From contig NZ_JAMXFA010000020.1 of NCBI RefSeq assembly GCF_025370785.1, forward strand, positions 1 to 64,000: a DNA stretch of 64,000 nucleotides, given 5' to 3'. The notes under the pieces are model-generated. The model did not search any database, was not told the origin of the DNA, and worked only from the letters and a program-made list of their open reading frames with translations. Shown here one piece after another: positions 1 to 64,000 of this stretch (position 1 is its first letter; every line of letters begins with the position of its first letter). The DNA comes from Laspinema olomoucense D3b. GTDB taxonomy: Bacteria > Cyanobacteriota > Cyanobacteriia > Cyanobacteriales > Laspinemataceae. A program made the position numbers and the translations under genes.

Positions 1-2175
<2,175 letters not shown>

Positions 2176-3025
2176 TTATCTTGTCTTTATTTCCACTGTA
2201 GGCAACAACCATTTGTAATCTGCACGGCAATGTTCAGGCGGTCCCGGTATTGCCGAAACTATCATGTTTTCCCTATAACAACGTTATCGCACCATGAGCC
2301 GACTACTGACAAACGGCTGCGAGATTCCCCAAAAAAACGCCGTATTTCAGATTGTTGATTGAAAATTCAGAATTTCTTTCCATCAATTAGGTATAAATTC
2401 TCATTAATTTTATTTGCTCCACCCCAAATTTAAGCCCAAAAACTAGCCTAAACCCTGAACAAAATCAAGAGTTTTTATTTTATATTTTTTGTATTTGTAG
2501 TGAAAAATTCAGCCGTTTATTCTTTTCGATAGCCGCCCTAAATTAATTCAAAAATCCTTGACCAAAGGAGGGGGAGCATCTGGCTTTTTATTATTGGCCG
2601 TAGGAAGCCAGATGCTCCCCTTCCTTACTTTTAAAATCGGTATATAGCCCCTCTAAATTAATTCAAAAATTCTTAAAAGATTTAGTTTTAGCGTTTGCTC
2701 TCCCTTGAATTAGGAGGGAAATCAGATGCTCCCCAGGCTCAATTTTTGGGTGTGAATGCTGGAACAGAGACCCTATATAAATAATACTTGCCCTAAAAAT
2801 TCAATTGTTCATCTTCCCCAAAACGTCAAGCTATTTTATATTTAATCAATCCATTTAATAACAAAATCAAGGAACGTAAACGGATAAACCAATACAGACT
2901 CACAGGTCATTCGAGGGAACGTCGGAAGTTGATCGCCCTAACCCTAAAACTGAGGGCGACTTGCTCCTCAACTGCAAACGCTCCGGATTGGATCAGAGCA
3001 ATCCAATCCTTACTTTGAATTGCCG
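2176..3025. other. AT-rich intergenic spacer with palindromic elements
   Basis: About 850 bp with no convincing gene. It is AT-rich and contains a perfect 16-bp inverted repeat at 2571-2620, a duplicated flank (AAATTAATTCAAAAAT at about 2540 and 2657) and a solitary CAGATGCTCCCC half element near 2723. Nothing else recognisable was seen. Confidence 0.6.
2571..2620. repeat. Palindromic element, 16-bp perfect arms
   Basis: GGGGAGCATCTGGCTT is followed 18 bases later by its exact reverse complement AAGCCAGATGCTCCCC. The arms resemble those at 4869-4919 (GTGGGAGTATC / GATGCTCCCAC) and, more loosely, 52091-52145, suggesting a dispersed REP-like family. It is far from any gene end, so a terminator role is unlikely here. 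Confidence 0.85.
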
Positions 3026-3205
3026 CTAATTTTTCGCCGGGGATGAGGGTGGCGGCGGAATTTTCCCATCGTTATTGGCTCCTTCTACAGCTTTCTCAAT
3101 AATAAATGCGGCTAAGTTAGCCACAGGGCGTCCTTGACTGTCTGCCCACCGTTCGAGGGCATCATAGACGGCATCGGGGAGGGTTACATGGACTCGTTTA
3201 CTCAC
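3026..3205 (-). CDS. Small ribbon-helix-helix (CopG/Arc-type) DNA-binding protein
   Basis: A 59-aa protein starting at a GTG; it is the only start in this frame because a TGA lies six codons upstream. The N-terminal segment KRVHVTLPDAVYDALERWAD followed by GRPVANLAAFIIEKAV fits the beta-strand/helix/helix pattern of ribbon-helix-helix regulators, and the C-terminus is a short proline-rich tail (PPPPSSPAKN). It is transcribed away from the coiled-coil gene at 3587, and the 381-bp space between them carries six TTAAGGAC direct repeats, which would suit an RHH operator. Function as repressor, antitoxin or partition-type protein is not distinguishable; no toxin gene is adjacent. Confidence 0.75.
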   Translation of the reverse strand: MSKRVHVTLPDAVYDALERWADSQGRPVANLAAFIIEKAVEGANNDGKIPPPPSSPAKN

Positions 3206-3334
3206 TGTTTTGTCTCGATGTCAACAGTTTTATGATACATCGTTGGAGCTACAATGGACGTTAGCTTGACAAATAGGGAACCAATCCGCTTCGGTAAGGT
3301 ACCCTGTTGTGATAAACTAGGTACTAAGGAAAAA

Positions 3335-3364
3335 CCGCGCTCTGTCCGGCAAGACAGAACGCGG
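3335..3364 (-). terminator. Rho-independent terminator-like hairpin (minus strand)
   Basis: CCGCGCTCTGTC and GACAGAACGCGG form a 12-bp stem with one mismatch around a six-base loop. Read on the minus strand the stem is followed by a run of five T, the layout of an intrinsic terminator. It lies upstream of the RHH gene with no annotated minus-strand gene feeding into it, so it may end an antisense or small RNA starting in the repeat region. Confidence 0.5.
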
Positions 3365-3489
3365 GTAAATGTTAAGCCTAACCGCTTATTCAAGCCACGG
3401 ATAGGGGATCAAAATCATTTGAAACTCTCAGGTCTAACCACACTGAGGTTCTTAACGTACAAGGACCATTCTCGTAAGCACAAGAACAG

Positions 3490-3582
3490 TTAAGGACAGT
3501 TAAGGACAATCCAGAACGGTTAAGGACTATCTAAGGACAATCCAGAACAGTTAAGGACTATTAAACTTAAACCATTAAGGAC
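3490..3582 (+). repeat. Array of six TTAAGGAC direct repeats upstream of the coiled-coil gene
   Basis: Copies of TTAAGGAC begin at 3490, 3500, 3520, 3531 (CTAAGGAC), 3551 and 3575, often followed by AATCCAGAAC. Spacings of 10, 20, 11, 20 and 24 bp are near multiples of a helical turn. The last copy contains the AAGGA Shine-Dalgarno of the gene starting at 3587. The pattern resembles iterons or an operator for a dimeric repressor such as the adjacent RHH protein; that link is inference. Confidence 0.8.
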
Positions 3583-3586
3583 AATT

Positions 3587-4753
3587 ATGGCACAGACGAC
3601 GGAAGGTATCAACCCATCTCCCCTAGATTATGGAAATTTACCCCCCAATGTAGTAGAAGCGGCGGAGGCGGTGGTGTCCCGGATCCGCGATCGCATCAAA
3701 ACCGGGACCATTCAGCAGATTGAGAACGGGTGCGACTTGCTGGAAACGAAGCAGCGATTGGGAAAAGTCTTATTTAAAGTCTGGGTCGATCGCTATTTTG
3801 ATGGGTCGGAATATCTCGCGGGAAATTTAATCAAGGTGGCGGAACTGGTGCAGCGGATTCCCCACCGGATCGATGAAATGGCGGGATGGAGTATTTCTGC
3901 ATTAGCGGCCCTCAGTGGCGGGTCCGATCGCCTCGCGGAAAAGATTTTAACCTCTGGCGATCGCCCCAGTGCCACGATGATTAGACAACGGGTCCGCACG
4001 GAACGCACCGGCAAACCGGCGATCGCCCGCAAACCTTCCCCGAGAAGATTTACCCAAGAAGAGGTAGACCGAAAAATCGCCGAGGCGATCGCCAAAAAGG
4101 ACCAAGAACTGGCAACCCTACGAATTCAGTTAGAACAAGAACTCCAGGACCGAGTACAGGCAGAATTTCGTCAGGCGCGGGATGCGGGATTGCTGGCGGC
4201 AAAAACGGAAGTCGCTGCCGCGCAGGAACTACGGGAAGAACTCCGGGCTAAAAATGCCGAACTTGCTGCCGAATTGCAACAAAAACAAGCCGAACTAGAA
4301 GGGATTGCTCAGTTACAGCGGGAAAATCAACTCAAGGATGAACGAATTGCTGATTTAGAGGCTGCCTTAGAACAGTCTAAACAGGAAAGCTGGGAAAATA
4401 CTTTTAATGCGGAAGCTGCCAAGGTGGTGAATGCGGACTTAGAAAAAGCCTATCAGCCTTTGGTGGAAAAGTTGGACCGGATGACCCAAAAGGTGGCCCA
4501 GCAAGAGGAGGAACTTCAGCGCTATCGTCAAGGGGAAGGGAAAGTCGCCGCAGAGGAACCGCAAGTGGCTCAGGAAACCTGGGCGATCGCCTCGGACTTT
4601 GGGCAGTTGGCGGAGACCCTGGATTTACCGGGATGGAGTGGTCGAGGTTACCGGGCTTCCGATGGGATGCTATACACCAATTTAGTCTCGGCTATCTCTC
4701 ATTTTATTCAGGATTTTCAAGGAAATTCTTCCTCTAATTCTCGCCATTTTTAA
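3587..4753 (+). CDS. Hypothetical coiled-coil protein, partner of the TTAAGGAC array
   Basis: A 388-aa protein with no firm family assignment. Residues 1-150 are helical, with a segment (IENGCDLLETKQRLG, SISALAALSGGSDRLAEKIL) faintly reminiscent of DUF3102-type phage/plasmid proteins. Residues about 165-310 form a long charged coiled coil, and the C-terminus contains a short compact segment (DLPGWSGRGYRASDGMLYTN). The start is an ATG preceded by AAGGA, supplied by the last TTAAGGAC repeat. The gene is divergent from the RHH gene at 3026. The repeat-rich promoter and coiled-coil architecture suggest a DNA-associated or partition-like role, but this is inference only. Confidence 0.8.
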   Translation: MAQTTEGINPSPLDYGNLPPNVVEAAEAVVSRIRDRIKTGTIQQIENGCDLLETKQRLGKVLFKVWVDRYFDGSEYLAGNLIKVAELVQRIPHRIDEMAGWSISALAALSGGSDRLAEKILTSGDRPSATMIRQRVRTERTGKPAIARKPSPRRFTQEEVDRKIAEAIAKKDQELATLRIQLEQELQDRVQAEFRQARDAGLLAAKTEVAAAQELREELRAKNAELAAELQQKQAELEGIAQLQRENQLKDERIADLEAALEQSKQESWENTFNAEAAKVVNADLEKAYQPLVEKLDRMTQKVAQQEEELQRYRQGEGKVAAEEPQVAQETWAIASDFGQLAETLDLPGWSGRGYRASDGMLYTNLVSAISHFIQDFQGNSSSNSRHF

Positions 4754-4868
4754 GGGGTTAGTCTTGAGGGGTTTGAGGGTTATCGGTTCGATGGGTTTTG
4801 CCCCCCTGACCCTGTAACCCCGGCAAAATAGGGGAATGAAAAAAACCCGGACAGGGTTGCCTTAAAGG

Positions 4869-4919
4869 AGTGGGAGTATCTTTCTCTACTGGAGAAGTAG
4901 GGAGCAAGATGCTCCCACT
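4869..4919. repeat. Imperfect palindromic element (GTGGGAGTATC...GATGCTCCCAC)
   Basis: The left arm AGTGGGAGTATCTTTCTCT and right arm AGGGAGCAAGATGCTCCCACT pair with a few C-to-T type mismatches around TACTGGAGAAGT. It is related to the elements at 2571-2620 and 52091-52145. It lies between the convergent coiled-coil and HEAT-repeat genes and could act as a bidirectional terminator. Confidence 0.65.
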
Positions 4920-4987
4920 GCTCAATTCTAGGGTCGGACTGCTGGCAGAAATGCTCTAGGGAGAGTGTAATTTGTCGATCGCTCTGA

Positions 4988-5665
4988 TTAAACAGCCGTT
5001 GCATCAGCTAATCGTTTCAGAGAAAGGTTCGCGGCTTCAGAAACTTGGAAATGACTATCTTTTGCCATGTATTTGAGGGCGGATATGCTTTTTTCACTGG
5101 GGAGATGTCCGAGAGCTTCGGCAAGGCGCTGACGCACTAGCCAATCCTTGGACTGGACGAAGCGCAAGAGGCGATCGACGGCTTCAATACATTTGATTTC
5201 CCCAAGGGCTGCGATCGCCGCTTGTTGCAAGACGATTTCTTCGCTATCCAAGGCACTGAGCAACACTTCCTGCGCACGAAGGTCCTTGAGATTTCCGAGG
5301 GAGACTGCGGCACTAAAGCGCACCAGCCAATCGGTATCTTCATAGAAGGCGCGCACTAGGGGTTCCAAGGCTCTTTCGTCTTCGAGATATCCCAAGGCCC
5401 CCGCTGCACCGGCACGGATGCTGTAATCGGGTTCGCCTTCGAGGATTTTTACCAGAATGGGAAAGGATTGGGCAGTGGCTTTGATGCCTAAGGCAAAGAC
5501 TGCCATTGATCGCACTTGGAGGTTCTCATCATTGAGGAGTTTTTCGATAAAGGGGAAGGCATCCGCAGCGGGGACGTTCCGCAAGGAAGCCAAGCCCACC
5601 ATGCGATCGCCGGAATTCTCACTCTCCAGCTTGACGGCTATTTCTTCTAAAGTTAATAGGGACAT
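4988..5665 (-). CDS. HEAT-repeat protein, phycobilisome lyase-like (NblB-like)
   Basis: A 225-aa all-helical protein made of about six HEAT/PBS-lyase repeats, for example IRAGAAGALGYLEDERALEPL, WLVRFSAAVSLGNLKDLRA and WLVRQRLAEALGHLPSEKSIS, each around 31 residues. This arrangement is typical of the CpcE/CpcF/NblB group; the single-polypeptide size fits NblB-like proteins that promote phycobilisome degradation or bilin handling rather than the CpcE/F lyase heterodimer. The ATG at 5665 (MSLLTLEEIA) is preferred; an in-frame ATG at 5698 would add 11 residues. No phycobiliprotein gene is adjacent, so the exact target is unknown. Confidence 0.8.
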   Translation of the reverse strand: MSLLTLEEIAVKLESENSGDRMVGLASLRNVPAADAFPFIEKLLNDENLQVRSMAVFALGIKATAQSFPILVKILEGEPDYSIRAGAAGALGYLEDERALEPLVRAFYEDTDWLVRFSAAVSLGNLKDLRAQEVLLSALDSEEIVLQQAAIAALGEIKCIEAVDRLLRFVQSKDWLVRQRLAEALGHLPSEKSISALKYMAKDSHFQVSEAANLSLKRLADATAV

Positions 5666-5910
5666 AGATTTAGAAAATTTACAAAAGTTTACATTCACTT
5701 TTTTATTATAGAGCCAGGACCGAGGGATGGGGAGAAAATTGGCCCTGTTTAGGGAGGGATTTCCGAACCGGCGATCGCCGAGTCTGGGGGTACGGGTTAG
5801 AAACCGGGTTTATGCTTTGAAAATCTGTGACAATTCTCGCCCCAGAAAGGGCGATGAAACTGGGTAACCTTCCAATTGGTTTAATAAAGAGGCGATCGCC
5901 TCCTCATGGT

Positions 5911-7344
5911 TTAGTCTGTAGCCTTGACAGAAGCCTGCTGCTTCCGTTCATAAAGCTGCAATAAAATCGCCGCATGAACTTCCCGAGAGAGGGGATAAAA
6001 ATAAGCCAAAATTAAACCCCCGATTAACAACAGGGTCGGCAGAGGGCCGATCGCCATGCGAATGGCGAACAAAGCCGAGTCTGGTTGTTCGGGAATTGTG
6101 GTACTTCCAGCGGATTCTATGAAACCCGACCATTGGAGAGTTTGTCCTACAAAGAAAATCCCCAATCCTAACCCCAGTTTTTGTAAAAAGACCATAAACG
6201 AATAGAAGATTCCTTCCCGACGTTGACCTGTATTTAATTCATCTAAATCAATCACATCGGTGAGCATGGACCAAGGAACGAGATAAGCTGTTGCCACGCC
6301 CACCCCGGCTAGGACTGCTAGGAAGAACATCAAATCCATGCGATCGCGCGGTAAAAAGAAAAGTCCCGCCTGAGCAATAATCCAAAACCCCATGCCCATA
6401 AAATAAACAGCTTTTCTCCCCAAAGATTTGCTAATTTCGCTCCAGACAAATAGCATGATAATCGCCACAACTTGCACAATTAAGGCGACTTCAAAGAATG
6501 AATCTCGCCGCATCCAACTCACGACAAAATAGGGGATAATTGTTGTGGTTAATTGCAAAGCTAACCAGGAAAAAAGATAAATCCCACTCACAAACTGAAA
6601 CGGACGATTGCTCAGGGCAATTTTGAACTGAGAAATCAGAGATAAACTTGTGGGTTCGGCTTGGGTTTGATAGCGTTCTCGGGTTCCGAAGACGCACCAA
6701 TAGAGGGGAAATACCGAGAGAATCGCACAAATGCCGCCTAGGGCGACATACATTTGTTTCAGGTCAGGCATCAGTTGAGTCAAGACCACACCCAAAATGA
6801 GAGCTAAGATACTCCCCCCAATGGAGAAGGCAAACCGAAAGCTGTTGAGACTGGTGCGCTCGTTGTAGTCCTCAGTGAGTTCCGGCGTGAGGGCTGTATA
6901 AGGGAGATTCACTGCGGTATAAGCGGTTTGGAACAAGATACTCACCACGATGTAATAGGTGAACAGCGCCCACTGATTCACCTGGGGATCGGCGCTGAAG
7001 TGAGGGACTAACCAATGGAGGAAAAAAGACAGACCAAAGGGTAGGGAACCAAAGAGCATCCACGATCGCCTGCGTCCCCAGCGAGACCGGGTGCGATCGC
7101 TCAACATCCCGATCATCGGGTCATTGATGGCATCCCACACCTTACCAATCATCAGGACTGTTCCTGCCAATCCGGGGTCTAAACCCGCCACCTCCGTTAA
7201 AAAGATTAAGAGGCTAAACGAGATTAAAATTGTGGTGATCCCAGCCCCCATATCTCCAGCCCCATAAGCCAGTTTTGTGGAAAGACTGAGTTTGTCGGGC
7301 TGGGATCTGTCGGAAGATGGATCGGAAGGGGACGAGTGATTCAT
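5911..7344 (-). CDS. GPH-family (MelB-like) sugar:cation symporter, MFS fold
   Basis: A 477-aa membrane protein with about 12 hydrophobic segments after a hydrophilic Ser/Asp-rich N-terminus. KLAYGAGDMGAGI, VWDAINDPMIGMLSDRTRSR and the basic loop RWGRRRSW are hallmarks of the glycoside-pentoside-hexuronide:cation symporter family, in which the DP-x-G-x-x-SDR motif lies in the TM2-loop2-3 region. Substrate is not predictable from sequence; cyanobacterial members may move sugars or other small organics across the plasma membrane. It is divergent from the phosphoribosyltransferase gene starting at 7544, leaving about 200 bp for two promoters. Confidence 0.88.
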   Translation of the reverse strand: MNHSSPSDPSSDRSQPDKLSLSTKLAYGAGDMGAGITTILISFSLLIFLTEVAGLDPGLAGTVLMIGKVWDAINDPMIGMLSDRTRSRWGRRRSWMLFGSLPFGLSFFLHWLVPHFSADPQVNQWALFTYYIVVSILFQTAYTAVNLPYTALTPELTEDYNERTSLNSFRFAFSIGGSILALILGVVLTQLMPDLKQMYVALGGICAILSVFPLYWCVFGTRERYQTQAEPTSLSLISQFKIALSNRPFQFVSGIYLFSWLALQLTTTIIPYFVVSWMRRDSFFEVALIVQVVAIIMLFVWSEISKSLGRKAVYFMGMGFWIIAQAGLFFLPRDRMDLMFFLAVLAGVGVATAYLVPWSMLTDVIDLDELNTGQRREGIFYSFMVFLQKLGLGLGIFFVGQTLQWSGFIESAGSTTIPEQPDSALFAIRMAIGPLPTLLLIGGLILAYFYPLSREVHAAILLQLYERKQQASVKATD

Positions 7345-7543
7345 GGACTTTGTTTTTTCCGGGGAAAGAGCGTGGCAGGATTACTGCAATTGCTGGAGGA
7401 GGACAACAAGCGCCAGTGACGATACAAATTTCAGCGGCGCTTTTCTGTATTGTGGCATACAAGACGGTTTGTCAATTTTATGCTATTTTGGTCTATTACC
7501 TTTATTCCTGCTTCCTGTTGCTACTGTTGGAAAAATTGCCCCC

Positions 7544-8065
7544 ATGCGTGACCTTCATATCGGTTGGGCCGAGTACCACCAAAAAATAGAGCAGCTTGCG
7601 GTCCAAATTTATCAGTCCAATTGGCATTTTGACCAGATCGTTTGTATTGCCAAAGGAGGGCTGCGGGTTGGGGATATCCTCGCCCGGATTTACGATCGCC
7701 CTTTAGGGATTTTATCCACCGCCTCTTATGGGGGTGCAGAGGGCAAACACCGAGGAGCCTTGAAGATTGCCCGCCACTTAACGGCGATCGGCGATACCCT
7801 CGGCCCTTATGTTTTATTAGTAGATGACCTGGTAGATACCGGAATTTCTCTCAAGGAAACCAAACTTTGGCTCAATTGCCATTATGAAAATCAGATTCAG
7901 GAGATTCGCACCGCAGTCCTCTGGTACAAAGCTTGTTCGGAAATTCAACCGGATTACTATGTCGATTACCTGACGGATAATCCCTGGATTCATCAACCGT
8001 TTGAAGGGTATGAACAAATCACCCCAGAGCAACTCGCTCAGAGCTATCAAACGATCGCAAGTTAA
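7544..8065 (+). CDS. Phosphoribosyltransferase family protein
   Basis: A 173-aa soluble protein with the type I phosphoribosyltransferase fold. The PRPP-binding loop VLLVDDLVDTGIS is intact and an upstream IVCIAKGGLRVGDILAR segment matches the PP-loop region of hypoxanthine/xanthine phosphoribosyltransferases. It probably transfers phosphoribose to a purine base for salvage, but the hood region is too divergent to name the base. The ATG at 7544 (MRDLHIGW) is chosen; longer frame upstream encodes low-complexity residues not typical of the family and overlaps the divergent transporter. Confidence 0.85.
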   Translation: MRDLHIGWAEYHQKIEQLAVQIYQSNWHFDQIVCIAKGGLRVGDILARIYDRPLGILSTASYGGAEGKHRGALKIARHLTAIGDTLGPYVLLVDDLVDTGISLKETKLWLNCHYENQIQEIRTAVLWYKACSEIQPDYYVDYLTDNPWIHQPFEGYEQITPEQLAQSYQTIAS

Positions 8066-8091
8066 TAGACTTATGGCAGAATTGTCTTAAG

Positions 8092-8110
8092 CCCCCCTTA
8101 ATAAGGGGGG
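8092..8110. repeat. REP-like palindrome CCCCCCTTAATAAGGGGGG
   Basis: A near-perfect 19-bp palindrome followed by TTGGGGGGATC. The same ~30-bp element occurs in reverse orientation at 63719-63737. A T-rich stretch follows (CTTTTTTT), so this copy could also terminate the phosphoribosyltransferase transcript. Confidence 0.8.
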
Positions 8111-8193
8111 TTGGGGGGATCAATCTTTTTTTGCCAGAGGTCTAATCTCAAATCACGAATTTAGGGCGAAAATTTTCGGTGAAATTGGGCTGG

Positions 8194-8275
8194 GCTAAGA
8201 CTTACGCATTTACTTGTTGAGTGGTAGGGTCAATTCGCATTCTGAACCCTACATTTAGAGAGGGTTAGTCTTAGC
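8194..8275. repeat. MITE-like element with 9-bp terminal inverted repeats
   Basis: GCTAAGACT at 8194-8202 and its reverse complement AGTCTTAGC at 8267-8275 enclose 64 bp starting TACGCATTTAC. The right end abuts the stop codon of the AEC carrier gene. An analogous element with GGACTTACGG ends lies at 35213-35299. Confidence 0.6.
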
Positions 8276-9247
8276 TTAAACGGTGGGAATTCCAAACATT
8301 AAGACCCAAATCGGGAGGGTGACTAATAAGCAAACAGAACCGAGTCCCAGGGCAGTCACGGCTAAATCGCGATCGAGGTTGTAGGTTTCCGCTAGGACTA
8401 GGGTGGCAAAGGCTGGAGGCATTGCCATTTGTAACACCAGAATCAGCAATGCAGGGCGATCGAGTCCCCAAAAGGACAGGATGATGCCGAGGAACAGTGG
8501 CACAATTAACATTTTAATGACGAGACTGACTGAGGCGGGTTTGAGACTACTCCAAGAATGTAATTGGCTCAGTCTCATGCCACAGAGAATCAAAGACAAG
8601 GCGATCGCACTCCAAGCAAACCGCTGTAAACTATTTTCCAAGAGGGGTGGTAGGGGAATATCTCGCACCAATAACCCCAACCCTAAACTCCACAGGGTGG
8701 GATTGTAGAGGATGGCATGGATAAACTGTTTGTAACTTTTCGACCCTTCTCCAAATCGGGAGGCTAATACCGCACCTAAGCCGTAAGCTCCGATCACCGT
8801 ACCCAACAAATCATAAAATAGCGCCCAGGCAAAATATTGTTCTCCCACTAATGCCAAAGCAACGGGATAGCCAATAAAGCCTGTATTACCGACCATTGTT
8901 GAAAGGACAAAACTGCCTTGAGTGGGGAGATGAGACCATTGGGATGATTGTTCTAGCTCTAGGGAAGCAGAACCGGGATGGGTTTTACTCCTGAGCCAAA
9001 GCCAGCTAAGCCCCACGCCCAGTAGAATTGCCACCCAGGCGATCGCTGGTGCTAACCAGATTGAACCTGATAAATCCGAGCGGCGGACGAAGGCAATCAC
9101 CCCGATGGGAACGCCAATCCAAAACAGAAATTTACCGATATAAATCGGGATTTTAGGGGGCAGCAGCCGACCCAGAATAAATCCTAATAACGCTAATCCC
9201 CCAAGTTGGAGGTAGAGTTTTAGGAGATGAATTCCCAGAACGAGCAT
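8276..9247 (-). CDS. AEC (auxin efflux carrier) family transporter
   Basis: A 323-aa integral membrane protein with about ten hydrophobic segments. The N-terminal GGLALLGFILGRLLPP, the central VLSTMVGNTGFIGYPVALAL and the C-terminal LILVLQMAMPPAFATLVLAE segments are characteristic of the Mem_trans/AEC family, bile/arsenite/riboflavin transporter-like superfamily carriers that export organic anions such as malonate or auxin-like compounds. The conserved NxGFxGxP motif in the first half is intact. Substrate in this organism is unknown. The gene stands alone between a MITE-like element and a repeat-rich spacer. Confidence 0.87.
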   Translation of the reverse strand: MLVLGIHLLKLYLQLGGLALLGFILGRLLPPKIPIYIGKFLFWIGVPIGVIAFVRRSDLSGSIWLAPAIAWVAILLGVGLSWLWLRSKTHPGSASLELEQSSQWSHLPTQGSFVLSTMVGNTGFIGYPVALALVGEQYFAWALFYDLLGTVIGAYGLGAVLASRFGEGSKSYKQFIHAILYNPTLWSLGLGLLVRDIPLPPLLENSLQRFAWSAIALSLILCGMRLSQLHSWSSLKPASVSLVIKMLIVPLFLGIILSFWGLDRPALLILVLQMAMPPAFATLVLAETYNLDRDLAVTALGLGSVCLLVTLPIWVLMFGIPTV

Positions 9248-9821
9248 AATAATTTAAGGGAGGATTAGTTTTCATTGAGTTGGGGGGTTATCCCCTGATT
9301 CAAAGGAGTTTTTTCACTGCGTCTCAATGGGCAGGATAACGATGCCGTAGCCCGTTCCAATTCAAACACCGCTTGGACCAACTCTCAATGGGGAAATCAT
9401 GAAGAAATTATGCAGCAATTTGGGATTAATATTGCCATAGAACCAAGGGCTGAGTCCGTAGCACTTGACGCTAAACGGGGGGATTTTTGTCATTGGTCAT
9501 TGGTCGTTGGTCCCTGGTCGTTGGTCGTTGGTCATTGGTCATTGGTCGTTGGTCCCTGGTCATTGGTCCCGGGTCCCTGTACAAACAACAAATGACCAAT
9601 GACATAAGACCAATGACAAAGGACAAACGACATAAGACAAACGCCAAATGACCCTCTTCGGTCCCGATCTACAAGGATTCGGTAGAATGCTTTTGTAACC
9701 CTGTAGGGGAGAGGGAAGCTCAACCCCTGAAGGATCCTCCGTCCAAAGATCCGTCAGGGCTTCCGCAGCCGTTCATTATCATAGTTTAGGCAATCCGAGT
9801 CAATCTGTAGGAGTCGAGTCA
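9248..9821. other. Intergenic spacer with decayed reading frame and STRR array
   Basis: About 570 bp. From about 9290 to 9480 one plus-strand frame is open and protein-like (LRLNGQDNDAVARSN, HEEIMQQFGINIAIE) but lacks a good start and runs straight into the heptamer repeat array at 9491-9653, so it looks like a gene remnant. The last 160 bp form the leader of the carboxypeptidase gene. Confidence 0.4.
9491..9653. repeat. STRR: inverted heptamer arrays (ATTGGTC / ACCAATG)
   Basis: Twelve consecutive 7-bp units (ATTGGTC, GTTGGTC, CCTGGTC variants) fill 9492-9575. About ten units of the complementary heptamer (ACCAATG, ACAAACG, ACATAAG variants) follow to 9653. The two halves can fold into a long imperfect hairpin. 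Heptameric short tandemly repeated repetitive sequences are known in filamentous cyanobacteria. Confidence 0.92.
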
Positions 9822-10649
9822 TTGAATAAGGCAACTGTGTCGGGACAAGCGTCGAAAACCTCGACATTTATGGGGGAGGACATTCCTCAAGCGGTTAGAG
9901 ATACCTCCGAGAAAGTCTCTACGGTTCAGGGGTCGAAATCGGTCAAATGGATTGTAATTGCCCTGATTGCCGGGACAGTTGCCCTAGTCGCAGGGGTGCT
10001 GGTGGCATGGCAGGGGGGAATGCTGGGACTCCTGAATAACTCCCAGGTGGCTCAAACGGAGCAAACGGATTCCCCGGACCCTAATGCTACTGTAGACCCA
10101 ACTGCCCCGAAAACAGAGACGTTACTGGGTCACTTCCCCTATAAAGAAGCGCCTCGCGAAGACCTTCAGCCGATTTCCAGTGATGGGAGAATCCTGATGC
10201 GTCAAGCGGCAGCTAGAGCGTTTTTGGAGATGAAAGAGGCGGCGCGATCGCAAGGGGTCTCTCTGGTCCCGATTTCTGGATTTCGCAGCGAGGAAGACCA
10301 GAAATATCTGTTTTTTGAGGTAAAAGCGCAACGGGGACAGGTTACCACGGAACGAGCAGAAGTCAGCGCACCTCCAGGGTACAGCGAGCACCATACCGGC
10401 TATGCGGTAGATATTGGGGATGCCAATCTTCCGGCAACGGATTTGAGTCCGAGCTTTGAAAATACCCCGGCGTTCCAATGGATGAAAGAGAATGCTGCCT
10501 ATTATAGTTTTGAGGTATCGTTTCCGAAAGGAAATACTCAAGGGGTGACTTATGAACCCTGGCATTGGAGATTTGTGGGCGATCGCGACAGTCTGGAAAC
10601 CTTTTATAAAGCCCGAAACCCGCAAAAAAATATAGAAACTCAACCCTAA
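9822..10649 (+). CDS. VanY-type D-alanyl-D-alanine carboxypeptidase (peptidase M15B)
   Basis: A 275-aa membrane-anchored peptidoglycan carboxypeptidase. A single transmembrane helix (about 45-70, WIVIALIAGTVALVAGVLVA) follows a short cytoplasmic tail, then an acidic Pro/Thr linker and an extracytoplasmic M15B domain. Zinc and catalytic residues are visible in SEHHTGYAVDIGD (SxHxxGxAxD) and EPWHWRF (ExxxH). It should trim the terminal D-Ala from muropeptide stems. The start is a TTG at 9822, supported by a GTAGGAG Shine-Dalgarno nine bases upstream. The M41-like protease gene follows by 63 bp on the same strand, probably cotranscribed. Confidence 0.9.
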   Translation: MNKATVSGQASKTSTFMGEDIPQAVRDTSEKVSTVQGSKSVKWIVIALIAGTVALVAGVLVAWQGGMLGLLNNSQVAQTEQTDSPDPNATVDPTAPKTETLLGHFPYKEAPREDLQPISSDGRILMRQAAARAFLEMKEAARSQGVSLVPISGFRSEEDQKYLFFEVKAQRGQVTTERAEVSAPPGYSEHHTGYAVDIGDANLPATDLSPSFENTPAFQWMKENAAYYSFEVSFPKGNTQGVTYEPWHWRFVGDRDSLETFYKARNPQKNIETQP

Positions 10650-10712
10650 CTGGATGTTGGGTTGCCCTCGTTCTACTCTACTTTTGCTCCTCCCCATTCC
10701 GACCCCTGCATC

Positions 10713-11405
10713 ATGAGTCAAACAGCGCTTAATCTGGTTGCGATTTCGGTTTTTTTGATGACCCTTTCCGTATTGCTCGGACCCATCCTAGAGCTATCTC
10801 CCCTGATTGGTGCGATCGCCACCGCCAGTCTATTAGGCTTTTTTACCCTAGATACCCTCGGCTGGCAAGGAAAAGGTGCTAACCTGCTCGTGGATGTTTT
10901 TGCCGGAATGTCCGAAGATCATCGCCGACGGGTATTGCGTCATGAAGCCGGACATTTTTTAGTTGCCTACTTATTAGAAATTCCCATCACCAGCTATGCC
11001 TTAAATGCCTGGGAAGCCTTTAAACAAGGCCAATCCGCTGGCGGTGGCGTGCAATTTGACGATCAAGAACTCCTCGCCGAACTCCAACAAGGCAGTCTCT
11101 CTGCCCAATTATTTGACCGTTACTGCATTGTCTGGATGGCAGGGATAGCCGCTGAAACCTTAACCGGCGATCGGGCTGAAGGTGGTGCAGAAGACAAAGC
11201 CAAATTAAAAGCAATCTTGGCCCAAAACCGCAAATCTGCGATCGATGCTCAACTCAAAGAACGGTGGGCCATTTTGCAAGCCAAAACCCTCATAGAATCT
11301 CATTTAGATGCCTATCAAGCCTTAGTCACCGCAATGGAACAGCGACTAGCTGTGAGTGAGTGTTATCAAATTTTAGCCAGTCGGATTCCTATAAAGGCTG
11401 AATAA
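10713..11405 (+). CDS. FtsH-like (M41) zinc protease domain protein without AAA domain
   Basis: A 230-aa protein with two N-terminal hydrophobic segments (LVAISVFLMTLSVLLGPILE and LIGAIATASLLGFFTL) followed by a cytoplasmic metalloprotease-like region. RRRVLRHEAGHFLVAYLL carries the HEAGH zinc motif of M41 peptidases, and a downstream MAGIAAETLTGDRAEGGAED segment resembles the third-ligand region of FtsH. There is no AAA ATPase domain, so it is not FtsH; such stand-alone proteins are conserved in cyanobacteria and plastids. The ATG at 10713 (MSQTALN) is preferred over an upstream TTG at 10662 that would add a poorly conserved 17-residue extension. Likely cotranscribed with the VanY-type gene. 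Confidence 0.85.
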   Translation: MSQTALNLVAISVFLMTLSVLLGPILELSPLIGAIATASLLGFFTLDTLGWQGKGANLLVDVFAGMSEDHRRRVLRHEAGHFLVAYLLEIPITSYALNAWEAFKQGQSAGGGVQFDDQELLAELQQGSLSAQLFDRYCIVWMAGIAAETLTGDRAEGGAEDKAKLKAILAQNRKSAIDAQLKERWAILQAKTLIESHLDAYQALVTAMEQRLAVSECYQILASRIPIKAE

Positions 11406-11437
11406 ATGAACCCATTTACCTCGAATTAGTTTTGAGT

Positions 11438-11451
11438 AACGACTGAAGTCG
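11438..11451. repeat. Partial copy of the dispersed AACGACTGAAGTCG motif
   Basis: AACGACTGAAGTCG is identical to the first 14 bases of the motif at 58819-58843 and related to copies at 54366-54391 and 35897-35934. CGACTGAAGTCG is itself nearly palindromic. It lies 27 bases upstream of the GIY-YIG gene. Confidence 0.6.
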
Positions 11452-11477
11452 TTTTAATAAATGAGCCACTTAAAACA

Positions 11478-12413
11478 ATGTTACAAGAATTCATTACGTT
11501 ACCCTACCTAAAACTGGCAGATAGACAAAGGTTGCCGGAGTGTTCTGCCATTTACTTTGCCAGTGCTGGTGAGCAAATTCTCTATGTTGGTTTGGCAACC
11601 AATCTTAGAAATCGTTGGCAGAATCATCACCGTTTTCCGCAACTTGAAGCAGTTAATCGACGGTGCGAAGTCAAACTTTTTTGGCTGAATTGCGATCAAA
11701 GTCAGCTTAAGGAGCTAGAACGTCAGTATATCGAGTATTACTGTCCAACCTTAAACCAAACAACAGTACCAAAGCAGCAAATCGTACCCAGCTTTCAGAT
11801 GCTAACGCAGTTGTTGAAGAACCTCAATCAAGGGGTGCTTGGCTTGGGGGTCTGTCCAGCCGACAACCAACGGCTAAAAACAGTTATTTTGGGTTATTTG
11901 GCTAATTACGGAGAGACACTGCGTGCAACAACAAATCTTCGCAAGAGTTTGCAAGCACTTAATAAAAAGCCAAACAGTTTATTTAGATGGACGGAGGTGC
12001 TTCGACGTAAAGATTGTGCTCATTGGCGGGCAAGGTGTAACGGTATTGAAATTCGCCTCATCCCGTGGCTTGGAGAACGTATCATGCATCACCCTACGAT
12101 GTATGAAGTCATGAGAGAGAAACGCTTTGCTGGATTGACTTCAATCCCTAGCCTTGAATACGATGCCATGCGGCAGGACGTCAAGGCAATGTCTTTTAAA
12201 CAAAGACTGGAGTTAGCTCGTAGCTTGGAAATCGGTTGGAAGTTATTTCCCTTAGAGTGTGGGTCACAATTCCGTAGTGTCAGTGGTGTAGAAATCCTTT
12301 GTCTTACCGCTACACAACTGGAAACCTTGTTACCACAACACTTGTACTTAAAAGAGATGTATCCTGGAATACTTGCCATCAATGATGATCCAGTACCAAA
12401 GTTGTTGTTTTAG
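11478..12413 (+). CDS. GIY-YIG nuclease domain protein
   Basis: A 311-aa protein. The N-terminal ~90 residues are a GIY-YIG fold: AIYFASAGEQILYVGLATNL supplies the IY and YVG strands, RNRWQNHH the Arg/His helix and ERQYIEYYCPTLN the metal-binding Glu region. Such domains cut DNA in repair, restriction and mobile-intron enzymes. The remaining 200 residues have no recognised domain. The surrounding codon usage is more A/T-rich than neighbouring genes and it lacks HIP1 sites, consistent with recent acquisition. A short minus-strand frame with two CxxC motifs ends 13 bp downstream. Confidence 0.82.
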   Translation: MLQEFITLPYLKLADRQRLPECSAIYFASAGEQILYVGLATNLRNRWQNHHRFPQLEAVNRRCEVKLFWLNCDQSQLKELERQYIEYYCPTLNQTTVPKQQIVPSFQMLTQLLKNLNQGVLGLGVCPADNQRLKTVILGYLANYGETLRATTNLRKSLQALNKKPNSLFRWTEVLRRKDCAHWRARCNGIEIRLIPWLGERIMHHPTMYEVMREKRFAGLTSIPSLEYDAMRQDVKAMSFKQRLELARSLEIGWKLFPLECGSQFRSVSGVEILCLTATQLETLLPQHLYLKEMYPGILAINDDPVPKLLF

Positions 12414-12426
12414 TTTAAACCTTTTC

Positions 12427-12591
12427 TCAATTAAATGATGTACAGTCACCACAAGGAGTAAACCAATGGTTGGGATTTTCGACAGAGACTTTACTAAATG
12501 CTTGTGCAATAGCTTGACCTAAAGCTTGATAAGTTCTGCCTCCTAGATAGCCAAGATTCTGACATTTCAGGCAGAAGAAAATAATAAACAT
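12427..12591 (-). CDS. Possible small protein with two CxxC motifs
   Basis: A 54-aa frame starting at ATG: the N-terminus is hydrophobic (MFIIFF) and followed by CLKC, then LGYLGGRTYQALGQAIAQAF and a C-terminal CGDC. Two CxxC pairs 40 residues apart could bind zinc. It is convergent with the GIY-YIG gene and lies in the same A/T-rich patch. It may instead be the 3' remnant of a larger transferred gene. No family recognised. Confidence 0.3.
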   Translation of the reverse strand: MFIIFFCLKCQNLGYLGGRTYQALGQAIAQAFSKVSVENPNHWFTPCGDCTSFN

Positions 12592-12787
12592 ACCTCAGTA
12601 GAGATAGGGAAAAGAGCTAAACAAGCAAGATTTATCAAAAAAATTAGTCACTCTAATCCCTAACATAACTGAGGAATGGAAAAGACTTTTACCTAAGAGA
12701 AAAATGATTTATATACCCTATCTCCATTAAATAAAAGACTCAAGACCTAAAGGTAAATAAGATTCTAAATCCCTCCAAAATTTATCC

Positions 12788-14701
12788 TTATTCCTCCTCT
12801 TGTTTATCCTTATCATCAGAGTTTAACTCTTCCTCTTCCCCTTCCGGGTTTGCTTCATTGTCCTCAGAGTCTAACTCTTCCTCTTCCGAGTTCGCTTCAT
12901 CCTTGTCAGAGTTTAACTCTTCCTCTTCAGTTTCTTCACCTTCTTCAGTTTCTTCAGTTTCAACCTCCTCCAATTCTATATCCAGCTTGACTAAATCTTC
13001 CTGGGAGAGTTCTTCTCGGAGCAATTCTGCCACACGCTGACGCATTTCTTGATGTTGTTCTACCCCTTCATAGGCGAAGCGATTATAACCCCCCCGTTCA
13101 ATGAGGGTTTCGAGATCGCTAATTCGTTCTTTTGTAGGAGGGTGAGAGGACATGAATTTCCAAAAGGAACTCCCTTCGCCATATTGTTCCTTGAGTTTCA
13201 CCATGAGATTTCGCAATCCATCGGCAGAATAACCGGCTGAGGTGAGTAATCGAGTCCCGAGTACATCGGCTTGTTGTTCCATATCCCGGCTGTAGTCGAG
13301 CACTAGGAGGTTGGCTAATGTGCCACCAAAGGGGACATATTGTGCCATGTTGCCGATTAAATTGCCATGAGTGACCATTTGAAAGCCGTGAGACAGGACT
13401 GCATGAGCAAGTTCGTGGGTGATTAATCCGGCTAATTCGGCTTCGGTGTCACTGTGGAGAATGGCCCCGGCATTGACGAAGATTTTACCACCAGGAAGTG
13501 CAAAAGCGTTGAGATTTTTATCTTTAATGACATAAAATTCATACTCGAAATCATTCCGTCCCGAGAGTTTGGAGAGTTTTGCTCCAAGTTCTTGAACGTA
13601 GGCGACGATTTCTTCATCTTCAACCATCTCTAATTCTTCGATCGCTTGATTAGCAATACTTCTGCCGATCGCCGATTCTCCTCGGGCTAACATAACTAAG
13701 GTTTCCACCGCAGACAATGCACCGAGAGGATTGCCGGTTAAAGCAACACCGATCGCCCCGGTTACGACATTTCCAATGGCATTTCCCGCGATCACTTTCC
13801 GAATGTATCCGCGAAATTTACCGAAGTTATCTTCGGCTAAAGTTGCAAATTCTTCAGCATCGGGGTGATCAGGATTGAGAAGGGCAAATTGGCGGGCGGC
13901 GATCGAGGCTTCTAGCCATTGTTCTGTTGCAGCAAGGGCAGCAATTTTTACCCGCAACAATTCCGGACTATTGGGATAAAAAGTGGTGGCTCTTTCTAAG
14001 ACTTCAACTGCTTTTTCGGGATGTTTATAGCTAGTGTAAGCTTCGGCGAGTAATAAATGTCCCGGGAGAAATTCCGGTGAAGCTTCCACTAGGAATTCTA
14101 GGGGAACGAAGATCCGAGATTCAAGTTTACTTTCCCATCCCGCTTGTGCTTCGCGCCAGTACACCCGCGAGGCAGGGGAGAGTTGTTCCGGATCCGTCAA
14201 GGGTTCGGGGAGGGTAGAAATTGCCGCTTGCTTGCCATTGTCGGAAAAGGGCGGTTTAACCTCCTGATAAATTGCCTCAGCTGCAGCAATGTCTCCGGCA
14301 ACATAGAGGCGATCGGCTTCTGCCAATCGTTCCAAAAGGCGGCGTCTTTCCGCTTGTTTTGCGGCTTCTTCTGGATCCAGCGTGTATCCTTCTTCCGATG
14401 ACTCCTCCGCTTCTTCGGAGGTTTCGGCATTGGCGGGGTCCGGGCCCTCTTCCTCCCTTGGCAGATCCTCTGCTTCCTCGGAGGTTTCGGCATTGGCGGG
14501 TTCCGGGTCCTCTTCCTCCCTTGGCAGATCCTCTGCTTCCTCGGAGGTTTCGGGGGTCGGTTCACTGGCGGGTAAGGTGGGTCGGGTTTCGCTGTTAGCT
14601 TGCGCCAATCGGGAGGGAAGGGGTAACTCCGCAAGTGCAGGTGTTGCAATGGGGAGTACCAAGCTAAGGGTAATGAGCCAGGAATTCCAGAGGAGTTTCA
14701 T
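12788..14701 (-). CDS. M48 family metalloprotease with TPR-like region and acidic tails
   Basis: A 637-aa exported protease. An N-terminal signal peptide (LITLSLVLPIATPALA) is followed by an acidic low-complexity region (about 40-105) with tandem copies of ETSEEAEDLPREEE, a helical TPR-like region (about 110-290), and a zinc peptidase domain with HELAH (His429, Glu430, His433) and the third-ligand region DMEQQADVLGTRLL. This matches M48/BepA-like periplasmic proteases that maintain outer membrane assembly, but here the TPRs precede the protease domain. The last ~60 residues are almost entirely Glu/Asp/Asn/Ser. The gene ends in an A/T-rich spacer; no operon partner is evident. Confidence 0.9.
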   Translation of the reverse strand: MKLLWNSWLITLSLVLPIATPALAELPLPSRLAQANSETRPTLPASEPTPETSEEAEDLPREEEDPEPANAETSEEAEDLPREEEGPDPANAETSEEAEESSEEGYTLDPEEAAKQAERRRLLERLAEADRLYVAGDIAAAEAIYQEVKPPFSDNGKQAAISTLPEPLTDPEQLSPASRVYWREAQAGWESKLESRIFVPLEFLVEASPEFLPGHLLLAEAYTSYKHPEKAVEVLERATTFYPNSPELLRVKIAALAATEQWLEASIAARQFALLNPDHPDAEEFATLAEDNFGKFRGYIRKVIAGNAIGNVVTGAIGVALTGNPLGALSAVETLVMLARGESAIGRSIANQAIEELEMVEDEEIVAYVQELGAKLSKLSGRNDFEYEFYVIKDKNLNAFALPGGKIFVNAGAILHSDTEAELAGLITHELAHAVLSHGFQMVTHGNLIGNMAQYVPFGGTLANLLVLDYSRDMEQQADVLGTRLLTSAGYSADGLRNLMVKLKEQYGEGSSFWKFMSSHPPTKERISDLETLIERGGYNRFAYEGVEQHQEMRQRVAELLREELSQEDLVKLDIELEEVETEETEEGEETEEEELNSDKDEANSEEEELDSEDNEANPEGEEEELNSDDKDKQEEE

Positions 14702-15020
14702 CTTAGCAACCTAGGGTGGATTTGGAGGGAAGACTGTTGGAGGAAGGGTCGAGTTTCGCTCTGATACTGTTCCTATTGTAGAGATAAAATGTAGGAACGG
14801 GCAAAAGGGTTATGAGTTTATTTTAAATTGCCTGAATTGAGACGATAAATTAAGGATGCTGAAAAACTAATTAAAGGCTCAAATTTGAAGAAGTTTCAAC
14901 AGGTTTTATTTGATAATTTAATCACTTTGGGGCAGTTTTCTTAAGTTTTTGTGCGGATCCGGGATAGCTGCGTTTCGGTTAATAGAATCGAAGTAGCTAG
15001 GATTTTTGAAGGGATTTAAT
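14702..15020. other. Intergenic spacer
   Basis: About 320 bp of A/T-rich sequence between two minus-strand genes. It should contain the promoter and leader of the M48 protease gene. No gene was supported; the terminator of the MBL gene begins at 15021. Confidence 0.5.
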
Positions 15021-15054
15021 AAAATTCCCTCGCTTAAAGTAGAGAGGGAATTTT
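15021..15054 (-). terminator. Terminator of the MBL-fold hydrolase gene
   Basis: AAAATTCCCTC and GAGGGAATTTT form a perfect 11-bp stem around a 12-base loop. On the minus strand it is followed by a T-rich tail and lies about 90 bp past the stop of the MBL hydrolase gene. Confidence 0.7.
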
Positions 15055-15144
15055 GGTCAGAATGCCCAATATTTTGGGGTGATGAGTTAAGGGAGACTAG
15101 AGAACAATCTCCCACTTTCCTTGCCTTCTAGCTAACGGGGGATT

Positions 15145-16017
15145 TTACACCACAGCGAGAACGGATTCACAGACATCTAAAACCAACCCTTCGCGAGCGA
15201 GAACTGAGTTGGGAAATGCTTCTTTAACCTCTCCATCCAATTTATCTAAGAAAGCATCATTGTGACTGGGGTCGTGGTGGAAAATCACCAGTTTTTTGAC
15301 CCCAGCGGCTTTGGCAACTTTGACGGCTTCCTGCCAGGTGGAATGTCCCCAGCCATGTTTGGGGGATTTAGGATTATTATATTCATCATCACTGTACATA
15401 GCATCGTAAATCAACAAGTCCGCATTGCGTGCCATGTGCAGAACTGTTTCATCCATGCGATCGGGAAAATGTTCTGTATCGGTACAGTAAAATACACTAT
15501 GACCTTTATAGGTGACCCGATAGCCCATTGCACTATTGGGATGGTTTAAAGGGCCGGTTTCAAAGTAGATATCATCCACATGAAAGGGTTCCCCACAAAC
15601 CATTTGTGAAAATTTCAAATTGGCCTGCATTCCTTCTAGGGGAACGGGGGAATTTGGATGGAGAATTCTTTCAACAAAATGCTGTTCCATTGATTCGGCA
15701 TCCAGGGGAACTGAGCCATGAATATGCAGGCTATTTCCGCGAATAAAGGCGGGGGTAAAAAAGGGGAAGCCCTGGATGTGATCCCAGTGGTAGTGGGTAA
15801 AGAACATATAGGCTTCTATGGGCATTTCTTTTTGCAAAGTTTGTCCTAAAACCTGCAATCCCGTACCCGCATCAAAAATCAGGCGTTTTCCACCAATTCG
15901 CATTTCCACACAGGAGGTATTGCCGCCATAGCGAACAGTGTCCTTTCCGGGGGTCGGAATACTGCCTCGAACGCCCCAGAATTGGACAACAAACTCAGAG
16001 GAATGGTTCGTTTCCAT
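15145..16017 (-). CDS. MBL-fold metallo-hydrolase
   Basis: A 290-aa soluble protein of the metallo-beta-lactamase superfamily. The zinc motif HYHWDHIQGFPFF (HxHxDH), an N-terminal FWGVRGSIPTPG strand, TGPLNHPNSAMGYRV and the final IFHHDPSH segment place it in the RNase Z/PhnP-like phosphodiesterase branch rather than beta-lactamases. A conserved cyanobacterial family with unassigned substrate, possibly a cyclic phosphodiester. The ATG at 16017 (METNHSSEF) is preferred over an upstream TTG at 16047 because the GVRGSIPTPG core begins near the expected position. A hairpin terminator follows the gene. Confidence 0.85.
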   Translation of the reverse strand: METNHSSEFVVQFWGVRGSIPTPGKDTVRYGGNTSCVEMRIGGKRLIFDAGTGLQVLGQTLQKEMPIEAYMFFTHYHWDHIQGFPFFTPAFIRGNSLHIHGSVPLDAESMEQHFVERILHPNSPVPLEGMQANLKFSQMVCGEPFHVDDIYFETGPLNHPNSAMGYRVTYKGHSVFYCTDTEHFPDRMDETVLHMARNADLLIYDAMYSDDEYNNPKSPKHGWGHSTWQEAVKVAKAAGVKKLVIFHHDPSHNDAFLDKLDGEVKEAFPNSVLAREGLVLDVCESVLAVV

Positions 16018-16241
16018 ACAGGCTCTTACGGTTTTGTATTTGAACAAGTGGAACTAACGTAAACTGTGTCAACGATGGGATCGGGGAAAGGGATGGCGAT
16101 CGCCCGATGTTTCAATCTAACCCGTTAATGGGGCTAAGTAAGCTGTTTGGTCTTTAAATGGTGAAAAAACATCAATTCAGTGTCTTGGAGTGTGAGCATC
16201 GGGCTTCGCTCGGATCACCCCATTAAATACTTAACAGCTTA

Positions 16242-17354
16242 TTAACCTGCTTGACCAACTTTTGGTCTGAATGTGCCGGTTTGACCCTGATGGCGTAAAA
16301 GATGATCGCACAGCACTAAAGCCATCATTGCTTCTACCATTGGTACAGCTCTCGGTAACACACAGGGGTCATGCCGTCCTTTAGCTGCTAAGATGGTTTC
16401 TTCGCCTAAGCTATTTACAGTGCGCTGTTCTTTGCGAATTGTAGCAGTTGGTTTAAAGGCAACTCGAATAATAATATTTTCTCCGTTGGAAATTCCACCT
16501 TGAATCCCTCCAGAACGATTGGTTCGGGTGCGAATCTCTCCTTGCTCATCGGTATAAAATTCGTCATTATGCTGGCTACCCGTCATCAGGGTCCCGGCAA
16601 ATCCGGACCCGATTTCAAATCCTTTACTCGCAGGCAGTGACATCACCCCTTTGGCGAGATCGGCTTCGAGTTTGTCAAATACGGGCATTCCCAACCCTTT
16701 GGGAACGTGACGCGCCACGCATTCGACGACGCCACCTGTAGAATCCCCTTCTCGCCCGATTCGTTCAATCAGTTCAATCATGCGATCGGCACATTCGGCA
16801 TCCGGACAGCGCACGATATTGCTCTCCACTTGGTCGAGGGTGACTTGGTTGGGGTCGATGACACCTTCTAAGTCTTTGATGCGCTTCACATAGCCGACGA
16901 TTTCCACTCCGGCGACTTGGTGGAGGATTTTTTTGGCGATCGCACCTGCGGCGACTCTGCCGATTGTCTCCCGCGCTGACGATCGCCCTCCGCCTTGCCA
17001 GTTTCGGATCCCATATTTGGCATCATAAGTCGCATCGGCATGAGAGGGGCGGTAGGTGTCCGTCATCTCATTATAATCTTGCGATCGGACATCCTTGTTT
17101 CGCACCAAGATACTTATCGGTGTGCCGAGGGTTTTCCCCTCAAACACCCCAGAAACGATTTCGCAGGTGTCTAATTCTTTGCGCGGTGTGGTAATTTTAC
17201 TCTGTCCCGGTCTTCGCCGGTCTAGTTCGACTTGAATTTCTGCTTCGCTAATATCGAGTTGGGGTGGGCATCCATCAATAACGACCCCTACACCCCCACC
17301 GTGGGATTCTCCAAATGTGGTGACTCGAAACAGATGCCCGAAAGTGTTTCCCAT
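16242..17354 (-). CDS. aroC: Chorismate synthase
   Basis: A 370-aa enzyme catalysing the anti-1,4-elimination of phosphate from EPSP to chorismate, the last shared step of aromatic amino acid, folate and quinone synthesis, using reduced FMN. The signatures [17 protein letters not shown] near the N-terminus, [27 protein letters not shown]-type region (about 105-131) and the C-terminal [17 protein letters not shown] segment are all present. Length is normal for the family. The gene is flanked by unrelated genes on the same strand with promoters of their own, as is usual in cyanobacteria where aro genes are scattered. Confidence 0.97.
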
Positions 17355-17578
17355 GATTGATGCTCAAACGGCGTTAGAACTTGTATTTTATCCGAAACTG
17401 CACCGTTTCGTCAGGGTTAGTCTCCCCCTTCTGTGGATTCGGGACTGGGAAGGGGCTGGAGTTAAGGTGAATTCCCGTCCTGAGAGGGTTTTTCAGACTG
17501 GCGAGTACCCGATTTAGTCTGAGGGGAGCAAGAGGCTATATGAGTTGAAACCGACCCGAATTCCCACAGCGGGTTTTA

Positions 17579-20500
17579 TTATCCCGATGGGTTTCCCAGA
17601 TTGACGTTCTGTTCCAGGGGAATTTGAATAATAAACTCAGTTCCTTTTCCCAGTTCAGAAAGGCATTGCATTCTCCCCCGGTGCTTTTCTACGATAATTT
17701 CATAGCTAATGGCTAACCCCAGTCCTGTGCCTTTGCCAATGGGTTTTGTAGTATAAAAGGGGTCAAAAATTTTGCTAATAGATTCGGGTTTCATGCCTAT
17801 TCCATTATCGGCGATCGCAATTTCGACTCGATGTCCCTCCATCAGAGTGGTGGTAATCCGAATTAACGGGTCCGGCAAGGGTCCCGTGGGGTCACCGAGA
17901 GAATCATTCCCATTATTCACCCAGTCATCTCCCTTCATTTCTACCGCATCGATCGCATTCCCCAAAACATTCATAAACACCTGATTAATCTGCCCCACAT
18001 AACAGGTAATCTCGGGAATCGGCCCGTATTCCTTAATCACCTGAATCGGCGGGCGATCGCTCTTGCCTTTCAGCCTATTTTGTAAAATCATCAACGTACT
18101 ATCAATATTTTCATGCAAATCCACGGCTTTCATGTCGGATTCATCTAAGCGGGAAAAAGTCCGCAGGGATTTAACAATATCTCGAATGCGATTCGCGCCT
18201 AATTTCATGGAGGCGAGGATTTGGGGAAAATCTTCCACTAAGTAATCCAAATCAATTCTGTCAATTTCTTCCTCAATCTCCAAGGCGGGTTCGGGATAAT
18301 GGGTTCGATAAAGCTCCACTAAGTTTAACAAATCTTGCATATAATCATCGGCATGAGTCAGATTTCCATAAATAAAATTCACCGGATTATTAATTTCATG
18401 GGCAACCCCGGCCACCAATTGACCCAAGGATGACATTTTTTCGGTCTGAATTAATTGGCTTTGGGTGCGTTGGAGTTCCTGTAATGTTTGTTGTAATTCG
18501 TGGCTTTTTGCTTCAGCAATTTGGGCGGATACCCGGGCTTGAGTATAAAGTTCCGCTTGATTGATGGCGATCGCCAGTTGGTCGCAGACGGCTCCTAACA
18601 GTTCCACGTCCTCCGGCTTCCAAGCTTTAGTGCGGTTATGACAAGTGCAAGAAATGACTCCTATTTTCCCCGCTTCTGTTTGGATTGGCATCGCCAATAT
18701 GGCCCCATATCCCAGCTTGTTTAAAAACTCATGAAGGGTAGAATCAATCACCTCGTTGATATCATCAAATTTTAGAATTTCTCCCTTTAAGAGTCCATTG
18801 ACCATTGGTCCAGCTTGTTCAATACTATAACAGCCAATCAGGTCAATTAATCCGGGATTTCTCGATTCAGCTACCACTTCCCAAAAAGGTTCGGTATCCT
18901 TGTCTCGATACCAGAGGAAGTGACATCGGTCAATTTCCATCACCTCTTGGATTTCCTGGACTACACTATCGAGAATGGTATCCAATTCTAAGGAGTTTCT
19001 AATTTGGGTGGCAATCCGATTTAGCAGGGCTTCCCGTTGGGCTAATTCTCGATATTGCGCTTCACGGTATTGCAATGCGAGTTCCGCTTGTTTGCGATCG
19101 CTGATATCGATGGTGGTGGCAATAATCCGATCAATGCGATCGTTACTATCCTGCAAGGGACTCAGGGTCATCAGCCACCACCTCTCAATTCCATCTGCCA
19201 CAAAACTTTCCTCAAAAGAGAGGGTTTTCCTCAAGTGGACGCACTGGAGATAATGCGGACGCCACAGGGCTGCCATCTCCGGGGGTAAGGCTTCCGCCAA
19301 GGTTTTTCCCAGCATTTTTTCTACCGGAACTTGGGCAGATTGGACCATTTTTGGATTCATCCCGGCAAAGCGAAATTCCCCTTCCTCCAAAACTTCCAAA
19401 ACAAAAATACTGTAATCCACTCCTTCCCAAATCGCCCGCAAAAACTGCTCTCGTTCTTGTAATTCCTGTTCAATTTTTTTGCGGGTTGTAATGTCCAAAA
19501 CTGTCCCAAATAGTCGCACCACTTCTCCTTGAGAGTTCTGCTCAACTTTTCCTTTGGCATGGACGTACCGGAGGGACCCATTTCGGTGAAGAATCCGATG
19601 CTCTAATTCAAAAGGAATTCCCAAGGTGCTCGCTTTTTCCAAGCGAATTTTCAGTGCTTCAGCATCTTGGGGATGAACTTTTTCTAAAAGCTTGGACACG
19701 GAAGGTGCTTCCTGTTTGGGGTCAAAATCCCCAATCCGAAACAGTTCTTTGGACCAAGTCATCTTGGCTGTTTCTAGGTCAAATTCCCAGTTACCCAGAT
19801 GAGCGATTTGTTGGGCTTCTTCTAGGACTCGTTGGCTTTGTTTTAGGCTCAGTTCCACTTGCTTGCGATCGCTAATATCCTCAATCACCGCCAGAAAATA
19901 TTGAGGCTCTCCGGCAGCATTGCGAATCATCGAGGCCGTCACATTCGCCCACACCATCGAACCGTTTTTGTGCCGATACCGCTTTTCAAAGATGATGCTA
20001 TTGATTTCCCTTTCATATAACTGACGCTCGGCTTTCCCATCCAATTCCGCATCATCACGATGGGTTATCTCTTGATAAGTGAGAGTGAGTAATTCTTCGC
20101 GACTATATCCGAGACTGTCGCATAATTTTTGATTGACCTCAATCCAGTTCCCCCCAAGTCCCACATGAGCAATGCCAACCGCAGCCTGCTCAAACGCGGC
20201 CCGGAATTTGGCCTCACTTTCTCGCACTAAGGCTTCTGCTTGAATGCGATCGCTGATATCCGTAAAAGTACAGACTGCGGCATACAGTTCGCTTTCATTA
20301 GGGCGAAACAAGGCTTGGGAATTGACCAAAATCCAGGTTAAGCTCCCATCGGGTTTGTGAATTCCCATGATGCGATCGCGAAAGGACTCCCCAGTCCGTA
20401 AGGTAAGCGCGAATGGATATTCTTCCGCTGGAAATGGCGAACCATCTTCTCTCACTGCCCGCCAGCGCGGATCGATGGCGGTCCATCCCATCATTTGTTC

Positions 20501-21355
20501 CAGGCTCAAACCGAGAATTCGTCTGGCACTTAAATTGTAAGTATAAATAATGCCATTGGCATCTTGCATGATCACCCCCTCACTCATAGCACTTAGTACC
20601 GAGCGATATCGGGCCTCACTCTCTTGTACTGAGGTCAGTAAGTGTTGTCGTTCAGCCTCCATCTGCTTGTGAGCGCTGATGTCCCGGGCTACTGCATAAA
20701 TCACATCCCCTTGCACCGTAGAGGAAGTCCAAGCCATCCATTTATAGGAACCATCTCGGCAACGATAGCGGTTTTCAAAATAAATGCTGTTTTTGCTTTT
20801 TGAGAGTTTCTCGACTTCTGCGAGGGTTGAGGCGACATCATCGGGATGTACTAACTCTAAAAAGGAGATTGAAAGCAATTCCTCCGTGCTATATCCTAAT
20901 GTTGTTTCCCACATCGGATTTAATTGCTTAAAATAACCATCAGTCCCGGCAATACAGAGTAAATCCAGCGATAAATTGAACCATTGTGCGATCGCTCTGT
21001 CCAATTTTTCGGGAGGGCGGCGTTCCTTGATAGTTCCTTCAATGCGAACCGGCGTCCCCTCGTCATCGACGATCGCCCAAAATTTACTTTGCAGGTCCCT
21101 GGCTTGCCCGTCAATCCCCACAATGGTATAGTTTACCTCCACCATCTCCGTTTCCCAAACCCGCCCTAAAGCCTTTCCCACTTGCGATCGCCATTGCGGT
21201 TCAATTCCCTGTGTCCAAAACTCCGGCTGATTCTCAAACCCCGCCACCGTTCCCCCAAACAATTGAGCTGCCGCAGGGTTCAAATAATCCAGGCGATCGC
21301 CCCCTGCATTGATGAATACAATTCCCTCTTGAACTTCATCCAAAATCCGACTCAT
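17579..21355 (-). CDS. Multi-PAS/GAF sensor histidine kinase
   Basis: A 1258-aa soluble kinase. About six PAS/PAC modules occupy residues 1-770, recognisable from repeated SREELLTLTYQEITHRDDAE-type, YRHKNGSMVW and FTDISDRIQAE/ITTRKKIEQ segments. A GAF domain (about 780-935) follows, then a coiled coil, a HisKA domain with GVAHEINNPVNFIYGNL (phosphoacceptor His986) and a HATPase_c domain (DNAIDAVE, DNGIGMKPE, GKGTGLGLAISYE). The GAF lacks the Cys-His bilin motif. The ATG at 21355 has a GGGAG Shine-Dalgarno; an upstream GTG would add 36 residues. Multiple PAS domains suggest integration of redox or ligand signals; no response regulator is adjacent. Confidence 0.92.
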   Translation of the reverse strand: MSRILDEVQEGIVFINAGGDRLDYLNPAAAQLFGGTVAGFENQPEFWTQGIEPQWRSQVGKALGRVWETEMVEVNYTIVGIDGQARDLQSKFWAIVDDEGTPVRIEGTIKERRPPEKLDRAIAQWFNLSLDLLCIAGTDGYFKQLNPMWETTLGYSTEELLSISFLELVHPDDVASTLAEVEKLSKSKNSIYFENRYRCRDGSYKWMAWTSSTVQGDVIYAVARDISAHKQMEAERQHLLTSVQESEARYRSVLSAMSEGVIMQDANGIIYTYNLSARRILGLSLEQMMGWTAIDPRWRAVREDGSPFPAEEYPFALTLRTGESFRDRIMGIHKPDGSLTWILVNSQALFRPNESELYAAVCTFTDISDRIQAEALVRESEAKFRAAFEQAAVGIAHVGLGGNWIEVNQKLCDSLGYSREELLTLTYQEITHRDDAELDGKAERQLYEREINSIIFEKRYRHKNGSMVWANVTASMIRNAAGEPQYFLAVIEDISDRKQVELSLKQSQRVLEEAQQIAHLGNWEFDLETAKMTWSKELFRIGDFDPKQEAPSVSKLLEKVHPQDAEALKIRLEKASTLGIPFELEHRILHRNGSLRYVHAKGKVEQNSQGEVVRLFGTVLDITTRKKIEQELQEREQFLRAIWEGVDYSIFVLEVLEEGEFRFAGMNPKMVQSAQVPVEKMLGKTLAEALPPEMAALWRPHYLQCVHLRKTLSFEESFVADGIERWWLMTLSPLQDSNDRIDRIIATTIDISDRKQAELALQYREAQYRELAQREALLNRIATQIRNSLELDTILDSVVQEIQEVMEIDRCHFLWYRDKDTEPFWEVVAESRNPGLIDLIGCYSIEQAGPMVNGLLKGEILKFDDINEVIDSTLHEFLNKLGYGAILAMPIQTEAGKIGVISCTCHNRTKAWKPEDVELLGAVCDQLAIAINQAELYTQARVSAQIAEAKSHELQQTLQELQRTQSQLIQTEKMSSLGQLVAGVAHEINNPVNFIYGNLTHADDYMQDLLNLVELYRTHYPEPALEIEEEIDRIDLDYLVEDFPQILASMKLGANRIRDIVKSLRTFSRLDESDMKAVDLHENIDSTLMILQNRLKGKSDRPPIQVIKEYGPIPEITCYVGQINQVFMNVLGNAIDAVEMKGDDWVNNGNDSLGDPTGPLPDPLIRITTTLMEGHRVEIAIADNGIGMKPESISKIFDPFYTTKPIGKGTGLGLAISYEIIVEKHRGRMQCLSELGKGTEFIIQIPLEQNVNLGNPSG

Positions 21356-21856
21356 GCAACACGCTCCCTCACCACGCTTTGACGTTTCTGTGACCCTTAA
21401 GGTTGTGAACACTCCCCTGATTTCCTGAGCGCTTTCCAGCCCGGTTTTTTGACAACAACCCACCCTAATTGTGAAAATTCACCCCCTCAGTAGGGCCAGT
21501 AGCTCAACCGCACCGCTCTCTTGACTAACGGTGATGCGTCAGTCCCGCTGAGTCAGTAAATCTCAATTAAATTAACCCAGACGACTCACACCTGCATTGT
21601 CCGTCATTCCCACTCCAGCACTAAATCCAGGGTCATTTTTCCGTCCGGGCTCCCTTAACCAACTAATTCTTTTCACTGAGTTATCGTGCTTGTCTTATTC
21701 TTAAAACCATTGCCCACAGTACCCATAGCTAGTCTAAATCATTCCTGTAAACGTGATGCTCAGGAATTCACCTACATTCTAAAAAATTCCACATCAGCGG
21801 CGATCGCCCCCTGTGCTTCCCCCAATATAAACCGCCCTCATTATTTTTAGCCAATA
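21356..21856. other. Intergenic spacer between kinase and psbA
   Basis: About 500 bp without a supported gene. It holds the upstream region of the multi-PAS kinase gene, one HIP1 site and, at its right edge, the psbA terminator. Confidence 0.5.
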
Positions 21857-21887
21857 AAAAAGCGCCCCTGTATAGGGACGCTTTTTA
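21857..21887 (-). terminator. Intrinsic terminator of psbA
   Basis: AAAAAGCGCCCCT and AGGGACGCTTTTT form a stem with a short GTAT loop; on the minus strand it ends in a T run about 57 bp after the psbA stop. A textbook rho-independent terminator. Confidence 0.85.
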
Positions 21888-21943
21888 TGTTACAGACTGA
21901 CTATATGTCGCGTATAGAGTCCGTCTGAATCTTCAGTTAAAAC

Positions 21944-23026
21944 TTAACCGTTGATAGAAGGAGCAGTCAAAGCAACCGGAGTCGCTTCACCAGCAGCCAA
22001 ATCAAGGGGGAAGTTGTGAGCATTACGCTCGTGCATCACTTCCATACCCAGGTTAGCGCGGTTAATCACATCAGCCCAGGTATTCACCACACGACCCGTA
22101 GAATCGATGATGGACTGGTTGAAGTTGAATCCGTTCAAGTTAAAGGCCATCGTGGACACACCTAAAGCGGTGAACCAGATCCCCACAACCGGCCAAGCAG
22201 CTAAGAAGAAGTGCAAGGAACGGCTGTTGTTGAAGGAAGCATATTGGAAGATTAAACGACCGAAGTAGCCGTGAGCTGCAACGATGTTGTAGGTTTCTTC
22301 TTCTTGACCGAACTTGTAACCGTAGTTTTGAGATTCGGTTTCCGAGGTCTCACGAACTAAGCTGGAGGTGACCAAAGAACCGTGCATAGCACTGGACAAG
22401 GAACCACCGAACACACCGGCCACACCCAACATATGGAAGGGGTGCATCAGGATATTGTGCTCAGCTTGGAACACCAACATGAAGTTGAAGGTTCCAGAGA
22501 TACCCAAAGGCATACCATCAGAGAAAGAACCTTGACCGATCGGGTAGATCAAGAACACTGCAGAAGCGGCTGCAACAGGTGCAGAGTAAGCAACGCAGAT
22601 CCAAGGACGCATACCCAAGCGGTAGGAGAGTTCCCACTCACGACCCATGTAGCAGAAGATGCCGATGAGGAAGTGGAAAATCACGAGCTGGTAAGGGCCA
22701 CCATTGTAGAGCCACTCATCCAAGCTGGCTGCTTCCCAGATGGGGTAGAAGTGAAGACCGATTGCGTTAGAGGAAGGAACAACTGCACCAGAGATGATGT
22801 TGTTTCCGTACAGTAAAGAACCGGCAACAGGTTCGCGGATCCCATCGATGTCCACAGGAGGAGCGGCGATGAAAGCGATGATGTAGCAGACAGTGGCGCT
22901 TAAGAGGGTGGGGATCATCAACACGCCGAACCAGCCGATATAGAGGCGGTTTTCGGTGGAGGCGACCCACTCGCAGAAGCGGTCCCACAGATTGGCGCTC
23001 TCGCGCCGCTGTAAGGTAGTCGTCAT
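21944..23026 (-). CDS. psbA: Photosystem II D1 protein (Glu130 form)
   Basis: A 360-aa D1 protein of the photosystem II reaction centre, thylakoid membrane. Key residues are in place: Tyr161 (TyrZ), Asp170, Glu189, His190, His198 (P680 ligand), His332, Glu333, His337, Asp342 and Ala344, the C-terminal processing site. Gly80, Phe158 and Thr286 mark a canonical D1, not the D1' microaerobic form. Residue 130 is Glu (YMGREWEL), the form associated with high light. Residue 211 is Ser ([10 protein letters not shown]) where cyanobacteria and plants normally have Phe. A sigma70-type promoter, a 5'-UTR hairpin and a strong terminator are visible. Other psbA copies probably exist elsewhere. Confidence 0.99.
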
Positions 23027-23062
23027 ATTTCTTATGATTGCTATGAGGTTTTCGAGGTAGTT

Positions 23063-23080
23063 GGTAGAGGTTTCTCTACC
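23063..23080 (-). promoter_or_regulatory. psbA 5'-UTR stem-loop
   Basis: GGTAGAG-AAAC-CTCTACC on the minus strand forms a perfect 7-bp stem with a 4-base loop between the predicted promoter and the psbA start. Structures in psbA leaders are known to affect mRNA stability and light-dependent translation. Confidence 0.6.
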
Positions 23081-23089
23081 TTGCTTACT

Positions 23090-23118
23090 ACCTTACACAA
23101 CTTGTTAAGCTTTGTAAA
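23090..23118 (-). promoter_or_regulatory. Predicted psbA promoter
   Basis: Reading the minus strand, TTTACA (23113-23118) is separated by 17 bp from TAAGGT (23090-23095), a -35/-10 arrangement common for cyanobacterial psbA genes. Transcription would start roughly 55-60 bp upstream of the ATG. Confidence 0.6.
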
Positions 23119-23174
23119 GGGTTTTCATAAAAATTTTTGCTGATTAGTGCTATTAAATTTTCTTATCAATTGCC

Positions 23175-24134
23175 ATGCTGACTGCTTCTGCCTCCCGCCG
23201 GATTACCTACAGTCCCGCCTACACCTTAGTTCCAACCTACGAATGTTTTAACCGCTGTGGCTACTGCAACTTTCGCCAGGACCCGGGAAAAAGCCCCTGG
23301 TTAGAATTACCCAAGGCGGAACGAATCCTGAAATCTCTGATGGGGACTGGGATTAAGGAAATTTTAATCCTCAGTGGCGAAGTGCATCCGAATTCTGAGA
23401 AACGTTCCGACTGGTGCGATCGCCTGTATGAGTTAGGGGAATTGGCTCTGGGACTGGGATTTCTTCCCCATACCAATGCCGGTCCGCTCAGTTTTCAGGA
23501 AATGGCAAGGTTGAAAACCGTTAATCTTTCTATGGGATTAATGGTGGAACAGGTGACGCCGCGTTTGGGGGAAACCGTACATCGTCATGCACCCAGCAAG
23601 GTGCCATCGGTGCGACTGCAACAATTAGCATGGGCGGGAGAACTGAAAATTCCCTTTACCACGGGGTTATTACTGGGAATTGGCGAGACACCAGACGATC
23701 GCCAAGCGACTTTAGAGGCGATCGCTCAAATTCACCAGCGCTGGGGCCATATCCAAGAAGTGATTATCCAACCCTATCGTCCTGGAACCCACCAAAGCGG
23801 CGGGGCCCCCGGATTGGATTTGAGGGAATTACCGGGAGAAGTCGCTAGAGCTAGAGCAATTTTACCCGAGTCAGTCGCCCTGCAAGTCCCGCCCAATTTA
23901 ATTGAGGAACCGGAGATTTTATTAGCTTGCTTAGAGGCGGGATGTAGAGATTTAGGCGGCATCGGACCCACGGATGAAGTCAATCCAGATTATCCCCATC
24001 TCCAGGTTGACCGACTTAAACGGATATTAGAACCCGCCGGTTGGGAATTAGTCGAGCGATCGCCAGTTTATCCCCAATATTATGCCAGGTTAAGTCTTCG
24101 GTTGCGATCGCACTTGATCCAGGCTGGATATTAA
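23175..24134 (+). CDS. cofG: FO synthase subunit CofG (7,8-didemethyl-8-hydroxy-5-deazariboflavin synthase)
   Basis: A 319-aa radical SAM enzyme. CFNRCGYC provides the CX3CX2C [4Fe-4S] cluster ligands (Cys24, Cys28, Cys31), and the motifs ILSGEVHPNS, GLLLGIGETPDDR, IIQPYRPG and GGIGPTDEVNPDYP are typical of CofG. Together with CofH it makes the deazaflavin FO, which in cyanobacteria serves as the antenna chromophore of photolyases. CofH is not in the window, so the two subunits are encoded apart as usual in cyanobacteria. It faces the divergently transcribed psbA gene and its 3' end overlaps the convergent phosphodiesterase gene by four bases. Confidence 0.93.
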   Translation: MLTASASRRITYSPAYTLVPTYECFNRCGYCNFRQDPGKSPWLELPKAERILKSLMGTGIKEILILSGEVHPNSEKRSDWCDRLYELGELALGLGFLPHTNAGPLSFQEMARLKTVNLSMGLMVEQVTPRLGETVHRHAPSKVPSVRLQQLAWAGELKIPFTTGLLLGIGETPDDRQATLEAIAQIHQRWGHIQEVIIQPYRPGTHQSGGAPGLDLRELPGEVARARAILPESVALQVPPNLIEEPEILLACLEAGCRDLGGIGPTDEVNPDYPHLQVDRLKRILEPAGWELVERSPVYPQYYARLSLRLRSHLIQAGY

Positions 24135-24928
24135 TATCCCACAGCGGTTAAATCGGGTTGCGCGGCGATCGGCACTCGTTCCACCTTCGTTTCCCAAGTG
24201 CCATCGGCATAAAGATTAAATAAGCGAAACCCCGGGGCCGCATCATCCAGGGCAAATTCAATACTTTTCGGCATAAACTGGACACAAGTGGAAGGTGTCG
24301 CAAAATAAGCGACATTTTCCCGATAAAACAGTAAATTTTGGTGAACATGACCGCAAGCGACTAATTTCACATTGCGATAACGGTCTAAAATCCCAAAAAA
24401 TGCCTCAGCATTTTCCAGATTAATTTGGTCCAACCATTCCGAATTAACGGGAAAGGGGGGATGATGCAGAGCAATAAAGGTGGGCTGTTTTCCAGCTTTA
24501 TATAATTCCCAGTCCAACCACTCCAAACTCGTCCTTGAAAGTCGGCCCCCATCGGCCCCTGGCACCTGAGAGTTGAGCAAGACAAAGCGCCAATTGCCCT
24601 TTTCAAAGGATTTGTCCGCACAAAAGGGAGTCTCGGTTAAAATCGACTCCATCACCGAGAGATTGTCATGATTGCCGGGAACCCAGTAGGTGGGAACTTG
24701 CAAGGGACGGATTAAATCCCGGAGAACTTGGTAAGATTCCGGGGTTGCATCTTGAGAAAGGTCCCCGGTGAGTAAGAGGATATCCCGGGCATAATTGAGG
24801 GAGAGCAATCCCCTTAAAACAGCCTCAAAGGATGAAAGGGTGCGGACCCCAAGCAATTTGCGATCGGGGCGGGCAAATAAATGAAGATCCGTAATTTGAG
24901 CTAATCGCAGGGGAGAGGCTGGGAGCAT
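24131..24928 (-). CDS. CpdA-like class III cyclic nucleotide phosphodiesterase
   Basis: A 265-aa calcineurin-like metallophosphoesterase. The metal-binding motifs DLHLF (DxH), TGDLSQD (GD), VPGNHDN (GNHD), ALHHPP and GHVH are all present in order, and the early LRLAQITDLHLF and late HQNLLF regions match 3',5'-cAMP phosphodiesterases of the CpdA/Icc type. It probably hydrolyses cAMP in the cytoplasm, counteracting adenylate cyclase signalling. The stop codon overlaps the end of cofG by four bases in a convergent arrangement. Confidence 0.85.
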   Translation of the reverse strand: MLPASPLRLAQITDLHLFARPDRKLLGVRTLSSFEAVLRGLLSLNYARDILLLTGDLSQDATPESYQVLRDLIRPLQVPTYWVPGNHDNLSVMESILTETPFCADKSFEKGNWRFVLLNSQVPGADGGRLSRTSLEWLDWELYKAGKQPTFIALHHPPFPVNSEWLDQINLENAEAFFGILDRYRNVKLVACGHVHQNLLFYRENVAYFATPSTCVQFMPKSIEFALDDAAPGFRLFNLYADGTWETKVERVPIAAQPDLTAVGY

Positions 24929-25096
24929 TGCTAGGCAAACAAACGGGCAACTCCATTAATCATACAGGTCCAGAGTCAATCCCGATGAAAAGAATGCCCC
25001 AACCCTATCTAGGCGATCGCCGTGAGTAAAAATTTTCGTCACGGCTCTTGCGTCCTCCACAAACTCTGCTATAATAGAAGTTCATGACACAAAAGC

Positions 25097-25167
<71 letters not shown>

Positions 25168-25256
25168 TTGTAAAATCCCAGCCTCTCTCAGTCGCCTTCC
25201 CGGGCGATTTTTGGTGTTTGGGGTAAAATCGCACCCGCTACAGGACTATTCCCAAG

Positions 25257-26165
25257 TTAGAGTCGGGGCATCCATTCGATCGCAATCCCAAAGCGAGTAT
25301 CGTTATCCCCCTCCGCATCATGACGCCGGATATCCGTCGAGAGGCGAAATTGAGGAGTAATGGCATATCCGACTGCCAAAGTTCCTAACCCTACGGTCTG
25401 ATCACCACCGACTCCTACTACGCTATATCCTAAAGACAAATCTGCCCCACCTGTGCGCGAGAGAACCAACATAGCGCGTCCCCCCAACTCCACTCCACTC
25501 GTCGAGTAAGACTCTCCCTCAATCTGCCGATATCCAACCACGGGTGCCAGATTGAAATATCCCCCCAAGGGCAGCACATAATAACGCAACTGAGCACCGC
25601 CACCGGAATATCCCCCACTTCCAGCAAAATAGTCTCCACTGAGGGTTAATCCGGTGTCACCAATAAACAAGTCCTCCACCCCCACATTCACTCCACTGCC
25701 ATCATCATCGGAGGAGGTGACTTGGGCATATCCGACCCGCACACGAGTCCGAAAACTGGGGTCATTGCGAATCTCTTCCAACACATTCGGCACTTCTTCT
25801 AACCACCGTTGGAGGACCGGACTACCTTCGATGATTTCCGGACTCAAGTCCACAGACTCCGAGTTCGAGGGTTCCGAATCAAGGGGCGAGTCCTCAACCT
25901 GGGCTAACAGGGGCCTCGCCGATGCCACCGGAATCCCGCCCCAAGTCAAGGTTAGATGCAAGGCCAGATAAATCAGACCGATACTGTATTGGAGGCTATA
26001 ACCCGCCAGTCCTCTGGGGAAAAGGGAACTGAGGAATTTAAACAATGGCACAGACTCAGAAATTCTACTGTTTTCCCGGGTTCTGTGCATTCCCTTGAGC
26101 GCAAATGGAGAGGAGACCGCAGGAGGGACGGGCCGGGAACTCCGATGGGTTGGATTAGGTATCAT
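25257..26165 (-). CDS. Putative exported/outer-membrane beta-rich protein
   Basis: A 302-aa protein without a recognised family. After a basic N-terminal stretch there is a hydrophobic segment (IGLIYLALHLTLTWGGIPVA) ending in ASA-type sites, consistent with a signal peptide; then an acidic linker and about 170 residues of alternating Gly-rich strands (YSGGGAQLRYYVLPLGGYFN, LSLGYSVVGVGGDQTVGLG, RFGIAIEWMPRL) ending in an aromatic-rich C-terminus, as expected for a small outer membrane barrel. The start is uncertain: ATG at 26165 is used; an in-frame ATG at 26090 or a TTG at 26273 are alternatives. Confidence 0.65.
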   Translation of the reverse strand: MIPNPTHRSSRPVPPAVSSPFALKGMHRTRENSRISESVPLFKFLSSLFPRGLAGYSLQYSIGLIYLALHLTLTWGGIPVASARPLLAQVEDSPLDSEPSNSESVDLSPEIIEGSPVLQRWLEEVPNVLEEIRNDPSFRTRVRVGYAQVTSSDDDGSGVNVGVEDLFIGDTGLTLSGDYFAGSGGYSGGGAQLRYYVLPLGGYFNLAPVVGYRQIEGESYSTSGVELGGRAMLVLSRTGGADLSLGYSVVGVGGDQTVGLGTLAVGYAITPQFRLSTDIRRHDAEGDNDTRFGIAIEWMPRL

Positions 26166-26833
26166 CTTAAACTGGGATGAATGAGCAACGGCATGGTTAG
26201 TATGACATGAACAAATACCCAACCTGGGAAGGTTGAGTCTGGAAACCTGTTCCGTTTTAGCATAAGGGGTCAAACCGGGTTTAAACTCCCTCTAGGCATC
26301 GGATTGAGATTATAACTTGTCATCCAGGGCGATCGCCCGTCGAATTACGCCCGGAGTTTAAGGGCGATCGTCATACCTTGTCTGACAAAAACAACAAAAA
26401 ATATACACTAATCTGACATGGAAGTCTCTTTTCTCACATTCCATCTATCTCTTCCTGCCTTATTCCTCAGCCTCTTCCCCAGCGCTTCCCTGGGAAGGGT
26501 CGGGAATTCATATTCAAAGCATCCGGGTTTAGACCCGATTAACCGGACTGGAAATCAGGGCATGAATTAATTTCGCCATTCTCTCGCCCTTGTATTTCCT
26601 TCAAAATCTATACTTCTCACTCCCCCCTAACTTCCCGAAATTAAACCCTTCAAACCCTGAGCATTAAAACTGAGCCACTGGTGTAAAATAAAAATAGAAC
26701 CTATCACCGGAGTCAAACCGACAGATTCCAGCCTCGTTTTAGCGCGAACCCTAAGCTGTAGAAAGCAAGGAGGCCAAAATAAAGCGGGAAATCCTTGACT
26801 GAGCAGGCTTTGAGGGTTGTTCACCCGGTTGGC
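26166..26833. other. Intergenic spacer before the CRISPR leader
   Basis: About 670 bp without a supported gene. It contains an inverted partial match (TTTAGCGCGAACCCT near 26736) to the repeats in the CRISPR leader. Nothing resembling a cas gene was found. Confidence 0.5.
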
Positions 26834-26990
26834 AGGTTCGCGCAAATGCTGAAACCTATATGGGGAGATGATTTGAGGAAAATATGAACCAGACCTATTT
26901 ACAAGCTGGCGGCTCTAATGGTATTTTAAAGCTAGGTTCGCGCAAATGCACCTTGAAAACTGCATATACCAAGGGTTTCAACCACGGGCA
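26834..26990 (+). promoter_or_regulatory. CRISPR leader
   Basis: The A/T-rich region immediately left of the first repeat contains two exact copies of AGGTTCGCGCAAATGC at 26834-26849 and 26934-26949, exactly 100 bp apart, and ends in GTTTCAACCACGGGCA directly at the first repeat. Placement on this side is supported by the degenerate final repeat at the opposite end. It should hold the pre-crRNA promoter and integration signals. Confidence 0.75.
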
Positions 26991-29647
26991 GTCCCAATGA
27001 CCCCTAATCCCTTTCAGGGATTGAAACGAGAATCGCGTGAGGATTGCATCAGGGGGGATAAGTCCCAATGACCCCTAATCCCTTTCAGGGATTGAAACTT
27101 TGACTCATGACGCCACCTTTTCCGCGCTGGGGTCCCAATGACCCCTAATCCCTTTCAGGGATTGAAACTGAGTTGCGCTCATCTAACAGACTTACTCAGT
27201 TGGCGGGTCCCAATGACCCCTAATCCCTTTCAGGGATTGAAACGGTAACTGAACGGGATTTTAGCGGTCTAAGACTTGTCCCAATGACCCCTAATCCCTT
27301 TCAGGGATTGAAACAAAGATAGGCAAATCCTCGCCAGCGGGTACAACGGTCCCAATGACCCCTAATCCCTTTCAGGGATTGAAACATAACAGCCTGGGCA
27401 AATGCGGATGCTTTCGGGATTCGTCCCAATGACCCCTAATCCCTTTCAGGGATTGAAACTGGGCTTGTGGGGCGATCAGGCAATGCCGAGGACTTAGCCC
27501 GGTCCCAATGACCCCTAATCCCTTTCAGGGATTGAAACCCAGATAGACACGACCAAATCTTCTAAGAAGTAGGGTCCCAATGACCCCTAATCCCTTTCAG
27601 GGATTGAAACCGTTCTGCATAGACACTCGTGCCACCACTCCCGATGTGTCCCAATGACCCCTAATCCCTTTCAGGGATTGAAACATGAAGCGCCCCAGTC
27701 AATGGGTCTATGACATCCGCAGTCCCAATGACCCCTAATCCCTTTCAGGGATTGAAACCCTGAACCTCCATAAGGTTGTCCTGGATTCTACAGTCCCAAT
27801 GACCCCTAATCCCTTTCAGGGATTGAAACGTCAACCTCTTTTCTACTGAGACGCTCCGCAACGTCCCAATGACCCCTAATCCCTTTCAGGGATTGAAACC
27901 CAGCCAGATTGAACCAACTCGGGGCGATCGATGGTCCCAATGACCCCTAATCCCTTTCAGGGATTGAAACTGCATGGAATTGAATGCACCACCCAGGGAG
28001 TGTGTCCCAATGACCCCTAATCCCTTTCAGGGATTGAAACCCGTTTGCGATCGCGGATTACCCCCAAATCAGGGAAAGTCCCAATGACCCCTAATCCCTT
28101 TCAGGGATTGAAACTCGCAGTGGGGACACTTGACATACCACTGGAACACATGTCTCGTCCCAATGACCCCTAATCCCTTTCAGGGATTGAAACGAATGGT
28201 CCTATTCCCCAAGGATTGGCGATTCTAGTCCCAATGACCCCTAATCCCTTTCAGGGATTGAAACAAAATTTCCTGGATGGGTGGGGCAACCTTATTAGTC
28301 CCAATGACCCCTAATCCCTTTCAGGGATTGAAACTCTTTGTGATTGCAACTCAAGCCCATCTTTCATCCGTGTCCCAATGACCCCTAATCCCTTTCAGGG
28401 ATTGAAACAGGTATTACTGAGACTGTCGCTTGTAAGTTACTCGTCCCAATGACCCCTAATCCCTTTCAGGGATTGAAACTACGGTGGGTCCCTGAAGAAG
28501 TAGATCAATTTTAGTCCCAATGACCCCTAATCCCTTTCAGGGATTGAAACGCAACGGGAATCCTTCCACGCGGCCAAAATGGGCGGGGTCCCAATGACCC
28601 CTAATCCCTTTCAGGGATTGAAACTTTCCTTAGAAACATCACTATAATCTGCTGTTTACTATGTCCCAATGACCCCTAATCCCTTTCAGGGATTGAAACT
28701 TGATGTTTGCGCCCATAAGGGGAAATTACTCCGTCCCAATGACCCCTAATCCCTTTCAGGGATTGAAACTCAAATTTTGACCCTTTGGCGGTGATAGTAA
28801 AGCTAGTCCCAATGACCCCTAATCCCTTTCAGGGATTGAAACGACTAATGGCCGCAGCAACAAAGGCAGGATTGAGTCCCAATGACCCCTAATCCCTTTC
28901 AGGGATTGAAACTCAAGTTGCTGAAATTTGCAAGGAAGATGGCTCAGTCCCAATGACCCCTAATCCCTTTCAGGGATTGAAACCTGTGATTATTCCGCAC
29001 TTGCGGAATATTGGGAGAGTCCCAATGACCCCTAATCCCTTTCAGGGATTGAAACTTTACCTTGCCAGAAAGCAAGACAGGATAGAAAAAGTCCCAATGA
29101 CCCCTAATCCCTTTCAGGGATTGAAACTTGAACAAACCCGCCACATTTCCCCCTGCCGCACATAGTCCCAATGACCCCTAATCCCTTTCAGGGATTGAAA
29201 CGAACCTGGGAAAATCTGGGACGGGGGAGCATTCGGTCCCAATGACCCCTAATCCCTTTCAGGGATTGAAACTCGATACCTCAACCAGCAGGAGATCGAA
29301 CTCGCCCAAAAGTCCCAATGACCCCTAATCCCTTTCAGGGATTGAAACGTAACGAGAGGGAGTTTGTGACTATCACTCCAAGTCCCAATGACCCCTAATC
29401 CCTTTCAGGGATTGAAACTTGCCATTTCCCAGGGTCTTCTATGATGATTTCTGTTTCAACCACGGGCAGTCCCAATGACCCCTAATCCCTTTCAGGGATT
29501 GAAACATTCAACCAAGCTCCTTAAAAATCGCGCTGCACGTCCCAATGACCCCTAATCCCTTTCAGGGATTGAAACTTATGCTTGGTTTTATTCTTGTAAC
29601 ATCGATACAAGTCCCTATGACCCCTAATCCCTTTCAGGGATTGAAAT
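26991..29647 (+). CRISPR. CRISPR array, 37 repeats / 36 spacers, no cas genes in window
   Basis: Thirty-seven 37-bp repeats beginning GTCCCAATGACCCC and ending TTTCAGGGATTGAAAC, with an internal AATCCCTTTCAGGGATT stem. Spacers are 33-42 nt except the 34th internal one (29419-29468, 50 nt). All repeats appear identical apart from the last (29611-29647), which has GTCCCTATGA at its start and ends in T instead of C, marking the trailer. The ATTGAAAC 3' handle is usual for cyanobacterial type I-D/III arrays; subtype cannot be fixed without cas genes. Frames that run through the repeats are not genes. Confidence 0.99.
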
Positions 29648-29833
29648 GATTAAGTAGCGCCTCATTATCGAGGCGGTCTTTGTCCCACTGACACTGGAGA
29701 ATTTAGCAACCTGTGAACGGATTGGGGGCGATCGCAATCTTCCTTTTTCTGGGTCCCTCCCCGCTGAATCCACCCCTTAAACCTCTTGCTTTCATCGAGG
29801 AGAGAGCGCCACCCACAGCCACAATACACCAAC

Positions 29834-29861
29834 AAAAACGGCTCTGCCAAAAGCAGAGCCG
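29834..29861 (-). terminator. Intrinsic terminator of acsF
   Basis: CGGCTCTGC and GCAGAGCCG form a perfect 9-bp stem with a CAAAA loop; on the minus strand it is followed by TTTTTGTT, about 40 bp past the acsF stop. Confidence 0.85.
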
Positions 29862-29899
29862 AAGGACGAAACAACAGAGGAGCGAAACCGGAAAACTAT

Positions 29900-30976
29900 C
29901 TAGTAAGCGACCCCTTGTTCTGACGTTTTATCAATAGGCTTCAACAAATAAAGCCGTACGATTTGCCAGACAGTTGAGATGTAAAGGGGTAGCTTCTGGA
30001 AAAACTGCACAATCTTAGGCTGGTTAGAACCTGCGATTTCTGCTATTTTAGCATTATTTCGCGTGCAAGTATCCAATCGGGCAAAGAACTCTGGATGATC
30101 TACATCCAAAATTACCGGAAAAACCCGTCCCGCAGTTTCATTCGTCTTGCGGATAACGTGAATATCATACTCACGGGCATCCAGACCGAGCACCGCGTAG
30201 AATCCGGAACGCTGAATATCATTCAAAAACATGGTAGCAAAAACCGAGAGTAAAAAGAAACGGCTCCACAGTTTTGCTTTCCAATCGTTTAAGATTTGAG
30301 GCTGGGCCTTCATCAATGCATCAAAGAAATCGCCGTGGCGGTTTTCATCCTGACACCAATTCTCAAAGAACCGGAAAATCGGATAAATTCGATGTTCAGG
30401 ATGCGCTTCCAAATGCCGATAGATCGTGATATAGCGCCAATACCCAATTTTTTCCGATAAATAGGTCGCGTAGAAGATGAATTTCGGCTTAAAAAAGGTG
30501 TATTTTTTACTTTTGGTCAAAAATCCTAAATCCAGGGAGAGCTTAAAGTCACTCATCGCCTTGTTTAGGAATCCGGCGTGACGTGCCTCATCCCGAGACA
30601 TCAGCAAAAAGCACTCGGCTAGAACCGGATTTTTGTCTTTGAGCTTGCGTGCTAGTTCCTTGTAAAGAAGAAACCCAGAAAACTCGGCAGTGCAAGAGCG
30701 TTCGAGAAATTCGATGAAAAGTTGACGAGTTTCCCCATCAATCCCATCCCAAGATTGGTTGAACTCTTCATCCCGAACGAAGTGGTGCCGGTTGTAGTCG
30801 GCGCGGAACTCTTCGAGAATGGCTTGGAGTTCGTCTTCGTTGGGGGAGATGTCCATCCGCGCCATCTCATCAAAGTCTGTGGTGTAGAAGCGCGGCGTCA
30901 GGATGGTGTCCTTGGCGGGAGCTTTAACCCCCGGGCGGATTTCTTCAAACGCAGGTTTCTTTAGGGAATCTACCAT
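29900..30976 (-). CDS. acsF: Mg-protoporphyrin IX monomethyl ester oxidative cyclase (aerobic)
   Basis: A 358-aa diiron enzyme forming the isocyclic E ring of chlorophyll: it converts Mg-protoporphyrin IX 13-monomethyl ester to divinyl protochlorophyllide with O2. The carboxylate-bridged diiron motifs [13 protein letters not shown] and [15 protein letters not shown] (ExxH pairs) are intact and the N-terminal [20 protein letters not shown] signature is typical. It works with Ycf54 and ferredoxin at the thylakoid membrane. Cyanobacteria often have a second isoform for low oxygen; sequence alone does not tell which this is. The gene is monocistronic with its own terminator. Confidence 0.96.
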
Positions 30977-31387
30977 AGGTGTAGGTGAGGGTGGTGTTAT
31001 AGCTGATTTGCCTTAGGCGAGGTGGAGACCGACTCAGAAGCGTTGCCAATGGCGCGACTTCTTAATGCGGAGCGCTGGGCATTGTTATGAATGATGCCTG
31101 ATTACGAACTCCAGTCTATCAGGGTATGAGACTTTGGGAACAGTCCAAAGGGTAAAAATTCACAAAACCACGTCAATTTTTGTAAAGTTGGCGGTAAAAA
31201 TTGGCAAGGGAACAGGAGTGAGTGGAGTACAAAGGGGTTGAGGGGAGGGATGTTGGAGTACCTCCAGGGAAGAGAACGGGGTGCTTTAGGGGCATCGGGT
31301 ACCCGGTAGGATTCCCTCTGTGGACCAGCATCTTGAGGGGGAGTTGTGCCAACATGAAAGCACAGGCATCACTATCGCTTATTGTTT
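30977..31387. other. Intergenic region, divergent promoters
   Basis: About 410 bp between the divergent acsF and Ser/Thr kinase genes; presumably holds both promoters. No gene or clear regulatory motif was identified. Confidence 0.5.
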
Positions 31388-32839
31388 ATGAGTTTCTGCC
31401 TCAATCCTCAGTGTCAAAAGCCCCAGAACCAGGATGGGGCGCAATATTGTGCCAATTGTGGCCTCTTGTTAAGGTTGGGCGATCGCTACCGTGCCATCCA
31501 ACCGATCGCGGCGGGTGGTTTTGGCAGAACCTTCCTGGCGATCGACGAATACAAACCCTCCAAACCCCGCTGCGTCATTAAACAATTCCATCCCGACGCC
31601 CAGCTCAACAGCAATTCTTCCCCCAAAGCCTCCCAACTCTTCCGCCAGGAAGCCATCCAACTCGAACAACTCGGACAACATCCCCAAATCCCCCACTTGC
31701 TGGCAACCTTTGAACAGCAGGGACGGCAATATTTAGTCCAAGAATTCATCGACGGACAACATCTAGCTGACGAACTGGCCCTCTCTGGTCCTTTCACCGA
31801 GGCCCAAATTCGCCAACTCTTAAATAACTTACTCCCAGTCCTGCAATATGTCCACGATCGCCAGGTCATTCACCGGGACCTCAAACCCGAAAATATCATT
31901 CGTCGCCGGAGTGACGGACAGCTCATCTTAGTAGACTTTGGGTCCGCCAAAGCCGTCACCGGCACCAGCTTAGGCAGAAGCGGCACCGTCATTGGCAGCG
32001 CCGGATATGCCGCCCCCGAACAAGCCCTCGGGAAACCCACCTTTGCTAGTGATATCTACAGTCTGGGAATCACCTGCATCCATTTGATGACCCAAATCGA
32101 CCCATTTGAGCTATTCGACCCCCGAGAAGGGGCCTGGGTCTGGCCGGACTACCTCGTTGATAATCCCGTCAGCGATTCCTTGCGGCAGGTCCTCGACAAA
32201 ATGCTGCAACAGCCCCTGTCTCGGCGCTATAGTACCGTCACCCAGGTCCTCGCTGATTTAAACACAACTCGGGTTTCCTTGACCCCCTCCGTAACCCCCC
32301 CGAGGAATGCCTTGTCCTCCGTGGAAGAGTTAGGGGAGCAAATGTCCCGCTTGCAAAAAGAAAAATCTGTCAGACTCGGCGTCAGTTACCTATTATGGAT
32401 GGTGGGCTTTTTTGGAGTGGGGGGCCTGCATCGCTTTTATAATGGCAAATACGTCACCGGAGTCCTGTGGTTTTGTACCTGGAACTTTTTCTTTTTAGGT
32501 CAAATTGTCGATGGGTTTATTCTGCCGGGGATGGTGGATAAATACCAAGACAAGATGAGAAAAAAACTCGGGATATCAGAAACCGGAGTCCCCTTAGCTC
32601 CACAAAATTCGATTAGCCAAACCGTCAGCCTTCAAACCCAAGATCAACTCATGATTGCCCTCGTGAGAGCGGCCCAAGCCCGAGGGGGTCACCTTTCCGT
32701 TACCCAAGCTGTCATGGACACCAACCGGAGCTTTACCCAAGTCGAGCAAGCCCTCACCCAGATGGTTTCCGCCGGTTATGTCAGCGTAGAAAACGACCCC
32801 GTTTCCGGAGTCGTTATCTATCGATTCAACGAATTGTGA
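31388..32839 (+). CDS. Zinc-ribbon / Ser-Thr protein kinase / TM2 membrane protein
   Basis: A 483-aa Hanks-type kinase. An N-terminal four-cysteine zinc ribbon (Cys4, Cys9, CANC) precedes the kinase domain: glycine loop AAGGFGRTF, catalytic Lys65, HRDLKPEN (Asp164) and DFGSAK (Asp183), then APEQ. The kinase is followed by a TM2 domain with two hydrophobic helices around GVGGLHRFYNGK, and about 90 C-terminal residues that resemble a winged helix (RGGHLSVTQAVMD...YVSVENDP). It is therefore membrane-anchored with the kinase in the cytoplasm. The ATG at 31388 is preferred to the TTG two codons upstream. Targets are unknown. Confidence 0.9.
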   Translation: MSFCLNPQCQKPQNQDGAQYCANCGLLLRLGDRYRAIQPIAAGGFGRTFLAIDEYKPSKPRCVIKQFHPDAQLNSNSSPKASQLFRQEAIQLEQLGQHPQIPHLLATFEQQGRQYLVQEFIDGQHLADELALSGPFTEAQIRQLLNNLLPVLQYVHDRQVIHRDLKPENIIRRRSDGQLILVDFGSAKAVTGTSLGRSGTVIGSAGYAAPEQALGKPTFASDIYSLGITCIHLMTQIDPFELFDPREGAWVWPDYLVDNPVSDSLRQVLDKMLQQPLSRRYSTVTQVLADLNTTRVSLTPSVTPPRNALSSVEELGEQMSRLQKEKSVRLGVSYLLWMVGFFGVGGLHRFYNGKYVTGVLWFCTWNFFFLGQIVDGFILPGMVDKYQDKMRKKLGISETGVPLAPQNSISQTVSLQTQDQLMIALVRAAQARGGHLSVTQAVMDTNRSFTQVEQALTQMVSAGYVSVENDPVSGVVIYRFNEL

Positions 32840-32842
32840 GGA

Positions 32843-33541
32843 CTAATTGCGAGTCAGCCACTTTTGAGCCGTCAGTCTTTGCACAACGTAGAAGACCAAC
32901 CCATCAAGGTCAATCTTGCGTTCGTCAATTAAAAATGGCTCTAAGGTACTCGGTTGGCTCACCTGCTCAAAGCAGGAAAACGCTCTTGGTCCTTTGATAT
33001 CCTCCGTGGGGAAATAAACCCGGAAGTGACGCTGTGAGCCCAACCAGTCCCCCTTAACCTGCGCCCAGGTTTCATCCGAGGTAAAACCGGGCATGGTCAC
33101 TTTTTGCTTGGACCAGGCGATTTGTAAGTCCTCAATCCCCTTTTGAGCGAGGGCTGCTTTCAACGCCGGGATATAATCCTGTTCGATGAACTCCACAAAG
33201 GGCTTATCTTCTACTGCCGGAGCCTTGGCCTTTTTCGCCCCCGCCGCTTCGGGGTCGGCATCCCCGGCTTTAGCCGCCTTCCCTGGGGGTTTGGCAGCAC
33301 CGCCTTTCCCTGCCGGTTGTTTGGCTTTGGGTTCCGCCGCCGCATTCGGATTCTCTTGCGGGTTAGCACTCGCTGGATCTGGCGTGTTCGCTGTTGGCAT
33401 ATCTGTTGCTTGGGGTTCGTCGATACTCGGCGCCTGCTGTTTAGAGGCAGGTGGAGTAACCGATTCTCCCGCAGTCGGATTCGGCGGGGGAGTCGTCGGA
33501 TGGTTCGATGCTTCCTCTGGCTTAGGTTTGTCTGGTGACAT
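32843..33541 (-). CDS. DUF2996 family protein with Pro/Ala-rich N-terminus
   Basis: A 232-aa protein conserved in cyanobacteria and plants. The first ~110 residues are low-complexity Pro/Ala/Lys-rich (KQPAGKGGAAKPPGKAAKAG) and probably disordered. The C-terminal domain (FVEFIEQDYIPALKAALAQK to VVQRLTAQKWLTRN) matches DUF2996, whose plant counterpart is a thylakoid PSII-associated protein (LPA3-like); a role in PSII assembly is a family-level inference. It lies only 3 bp from the convergent kinase gene and follows the 33555 gene by 13 bp on the same strand, so the two are likely an operon. Confidence 0.8.
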   Translation of the reverse strand: MSPDKPKPEEASNHPTTPPPNPTAGESVTPPASKQQAPSIDEPQATDMPTANTPDPASANPQENPNAAAEPKAKQPAGKGGAAKPPGKAAKAGDADPEAAGAKKAKAPAVEDKPFVEFIEQDYIPALKAALAQKGIEDLQIAWSKQKVTMPGFTSDETWAQVKGDWLGSQRHFRVYFPTEDIKGPRAFSCFEQVSQPSTLEPFLIDERKIDLDGLVFYVVQRLTAQKWLTRN

Positions 33542-33554
33542 TGTTTATCCTCAA

Positions 33555-34442
33555 TTAAATCTCGGCAACAGCTCGTTCAATCAACCGATGAGCGAGGGTT
33601 TGAATCCCTGTATGCTCATAGTAATTGGTAGACATATCCAAGAATGCCGCTAAATAGTCCAACTTATCATCGGATACTTCGATAAATTGCTGAAGGCTGT
33701 TGGCAACTTTTTGGGGGGTTAATCCGCGAGAGGCGACAAAGTTATTCATCCAACCGGAGGTAGAGGCGAAACTTTGCCCAATAAAGCCCAGTTGACCCGC
33801 CGGGTTTCCTCCGGGAATCATGCTACTGAGTTTTTTAAACATTCCATTTTCTTGTAAGTCGCCGGGGTTCAATCCGCTGATCACGGATTGGGCTTTCATG
33901 ACGAAGTTTGGACCCAGGGGAATCAGACCATCGAAGCAGACGAGGGCCGTCATCCGCATCAGGGATTCGCCGCTGTAGTTGCCGAGGGAGTTGACAAAAT
34001 CGCCGATGCTGTCCCCGGGGATGCCGTTGATTTGGCAAAAGGCAATTAATTCGGCGACGACTTTCAGGGAGAGGTCGATGGTTTGCGCTTTGTCTGCTCG
34101 GGGGGTAATTTTGTTAAGGAAGCCGAGTAGCCCGATTTTTTCGCCGACTTTGTTGGCGAGGGCAGCAGCGCCGAGGGTTCCCCCAAAACTATCGACGGTT
34201 TGGTAGATCCAGAGGGCGCGTTGATAGCCTTGGGATTTATCGTTGTAGAGTTGGATGGCCCGATCGCCAATTTGTTGGATCACGGCTTGATCGGTTACCC
34301 CGGTGACGCTTTTAATAGTGTTTTCAAACCCCACAAGGTTATTCCACTGTCCCGGAACGACAAAATCGAGGGCGCGCAGGGAGTGAACGGTGAGGTTATT
34401 GGTGGGGAGGTCGTCAACTAACTGGAAGATTGTTTTACTCAC
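33555..34442 (-). CDS. Conserved cyanobacterial hypothetical protein
   Basis: A 295-aa soluble, mainly helical protein with no recognised domain. Notable segments are FQLVDDLPTNNLTVHSLRAL at the start, YQRALWIYQTVDSFGGTLGAAALANKVG and GESLMRMTALVCFDGLIPLGP in the middle. There is no signal peptide or membrane helix. It precedes the DUF2996 gene by 13 bp on the same strand, so cotranscription is likely and may point to a shared role. I do not recognise its function. Confidence 0.75.
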   Translation of the reverse strand: MSKTIFQLVDDLPTNNLTVHSLRALDFVVPGQWNNLVGFENTIKSVTGVTDQAVIQQIGDRAIQLYNDKSQGYQRALWIYQTVDSFGGTLGAAALANKVGEKIGLLGFLNKITPRADKAQTIDLSLKVVAELIAFCQINGIPGDSIGDFVNSLGNYSGESLMRMTALVCFDGLIPLGPNFVMKAQSVISGLNPGDLQENGMFKKLSSMIPGGNPAGQLGFIGQSFASTSGWMNNFVASRGLTPQKVANSLQQFIEVSDDKLDYLAAFLDMSTNYYEHTGIQTLAHRLIERAVAEI

Positions 34443-34542
34443 AGGAGTCTCCTAGGGTAGGGAAATTGGCTGAATGGGAATTTTTTAGGCGGGTAGGAGT
34501 CGGTTTTTTAGTATCCGTTAGCCTTTGAATGGGAAATTTCTA

Positions 34543-35052
34543 TTATTTCAGTTGCTTGAGTCCGTTGAGATCGAATCGCTGCAACCAGGTTTCGCGATCG
34601 CTGGCGGTAAAGGCGGGATTTCGAGATTGGATTTTCACTTGGAAGCGATCGCCCACCAAAATCGCTGTATCGTTCGGCGTCAGGGACGAAGAAGGATATC
34701 CCCCCACTTGAGTGTTACTCTGCTGGAATTTCTGTACTGCACTCGGATTGCTGACGGTATCAGAAATGGATAACATGGCCATATCTTGGCTCCCTTGTTG
34801 CAATTTGGCCTCGGCAAACCCCGCTTTTTCTTGGGTATAGACGAGACTATATCCGCCACTAGCTGAGGGAAATAGGCGGTTAAAGGAACTGCCGGGGACA
34901 GGTTGACCCGCTGCGCTAGTGACTTCCGTACTTTGTTGCTGTGCGCCATCCCAGCGGGAAGGTTCCTGGACTTCACCACAAGCGCTCACCAGGAGTAACA
35001 ACCCCAAGCAAGATGAGAGTAAAATCTGCCGCAGACGAGGTAATTTCATCAT
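34543..35052 (-). CDS. Putative lipoprotein
   Basis: A 169-aa exported protein. The N-terminus is a lipoprotein signal peptide: basic MMKLPRLRQ, hydrophobic LLSSCLGLLLLV and lipobox VSAC, giving a lipidated Cys at residue 26. The mature part is Ser/Gln-rich and of unknown family, with a segment YSLVYTQEKAGFAEAKLQQGSQDMAML. It lies about 100 bp from the 33555 gene on the same strand and may belong to the same transcription unit. Confidence 0.75.
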   Translation of the reverse strand: MMKLPRLRQILLSSCLGLLLLVSACGEVQEPSRWDGAQQQSTEVTSAAGQPVPGSSFNRLFPSASGGYSLVYTQEKAGFAEAKLQQGSQDMAMLSISDTVSNPSAVQKFQQSNTQVGGYPSSSLTPNDTAILVGDRFQVKIQSRNPAFTASDRETWLQRFDLNGLKQLK

Positions 35053-35212
35053 TTTTTTTTAGTGTTCTGTTTTGAACCACAGGTAATACCTGCCATTTTA
35101 CTGGGGATTTCTCAGGGATACCGGAGTAGCCTTGGGGATCCGGTATGAGCAGGATTGCCCAACAGAATCAGAAAGTCACGAAGCAACGATTCAGCTTAGG
35201 ATATTAAAAAGC

Positions 35213-35299
35213 GGACTTACGGGATTGACTGTTATGCACCCCAGGCTCTGGATGGGTGGGCAGTCTTGATCTGAACCGATTGGGTACAACCGTAAGTCC
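35213..35299. repeat. MITE-like element with 10-bp terminal inverted repeats
   Basis: GGACTTACGG at 35213-35222 and its exact reverse complement CCGTAAGTCC at 35290-35299 flank 67 bp. It sits just upstream of the lyase gene and shares the GACTTACG end motif with the element at 8194-8275, so both may be derived from one MITE-like family. Confidence 0.55.
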
Positions 35300-35335
35300 A
35301 GTTCAAGTCAAGTTTCTCGTACTCCTACGTTGTTG

Positions 35336-35869
35336 ATGGATATTATCGAGTTTTTCCAACACAGTGCCGGGAAGTGGTTTTCCCAACGTACCTGTCAAGA
35401 TCTCGCTGCGGTCAAATCTGTAGCAGGCACCACAGACCTTTGGCTGGATGCTTTGTCATCGGAGGACCCCGAGGCGATCGCCCTTTGTCAAGAGTATCGC
35501 ATCGATCCGGCAGAAGCATTAGGTGGGGTGCGGATTCGATGGGAAAATAAACCCATCGACCCTGAACCGAAACAATCCGGTTCAACGCTCCTGGTGGCGA
35601 TCGCCAATGGTTCCCAGCCGACTGAAGGTCGGTTGCTGCGGAAATCAGCCACTGCTGATGAATTACCGACCCCGAGTCGTTACATCATTGGCAGTGATGA
35701 TGTGGTGACGTTCATTGCTGAATCTGAACATCTCTACGAGGAAGAACGCATCTGGTATGCCAGTGATAATTTGCGCCTAAGAACCCATGTTGTCAAGCGC
35801 TCGGATGGCTTCAGTCTCGCTTCTTTCTACAGCGAAATTCGCATGGGTGGCACACCCAAGCCAGCTTAA
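35336..35869 (+). CDS. CpcS/CpeS-family phycobiliprotein lyase
   Basis: A 177-aa protein of the lipocalin-like S-type bilin lyases, which attach phycobilins to cysteines of phycobiliprotein subunits (commonly beta-Cys82). IIEFFQHSAGKWFSQRTCQDL, LGGVRIRWEN and the C-terminal EEERIWYASDNLRLRTHVV, FSLASFYSEIRMGG are family hallmarks. Whether it serves phycocyanin, allophycocyanin or phycoerythrin cannot be decided here. The ATG at 35336 (MDIIEFF) is the family start; two upstream TTG codons are in frame. The promoter region contains a MITE-like element at 35213-35299. Confidence 0.9.
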   Translation: MDIIEFFQHSAGKWFSQRTCQDLAAVKSVAGTTDLWLDALSSEDPEAIALCQEYRIDPAEALGGVRIRWENKPIDPEPKQSGSTLLVAIANGSQPTEGRLLRKSATADELPTPSRYIIGSDDVVTFIAESEHLYEEERIWYASDNLRLRTHVVKRSDGFSLASFYSEIRMGGTPKPA

Positions 35870-35896
35870 CCCCATCCCACCCCAACGGGTTATCTG

Positions 35897-35934
35897 CTGA
35901 AGTCGGGACGTTGAACTATCGAGAACGACTTCAG
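35897..35934. repeat. Copy of the dispersed CTGAAGTCGGGACGTTGAAC motif
   Basis: CTGAAGTCGGGACGTTGAAC occurs here as in the copies at 58819-58843 and, with a small deviation, 54366-54391. CTGAAGTCG and CGACTTCAG form a 9-bp perfect inverted repeat here. Downstream sequence (GTGGTGACATTGATC) resembles 58955-58977, so the element is longer than the core. It lies in the spacer after the lyase gene. Confidence 0.7.
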
Positions 35935-35964
35935 TGGTGACATTGATCTGCGATGAGCTCCAGT

Positions 35965-36045
35965 TGCCAAAAACCTATTTTTTCTTGCCCCTAGGGCAGG
36001 GGCTTTGTCCGGATAGCTGCACCCGGGATGGGTGTAGGGTTTTCT
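35965..36045. repeat. Hairpin element related to those at 37138-37250 and 43983-44149
   Basis: GTTGCCAAAAACCTATTTTT followed by GCCCCTAGGGCAGGGGC and GGATAGCTGCACCCGGGATGGGTG. The order (GTTGCCAAA, T-rich, GC hairpin, GTAG/ATAGCTGCACCC, GGGTG) parallels the elements near 37.2 and 44.1 kb. Probably one dispersed palindromic family. Confidence 0.5.
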
Positions 36046-36055
36046 GGGTTCTACT

Positions 36056-36985
36056 TCAGCCTTTAGGGGGAGATTGAGGTTGTTTTTGGGAGACCGCTTT
36101 GAGCTTGGAGTAGAAATCCGAGGAGGTTTCTTTGGGGGTGAACTGATGAATGGGACTGTTGTTGACGATCGCCTCGGATGATTCCTCCTTCTGTGCCTCC
36201 TCGATGGCGACGGAGGACTCCGAGGAGGGTTTTAAGTCGGTGAATGTGGCTTTCGGGTTACGGATGGGTTGAAGTTGAGGGCGATCGAGCCAGAGGTCCC
36301 CGAGTAAATCATCGCAGTTGGGTGCGATCGCCTCGGCTATCCCTGTAATTCCCGGCTCTTTTGTCCCTGGGTTGAGGGTTTCGGGGAATGAGGTAGCTCG
36401 GGTTGGGGCATCTTCTGGGTCAATGGGGGAGAGTTCGGGTGATAACGAATCTGGTTCCTGGGGACCTGGAGGTGCGGGGATGGGCGCTTTGGAGTCCGGT
36501 AAGGGAGCATTCTCCTCGGGAGTGGCGATCGCCGGGGTTTCCAATGCAGCACTCTGAGCGAGATTGTTGCCCGATGTTTGCCGTTCCAAGTGCCGGACGT
36601 CGGAACTGGGAATCGCTCTGGGGAATACCCCTGTTTGGGATAATTCCGTAAACCCCTGTGTGGATGACATTTTCTCCCCTGTGTCTGCGCTCCCTTTCCA
36701 ACCTTTCGGCAGTTGACTAGACACTAAGCGTTCAAATTCATGATTGAAATGATAGAGGGCCTGATTTCGCCGTTTCCAACAGGCTAAAATATGGGTGACC
36801 GAAACGGCTTTATACCGTCCTTGATATAACGCTTCAATGGTAGCTAGACGCACCCAAGCTGCCGGATACTCTAGGAGCCATTCGGCAATCAATTCCCCGG
36901 TGCTGTAGCCGCCGAGATCGAAGCTATAGTGAGTCAGCAGTGCCGCTGCACTCTCCGATACAGTATCGTGGGCCGCTTTGTTCAT
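36056..36985 (-). CDS. Conserved cyanobacterial hypothetical protein
   Basis: A 309-aa protein. Only the N-terminal ~100 residues look conserved and folded (SFDLGGYSTGELIAEWLLEY, VRLATIEALYQGRYKAVSV, HILACWKRRNQALYHFNHEF), with alternating helices; the rest is Pro/Ser/Glu-rich and probably disordered. No signal peptide or membrane helix. The ATG at 36985 (MNKAAHDTV) is preferred over 37012, whose extra nine residues are unlike the rest. I do not recognise a function; the pattern resembles a small helical docking domain with a long flexible tail. Confidence 0.7.
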   Translation of the reverse strand: MNKAAHDTVSESAAALLTHYSFDLGGYSTGELIAEWLLEYPAAWVRLATIEALYQGRYKAVSVTHILACWKRRNQALYHFNHEFERLVSSQLPKGWKGSADTGEKMSSTQGFTELSQTGVFPRAIPSSDVRHLERQTSGNNLAQSAALETPAIATPEENAPLPDSKAPIPAPPGPQEPDSLSPELSPIDPEDAPTRATSFPETLNPGTKEPGITGIAEAIAPNCDDLLGDLWLDRPQLQPIRNPKATFTDLKPSSESSVAIEEAQKEESSEAIVNNSPIHQFTPKETSSDFYSKLKAVSQKQPQSPPKG

Positions 36986-37371
36986 TGTTGATTGCCTACC
37001 GGGTATCCCCAATCTTCTCTACCATGCGCGAGTTTGACCACGGGTGATGGTCTATCAATCCTACATCTGCGATCGCCCCTAGCAACAGCTTTTGATGTCC
37101 GAATCCCGGAAATCCTCGTTATGCTTTCCCCAAAGAATTCTATTCGTCAAATCACTGGTGTGATACCAAATCCGGTTGTCAAAAGTCGGTTTTTCTTCAG
37201 CCCGCGCTTCTCGGGCTTTATCCCTGTAGACCCACCCTTGAGTCGCGCTTCTTTTTATAGACCTGGAACAACCGAATTCGGTATGACTTGTTCCTTGCGG
37301 GGTTCTGTCTGTTTCTTCGCCCATCGCATCCCCGAGTCCTGGCCTCACCCCCTGGGGGTCCCGCCATGCCC
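36986..37371. other. Intergenic spacer with hairpin element
   Basis: About 385 bp without a supported gene. It contains another copy (about 37160-37235) of the hairpin family seen at 35965 and 43983: CCGGTTGTCAAAAGTCGG, AGCCCGCGCTTCTCGGGCTT and CCTGTAGACCCACCC. One frame across the region is open but shows no protein-like content. Confidence 0.5.
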
Positions 37372-40300
37372 TCAAGGGGAGGCAACCACGGTGCGATCGC
37401 GTCCCTCTTTTTTGGCCCGATACAGGGCTGCATCGGCGGCTTTAATCAAGTCGTCACCCTCGGTCCCGCAATCGGGACAAGCTGAAACGCCCATCGAGAT
37501 TGTAATCTGATCCAGAACTTGACCGCGATGAGTGATTTTCAACTCCTTGATCCCTTGGCGCAGGGCCTCAGCTCGACGGGCGGCATCTTCTAAGTCCGCA
37601 TCGGGGAAAATCAGGGTCAACTCTTCCCCCCCATAGCGACAGGCAATGTCTGAGGTGCGGACATTAGTTTGCAAAAAGGTTCCGAGTTCTCGCAAGACGG
37701 CATCTCCGGCATCATGACCGAAGGTATCATTAAATTGCTTAAATCGATCCACATCAATCATCACAACGGCCAGCGATCGCTTCGTTCGCAAGGCGCGATG
37801 AATCTCCCGATTCAACGATTCTTCCAAATATCGCCGGTTAAATAACCCCGTCAGAGGGTCACGAATGCTCTGCTGATGCAGGGTTTCGCGCAGTTTTAAG
37901 TTAGCCAGGGCCAAAGACACCTGTTCGGAAACGGTCCTCGCTAATTGGCGCTTCCCGGGAGTTAAATATCTCTCGTCTTCACTGGCTAAGTACAACATTC
38001 CCAAGGTTTCTCCTTGAGCAATCATCTGCACGCATAGGGACTGGGCGGGATTTTTATGCGGGTGAATATGTTTGCAGGCTAATCCGGCATTGGTGCGATC
38101 GATCCAATGCAGGCGACCTCTGCGCAATGCCCAACAGTCACTCGGGGAAAACAGGCTATGGGTTGGCAAATCATCCCCCCACTTTGCCATCGCCTCTACT
38201 AAATTTTTGGACTGATTGAGCATGAATACGGCACCGCAGGTCCCGGGAAATAACGGTTGCAGAAGGGTGTCCAGGGCTTTGTAAGCTTCGTCTACGCTTA
38301 AGCAGGCTTGGAGAAATTCGTTCATCTGCCCCAGCATATCCATCTCTTGGTTTCGCAGTTCCAGTTCACTGACCCATCCCTTGAGGTTGAGATTAGCTTT
38401 TTGCAACTCCTCTTCAGCGCGTTTACGAGAGGTGATATCCGTGGCGGTCCCCAGAATTTGATTGGGTAAGCCTTCAGCATTTCTGGAAAAGACCATATCT
38501 CGGCTGATGAACCACCGCCAGCGATCGTGGGCGTCTTTGAGCCGATATTCCATTTCTAGAATTTCTTCCTCTTTCAGGAGGATGCGTTGTTGGAAATGTT
38601 CCGTGACCTGGGCTACATCGTCCGGATGCAAAATTTGGGAAAAAATGTTCTCTCCCATTTCCTCAATCTGGTCGGGGGTATAGTCCAAAATTTCCCCAAT
38701 CGACCGATTTTTATAGACATCTTTCTCCTGCACGAGGTCATAAATGTACAGAATATTTGGGGTAGTTTCAGCGATTCTTTGGATAAATCGTTGACTAGAA
38801 AGCAGATCGGTTTCGGCCTGTTTTCGCTCCTGGATTTCCCGTTGTAATTGCTCATTGGCTGCCTTTAATTCGGCAGTGCGCTCTTGCACTTTGATTTCTA
38901 ACTGATCTTTGGCTTTCTGTAATTCGGCTTCGGCGCGGGTGGCGCGGGCGAGTTCGCTTTGCGCTTGTTGAAATAGGGTGGATTGATTGATAGCGATCGC
39001 CACCTGGGTTGCCAACTTTTCTAGGAAATCAATTTCTGAGGGGTTCCATTTCCGGATATCTAGGCAGTGATGGGCAATCAGCAATCCCCATAAATCTTCC
39101 CCTTGCAAAATTGGCACCACTAGGTTAGCCCGTACCTGAAATTCTTCTAAAAATTGGATGTGACAGGAGGTTAAGTTGGAATGGTAAATATCCTCGATCG
39201 CCCGGGTTTGCCCTTGTTGATACCAGCTCAGTGCTGTTTCCTCAAAGCAATGATCTTGAATGGTTCGGCCCAAAATTGAAAGGTGTTTATCCCGCACCGA
39301 TTCCACTTCCACCTTTCCACTCCAATGCGGTCCAAATTGATAAATAATCACCCGGTCAGTTTTTAAAAGCTGTCTGACTTGGGATACCGTCGTATTGAGA
39401 ATCTCATGCAGATTCAGGGATTCCCGGATTCTCAGGGCAATTTTATTCAGCAGCCGTTCTCGGGATGCCTGTTCATGCAGCTTGGCTGTGCGCAGGTTGA
39501 CTTCTCTTTCCAGTTGAATATTGCGACTGTGCAACAATTCGACTTTTTCAGCTTGCAGTTTCCAAACTTTTTGTTCTAATCCATGAATCACCCCATACAG
39601 TTGGTTTGGGTCCAGGGTTTGCATTAAAATTCCCTGGGTGATAATCCCCAGCAGTTCCCCTTGATTTCCACAAATAATTAACCGCTCGACCTGTCGGCGC
39701 TGCATTTGTTGATGGGCTGTCCAGACGGATTCCTGATGGTTTAAACACAACAGGGGCTCGCTCATCACATCTCCCACCTGGATCTGCTCTAGGTCGAGTT
39801 CTAACGCCATAAAATGCAAAATATCTCGTTCGGTAATCACCCCCACCGGCAAGGAAAATGAGCTGGGGTTTCTGTCGGGTTCCTCTGGGGCGGGTTCTAT
39901 ATTTTCGGTGACAATGATCGAGGCGACTCGGTACTCTGCCATTAAATGAGCCGCTTGCAACACCGAGGTTTTGGGTGGCACATGAATGACATCGGTGGCC
40001 ATCACCTCTTCCACCCGTTTTCCCTTGAGTAAATCCGCCGGTTTCAACACTTTACGAATGCTATCAAGAGTGACGATTCCTCGGACATTTCCGGTATCGC
40101 TCAATAGGGGAAGATGCCTAATTTTATGGCTTCTAAATATTTTTAAAATGCTAAAAATGTCGGTGAATTCCGCTTCTTTAATGGTGACAACATTTTGAGT
40201 CATCACCTCCCGAACGGTCGTGCATTTTAACTCCGCTTTTTCAGCGCCTAGTCTGACAAAATCCCATTCCGTTAATAGGCCCACAAGTTGCTCATTTTCA

Positions 40301-40527
40301 ATGATCAACAAACAGAGTGGCCCGCTCTCTTCGCGGGTTCTTGAGTCTACCCAAGGTCCTACGGGCAAGGGACAAGCTGTTTTTTCTGGCAGCATCAACC
40401 CAAGGGCCTGGTCTAAGGGGGTGTCTGGGGAAAGAGTTACCACTTTTCTCTCAATGGCCGTTTCGGGGGATAAAGAGGAAATGGGTAAATCTTTAAGCTG
40501 CATAGCAATTTGTTTTAAAGTAGACAT
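37372..40527 (-). CDS. CBS-cyanobacteriochrome-PAS-GAF diguanylate cyclase
   Basis: A 1051-aa soluble protein. Four CBS motifs (two Bateman modules, about 25-315) lead to a GAF domain (about 355-515) carrying the DXCF motif DHCF (Cys427) and, 28 residues on, the canonical bilin-binding Cys455 in SCHIQFLEEF. That spacing matches two-Cys DXCF cyanobacteriochromes, which sense blue/violet to green light. A coiled coil, a PAS/PAC (about 590-715), a second GAF and a GGDEF domain follow. The GGDEF has GGEEL (966-970) and an RxxD I-site (957-960), so it likely makes cyclic di-GMP and is feedback-inhibited. CBS domains suggest added adenosine-nucleotide control. Confidence 0.93.
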   Translation of the reverse strand: MSTLKQIAMQLKDLPISSLSPETAIERKVVTLSPDTPLDQALGLMLPEKTACPLPVGPWVDSRTREESGPLCLLIIENEQLVGLLTEWDFVRLGAEKAELKCTTVREVMTQNVVTIKEAEFTDIFSILKIFRSHKIRHLPLLSDTGNVRGIVTLDSIRKVLKPADLLKGKRVEEVMATDVIHVPPKTSVLQAAHLMAEYRVASIIVTENIEPAPEEPDRNPSSFSLPVGVITERDILHFMALELDLEQIQVGDVMSEPLLCLNHQESVWTAHQQMQRRQVERLIICGNQGELLGIITQGILMQTLDPNQLYGVIHGLEQKVWKLQAEKVELLHSRNIQLEREVNLRTAKLHEQASRERLLNKIALRIRESLNLHEILNTTVSQVRQLLKTDRVIIYQFGPHWSGKVEVESVRDKHLSILGRTIQDHCFEETALSWYQQGQTRAIEDIYHSNLTSCHIQFLEEFQVRANLVVPILQGEDLWGLLIAHHCLDIRKWNPSEIDFLEKLATQVAIAINQSTLFQQAQSELARATRAEAELQKAKDQLEIKVQERTAELKAANEQLQREIQERKQAETDLLSSQRFIQRIAETTPNILYIYDLVQEKDVYKNRSIGEILDYTPDQIEEMGENIFSQILHPDDVAQVTEHFQQRILLKEEEILEMEYRLKDAHDRWRWFISRDMVFSRNAEGLPNQILGTATDITSRKRAEEELQKANLNLKGWVSELELRNQEMDMLGQMNEFLQACLSVDEAYKALDTLLQPLFPGTCGAVFMLNQSKNLVEAMAKWGDDLPTHSLFSPSDCWALRRGRLHWIDRTNAGLACKHIHPHKNPAQSLCVQMIAQGETLGMLYLASEDERYLTPGKRQLARTVSEQVSLALANLKLRETLHQQSIRDPLTGLFNRRYLEESLNREIHRALRTKRSLAVVMIDVDRFKQFNDTFGHDAGDAVLRELGTFLQTNVRTSDIACRYGGEELTLIFPDADLEDAARRAEALRQGIKELKITHRGQVLDQITISMGVSACPDCGTEGDDLIKAADAALYRAKKEGRDRTVVASP

Positions 40528-41045
40528 ATAAAATAAATAAATTAGTGTTTAATATAGGCGAGATTGTGGCCACTTATCAGATAGGAATGCTATGCTAAAT
40601 GTAGCAATACTAGGTTTGAATTCGAGTTTATCACCTACCCCTATAAATTATTCTCTATAACCTGAAAAAAGCACATCCCTCCTCAGACGGAAGTTTGAAG
40701 TTAAATATTGCCTGAAAAACTCCAGGACCCGGACCGGCTGGACGCCCGATCGCCCTTGGATCAATCCTCTACAATGCCCGTACTATATTAAATAGGGAGG
40801 ACCAGAAAGACAAAATGAGGTCCAGATTTGTTGCTAATTCTTTACAATTTTGTGAATACCCCCGTTTCTAACCTTTTCTGTATTAATCCGCTAGGGTCCA
40901 AAATAAGCAGCAGGTTAGCCCCTGTACTACCCGCACTGAGTGCCTGTCATGGACTCTCGCAACCGGCACTCCGGTTCTGGAGACATCCCGCAAGTGAGGG
41001 CGGATAGCCCGGATTGCCAACTCGTTATGACTTTTTCTAATTGAG
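40528..41045. other. Intergenic region, structured
   Basis: About 520 bp between two minus-strand genes; holds the leader of the diguanylate cyclase gene on its left. Around 40938-40976 there are two mutually exclusive stems (GAGTGCC/GGCACTC and AACCGG/CCGGTT) just beyond the LptD-like gene stop. No protein gene was supported; an uncharacterised structured RNA cannot be excluded. Confidence 0.45.
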
Positions 41046-43499
41046 TTAGCGATCGCCCGCTGGGGAAAACTGATTACCACTCCCGAACCAACTAAAATTA
41101 TTCAGTTGCAGACTCACCGAACCCACTTCTCGTTCTGGACTAAACCGCAGATTCACGGCATAAGTCCTGCGACTATATTCCATCGATAAATCAGTATTAA
41201 TTCGTTCCCCAGTATCCAAATTAAAGGAGGTTTGTACCCCCACTCTAAACGGTCCATAGACTTGTTGAGTGATCCCCGCCGTGAGGACCTTGGAATCCGC
41301 AATTCGGTCGAATAAAAAGGGCGAGTCCCCATCTTTCCAAATGCGCGACAAGCTCACATTAAACCCGGTATAATCCAGCCAGCGACGGGAAAAATGCCCA
41401 AACTGCCCTTGGATGCCAATGCTTCCCGTAAGGGCATTTTGAGTATCATCGGAACCATAAATACTGGCAACTCCTGTTAATCCGCCAAACAATCGGACGT
41501 AGGGAACCACGGGTGCAGGAGTATAACGCAATCCTTCTGTCCTTGTGCGGGGTAAGGCTTTCCCTTGCCAGAGTAAAAAGCCCCGAGACAGGGCTGCAGA
41601 GGCTTGAAATCGGCTAGAGTCAAGGCGATTGTTATTCCGGACGAGGGGGAGAAGGTCCGGGCGATCGCTATCGGCATTGATATATTGTGCACTGGCTTGA
41701 TAGCTCAAATTGATGCCGGTTCCCCCTAGGGCAATGGAGGGAGATGTCACAACCAAGCCAAAATTTTGATGCACGGTTTGATATCCCAAGGACCCATTAA
41801 ACAGGCGATCACGATAATTATATTCTCCCGATACTGTATGAGTTCCCACCATCTGCCGGACCCGTAATGTCCCCCGCAGATTCTGTTCTTCGTCATTAAA
41901 ATCAAAATCCGTAAACCTTGCCTCTCCCACAATGGAAGTCGTCGGGGTCGGATTCGCCCCTAACCGCGCTTTTAGTCCAAATAAGCGGGAGGGGCTGCCA
42001 ATGCCATCTGTCAAGGTCCGCTGAATATAATATTGCGGAATTAAATTAATTTGAACGGGTCCGCTACCTCCGAGGGGAATTACGGTAGTTTCAGCATAAA
42101 CGCCGCCTCGGTCCTCTTGATCGTAGCCGAAGCGAATTAAGGAGGGGTCTTGATCGCTGCGATCCAGAATCACTCGTTCTCTTAATAATGGAATCGAGAT
42201 GCGATCGTCAAAGACTAAACGTGCGTTTTTGGCAAAAATTTCATCCTGTAATGGAGAGATTGGGCGAAAGGTGGCCCGGGGCGATCGCAATTCCAACTCC
42301 GGAGGAGAAAACGGATCGTTGGTCATCCGGACATTGGTCCCTTCCCACCCCAAATCATTGAAATTCAGGCGATCGGCTTCAAACCGAAAGCGATCAATGG
42401 TTCCCCCCGCAGTGGGAAGACTTCCACCCCCCCCGCCAAAGGTGACACCCCCGGCGGGAGTGATTCGCCTGGGGGGTTCTCCGGCCCGGAGTCGGTCCAT
42501 GATATCCTGTTGTTGCAAGGCAGCAGCAGAGACATCCGTGGGGAGGGTGGGGGAAAAGTCTTGCGCTGTGGTGGGGGTAAAAATATCTCCTTTGGCCCCA
42601 TCAATGCCGCCCCGATTCTGCACGAGGTCATATTCAATACGATCGCCTTGGAGGACTTGCTGTCCTTTGGCATACACTGCATCTCCCTCGGCGATCGCCA
42701 CTTGGGATTCTAAGTTAATTTGCAGGCGTTCCGCGTCAATGGCGGCCCCCCGTCCTCTCATCCGGGCATTGCCTTCTCCGGTGACAATTTGCCGTCCATT
42801 ATCGAACTCCTGGCGATCGGCTTTTAACTCCAGGGTATCCGCTGGGGCGATCGTCGGTGGGGTGGCATTTTCCCCAGAAGTTGCAGGAACTTCCGCCACT
42901 ATTTCAGCAGGTTGCGGGTCTGTTCCCTCTGCCGTTGTCCCTGGGACTTCGGCGGTTTCGCCGGTTTCCCCTGTTTCCTCTGCCGTCGTTACCGGGACTT
43001 CGGTGGTTTCCACTTCCTCTGGATACAAATCCCTCGTCTGGGGTTCGGTTTCGGTCACCGATGCCGATTCCCCAGGGGATGCAGTGTCTTGTAAGGCAGC
43101 GGCCTTACGCAGGGTCCATCTCAAGCCAATGGATAACGTCTGACTCGCCTCAGATTCGGGGTTATTTTCTGCAGGGGATTCGAGACTGGGGAGTTGCTTG
43201 GTGGAGGGTTCAGTTATGGGGGTTTCTGATTGTTCTAATTCTTTAGCTGCCACAATCCCCGGACCTTCAACCCGTTTCAGCGGTGAGGAGATTTCTAACG
43301 GTGGACCTAAAAGGGCGGCAGAACTGACCCCGTACTCGGGTTCAGTGACTAGGGTTTCCGGTGGTGTGGGATGAATTTGTGCCGACGAGTCGGCTGCTGA
43401 ATCATCCACTGAAGCGGCGATCGCCTCCGAATTGAGATGTTCGGGGGAAACAGGTGTAACAATAGCAGGCGGTGGGGGAGGCAGAACCGGGTAAGGCAT
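41046..43499 (-). CDS. LptD-like outer membrane protein (DUF3769/OstA type)
   Basis: An 817-aa exported protein. A long Glu/Pro/Thr-rich N-terminal region (about 1-190) precedes an OstA/LptA-like beta-jellyroll (LELKADRQEFDNGRQIVTGEGNARMRG, VAIAEGDAVYAKGQQVLQGD, about 200-280), followed by ~530 residues of barrel strands (YNYRDRLFNGSLGYQT, YTGFNVSLSRIWKDG, NLRFSPEREVGSVSL). This is the layout of cyanobacterial LptD homologues that insert lipopolysaccharide into the outer membrane. The ATG at 43499 is used; a TTG at 43526 would add nine residues. No obvious signal peptide is seen in the first 30 residues, which is odd for this family. Confidence 0.83.
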   Translation of the reverse strand: MPYPVLPPPPPAIVTPVSPEHLNSEAIAASVDDSAADSSAQIHPTPPETLVTEPEYGVSSAALLGPPLEISSPLKRVEGPGIVAAKELEQSETPITEPSTKQLPSLESPAENNPESEASQTLSIGLRWTLRKAAALQDTASPGESASVTETEPQTRDLYPEEVETTEVPVTTAEETGETGETAEVPGTTAEGTDPQPAEIVAEVPATSGENATPPTIAPADTLELKADRQEFDNGRQIVTGEGNARMRGRGAAIDAERLQINLESQVAIAEGDAVYAKGQQVLQGDRIEYDLVQNRGGIDGAKGDIFTPTTAQDFSPTLPTDVSAAALQQQDIMDRLRAGEPPRRITPAGGVTFGGGGGSLPTAGGTIDRFRFEADRLNFNDLGWEGTNVRMTNDPFSPPELELRSPRATFRPISPLQDEIFAKNARLVFDDRISIPLLRERVILDRSDQDPSLIRFGYDQEDRGGVYAETTVIPLGGSGPVQINLIPQYYIQRTLTDGIGSPSRLFGLKARLGANPTPTTSIVGEARFTDFDFNDEEQNLRGTLRVRQMVGTHTVSGEYNYRDRLFNGSLGYQTVHQNFGLVVTSPSIALGGTGINLSYQASAQYINADSDRPDLLPLVRNNNRLDSSRFQASAALSRGFLLWQGKALPRTRTEGLRYTPAPVVPYVRLFGGLTGVASIYGSDDTQNALTGSIGIQGQFGHFSRRWLDYTGFNVSLSRIWKDGDSPFLFDRIADSKVLTAGITQQVYGPFRVGVQTSFNLDTGERINTDLSMEYSRRTYAVNLRFSPEREVGSVSLQLNNFSWFGSGNQFSPAGDR

Positions 43500-43632
43500 A
43501 TTTAAAGGATTAGACTTAACAATCAATAGCCCAAACGCGAGCCCAAACGTGAACCCGTTACCCCGGTTTGCGATGCTTGGGCGACCAAAAGGCCGCCCCT
43601 GCGATCGCCATCAAGGTCTGAAAATTCCTTGA

Positions 43633-43749
43633 TTATTCGAGGTCGCGCCGTTTTGGGTTACGGGCCGGGTCTCCGTTCAGAAAGCCAAAGACAAATAAGG
43701 CCACGAAGAACGAGACAACAACATAAACTACGATTTTAAGGGTCACCAT
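43633..43749 (-). CDS. psbI: Photosystem II reaction centre protein I
   Basis: A 38-aa thylakoid protein with one transmembrane helix: [20 protein letters not shown] then [18 protein letters not shown]. The N-terminal LKI-x-VY, the FGFL-x-x-DP-x-RNP end and the length are diagnostic of PsbI, a small subunit next to D1 that stabilises early PSII assembly complexes. An ATG with a GGGAG Shine-Dalgarno seven bases upstream defines the start. The gene stands alone between the LptD-like gene and a large inverted-repeat element, on the minus strand. Confidence 0.95.
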
Positions 43750-43982
43750 ACAGATATCTCCCGTGTTTGGAAAAGCTGTGAGAGTTTACCATCCAGACTC
43801 TCCAGTTTTTTTATCATATCGGAAGGCTGTCCCGTTTTATTAAGAAATATTTTTGTCTGGTTTCCGAGTTTAAATGGACCAAAGGGTTTTGGTTTCCAGC
43901 ACCCTGCGGTGGGGACGTCTGTTGGCGATCGCTCGTTCCCCAACTTCCCGGTGAGACGGAATCCGGCTATCAAAGATCTATA

Positions 43983-44149
43983 AAAACCCCCACCCTTGAA
44001 GGGTGGGGCTATACAGACGAAGCCCGCCTGCGCGGGCTAATATAGAAAACCTACTAATACGGAATCCGATTGCCAAAGACCTACTTTACTCTTAAGCCCG
44101 CGCAGGCGGGCTTTGTCGCTGTAGCCCCACCCTTCAGGGTGGAGGTTTT
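43983..44149. repeat. Large inverted-repeat element, ~55-bp arms
   Basis: The left arm (43983-44038: AACCCCCACCCTTGAAGGGTG... to ...GCCTGCGCGGGCT) is mirrored by the right arm (44095-44149: AGCCCGCGCAGGC... to ...CAGGGTGGAGGTTTT) with few mismatches, separated by 56 bp. Each arm has its own nested palindromes. It lies between the 44153 gene end and psbI and is related to the single-arm elements at 35965 and about 37160. Confidence 0.8.
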
Positions 44150-44152
44150 GAG

Positions 44153-46018
44153 CTAACTAAACAGTTGTTGCCGCGCCCATTGCCAGCCTTGAATCAGCTT
44201 TTCTTCCAGCCAGACGAGGATCTGGTCAAACCATTTCAAAGCTTGCTCTAAGGGGTGCATAATGTATTCCACTTCGGCAATTTCCACGTCTATCCAGTCG
44301 CGTTTGGCCTGGGTTTGGACCTGGGGTGGCAATTGGGCGGCAGAGTCAACAACGGGACTGGGGCGGCTAACCCCTGGGGTGGGTTCAACGGTTACGGTAG
44401 CGGTGGGTTGGACTGCTGTCCGGGGGACCGATCGCTGGGGTTGGACTCGGCGGTGATTTCCTTTGCTAGATTTGCTGCGGGAGGGCTTACGGACGGATTG
44501 GGAAGGTCCAATTCGTCGGCTAGTCGGATAGGGCGGGGTCAGAAATTGTTCCACTGCCTCGACTCCCCAGAAGGAGTCCGGCAACTGGTCTAATTCCGGG
44601 TTACTGGACATTTGCCCAGTCGCCGCCTCAGAATTTCCAGTTAAAGGCTTGACATTTGCTGTCTTTTGTGATATTGGTTTCCCCGGAACTTCAGTAGGAG
44701 TCAAGGGGCGATCGCCGCTTCCCGTTAAAGCCTGATCCGAGGCCCCGAAGAAATAATCCACTGCTGATTGGATCAACCGTTGCATTTGCAGGGATAGGGA
44801 TTGCTGTTCATTGGAGAGTTCAGAATCGCTGGGGTCCTGCTGGGGGTCGGTGACGAGGGCGATCGCCACTTTTTGAATTCCCTTCAGCAAAGACTCGCCT
44901 CTGTCTGCCACGGTTTCGCTGAGGGTTCCCCCCTGGGGCAGTTGCATCTCTTCCCATCTCGCCACTGCTGCATCCATCTTTAACAAGACAGCTTCAATTT
45001 TAGGTTGACCCTGATGGCGAGGAGATGCTGTCCCCTGGGGTTGGGGAACTTCCCCCACTCCATCGGGTTGCAAGACGAGGGCCGAAGGTTGCAACAAATC
45101 CCCAACTTTGGCTAAACTCCGGTCGAATAAATTGCCCAGGGGAACGGGTTGAACTCCGGCGATCAGTTGCCGCAAACGACGCAATCGCTTCACGGGTGGT
45201 AACTGTTTCTGGGATGGCGAACCCGTGAGGGCCGAATGGGTTGCCTGGGATGACAAGCTTTTCGGTTCGAGGTTGTACGCTGCTGCTGCCAGTTCCCCCT
45301 CAATTCTGGCTTGCAATTGTTGCTGCTGGATGGGGGTGAGAATATCTAATATTTGGTTGTGATCGCTGATTAAAACTAAACTTCGGGTTTCCAGCAAGGT
45401 GGCAATCCCTTGAATCACCGGACGAGAAGTGGCGATCGCTGAGGCGGGAGTTGCCACAGCTAGGGATTGTTCTGTGGTTGCCACCGGGACCAGGGTTCCT
45501 GGGCGATCGCCTTTGACCCCAAACCGGGCGAGAATTTTCCCCGGTATCCAGTTGAGTACCCGTTGCCGCAACCCAGTCCGTCCAGCGGTTAACGCGAGAA
45601 CCTCTTGCGGTTGGGATCTGTTGTCCTCTTCTGTAACCAAAACTTGCCAGGATTCCTCGGTATCCCCTGTTGCTGCAGCAACGGCAACGAGTTCTACCCC
45701 ACTCAAGACTCGGGCGATCGGGCGATCGCCTGGACGGGTTTCCGGGGTGATGTCGGATTCTCTCGTCCCCGCATTCGCCTCTGTAGTCCCCAGGGTTTTT
45801 GCGGAAGACTCGGACGGGTTAGCGGTTCCCGCCAACTGCTTTCCCACGAACCGCGTGGCCTGATACACTGCATAGACAGGAATCAGTAAATAATGACCCC
45901 CAGTTTGGGCGATCCAGCGGATCTGCTGTCCGGCCTTTTCTAACTGGGTCGCCAGTTTCCGAGACCCCGCTTGCAGAAAATTGAATAATTTACTTTGATA
46001 TCGACCGGAAGAGGACAT
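44153..46018 (-). CDS. Hypothetical protein, cyanobacterial
   Basis: A 621-aa protein with no recognised domain. The first ~65 residues are amphipathic/hydrophobic (KLFNFLQAGSRKLATQLEKA, GGHYLLIPVYAVYQATRFVG), possibly a membrane-association region; the middle is low-complexity Gly/Pro/Gln/Ser-rich with LTPIQQQQLQARIEGELAAA; the last 55 residues (DWIDVEIAEVEYIMHPLEQA, WFDQILVWLEEKLIQGWQWA) are Trp-rich amphipathic helices. The two folded ends separated by a disordered middle may allow bridging of membranes or partners; function unknown. Standing alone on the minus strand, it ends in a large inverted-repeat element. Confidence 0.7.
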   Translation of the reverse strand: MSSSGRYQSKLFNFLQAGSRKLATQLEKAGQQIRWIAQTGGHYLLIPVYAVYQATRFVGKQLAGTANPSESSAKTLGTTEANAGTRESDITPETRPGDRPIARVLSGVELVAVAAATGDTEESWQVLVTEEDNRSQPQEVLALTAGRTGLRQRVLNWIPGKILARFGVKGDRPGTLVPVATTEQSLAVATPASAIATSRPVIQGIATLLETRSLVLISDHNQILDILTPIQQQQLQARIEGELAAAAYNLEPKSLSSQATHSALTGSPSQKQLPPVKRLRRLRQLIAGVQPVPLGNLFDRSLAKVGDLLQPSALVLQPDGVGEVPQPQGTASPRHQGQPKIEAVLLKMDAAVARWEEMQLPQGGTLSETVADRGESLLKGIQKVAIALVTDPQQDPSDSELSNEQQSLSLQMQRLIQSAVDYFFGASDQALTGSGDRPLTPTEVPGKPISQKTANVKPLTGNSEAATGQMSSNPELDQLPDSFWGVEAVEQFLTPPYPTSRRIGPSQSVRKPSRSKSSKGNHRRVQPQRSVPRTAVQPTATVTVEPTPGVSRPSPVVDSAAQLPPQVQTQAKRDWIDVEIAEVEYIMHPLEQALKWFDQILVWLEEKLIQGWQWARQQLFS

Positions 46019-46163
46019 AATTTTTAAGTTAATCAGTTTGTTCGGGGGCGGATTTCATATTGACTATCGGCAATATGAAACTCTGTAACGGGTTTTTTTT
46101 ATAAAGAATGCCTGGGGAATCCGAAACCCGTCATTTAATCATATCGAAAATTTGAGCAAATTT

Positions 46164-49100
46164 ATGCCAGATCCAAACAGTGAAATAACCCGATCAATTG
46201 AGAAACTGCAGCAACTGACTCGGGTGAATGCGATCGGTAGTTGGCGATACCGAATTGCCGATTTATCCGTGGAGGAAGGGACAGCCGCAGACACCTGGGA
46301 CCAGTGGCAGAGGGCGGAATTGAACGAGAAAGGACATATCCCCTGGACTCAAGGACACCAGACGATTTGGTTAGGGTTGCGATATCAGGTTCCGGACCAG
46401 TTGCAGGGGTATCCCGTGGCGGGATTAACCTTGCGCTTGGCCCTAACTTGGTGGGCCGATGAAGCCCAAATTTTTGTGAATGGGGAGTTAGTCCAAGAAG
46501 GGGATTTATTTGATTGTGTGACCCGGGTGATGATTGAGGAAGAAGTAGAACCGGGTCAGGGGATTGATATTGCTTTAAGGTTAGTTAGTCCAGGACATGA
46601 CTGCGGGGCATTAGTGCGATCGCTTTGGATTTATGAAAAAAGCTATGAAGACAGTTATGAAAGTTGTATTGATCCGGGGTTTATTGCAGACGAATTAGCG
46701 GTGATTGGCAAATATTGGGGAATTGCATCCGATGCCGAAACAAAATTGCAGCAATTACAGACCCAAATGGAGGCGATCGCCTGGGATAGTTTACCCGATG
46801 ATGTTCCCAAATTTGAACAGTCCCTATCTGAATTGCGAACAAATTTGAAACAACAGTTTCACCAAACCAGTAAACTATGTTTACTCGGTCACGCCCATTT
46901 AGACTTAGCCTGGTTGTGGCCCATTGCGGAAACCTGGGATGCTGCAGAGTTTACCTTTGCCTCTGTTCTCGATTTAATGGCGGGATTTCCTCACCTCACC
47001 TTTGGTCATTCCACCGCTGCCCTCTATGCTTGGATTGAAGACAACTGTCCAGAGTTATTTGCAGATATTCAAGCCGAAGTTGCGGCAGGACGTTGGGAAG
47101 TTTTAGCCGGATTGTGGGTGGAACCGGAATTAAATATTATTAGTGGGGAAGCAATTTGCAGACAACTGTTATATGGACAACAGTATTGTTTAGAAAAATT
47201 TGGCAAACTCTCTCCCGTGGCATGGCTGCCCGATACTTTTGGATTTTGTGGACAATTGCCACAATTTTTAAAACAAGGGGGAATCGAATATTTCGTCACC
47301 CAAAAGTTGCGATGGAATGATACAACAGAATTCCCCTATCCCGTTTTTTGGTGGGAATCCCCCGACGGAACGCGAATTTTTAGTTTAATGTCGGCCCCAA
47401 TTGGGACGGGAATTGAACCTGTGCAAATGGCGGATTATGCCTGTGATTGGGAACAGAAAACGGGACTGAAAGAGAGTTTATGGTTACCAGGAGTGGGAGA
47501 TCATGGCGGGGGTCCGACTCGCGATATGTTAGAAGTAGGCGATCGCTGGCGGCAGTCTCCCTTTTTCCCCGCAATGGAATTTACCACCGCTGAGGATTAT
47601 TTGCGCCAGTTGCAACAGCAGAGAGAATTTCCGGTTTGGAGGGATGAATTATATCTGGAATTTCATCGCGGCTGTTATACGACTCATGGAGACCAAAAAC
47701 AATGGAATCGCCGTTGTGAGGGGTTATTATATGAAGCAGAATTATGGGCGGCAATTGCTACAAGGGTGACGGGTAGTGAGTATCCGAAAGGGCAAATTGA
47801 AGCTGCTTGGAAAGCGGTATTATTCAATCAATTTCACGATATTTTACCCGGTTCCTCAATTCCGGAGGTGTATCAGGATGCCAATCTCGGTTGGCAGGAA
47901 GCGGAAGAAAATGGGCGGGAGGTGTTAGAACAGGCATTCGCGGCGATCGCCTCACAAGTTGCCGGGGTTCCTCCTGCTGCCTTGCGATCCGCCCAACCCA
48001 TTATGGTGTTTAATTCTCTCAATTGGCAGCGATCGCAAATTGTTTCCCTAGAGTTACCCGAACCCGCAGCAACGGGGATGGAATGGCAAGTGTATAATAG
48101 TCACGGAAATCAAGTGCGATCGCAACTCACCCCCACCCATCTGTTATTTGAATGCCTGGATATCCCCTCCATTGGCTATCACGTTTTTTGGTTAGGGCAA
48201 TCCGAACTTAATCCCAAGTCTTCCTCCCCAGAACCCAATGACGAATTTATCCTAGAAAATGACAAATTGCGCGTTATTATTGACCCTGAAACCGGGAATT
48301 TGAGCAGCATTTATGATAAAATAAATGATTGGGAAATTCTCAACGAACCGGGCAACCAACTCCAAGCTTTTGAAGATAAAGGACAATATTGGGATGCTTG
48401 GAATATTGACCCTAATTATAGCCAACATCCGCTTCCCCCTCCTACCCTGAAACAGATTCAATGGATAGAACGGGACATACTGCAACAACGAGTGCAAGTG
48501 ATTCGCCAAGTAGGACAATCGGACTTTATTCAGGAGTATATTATCCAAGCCGATTCCCCTTTGGTAAAAATTGCCACTACCGTGAATTGGCAAGACCGCA
48601 ATATCATGGTGAAAGCAGCATTTCCCCTCACCATTGAGGCAGATTTTTTCACCTCTGAAACCCCCTGTGCTGCAGTGGAACGAACCACTCGACCCCAAAC
48701 CCCCGAGGAAAAAGCTAAATGGGAAGTTCCTGCTTTAAAATGGGCTGATTTAAGTGGAGCACAAGAGGGAGTAAGTCTCCTCAATGATAGTAAATATGGT
48801 TACGATGCCACCCCTAATCAACTGCGTCTCACCCTCCTCCGGGGTTCCACTTGGCCGGACCCAGAAGCGGATTTAGGGTGGCATCACTTCACCTATTGCA
48901 TTTATCCCTATCGGGGAAATTGGCAGTCAGCCAAAACAGTCCGACAGGGGTATGAATTGAATTTACCCTTGCAGGTTCGTCCCCTAGAGTCAGTCTCAGA
49001 ACCAGGGGAAAAAACTTTGGACTTGCAGGAAAGTTTTTTACAGTTGTCGGGAGAGAGTCTGGTTTTGATGGCTTTCAAACAGTCTGAAAATGATGCTACA

Positions 49101-49292
49101 AAATGGATCATCCGATGTTATGAATCGGGAGGAAACCCGACAGAATTAGTGGTTCAGGAGGGATGGAAGAGTTTGCAAGAGGTGGATTTATTAGAGGAAA
49201 ATTTAGAAGAAGGGAAGGTATGGGTTAAGGGGGAGGTTGTGCCGATTTTTCCTTGGAAGGTGGCGAGTTTTCAATTAGGGATTGAGGGGTGA
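46164..49292 (+). CDS. Alpha-mannosidase, glycoside hydrolase family 38
   Basis: A 1042-aa enzyme predicted to hydrolyse terminal alpha-mannosides with a zinc-dependent retaining mechanism. GHAHLDLAWLWP carries the HxHxDxxW zinc site, LPDTFGFCGQLPQFLKQGG the nucleophile Asp, and FHRGCYTTHGDQKQWNRR plus FNQFHDILPGSSIPEVY match the GH38 mid and C-terminal modules; a beta-sandwich domain fills the rest (FILENDKLRVIIDPETGNLS). There is no signal peptide, so it acts in the cytoplasm as bacterial and vacuolar type II mannosidases do. The ATG at 46164 is used; a TTG four codons upstream is possible. It stands alone, and the physiological substrate is unknown. Confidence 0.93.
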   Translation: MPDPNSEITRSIEKLQQLTRVNAIGSWRYRIADLSVEEGTAADTWDQWQRAELNEKGHIPWTQGHQTIWLGLRYQVPDQLQGYPVAGLTLRLALTWWADEAQIFVNGELVQEGDLFDCVTRVMIEEEVEPGQGIDIALRLVSPGHDCGALVRSLWIYEKSYEDSYESCIDPGFIADELAVIGKYWGIASDAETKLQQLQTQMEAIAWDSLPDDVPKFEQSLSELRTNLKQQFHQTSKLCLLGHAHLDLAWLWPIAETWDAAEFTFASVLDLMAGFPHLTFGHSTAALYAWIEDNCPELFADIQAEVAAGRWEVLAGLWVEPELNIISGEAICRQLLYGQQYCLEKFGKLSPVAWLPDTFGFCGQLPQFLKQGGIEYFVTQKLRWNDTTEFPYPVFWWESPDGTRIFSLMSAPIGTGIEPVQMADYACDWEQKTGLKESLWLPGVGDHGGGPTRDMLEVGDRWRQSPFFPAMEFTTAEDYLRQLQQQREFPVWRDELYLEFHRGCYTTHGDQKQWNRRCEGLLYEAELWAAIATRVTGSEYPKGQIEAAWKAVLFNQFHDILPGSSIPEVYQDANLGWQEAEENGREVLEQAFAAIASQVAGVPPAALRSAQPIMVFNSLNWQRSQIVSLELPEPAATGMEWQVYNSHGNQVRSQLTPTHLLFECLDIPSIGYHVFWLGQSELNPKSSSPEPNDEFILENDKLRVIIDPETGNLSSIYDKINDWEILNEPGNQLQAFEDKGQYWDAWNIDPNYSQHPLPPPTLKQIQWIERDILQQRVQVIRQVGQSDFIQEYIIQADSPLVKIATTVNWQDRNIMVKAAFPLTIEADFFTSETPCAAVERTTRPQTPEEKAKWEVPALKWADLSGAQEGVSLLNDSKYGYDATPNQLRLTLLRGSTWPDPEADLGWHHFTYCIYPYRGNWQSAKTVRQGYELNLPLQVRPLESVSEPGEKTLDLQESFLQLSGESLVLMAFKQSENDATKWIIRCYESGGNPTELVVQEGWKSLQEVDLLEENLEEGKVWVKGEVVPIFPWKVASFQLGIEG

Positions 49293-49310
49293 TGAGTTAG
49301 TTTGAGGTTC

Positions 49311-49340
49311 CGGATAACAACTTGAAGCGTTATCCGGATT
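49311..49340 (+). terminator. Hairpin after the alpha-mannosidase gene
   Basis: CCGGATAAC and GTTATCCGG flank an AACTTGAAGC loop about 20 bp past the mannosidase stop, followed by an AT-rich stretch without a strong T run. Probably a transcription end or stabilising hairpin. Confidence 0.5.
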
Positions 49341-49403
49341 AAACTTTATATAAAGCTTGAATTCAGTGAAATTCAAGACCCCAAAAATCAGCAGCAACTG
49401 GCT

Positions 49404-49949
49404 TTATTTTCGAGCTTTAAATTTCTGCCATTTAGCTTTAATCCAAATCACGAAGGTTTTCCCCAAAAAAAGGGAGATGCGGCGAAAGATATTCCAATTA
49501 ACCGTTAGTTTCCCCAAGGGACTATTATCCGAGTGAGCCTGCCGTTCTTCCTCAATAATGTTCCAAGAGGTTTCCAGGGTAGAGACCCGCTGGGGGGAAC
49601 GTTTCAACCACTGAATGAAGGCGCGAATCACTTTTTGCTGACGAGTCAGGCGTTGTCCGATGAGAATCTCTGAGGCGAGGGTGGGGTAACGGCGATCGAG
49701 CTCGGCTAAGGTGCGATCGCCCCAGTCTCGGATTTCAGGACTGGTACTTTCGCTGAGTTCTTGACAGAGTTTCCAAGCTAGACGCACTTTCCCATCGCCT
49801 TCATAAGCTTTGACTAAGGCTTTTTTAGCTTTAAAGAGGGTACCCGGATGGAGTTCATTAACTAAGACAGCTTCTAATTGGGCGATCGCCTCGGCATAAT
49901 CCCCCGCTTTCAGTTGAGCTAATCCCGCTTGTAAATTTCGATTTGCCAT
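49404..49949 (-). CDS. TPR-like helical protein
   Basis: A 181-aa protein with one clear TPR-like pair of helices at the N-terminus (MANRNLQAGLAQLKAGDYAEAIAQLEAVL) and further helices (AKKALVKAYEGDGKVRLAWKLCQ). The C-terminal ~60 residues are basic and end in a hydrophobic/aromatic stretch (NIFRRISLFLGKTFVIWIKAKWQKFKARK), possibly a membrane or RNA contact. A conserved cyanobacterial type of unknown function. The start at 49949 fits the repeat phase; an ATG at 50021 would add 24 unconserved residues. Confidence 0.7.
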   Translation of the reverse strand: MANRNLQAGLAQLKAGDYAEAIAQLEAVLVNELHPGTLFKAKKALVKAYEGDGKVRLAWKLCQELSESTSPEIRDWGDRTLAELDRRYPTLASEILIGQRLTRQQKVIRAFIQWLKRSPQRVSTLETSWNIIEEERQAHSDNSPLGKLTVNWNIFRRISLFLGKTFVIWIKAKWQKFKARK

Positions 49950-50215
49950 AGCATGATTGGGATGAGATTGGATATGCTCCTCGTTTAGAATACCCCTGTT
50001 CAACCTTCCAGATATCATCAATCAAGGAAGTATATATCTATTCACAAAACCGTTCGTTTCCTATCTTTTTTATACAAAATCAGGGAACAAATTTTATAGT
50101 TTTTGTATTTTTATCATACATAATATAAAATCCAGCTAGACTGGACGTTGTATAAGAGGTCCGAACTAGCTGGAAAAATAGAGATTGAAAGAGATTGAAA
50201 TGCTAGAAGCTGTTC

Positions 50216-50818
50216 TTAAACAACGTTGCGAGGACGACGTGCACCGAGGGTTGCTCCAATCAACGATGCCACTAATCCTAACAAGGAACCGAATAAAAAT
50301 GACCAGCCAGCCCGGGCCACACCGTCGGCGATATTACGGGCCTCATTCGGGGTGACATTTGCGGCGCCGGGGTCTACATTCACGCGATCGGCAATTTCTC
50401 CAGCATTTGCCATCACAATTCCGAAGGTTCCTGATACACCACTTGCCAGTAACCATGAACTGAGTGCTAAAGTGGTTGCCCACAAAATTGCTCCGTTCAA
50501 TAAAGCTGTATTTTTATTCATTGGTCCACAGGTGCGAGCCATCATCCATGACCCCAACAGTAGGGCAATAAATAAACTAATAATAGACCAAATTCCCACT
50601 CCCAAACCAATAGAACCGGGGTCGGATTGACCATCTGCTGCACCCACGCTCATCCCGATCGCAACTCCCAAAGCACTTAATACCAATTGGGTACTCAGCG
50701 CCACCACGATTCCTGCAAAAATTGGACCCCACCGAACGCGATCGTGATAATCAACCACGGGGGTTGCCATCATAGCTGGTTCGGCAATATTGACTCCACT
50801 GCGATTTCCATAAGTCAT
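50216..50818 (-). CDS. Small integral membrane protein
   Basis: A 200-aa membrane protein with about four hydrophobic segments (WGPIFAGIVVALSTQLVLSALGVAIG, SIISLFIALLLGSWMMA, ILWATTLALSSWLLASGVSG, FLFGSLLGLVASLIGATLGA) ending in a short basic tail (RRPRNVV). Gly- and Ala-rich helices are typical of this group, which often accompanies stress-response genes. Here it faces the divergent PRC-barrel/DUF2382 gene 243 bp away, an arrangement consistent with shared stress regulation. No family name is certain; a transport or stress-sensing role is possible. Confidence 0.75.
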   Translation of the reverse strand: MTYGNRSGVNIAEPAMMATPVVDYHDRVRWGPIFAGIVVALSTQLVLSALGVAIGMSVGAADGQSDPGSIGLGVGIWSIISLFIALLLGSWMMARTCGPMNKNTALLNGAILWATTLALSSWLLASGVSGTFGIVMANAGEIADRVNVDPGAANVTPNEARNIADGVARAGWSFLFGSLLGLVASLIGATLGARRPRNVV

Positions 50819-51061
50819 GGTTATTATCTCCCTTACCCTACTTTCGTTAATTTTTTTTTAAGCAAAATGCTGGCACTGGGGGGAATGCCTGCATCAATAT
50901 GGATTTACTGTAAGACCGATTTGCTATTTTATCTATCTATCTAGGGATATAAGTTAACCCCCTTAGAACCAACAAAAACTCAATCGTCAGGTAGAGGGGA
51001 AAACCTATTACTTTTTCTAATATAGTGTTATAGAACACAATTGTAACAAAACTTTAAGGAC

Positions 51062-52069
51062 ATGACCATGACGCTTTACAAAATTGAGGATTTTTATCCC
51101 AACTACCGGAACGATTTATTTGAGGGAGATGATATTAAAGGCTATGACGTTTATGCGGGAACCAACGACGAAAAAATTGGTAACGTTGATGATGCCTTAG
51201 TCGATGAATCGGGTTATTTTCGTTATTTGGTAATTTCTACAGGATTTTGGGTGTTTGGAAAACGGGTCTTGATTCCCATCGGGCGTTGCCGAGTCGATAA
51301 CGATCACAAGCGGATCTATGCGATGGGTTTGGAAACCAAAGAACAAGCTGAAAACCTGCCGGAATACCGTGAAGATACCGTAGTTGATAGCCAGTACGAG
51401 CAAAATGTGCGATCGATTTATGGCGCTCCTACTTATGCCGTTCCTAGCGTGGAAAATTCCGCCGCTGTAGAAGACAGTCCGCCAGTAGAAGGGGCCGGTG
51501 TAGCCGCAACTGCCACGGGCCGCCAGGTGATGCCCCCAACCCTTCCCCAGACTCCAAGCCGTGCGACGACCACCCCAACAGAAAGAACACAAAGCGATCG
51601 CCTCGTTGCTCAAGAAGATCAGTCTTATAGTTATGATCGCGAGCCTTCTTTCTACAATACGACCGATCTAGATCATCAAAAACTCAAGCTTTATGAAGAA
51701 CGCCTCGTCGCGCACAAACGCCGCGAAAAAACCGGGGAAGTTTTAGTTAGCAAACGAGTCGTCACTGAACAGGCAAAAACGACGATTCCCGTTGAAAATG
51801 AAAAAGTTGTTGTTCAAATCCGGGAAGCCGTAGGGGCCGAACAAAATCTGGCGGCGGGTGAAGTCGCTTTTAATGACACGGAAGTTGCTCGACTCGAAGT
51901 CTATACAGAGAATGCCGACATCCGCAAGGAAGCCTTCGTGCGAGAGGAAGTCGAAATCCGCAAGGAAGTCGAACGCAATACCGTTGAAGCCGAAGAAACT
52001 CTGCGTCACGAAAAATTAGAAGTCAAGCGCGAAGGAAATCCCATTGTGGAGGATAAAAAGCGCCCATAA
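51062..52069 (+). CDS. PRC-barrel and DUF2382 stress-response protein
   Basis: A 335-aa soluble protein. The N-terminal ~100 residues are a PRC-barrel (VYAGTNDEKIGNVDDALVDE, YLVISTGFWVFGKRVLIPIG), followed by a Ser/Thr/Pro/Gln linker and a C-terminal DUF2382 domain (LKLYEERLVAHKRREKTGEV, VVQIREAVGAEQNLAAGEVA, RKEAFVREEVEIRKEV), rich in Glu/Arg/Val pairs. The same two-domain arrangement (YsnF-like) is common in desiccation- and salt-induced proteins of cyanobacteria and actinobacteria. It is divergent from a small membrane protein gene; a perfect 21-bp inverted repeat follows and probably serves as terminator. Function in stress tolerance is inferred. Confidence 0.85.
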   Translation: MTMTLYKIEDFYPNYRNDLFEGDDIKGYDVYAGTNDEKIGNVDDALVDESGYFRYLVISTGFWVFGKRVLIPIGRCRVDNDHKRIYAMGLETKEQAENLPEYREDTVVDSQYEQNVRSIYGAPTYAVPSVENSAAVEDSPPVEGAGVAATATGRQVMPPTLPQTPSRATTTPTERTQSDRLVAQEDQSYSYDREPSFYNTTDLDHQKLKLYEERLVAHKRREKTGEVLVSKRVVTEQAKTTIPVENEKVVVQIREAVGAEQNLAAGEVAFNDTEVARLEVYTENADIRKEAFVREEVEIRKEVERNTVEAEETLRHEKLEVKREGNPIVEDKKRP

Positions 52070-52090
52070 ACTCAATTCACCATCGATAAG

Positions 52091-52145
52091 GGAGTGGGAG
52101 CGGACCACTCCTTACTAAAACTGGGGAGTGGTCCGCTCCCACTCC
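52091..52145 (+). terminator. Perfect 21-bp inverted repeat after the PRC-barrel gene
   Basis: GGAGTGGGAGCGGACCACTCC at 52091-52111 is repeated exactly as its reverse complement at 52125-52145 around a 13-base loop, 22 bp past the stop, followed by TTAATTTTATT. It can act as a terminator but its arms (AGTGGGAG) relate to the dispersed palindrome family at 2571 and 4869. Confidence 0.7.
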
Positions 52146-52284
52146 TTAATTTTATTCTCATAACGATTTAAACTTCCTGTATAAGAGAATAATTCACCCC
52201 TTTAAAAGCTTTTTCACTCTCACAAGCATTAAACGCTGATTGATTCCCCACTTTAAGCAGCCAGCAGTAAGGAGAATATTAATT

Positions 52285-53280
52285 ATGGTTTTTTCATTGA
52301 AATGGCCCCTCGCTATCCTCAGTTCTATTGTACTCGGCGTGACTGCCGGGTTGACCATTCCGGATCTGTGGAAGGTCGAAACCGCTTCCGCACAGGGTCA
52401 ACAACCGCAAAAACAACCCCAACAAACGCAACAAAAAAGCTCCTTCCCGGATGTCCAACCCAATTATTGGGCCAGTCCCTTTATTGAAGGGTTAGCTCAA
52501 GAAGACATTGTGGCAGGATATCCCGATGGAACCTTTAGACCCAATCAAAATATCGAACGGGAGGAGTTTGCGGCACTGATTCGCCAAGCCTTTGAGGTGA
52601 CCGAAAAACGGCAAATTTCCAGTGGCAGTGAGTTTAATGATGTTCCTGAAAATCATTGGGCAGTTCCGGCGATCGAGGAAGCCTATCAAGGCGGGTTTAT
52701 GAACGCCTTTTCTAATAATAAGTTATTCTATCCCCAGCGAGAAATGACGAGAGCAGAGGCGATTACCTCGTTAGCACAAGGGTTACAATTAGTCAAAGTT
52801 CGTCCAGCAGCTACTGCTGCTCAAGCTGGCGATCGCACTTCCCCCTCCTCTGAAGGGAAACGCCCGGTTGCCAAACGGCAACTCGCATTTCCCGTGGCGT
52901 TTACAGCCATGATGCAACCTTTACTCTTAATTCAGCGAGCTAACGCACAACCTCCCTCACAACCCGGACCCTCGGTCGAGGAACCCACTCAACAATCCTT
53001 TGTCACAAAACAACCGACACCGGATTTAACCGCCTATTATACTGATGCCGATCGCATCCCCTCCGAGGCCACCGACCCCATCTTAGCTGCAACCCAAGCT
53101 AATATCGTCGTTAATCATCCCGATCCATCAGTCCTCAACCCTACCGACTTTCTGAGTCGGGGTTCCGCTGCCGCCATGATTTATCAAAGCTTAGTCCATG
53201 CCGGACGCATGGAACCCCTACCGGACAATTCTGCCGCCAATCAATACATTGTCGAACCCCCCGCACCGAAGCAACCCTAA
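52285..53280 (+). CDS. SLH-domain exported protein
   Basis: A 331-aa exported protein with two S-layer homology domains. A signal peptide (SLKWPLAILSSIVLGVTAGL) is followed by a Gln-rich linker, SLH1 (SFPDVQPNYWASPFIEGLAQ...VAGYPDGTFRPNQNIEREEF) and SLH2 (FNDVPENHWAVPAIEEAYQGGFM), then ~150 residues without clear domain that end Pro-rich. SLH domains bind peptidoglycan-linked polymers, anchoring the protein at the cell wall. Only two of the usual three SLH units are convincing. The ATG at 52285 has an AAGGAG Shine-Dalgarno. Confidence 0.85.
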   Translation: MVFSLKWPLAILSSIVLGVTAGLTIPDLWKVETASAQGQQPQKQPQQTQQKSSFPDVQPNYWASPFIEGLAQEDIVAGYPDGTFRPNQNIEREEFAALIRQAFEVTEKRQISSGSEFNDVPENHWAVPAIEEAYQGGFMNAFSNNKLFYPQREMTRAEAITSLAQGLQLVKVRPAATAAQAGDRTSPSSEGKRPVAKRQLAFPVAFTAMMQPLLLIQRANAQPPSQPGPSVEEPTQQSFVTKQPTPDLTAYYTDADRIPSEATDPILAATQANIVVNHPDPSVLNPTDFLSRGSAAAMIYQSLVHAGRMEPLPDNSAANQYIVEPPAPKQP

Positions 53281-53507
53281 ATGGACTAGGGGCAATTCTG
53301 GAATTGCTCCTACAAACCCAGAGGGAATGGGTCAGTTTGTAAGCAGCGATCGCCCGAAGCCCTCAACCCAGGTGAGAGAGGCAAAAAGTCCGGATGCAGC
53401 CCGATTGGGGCGCAAGGAAAGAGGGTGGTGTTTGCCGAGTCATGCCTTTGGGTGATCTATGAATTCGTGCAGACCCCCTTTAAGCGCAACCAGAGTAAGG
53501 GCAACCT

Positions 53508-54290
53508 ATGAAACGAATGAGTGCTGAGGACCTGCTGAATCATTATGAAGCCGGACAACGTGACTTTTTGCTGTTAGATCTCAGTGGTTTAGATCTGCGC
53601 GGGGCTTCCTTACCCCATATTAATCTCATGGGCGTTGATCTCGTCGGGGCTGATCTGAGTGGTGCCGATTTGAACAATGCAGACCTCAGCGGTGCTGATC
53701 TCACTCGGGCGAACCTGTCTTATTCTAATTTGAGTGGAGTTGATCTGTCTCACGCGATCGTGGGTGAAGCAAACTTTACCGGCGTCAACCTCTCCGGGGC
53801 CATCCTCAATGGTCTCATTTTAGGCCGGGAAGATGCCCAGGGACCGAATTTCACCGAAGCCAATTTAACCGGGGCTAGGTTAGTCGAGGTCCAGTTACCC
53901 AGGGCAAATTTCACCGGGGCTAATCTCACTGCTGCCGACTTTGCCTATTCTCATCTCACTAGGGCTAACTTTTCCGAGACCTTTTTGCTGGGAACGTTCC
54001 TCAAACAAGCAAATCTAGCCGGAGCCAATTTCAGACGCGCTCAGTTATTCGGCACTTTTTTTGTAGAAGCCTGTTTAAGTGAGGCTTGTTTTGAGAATGC
54101 CTCTCTTAACTGTGTGAATTTCTATCATGCCGATTTAAACCAAGTTAACTTCGACCTCACCACCGATTACAAACGCCTCGTCATGCCAACCGGCTACCGA
54201 GGCGATCGCTGTAGCTTCCGGCAGTTAAGAGAAAATCGCCAAGAGAATGTAGCGGTTAAACCCCCAGTTCAGGCCCATTCTGTTCATTAG
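53508..54290 (+). CDS. Pentapeptide-repeat protein
   Basis: A 260-aa protein of which residues 20-230 are pentapeptide repeats of A(D/N)LxX type, for example LRGASLPHINLMGVDLVGAD, LSGADLNNADLSGADLTRAN and FTEANLTGARLVEVQLPRAN. The resulting right-handed quadrilateral beta-helix can mimic DNA or serve as a scaffold; cyanobacteria carry many such proteins of unknown target. The N-terminus (MSAEDLLNHYEAGQRDF) resembles the usual cap helix. Convergent with the WD40 gene across a minisatellite. Confidence 0.85.
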   Translation: MKRMSAEDLLNHYEAGQRDFLLLDLSGLDLRGASLPHINLMGVDLVGADLSGADLNNADLSGADLTRANLSYSNLSGVDLSHAIVGEANFTGVNLSGAILNGLILGREDAQGPNFTEANLTGARLVEVQLPRANFTGANLTAADFAYSHLTRANFSETFLLGTFLKQANLAGANFRRAQLFGTFFVEACLSEACFENASLNCVNFYHADLNQVNFDLTTDYKRLVMPTGYRGDRCSFRQLRENRQENVAVKPPVQAHSVH

Positions 54291-56813
<2,523 letters not shown>

Positions 56814-57985
56814 TGCTTTTTTTACTCCGTGCCGCTCTATGAGCCGTTTCTCTGCATACAACAGACGCCGCGCCTGTCTCGCTATCGCGATTTTTTCCCT
56901 AGCCCTGGAAGGGACAAACGCTGTTGCTTTTCTTTTACTTTACTCCTCGATAGGACCCTTTTTCATCAGTCCAAAGCGGAACAGATTGAGGCTCTCTGTC
57001 CCAGGAAAGCACTCAGGGGGTCAAAACATTTGCCCGATCGCCTCCCTTCCTCCGTTTACTCACCTTCCTCGGGATTCTTCCGCAGCAAAAGCGATTGCAG
57101 GGAGTCAGGTTTACCCGGGGATTCACGAGTTTCGACCCAATCCCCAGATCTTAGGGGTTCCGTGAAGTTTCCCCACCTTCCCGGAATACCCCCCTTTTTT
57201 CTCCCCTCTTTTGGGTTAGTTTTATTCAGATTTTATCCGATTTATGGAATCAGGGAAACAATTTTTTATAAAGTTTTAGCGAATTTCGGGAGTCAGGGAA
57301 ACGAGGTTTTATAAAGTTTTAACAAATTTGGGGTAGGAAAAAGAAAAATCTTCAATTTTTGATTTTTCAGTAAGTTTATGAAGGCCTATCTAGGGGTCTG
57401 GGTCCTTTTTCCTCTGCCTTCGGGGGTTTTGTAATCTAGTCTGGGGCTGAAAACTTTTAGGGTAAACTGGGGTTATCCCTGAGCTTATTTCCGTGAGTTT
57501 GTCAGGGATTCTCATAACCTGACGGGAGAAATTTAAGACCTGATGAATCGTCCCTGATTAACCTAGGGAATGGGCAGCATTGAAGCGGTTTGAGCAAAGC
57601 TGTAGGGTTGGTTTGACCCGTCCTGGGGAAGCGAGTTCAAGACTGGATCTGGGCTGGCGATCGCCTCTGGAGGGAAGAAAAATTCGGTAGTGGGCAATCT
57701 CATGGAGATCGCCCACTCGGAACCGATGTTTTTCCCACTAGGGGAGTCGAGTTGCGAGGTTAAAGGATGTTCTCCATGCAACGGCTCGATTTTTCGGGTT
57801 CATAACCCGGGAGTACAAAGTTGCCAGTCACCGCTTTGGCAACTGACCCTCCACTTCGACTCCCCTTTACTCTCCCAAATCTCTCAAAAATCCGTAACTC
57901 AACCGCACTTGATTCTCTTGATTAGCCCAACTTCATCCGGGGATAAACTCCGTCTTAACTGAGGTTTAAATCTCAGAGAATTCCG
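56814..57985. other. Long intergenic region with a direct duplication
   Basis: About 1.2 kb with no supported gene; frames present lack protein-like composition and start sites. It contains a tandem duplication at 57246-57329 and is AT-rich on its right half. It should hold the promoter of the WD40 gene; the small basic protein gene is transcribed toward it from the other side. Confidence 0.5.
57246..57329. repeat. Direct duplication of a ~41-bp AT-rich unit
   Basis: GGAATCAGGGAAAC...TTTTATAAAGTTTTAGC followed by GGGAGTCAGGGAAACG...TTTTATAAAGTTTTAAC: two tandem copies of the same sequence with several substitutions, each ending GAATTT/CAAATTT. Unrelated to the minisatellite families nearby. 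Confidence 0.7.
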
Positions 57986-58153
57986 TTAGTTTTCTTCCCC
58001 TTCTGTGTTTTCGCTGTTTTCGTCACGGTTGCCATTCATATTAGAGTTACGGTTCTTGAAAAAGCGACCGGAATTAGTCGGTTTGCGGAATTGGCGCGCA
58101 TAAGCTTTGTTCCGTTGTGCTTTTTCTTTTTTAGGATTGCGACGTTTTGCCAT
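57986..58153 (-). CDS. Small basic protein
   Basis: A 55-aa, strongly basic protein (MAKRRNPKKEKAQRNKAYARQF then KPTNSGRFFKNRNSN) with an acidic Asn/Glu C-terminal tail. The N-terminal Lys/Arg-rich segment suggests nucleic-acid or ribosome association; similar short basic proteins occur in many cyanobacteria. No family name is assigned. The ATG at 58153 is used; a second ATG five codons upstream is possible. Confidence 0.6.
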   Translation of the reverse strand: MAKRRNPKKEKAQRNKAYARQFRKPTNSGRFFKNRNSNMNGNRDENSENTEGEEN

Positions 58154-58689
58154 TATTATGGACCTCATGGATAAACAACAAAAATGACTCTTGGCTCTAG
58201 GGTAGCTTTAGGGGACGATCGCCGCGAGGTACAGACTGACCCCCCAGCGATCGCTCCATTGATTGCACAGTTGTCAATTGCACAATCACGAGTTAGAGCA
58301 AACAGGACAAGGGGACTGAATTCCTGAACAGGGGGCAAGGGTTAGCACTCCCACCCGATATCCGAACAGCTTCGTACCGAGGGTGAACCCCAGCTCACCC
58401 ATTTCGGATGGGGATAGGCTCAATCCCATCAATTCGGGTTGAGATGAAAACCTTTCTCCCGAAAGAAAGCAAGCGATCGCCCATCATCCGGAAGTCTCTT
58501 TTGGATGGGGCGGTTTACCCCCCCTACTCCGGATGAATCCGATCCACTATTTTATGCTAGGGAACGCACAATTTCTCGAATTGCTCTCGGCCAAGACTGC
58601 AAGCTGAGTTCTATGGAATCTCAATCTCAGGCATGACCGAACTGGCGTAGCACTGAATTCATGATAACAGTAAAGAGCTATCCCATTCT

Positions 58690-58818
58690 GGGGATGGGGA
58701 GGATGGGGAGGATGGGGGAGATGGGGGAGATGGGGAGGATGGGGGAGATGGGGAGGATGGGGGAGATGGGGAGGATGGGGAGGATGGGGAGGATGGGGGA
58801 GATGGGGAGGATGGGGGG
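58690..58818. repeat. 9-bp minisatellite (GGGGATGGA orientation)
   Basis: GGGGATGGGGAGGATGGGG-type units of nine bases run for about 130 bp on the plus strand, the complement of the CCCCCATCT unit at 1-117. It ends exactly at the dispersed motif copy at 58819. Frames through it are spurious. Confidence 0.9.
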
Positions 58819-58843
58819 AACGACTGAAGTCGGGACGTTGAAC
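58819..58843. repeat. Copy of the dispersed motif AACGACTGAAGTCGGGACG
   Basis: AACGACTGAAGTCGGGACG followed by TTGAAC, the best-conserved of four copies in the window (others at 35897-35934, 54366-54391 and a partial one at 11438-11451). Its left edge is the right edge of the minisatellite. Confidence 0.75.
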
Positions 58844-59095
58844 TTGGGAAAGTAAGGATTTGTTGTATTGAAATCCTGTAGACTCATCAACGATGATGAT
58901 TCTAACAGGTTGTAGGTTAAAATCAGGACGGCTTAGCCCGGTGTTCATCTCGTGACTCAAGTCACTGAGGTGATCCACATTGATTTTTGCTCAGGGAGCA
59001 GAGGGAGGGAGTCAGATCAAGCCTAAACAACAAGGCGATCGGGATAGAAAGATGGAGTCTGGGTGGTGGTCGTTGAATCCAGGATTATTTGATTT

Positions 59096-59551
59096 ATGAA
59101 ACGCTTATGGCATTTTACGCAAGCCGTACTCGGGATTGTGTTTCGACATCCCGTCCTCGGAATTAGCATTATTCCCCTGTTAGATAACGGTCAAATCGTG
59201 TTGGTGCGCCGTCGCGATAATGGTAAATGGGGTCTACCCGGAGGCATGGTGGACTGGGGAGAAGATATTCCGAACACCTTAAAACGGGAACTCACGGAAG
59301 AAACGGGCCTAGAAGTGACTCAAGTGGGTCGCTTAGTGGGCATTTATTCCGCCCCCGATCGCGATCCCCGGATTCATTCGATCTGCGTGGTTGTCGCGGC
59401 ACAGGTCCAGGGGGAGATGAAAATCTATGATACGTCGGAAATCCTGGAGGTCAAGGCATTTGACCGGGATTCTCTACCCCTGGGTCAACTGTCCCATGAC
59501 CACGATCGCCAATTACAGGACTTTCTCAATGGTGTGACTGCGGTCGCTTAA
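59096..59551 (+). CDS. Nudix hydrolase
   Basis: A 151-aa pyrophosphohydrolase of the Nudix superfamily. The Nudix box is complete: G in GGMVDWGE, then RELTEETGLEV supplying the REUXEEXGU core. The N-terminal region (HPVLGISIIPLLDNGQIVLVRR) and C-terminal HDHDRQLQDF segment match ADP-sugar/nucleotide-cleaning members. Substrate cannot be assigned; housecleaning of oxidised nucleotides or of ADP-ribose is typical. It precedes the alpha/beta hydrolase gene by about 130 bp on the same strand. Confidence 0.9.
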   Translation: MKRLWHFTQAVLGIVFRHPVLGISIIPLLDNGQIVLVRRRDNGKWGLPGGMVDWGEDIPNTLKRELTEETGLEVTQVGRLVGIYSAPDRDPRIHSICVVVAAQVQGEMKIYDTSEILEVKAFDRDSLPLGQLSHDHDRQLQDFLNGVTAVA

Positions 59552-59685
59552 TTGGGTCGGGGAGCGTGGTACCCTGATTGGGGCTCGGAGGAGTTACCTC
59601 GGGTTTCCTTCTGTCAACGGCGATCCTCAACTCCTCCGGCCTCATAAACCCTTAACTCGATACGGATGCGTTTCAAGGACTCAGG

Positions 59686-60507
59686 ATGACTCTACCGCTC
59701 CGCAATTCCCGAATCAAACTGTCCCAAGGGCAACTGTTCTGGCGTGAAGTCGGCCAGGAGGGACTCACTCTAGTATTTTTGCATGGTTCGTGGAGCGATA
59801 GCGCTCAGTGGGTGTCAGTGATTGAGCGCCTCCGGGCCAATTATCACTGTTTTGCCTTAGATTTACTCGGGTTTGGTGAATCGGAACAGCCGAATATCCA
59901 CTACTCGATCGCCCTCCAGGTGGAGTGTCTACACGAATTTCTGGAAACGGTGAACCCGGGCCCGGTTTATCTGGTTGGTGACTCTCTTGGCGCTTGGGTG
60001 GCAGCGAGTTACGCCCTGAAATATCCCGAGGTTGTGCCTGGGTTGGTGTTACTGACCCCGGAAGGAGTCCAGGTGGAAGGGTTGAAAAACCGCTGGTTTA
60101 GGACTCGCCTTTGGATTCAGGCATTGCCTTTGATTCGCAAGCTACAATCGGTCCTCTTTCCCTTGGCTAGACGGTTGCGCCTCCACCAAGTGATGCATCA
60201 AGCTTTGTTAAATGCCGATCGCTTGCAAAAATTTGGGGTAGCTTGTCAGATTTTGTTCCAACGTCGCACCAGTGAAATTGAAGGGGAGTTGTTGCAGGAT
60301 CGGTTGAGTTGGCTGAAAATTCCGGTTTTGATTTTAATCGGCGATCGCGATACCCCAACGGCAGTTGCCTTATCAGAAACCTACCATCGGGCGATCGCTG
60401 ATGCGAATTTACGCCGCATTCCCGAGGGCCAGTCTAATTTACCCGAGGAACTCCCGGATCTCGTGGCCCAACAGATTCGAGATTTTATTTCTAATATAGA
60501 GCCTTAA
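59686..60507 (+). CDS. Alpha/beta hydrolase fold protein, catalytic His not visible
   Basis: A 273-aa protein with the alpha/beta hydrolase fold: the oxyanion region VFLHGSWSDSAQWVSV, the nucleophile elbow GDSLGAWVA and the acid-containing GDRDTPTAVALS strand are present. However, where the catalytic His usually appears (as in GHxPxxE near the C-terminus) the sequence reads RIPEGQSNLPEELPDL, with no His. The enzyme may be inactive, use another residue, or act by binding. The ATG follows an AAGGA Shine-Dalgarno. Convergent with coaX. Confidence 0.8.
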   Translation: MTLPLRNSRIKLSQGQLFWREVGQEGLTLVFLHGSWSDSAQWVSVIERLRANYHCFALDLLGFGESEQPNIHYSIALQVECLHEFLETVNPGPVYLVGDSLGAWVAASYALKYPEVVPGLVLLTPEGVQVEGLKNRWFRTRLWIQALPLIRKLQSVLFPLARRLRLHQVMHQALLNADRLQKFGVACQILFQRRTSEIEGELLQDRLSWLKIPVLILIGDRDTPTAVALSETYHRAIADANLRRIPEGQSNLPEELPDLVAQQIRDFISNIEP

Positions 60508-60527
60508 ACCCCAAGCAGGGGTAAACT

Positions 60528-61373
60528 TTACCCCGATTGCTGTTGTTTGATGTAGCAAATCCCAGCAAAAATTAGATCCGGCATGGCGATCGCCTGTTTT
60601 GCCATCTCTGGCGCACTCTCTTGGAGATATCTCAAGAGCATTTCCCCTCCTCCCCCGGTGATCACCACCGTAGAGGTGGGAAAGCGCTGCCACCAGTCCT
60701 CGATAAAGTCTCGCACCCCGGACCCAATCCCATAAATTACTCCAGAGGCGATCGCCTCCGGGGTGGTTAAAGCCCAGCGTGGGGGTAAGGTGGCTGGAAA
60801 TGTTACCGGAGGTAATGCGGCGGTTTTTTCCGTTAACGATTGCAGTTGTAACCCAAACCCAGGGAGAATTGCTCCTCCGACTAATCGGCCCTCGGGGTCT
60901 GCGCCGGTCAAGGTGAGGGCGGTTCCCGCATCCACGACCAAAACCGGCCAACCCCATTGCCTTGCTGCGCCCACTAAGGCCAAGGCGCGATCGATTCCCA
61001 AGGTGGGATAGAGTCCCAACAGGGGCACATCCTCCAGAGTAATGAGGTAGAATCTCCCGTAAGACTGCCAAAGCGCTAACTGGTGGGGAACGACGGAGGC
61101 GATCCACAGGGGAGGGTTCGGGGCGATCGCCTCACCTCCGGGCGGACCGGGAGACTCCAGACCCGCACACCACAACTCACCCCGGTTCCAGCCATGAATC
61201 AGCTTTTCCCCAGCAGCCGAGTCTAAATGAGGGCTGTGCCACACCTGTTTACAGACCTCGCCCTGAAACCAAGCCCAGTGTAGTCGGGAATTTCCAATGC
61301 TTAAGGCCAGCCAGTTGCGGGCATCGCGTCCCGATTCGGTTGCACTGTTGCTCATGTTAGGGTGGCCCTGCAT
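60528..61373 (-). CDS. coaX: Type III pantothenate kinase
   Basis: A 281-aa enzyme of coenzyme A synthesis, phosphorylating pantothenate with ATP in the cytoplasm. The type III (CoaX) signatures are present: the N-terminal phosphate loop SIGNSRLHWAW, GIDRALALVGA, and VVDAGTALTLTGADPEGRL with LVGGAILPG. Length and order match CoaX rather than bacterial CoaA. Cyanobacteria use this form. The start could also be the internal ATG at 61355. The gene ends 20 bp from the convergent alpha/beta hydrolase gene. Confidence 0.92.
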   Translation of the reverse strand: MQGHPNMSNSATESGRDARNWLALSIGNSRLHWAWFQGEVCKQVWHSPHLDSAAGEKLIHGWNRGELWCAGLESPGPPGGEAIAPNPPLWIASVVPHQLALWQSYGRFYLITLEDVPLLGLYPTLGIDRALALVGAARQWGWPVLVVDAGTALTLTGADPEGRLVGGAILPGFGLQLQSLTEKTAALPPVTFPATLPPRWALTTPEAIASGVIYGIGSGVRDFIEDWWQRFPTSTVVITGGGGEMLLRYLQESAPEMAKQAIAMPDLIFAGICYIKQQQSG

Positions 61374-61596
61374 TCCCCTGATTTTTACGTCCGCTTAGAG
61401 TTGCTTATAATCAAATAGAGATGAATCGATTGAAGTTCTTAGAATTTTCTGAGATATTATAGCAAATTTTTTGAATTTATTTCACCGAGAATTATAAAAT
61501 AACCTTAATTTTTTATAAAAATTTGTTAAGATAGCAGGATAAAGAACACCGGCATCTGCGTCATCGGTTTAGGTTGGTCCCCTGAGATAAAAATTT

Positions 61597-63648
61597 ATGT
61601 ATATAAAACAACAAGCCCCCGACTGTAAATGGCCGAAGCCTGATTTATCAATCCCGCAAGCCCGTCGGTCTATCCATGAGGTGACCGACACTTACAAAGA
61701 AAGTATGGAGATACAAAATTTACATCCTTGGGAACTCCAGAGGGAAATTGAGCGATCTCGATTGCTCAACGAGATCAATAACAAGGTTCGCAGTACCCTA
61801 GATTTAGATGAAGTGCTCCAAGCTGCCTGTCATTTGTTAGGGGAAACGTTCAACTGTAGTCGAGTCAGCATTTTAGTCAACGAATCGGGAGTGGGGGACT
61901 GGTTAATTACCCGAGGAGAGTATAAGACGGATGATTACACCAGCCAACTGGGGACGCGAGTACCATTGGCGGATAATCCCCACTTGCATCAGTTGATGTC
62001 GCAGACAGAACCCTTAGCGGTGACGCAATTTTTAGAGTTTCCTGGGTTGGGGAAAGAAACGTTGCAACTGGTGCAGGAACTCAGAATTAAGTCCATGCTG
62101 GCGATCGCCACCTCTTACCAGGGGAAAGTCAATGGCATTATTGGATTGCATCAGTGCGATCGCGAACGGGAGTGGTCGCAGTGGGAACAAGACCTGTTAG
62201 AAGGGGTTGCCTCTCAACTGGCGATCGCCATTAATCAAGCTCAATTGTACAGTGCCACCCGTGCGGCAGCGCAACGAGAATCTTTACTGCGCCTGATTAC
62301 GAACCAAATTCGCAGTACATTGGACCTGAATACGGTTTTAAAAACCGCAGTCCAGGGAGTCCGGGAACTCCTAAATACTGACCGGGTGGTGATTTACCGA
62401 TTCCTAGAAAACTGGGCCGGTGAAATTGTAGTTGAAGACCTTAATGTGCCTTGGCCTTCGATTTTTGGTGGGATTGTGGCGGATAATTGTTTTAAAACTG
62501 ACCATGCTGAACTCTATAAACAAGGGCGAGTTCGGGCCATCAATGATATTCATCAGGCGGGATTAAATACCTGTCATGTAGACTTTTTGGCCCGACTGGA
62601 AGTTAAGGCTAATTTAATCGTTCCCATTAATATGCCCGGTCATCTTTGGGGGTTGTTGATTGCTCATGAATGTCATTCGACCCGCCATTGGACCCAAGGA
62701 GAAATCGACCTCCTCGAACAATTAGGGCATCAAATGGCAATTGCCATCTCACAAGCAGAATTATATCAACAAGTTCAAGATTCTGCCACCCAATATCAAG
62801 CCCAGGCTGAACAATTAGAGCGGACTTTACAAGAACTCAAAGCGACCCAGCAACAACTCATTCAAAGCGAAAAATTATCCAGTTTGGGACAGTTGGTAGC
62901 GGGAGTTGCCCACGAAATTAACAATGCAAATAACTTTATTCATGCCAATTTATTCTACGTCCATGAATATGTGGAAGCTTTGAAAAAAGCGATTGATATT
63001 TACGAAAGTGCGGCCTCAGAAATTCCTCTGGAAATCGAAGAATTGAATGAAGAGGTGGATTTGGACTATATCCGGTCTGATTCGCCGAACCTCATTTCTT
63101 CGATGCAGCAAGGAAGCGATCGCATTCGCAAAATTGTCCAAAACTTACGGAACTTTTCCCGGTTAGATGAAGCAGGGGTTAAACCTGTGAATCTCAGTGA
63201 AGGTTTAGAAAGCAGTTTATCGATGTTGCAACATCGATTTTCCCCGGAGTTAAAAATTCATAAACATTATCATACTAAAGCCCGAGTGGAATGTCATCCG
63301 GCCCAGATTAATCAAGTGTTTTTTAACTTAATTGATAATGCATTAGATGCGATCGCCTCCAATCCAGGGACAGAAGGTGAACTCACCCTCTCAATTTGCG
63401 AACCCTATCCCAACTGGGTGAGCATTTCCATTAAAGATAATGGTCCGGGAATTTCTGCACAGATTCAAAACCAAATTTTCAATCCCTTTTTTACCACAAA
63501 ACCTGTGGGCCAAGGCACAGGGTTAGGTCTATCTCTGTGCTATCAAATTATCGTTAAAGGTCATAAGGGAAAAATTCGCTGCATCAGCGAAGGAGAGGGG
63601 ACAGAGTTTATTGTAGAACTGCCGCTCAAAATGATGGAAGAGAAATAA
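61597..63648 (+). CDS. GAF / cyanobacteriochrome sensor histidine kinase
   Basis: A 683-aa soluble kinase with two GAF domains. The first (about 55-215) lacks bilin ligands. The second (about 230-390) has the DXCF motif DNCF (Cys298) and the canonical Cys326 in NTCHVDFLARLEVKANL, 28 residues apart, as in DXCF cyanobacteriochromes that respond to blue/violet and green light. A coiled coil leads to a HisKA domain with GVAHEINNANNFIHANL (phosphoacceptor His439; Ala replaces the usual Pro of the HEINNP motif) and a HATPase_c domain (DNALDAIA, DNGPGISAQ, GQGTGLGLSLCYQ). A light-regulated two-component sensor is likely; the regulator is not adjacent. Confidence 0.92.
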   Translation: MYIKQQAPDCKWPKPDLSIPQARRSIHEVTDTYKESMEIQNLHPWELQREIERSRLLNEINNKVRSTLDLDEVLQAACHLLGETFNCSRVSILVNESGVGDWLITRGEYKTDDYTSQLGTRVPLADNPHLHQLMSQTEPLAVTQFLEFPGLGKETLQLVQELRIKSMLAIATSYQGKVNGIIGLHQCDREREWSQWEQDLLEGVASQLAIAINQAQLYSATRAAAQRESLLRLITNQIRSTLDLNTVLKTAVQGVRELLNTDRVVIYRFLENWAGEIVVEDLNVPWPSIFGGIVADNCFKTDHAELYKQGRVRAINDIHQAGLNTCHVDFLARLEVKANLIVPINMPGHLWGLLIAHECHSTRHWTQGEIDLLEQLGHQMAIAISQAELYQQVQDSATQYQAQAEQLERTLQELKATQQQLIQSEKLSSLGQLVAGVAHEINNANNFIHANLFYVHEYVEALKKAIDIYESAASEIPLEIEELNEEVDLDYIRSDSPNLISSMQQGSDRIRKIVQNLRNFSRLDEAGVKPVNLSEGLESSLSMLQHRFSPELKIHKHYHTKARVECHPAQINQVFFNLIDNALDAIASNPGTEGELTLSICEPYPNWVSISIKDNGPGISAQIQNQIFNPFFTTKPVGQGTGLGLSLCYQIIVKGHKGKIRCISEGEGTEFIVELPLKMMEEK

Positions 63649-63963
63649 ACCTATTCCCCACCTCCATCCCGCAAGTCGTCAATAGACCGCTTGCAAAATA
63701 CTGGAGAGATCCCCCTTTCCCCCCTTATTAAGGGGGGCTTTTGGGAATTTAGCAAAAAGTCTAATATTCCTAGAGCAAGCAACCCCTGGCCTTTGCTCTA
63801 GGAACTTAATCTTTAATGATAACACAGGGGTTCCCGGGAGAGAATCGTTTATTGGTAAGGCTTATGATTACCATATATTTTTCGATGAAAACTAATCATT
63901 AAAATATGTAACAATATAAAGAGTAAGCAAACCCTAACATCGACAAGCAAAGGAGGCCACTCA
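63649..63963. other. Intergenic region with REP-like palindrome
   Basis: About 315 bp. The REP-like palindrome lies at 63719-63737 and may terminate the kinase gene. From about 63860 the sequence is AT-rich with a strong Shine-Dalgarno (AAGGAGG at 63950) for the gene starting at 63964. No other gene seen. Confidence 0.5.
63719..63737. repeat. REP-like palindrome CCCCCCTTATTAAGGGGGG
   Basis: Second copy of the 8092-8110 element in opposite orientation (CCCCCCTTATTAAGGGGGG, preceded by GATCCCCCTTT and followed by CTTTTGGG). About 70 bp past the kinase stop. Confidence 0.8.
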
Positions 63964-64000
63964 ATGGTAGCCGTGACCGACAGAGTACAACCGAGACTGA
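63964..64000 (+). CDS. Start of a gene cut by the window edge
   Basis: An ATG preceded by a strong AAGGAGG Shine-Dalgarno seven bases upstream opens a frame of twelve codons (MVAVTDRVQPRL) to the window end. The strength of the ribosome-binding site supports a real, probably well-expressed gene. Too short to identify. Confidence 0.65.
   Translation, partial: MVAVTDRVQPRL

Follow-up and report, generated by a model that had tools for sequence, protein, structure and literature searches.

A divergent gene pair with a repeat array in Laspinema olomoucense as a possible KfrA-like autoregulated module

KfrA of the plasmid RA3 is described, in the accessible part of its report, as an autoregulator with an N-terminal HTH and an alpha-helical tail; five 9-bp direct repeats lie at its own promoter, and this motif occurs nowhere else in the plasmid (PMC7783346). 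A small DNA-binding head followed by a coiled coil is also found in pSK1 Par, RacA and RocS. According to the available portion of the text on these proteins, their heads are MerR-type winged HTH domains, RacA binds repeated sites, and a DUF536 segment is a mark of pSK1 Par and RocS (PMC11500499). Small ribbon-helix-helix (RHH) proteins of the RHH_5 type are encoded by the "Arc_2" genes, which sit upstream of cas12k in reversed orientation and are proposed, in the accessible part of that report, to be regulators (PMC9938897).

We analysed a stretch of 64,000 nucleotides of Laspinema olomoucense D3b (contig NZ_JAMXFA010000020.1, positions 1 to 64,000 of the forward strand), called the window below. 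The assembly that carries it comprises 7.0 Mb in 104 contigs. The original prediction described a 59-aa RHH protein and a 388-aa coiled-coil protein encoded divergently around six short repeats, likened the locus to plasmid control or partition modules, and saw the RHH protein as the candidate that binds the repeats. The divergent pair was confirmed: the ORFs lie at 3026–3205 on the minus strand and 3587–4753 on the plus strand, a gap of 381 bp separates them, and the RHH ORF, which starts with GTG, matches Pfam RHH_5 (75.2 bits, cut-off 26, E 3.3e-21). The neighbours of the pair are a histidine kinase and a HEAT protein (ORF list, Pfam). The locus has the following features.

3026..3205, minus strand: RHH gene, 59 aa, RHH_5, divergent regulator (ORF list and Pfam RHH_5)
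3206..3586, no strand: conserved gap, judged non-coding, with putative regulatory elements (identity across 7 genomes and phase test)
3335..3364, minus strand: terminator-like (intrinsic) hairpin, followed by TTTTT (stem in 7/7 genomes)
3335..3577, minus strand: hypothetical structured transcript, part of a rival reading (fold z over 3328–3577)
3488..3586, no strand: repeat array of YTAAGGAC and AATCCAGAAC units, leader of the coiled-coil gene (steps mostly of 10–11 bp)
3575..3582, plus strand: last repeat, at the Shine-Dalgarno position of the coiled-coil gene (sequence)
3584..3612, minus strand: promoter-like site overlapping the start codon, TTGATA-17-CATAAT, in which TG precedes the second hexamer (10/12 matches)
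3587..4753, plus strand: gene of the coiled-coil protein, 388 aa (8/8 genomes of the genus)
3641..4015, plus strand: predicted helical DNA-binding domain of the ParB/Noc/KorB type, residues 19–143 (AlphaFold2 and VIA-align)
4055..4528, plus strand: long helix, taken as a coiled coil, residues 157–314 (AlphaFold2 model)
4631..4717, plus strand: C-terminal motif GWSGRGYRASDG...AISHFIQDF, found in several relatives too (alignment)

The gene pair and the gap between its genes

The coiled-coil gene is present in all eight genomes of the genus, and the other seven copies are 91–95% identical to that of the window. The RHH gene also occurs in all eight; in the seven genomes that can be read beside the coiled-coil gene, it is adjacent and intact at 59 aa. 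The closest named genes, 90–95% identical, are those of Laspinema palackyanum D2a, Laspinema sp. D2d and Oscillatoria sp. HE19RPO, and genes of Phormidium pseudopriestleyi and an Oscillatoria MAG fall into the same range. In G004, the most complete relative, the coiled-coil gene lies on a contig of 7.69 Mb (C1), which shows that it is chromosomal. By eye, the pair is lacking in five loci beside a histidine kinase in other genera of the taxonomic family; the gene order of these loci is too different to define an empty insertion site. No toxin gene of the kind expected in a type II toxin-antitoxin system adjoins the RHH gene. Among the ORFs of window positions 1–12000, inspection by eye found no parA ATPase gene as in ParABS, so the earlier statement that ParA and replication genes are missing is uncontradicted.

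The gap is 380–411 bp long and has a mean pairwise identity of 94.8% in seven genomes, L022 being excluded since its contig reaches only 72 bp upstream. In the same seven genomes, third codon positions of the coiled-coil gene are 84.4% identical, and those of the RHH gene 86.0%. Gapped alignment of the flanks gives 73.2% for the 400 bp to the left of the RHH gene and 71.2% for the 230 bp beyond the coiled-coil gene; by local alignment, the left flank contains alignable pieces at 76–88%. An identity of 94.8%, against 84–86% at third codon positions and 71–73% in the flanks, indicates selection on the gap. Judged by these alignments, the gap is non-coding and under selection. A protein-coding gap was considered for the 79-aa plus-strand ORF at 3254–3493 and rejected: the variable columns are spread evenly over the codon phases (12/10/11), and L020 and L023 do not keep the reading frame (two frameshifts).

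The repeat array and its candidate readers

Five exact copies of TTAAGGAC start at 3490, 3500, 3520, 3551 and 3575, and a sixth copy at 3531 is the variant CTAAGGAC. Thus the predicted array exists, but its six repeats are not all identical. The spacings are 10, 20, 11, 20 and 24 bp; the proposed fit to multiples of a helical turn holds for the first four and fails for the last. Interleaved with these copies are two AATCCAGAAC units, and a composite unit of 31 bp is present in the array. As had been suggested, the last repeat doubles as the Shine-Dalgarno sequence, reading TTAAGGACAATT-ATG into the start of the coiled-coil gene. It is retained in seven of the eight genomes, and L020 has TTAAGGTC at this place. 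When the gap was shuffled 5000 times with its dinucleotides preserved, no 8-mer appeared more than four times, and four copies were reached in 5 shuffles. In the whole window, the repeat word has 6 matches against 2.08 expected, a count equalled in 1 of 100 shuffles, so it is less striking there than in the gap. Pairs of TTAAGGAC 2–30 bp apart are present at the locus in all eight Laspinema genomes; off the locus, only two stray single pairs occur in genomes of the genus (G005:C168 and G007:C16).

The number of units is variable: the array is longer in L064 (identical to L006) and L023, and L022 has fewer units. The identity of the array across seven genomes is nevertheless 95.5%, which makes it as conserved as the remaining gap and more conserved than third codon positions. 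A control array of the same window (9489–9652) aligns piecewise at 78–91% identity in the three loci that reach that place (L063, L019 and L020); L064 has no match to it, and the gene order implies that its sequence ends before it. These comparisons bear on the reading that the array arose when the leader with its Shine-Dalgarno site was duplicated in tandem, and that it is kept by chance or for the translation rate, with no protein reader. The repeat unit does contain AAGGA, the copy number changes as described, and the window has 52 TRF rows, so such short arrays are frequent in the genome. The latter also weighs against the reading that we prefer below. However, a conservation equal to that of the gap, unlike that of the array at 9489–9652, makes a mere leader duplication very unlikely.

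Our best explanation, which we hold tentatively and with somewhat less than even confidence, is an autoregulated, KfrA-like module on the chromosome: the coiled-coil protein would repress its own gene via the repeats, with the RHH protein as a second regulator. This explanation is supported by the conservation of the array, in which it differs from the array at 9489–9652, and by its clustering at this locus with only two stray pairs elsewhere. The module would combine a small divergent DNA-binding regulator with a large protein made of a ParB/KorB-type HTH, a coiled coil and a C-terminal motif. The large protein would bind the 10–11-bp repeats cooperatively, its coiled coil would join neighbouring dimers, and transcription of its own gene would be repressed. 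An occupied last repeat could also limit the access of ribosomes to the coiled-coil mRNA. The RHH protein would act locally on the same gap, in line with the role proposed for RHH_5 proteins next to cas12k. On the chromosome, control of its own level would be the minimum role of such a module, and local DNA may be organised by it as well; on plasmids, proteins of this kind may aid stable maintenance.

Of the two proteins, the coiled-coil protein seems the likelier reader of the array. The position favours it, since the array starts about 280 bp away from the start codon of the RHH gene, abuts the coiled-coil gene and forms its leader, including the Shine-Dalgarno sequence. A parallel is seen at a related gene (L026/L127), where 21-bp repeats in 3.5 copies end at the start codon and the divergent partner is of the Xre type. 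In the competing reading, the RHH protein would occupy the array, in the way that omega and ParG proteins bind short repeats in tandem, and would repress the coiled-coil gene from there. The RHH gene and the array are adjacent in all seven readable genomes of the genus, RHH_5 genes are divergent also from the family gene L070 and from the doubtful relative L012, and a ParG-type RHH gene is paired with the relative L049. Steps of ten bp would also be suitable for stacked RHH dimers. However, the position of the array and the repeats beside an Xre partner argue against this reading, as do the relatives of the RHH protein. Of 291 genomes of the order, 86 contain such relatives, and the eight genomes of the genus are among these. 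The best 22 RHH loci outside the genus, read with 1.5-kb flanks of which some are clipped by contig ends, contain no protein of the coiled-coil family (tblastn, five queries, E 0.01), and TTAAGGAC is found in none of them. Two of the 22 have 11-bp repeats upstream of the RHH gene (L153, 3.1 copies; L156, 2.2 copies), which lends mild support to RHH proteins reading such repeats. Taken together, we regard the RHH protein as a rather unlikely reader of the array. Both genes and the paired repeats, whose co-occurrence the original prediction proposed to check, are present in 8/8 Laspinema genomes and not together at these outside loci. The observation that this prediction named as refuting, that is, coiled-coil homologues lacking the repeats and the RHH gene, was made outside the genus and not inside it.

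The RHH protein of L139 is 66% identical to that of the window, and its gene is divergent from a Cas12k gene (NF038191, 550 bits). This arrangement, together with the report on "Arc_2", indicates that RHH_5 proteins of the kind found here serve generally as local regulators, with different genes as partners. A remnant of a CRISPR-associated transposon was rejected: cas12k has no match in the source genome and one in G007. Other comparisons of the RHH protein gave a BrnA-like match far below the cut-off, two weak matches among solved structures by sequence (E 0.14 and 0.34), and only weak Arc-like matches in PHROGs.

It is also conceivable, though doubtful, that a structured RNA of about 240 nt is made from the minus strand of the gap; it would start over the coiled-coil start codon, cover the array and end at the terminator at 3364–3335. 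This RNA would either act in antisense on the coiled-coil mRNA or serve the RHH gene as an attenuated leader, and the repeats would form the arms of a long hairpin in it. The promoter-like site matches at 10 of 12 positions with a TG, and its hexamers are identical in 8/8 genomes, but the site is mostly coding sequence, so its conservation proves little. The terminator stem is preserved in 7/7 genomes. The minus strand folds better than the plus strand over 3328–3577 (z −6.8, or −7.0 in another run, vs −3.4) and over the array alone in 7/7 genomes (z −3.2 to −8.7 vs −1.2 to −2.0). However, with controls that keep the repeat architecture, the fold of the array has a z of only −2.3 (fraction 0.023), and strong plus-strand folds lie elsewhere nearby (2520–2679, z −7.1; 4800–4959, z −4.7). 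No compensatory double change was found in 83 pairs, and the covariation term is −0.55. Antisense terminator-like hairpins are found upstream of 13 of 26 family genes vs 26 of 169 control ORFs (Fisher p 2e-4), a count in which near copies are not independent rows, the start of L060 is mis-set, and the window's own hairpin, just beyond the 250-nt limit, is scored as absent. The corresponding numbers for sense hairpins are 1 of 26 and 20 of 169. The site counts barely exceed those of shuffles (promoter-like, 5 vs 3.0; terminator-like, 4 vs 3.5), an antisense promoter is not consistent among distant members of the family, and Rfam has nothing in the gap at E 1. Such an RNA may exist alongside the autoregulated module. 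Outside the gap, weak Rfam matches were noted at 2564–2677, 4867–4921 and 4926–4964.

The coiled-coil protein and its family

The AlphaFold2 model of the 388-aa protein, built from six near-identical sequences (91–95%), has an eight-helix N domain at residues 20–141 (pLDDT 57–92 by blocks of ten) and a single helix spanning residues 157–314, about 158 residues. Residues 19–143 align with 6t1f_D at Z 9.4 (rmsd 2.7, 110 aligned residues; VIA-align). With the isolated domain, rows 1–24 of the VIA list are all ParB, Spo0J, Noc, KorB, SopB or Raf1 at Z 9.8–5.3 and unrelated rows begin at Z 4.9, and a Z below about 13 can reflect merely a common arrangement of helical proteins. Raf1, which is not known to bind DNA, scores level with ParB. 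The top PDB matches of Foldseek are ParB DNA-binding domains, none of them under E 0.001. From these models, the N domain is predicted to be a ParB-type DNA-binding domain. No ParB match was obtained for the protein in Pfam or NCBIfam, and this includes the CTP-binding N-domain of ParB. By sequence, the family profile gives 32 weak matches to solved structures, nearly all over the coiled coil.

A plain search (E 0.001) finds the protein in 12 of 99 genomes and a profile search in 28 of 291 genomes of the order, each including the eight of the genus; the plain search gives nothing in the six genomes that represent other genera of the taxonomic family. In a collection that holds plasmids exclusively, the window protein matches 8 records (4 conjugative, 1 mobilizable, 3 non-mobilizable) and its G220 homologue matches 10 (6 conjugative, 1 mobilizable, 3 non-mobilizable). 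The hosts are Trichormus, Anabaena, Calothrix, Dolichospermum, Nostoc, Sphaerospermopsis and Gloeothece, and the matched features are hypothetical proteins. In genomes outside the genus, seven copies are located on contigs above 5 Mb (four in G220 and one each in G516, G059 and G128), so the location of the family does not imply plasmid maintenance. Members of the family are thus carried by plasmids as well as by chromosomes, and their presence on a chromosome is nothing exceptional. Three further paralogues are present in the source genome (contigs C80, C98 and C41). The paralogue on C41 has, at a distance of less than 4 kb, a ParA-type gene (TIGR03453, 1.6e-30, under the model cut-off) and a ParB gene (TIGR00180, 124.6 bits, over the cut-off). 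The plasmid records, this paralogue, the predicted ParB-family fold and the ParG partner in L049 bear out the likeness to plasmid control or partition modules that was first noted. An SSB-like ORF, named by eye, is also near the C41 paralogue.

Fusions with C5 cytosine methyltransferases were found by Pfam in L014/L058, L057 and L060, and L010/L059 have a methyltransferase tail match below the cut-off. A cytosine methyltransferase gene lies near the family gene in L061 and on T. variabilis plasmid C, where it is beside DISARM genes. A defence system was rejected, the PADLOC matches being weak and confined to the coiled coil. A phage origin was rejected as well: the G220 homologue has no match in phage records, nor the family profile in viral contigs. 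The motif GWSGRGYRASDG...AISHFIQDF is missing or altered in L054, L066 and L070. The 388-aa protein is thus no orphan but a member of a little-studied cyanobacterial family; in the portions available to us of the literature on DUF3102 and on KfrA in cyanobacteria, we found no description of this family.

In 15 of 22 family loci, several of which are closely related and therefore not independent events, a divergent ORF that is DNA-binding or DNA-binding-like lies within about 400 bp (the window, L049, L050, L052, L053, L054, L065, L066, L068, L070, L012, L122, L124, L125 and L127). The 22 loci contain no methyltransferase fusions and leave aside L016–L018 (C80-like copies), other DUF3102-type loci, L037–L040 and the unopened plasmid matches. 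Pfam cut-offs are passed by 11 of the 15 partners: RHH_5 in the window, L070 (Gloeothece plasmid Cy782203) and L012 (G014); ParG in L049; and an Xre-type HTH in L054, L065, L066, L068, L122 (307 aa), L125 and L127. Pfam gave no match for L050 and L124 and a weak one for L052; L053 was outside the Pfam run. Two loci, L061 and L121, have a co-oriented Xre gene. The remaining five have no nearby partner (L051, with Xre 699 bp off, L067, L055, L056 and L034); of these, L055, L056 and L034 form a weakly matching clade that was scored as misses. Tandem repeats scoring at least 50 are present upstream in 2 of 22 family regions, L026 and L012, the latter a doubtful member (E 3.9e-4 in the plain search, no match by either profile). 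Most relatives are therefore without an array, which speaks against a family-wide role for it.

These data also permit a single-protein module for segregation or DNA anchoring that resides on the chromosome, which we consider highly improbable. Here the ParB-type head would nucleate on a centromere-like array, unique in each genome, and tether or bridge DNA, and the level of the protein would be set by a swappable regulator and a structured antisense RNA. The array would lie in a hairpin of this RNA, and the regulator (RHH, ParG-type, Xre, perhaps AlpA-like) would be swapped while the coiled-coil gene is kept. Under the autoregulated module that we prefer, a family of hypothetical proteins gains a context and a testable function, a tie to ParB-type DNA binding, and an exchangeable divergent partner.

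Comparison with described systems

Like Arc_2 of type V-K CRISPR transposons, the small protein has an RHH_5 domain and its gene is divergent from the presumed target, but the partner here is a coiled-coil gene and not cas12k. Proteins of the DUF3102 type are related to the 388-aa protein by profile-profile comparison over about 135 residues (E 2.9e-7, hhalign, three cyanobacterial proteins), in the stretch of the predicted ParB-type N domain. A match to PF11300 is shown for one of these three (L013); the 388-aa protein itself has no match to Pfam DUF3102 (PF11300), and its C-terminal part is unlike that of the three proteins compared. With pSK1 Par, RacA and RocS, it would share the plan of a DNA-binding head and a coiled coil, which here are predicted. 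DUF536 was not among its Pfam matches up to E 1, and a MerR-type winged HTH is not in the VIA list, a list that is unable to exclude such a head.

With ParB, Noc, KorB and SopB, the protein would share the predicted fold of residues 19–143. It differs from ParB in that no parA gene was seen beside the window gene and in that direct repeats stand in place of a parS palindrome.

KfrA_N is the name of the KfrA domain, and the 388-aa protein has no Pfam match to it up to E 1; therefore, membership of the KfrA group is not claimed. The repeats here are mostly of 10–11 bp and not 9 bp, the head is predicted to be ParB-like, and the gene is chromosomal and accompanied by a divergent RHH gene. What the locus appears to have in common with KfrA of IncU and IncP plasmids, including RA3, is a DNA-binding head with a long helical tail (residues 157–314 in the model), and short direct repeats clustered at one place before its own gene.

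Hairpins and repeats in the window

Within the conserved gap between the gene for the 59-aa RHH_5 protein and that for the 388-aa coiled-coil protein lies an intrinsic-terminator-like hairpin (3335-3364, minus strand). The 6 bases separating its arms read CGGCAA or TTGCCG, the orientation differing among species; this switch is a small inversion inside the hairpin. Another hairpin region, very stable on the plus strand (z about -7), occupies 2520-2679, between the histidine kinase and RHH genes; its Rfam matches, to microRNA and plastid 3'UTR, are weak. The window also carries the following repeat arrays:

27278-29418: a long array in which unique spacers separate 37-bp repeats (GTCCCAATGACCCC...GATTGAAAC)
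1-117, 54295-54658 and 58692-58817: further 9-bp tandem arrays

By its appearance, the first is a CRISPR array. The 9-bp arrays indicate that simple arrays are common in the Laspinema olomoucense D3b genome.

Neighbors of coiled-coil family members

In the source genome, a 665-aa paralogue of the coiled-coil protein (in locus L122, which spans 26000-42000 of contig C41) lies less than 4 kb from ParA-type, ParB and SSB-like genes; its divergent partner is an Xre-type protein. At four loci (L057, L058, L059 and L060), a C5 cytosine methyltransferase is fused to domains of the family, as assigned by Pfam for L057, L058 and L060 and by a weak tail match for L059. By eye, these gene clusters look like mobile elements. 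In the region 263247-278695 of plasmid C from Trichormus variabilis, one member of the family has DISARM genes (drmA, DUF1998, drmC) on one side and a cytosine methyltransferase on the other. A doubtful relative of 157 aa (L012; genome G014, contig C137), with a divergent RHH_5 gene, has the leader TTAAGGACAATCTATC-ATG, and a 26-bp tandem array of 5.4 copies is located upstream.

An RHH_5-like gene beside Cas12k

At one further locus (L139), an RHH_5-like gene (1492-1668) and a Cas12k gene (1818-3167) are divergent. The RHH_5-like protein is 66% identical to the window RHH protein. This arrangement agrees with the published Arc_2 regulators of V-K transposons (PMC9938897).
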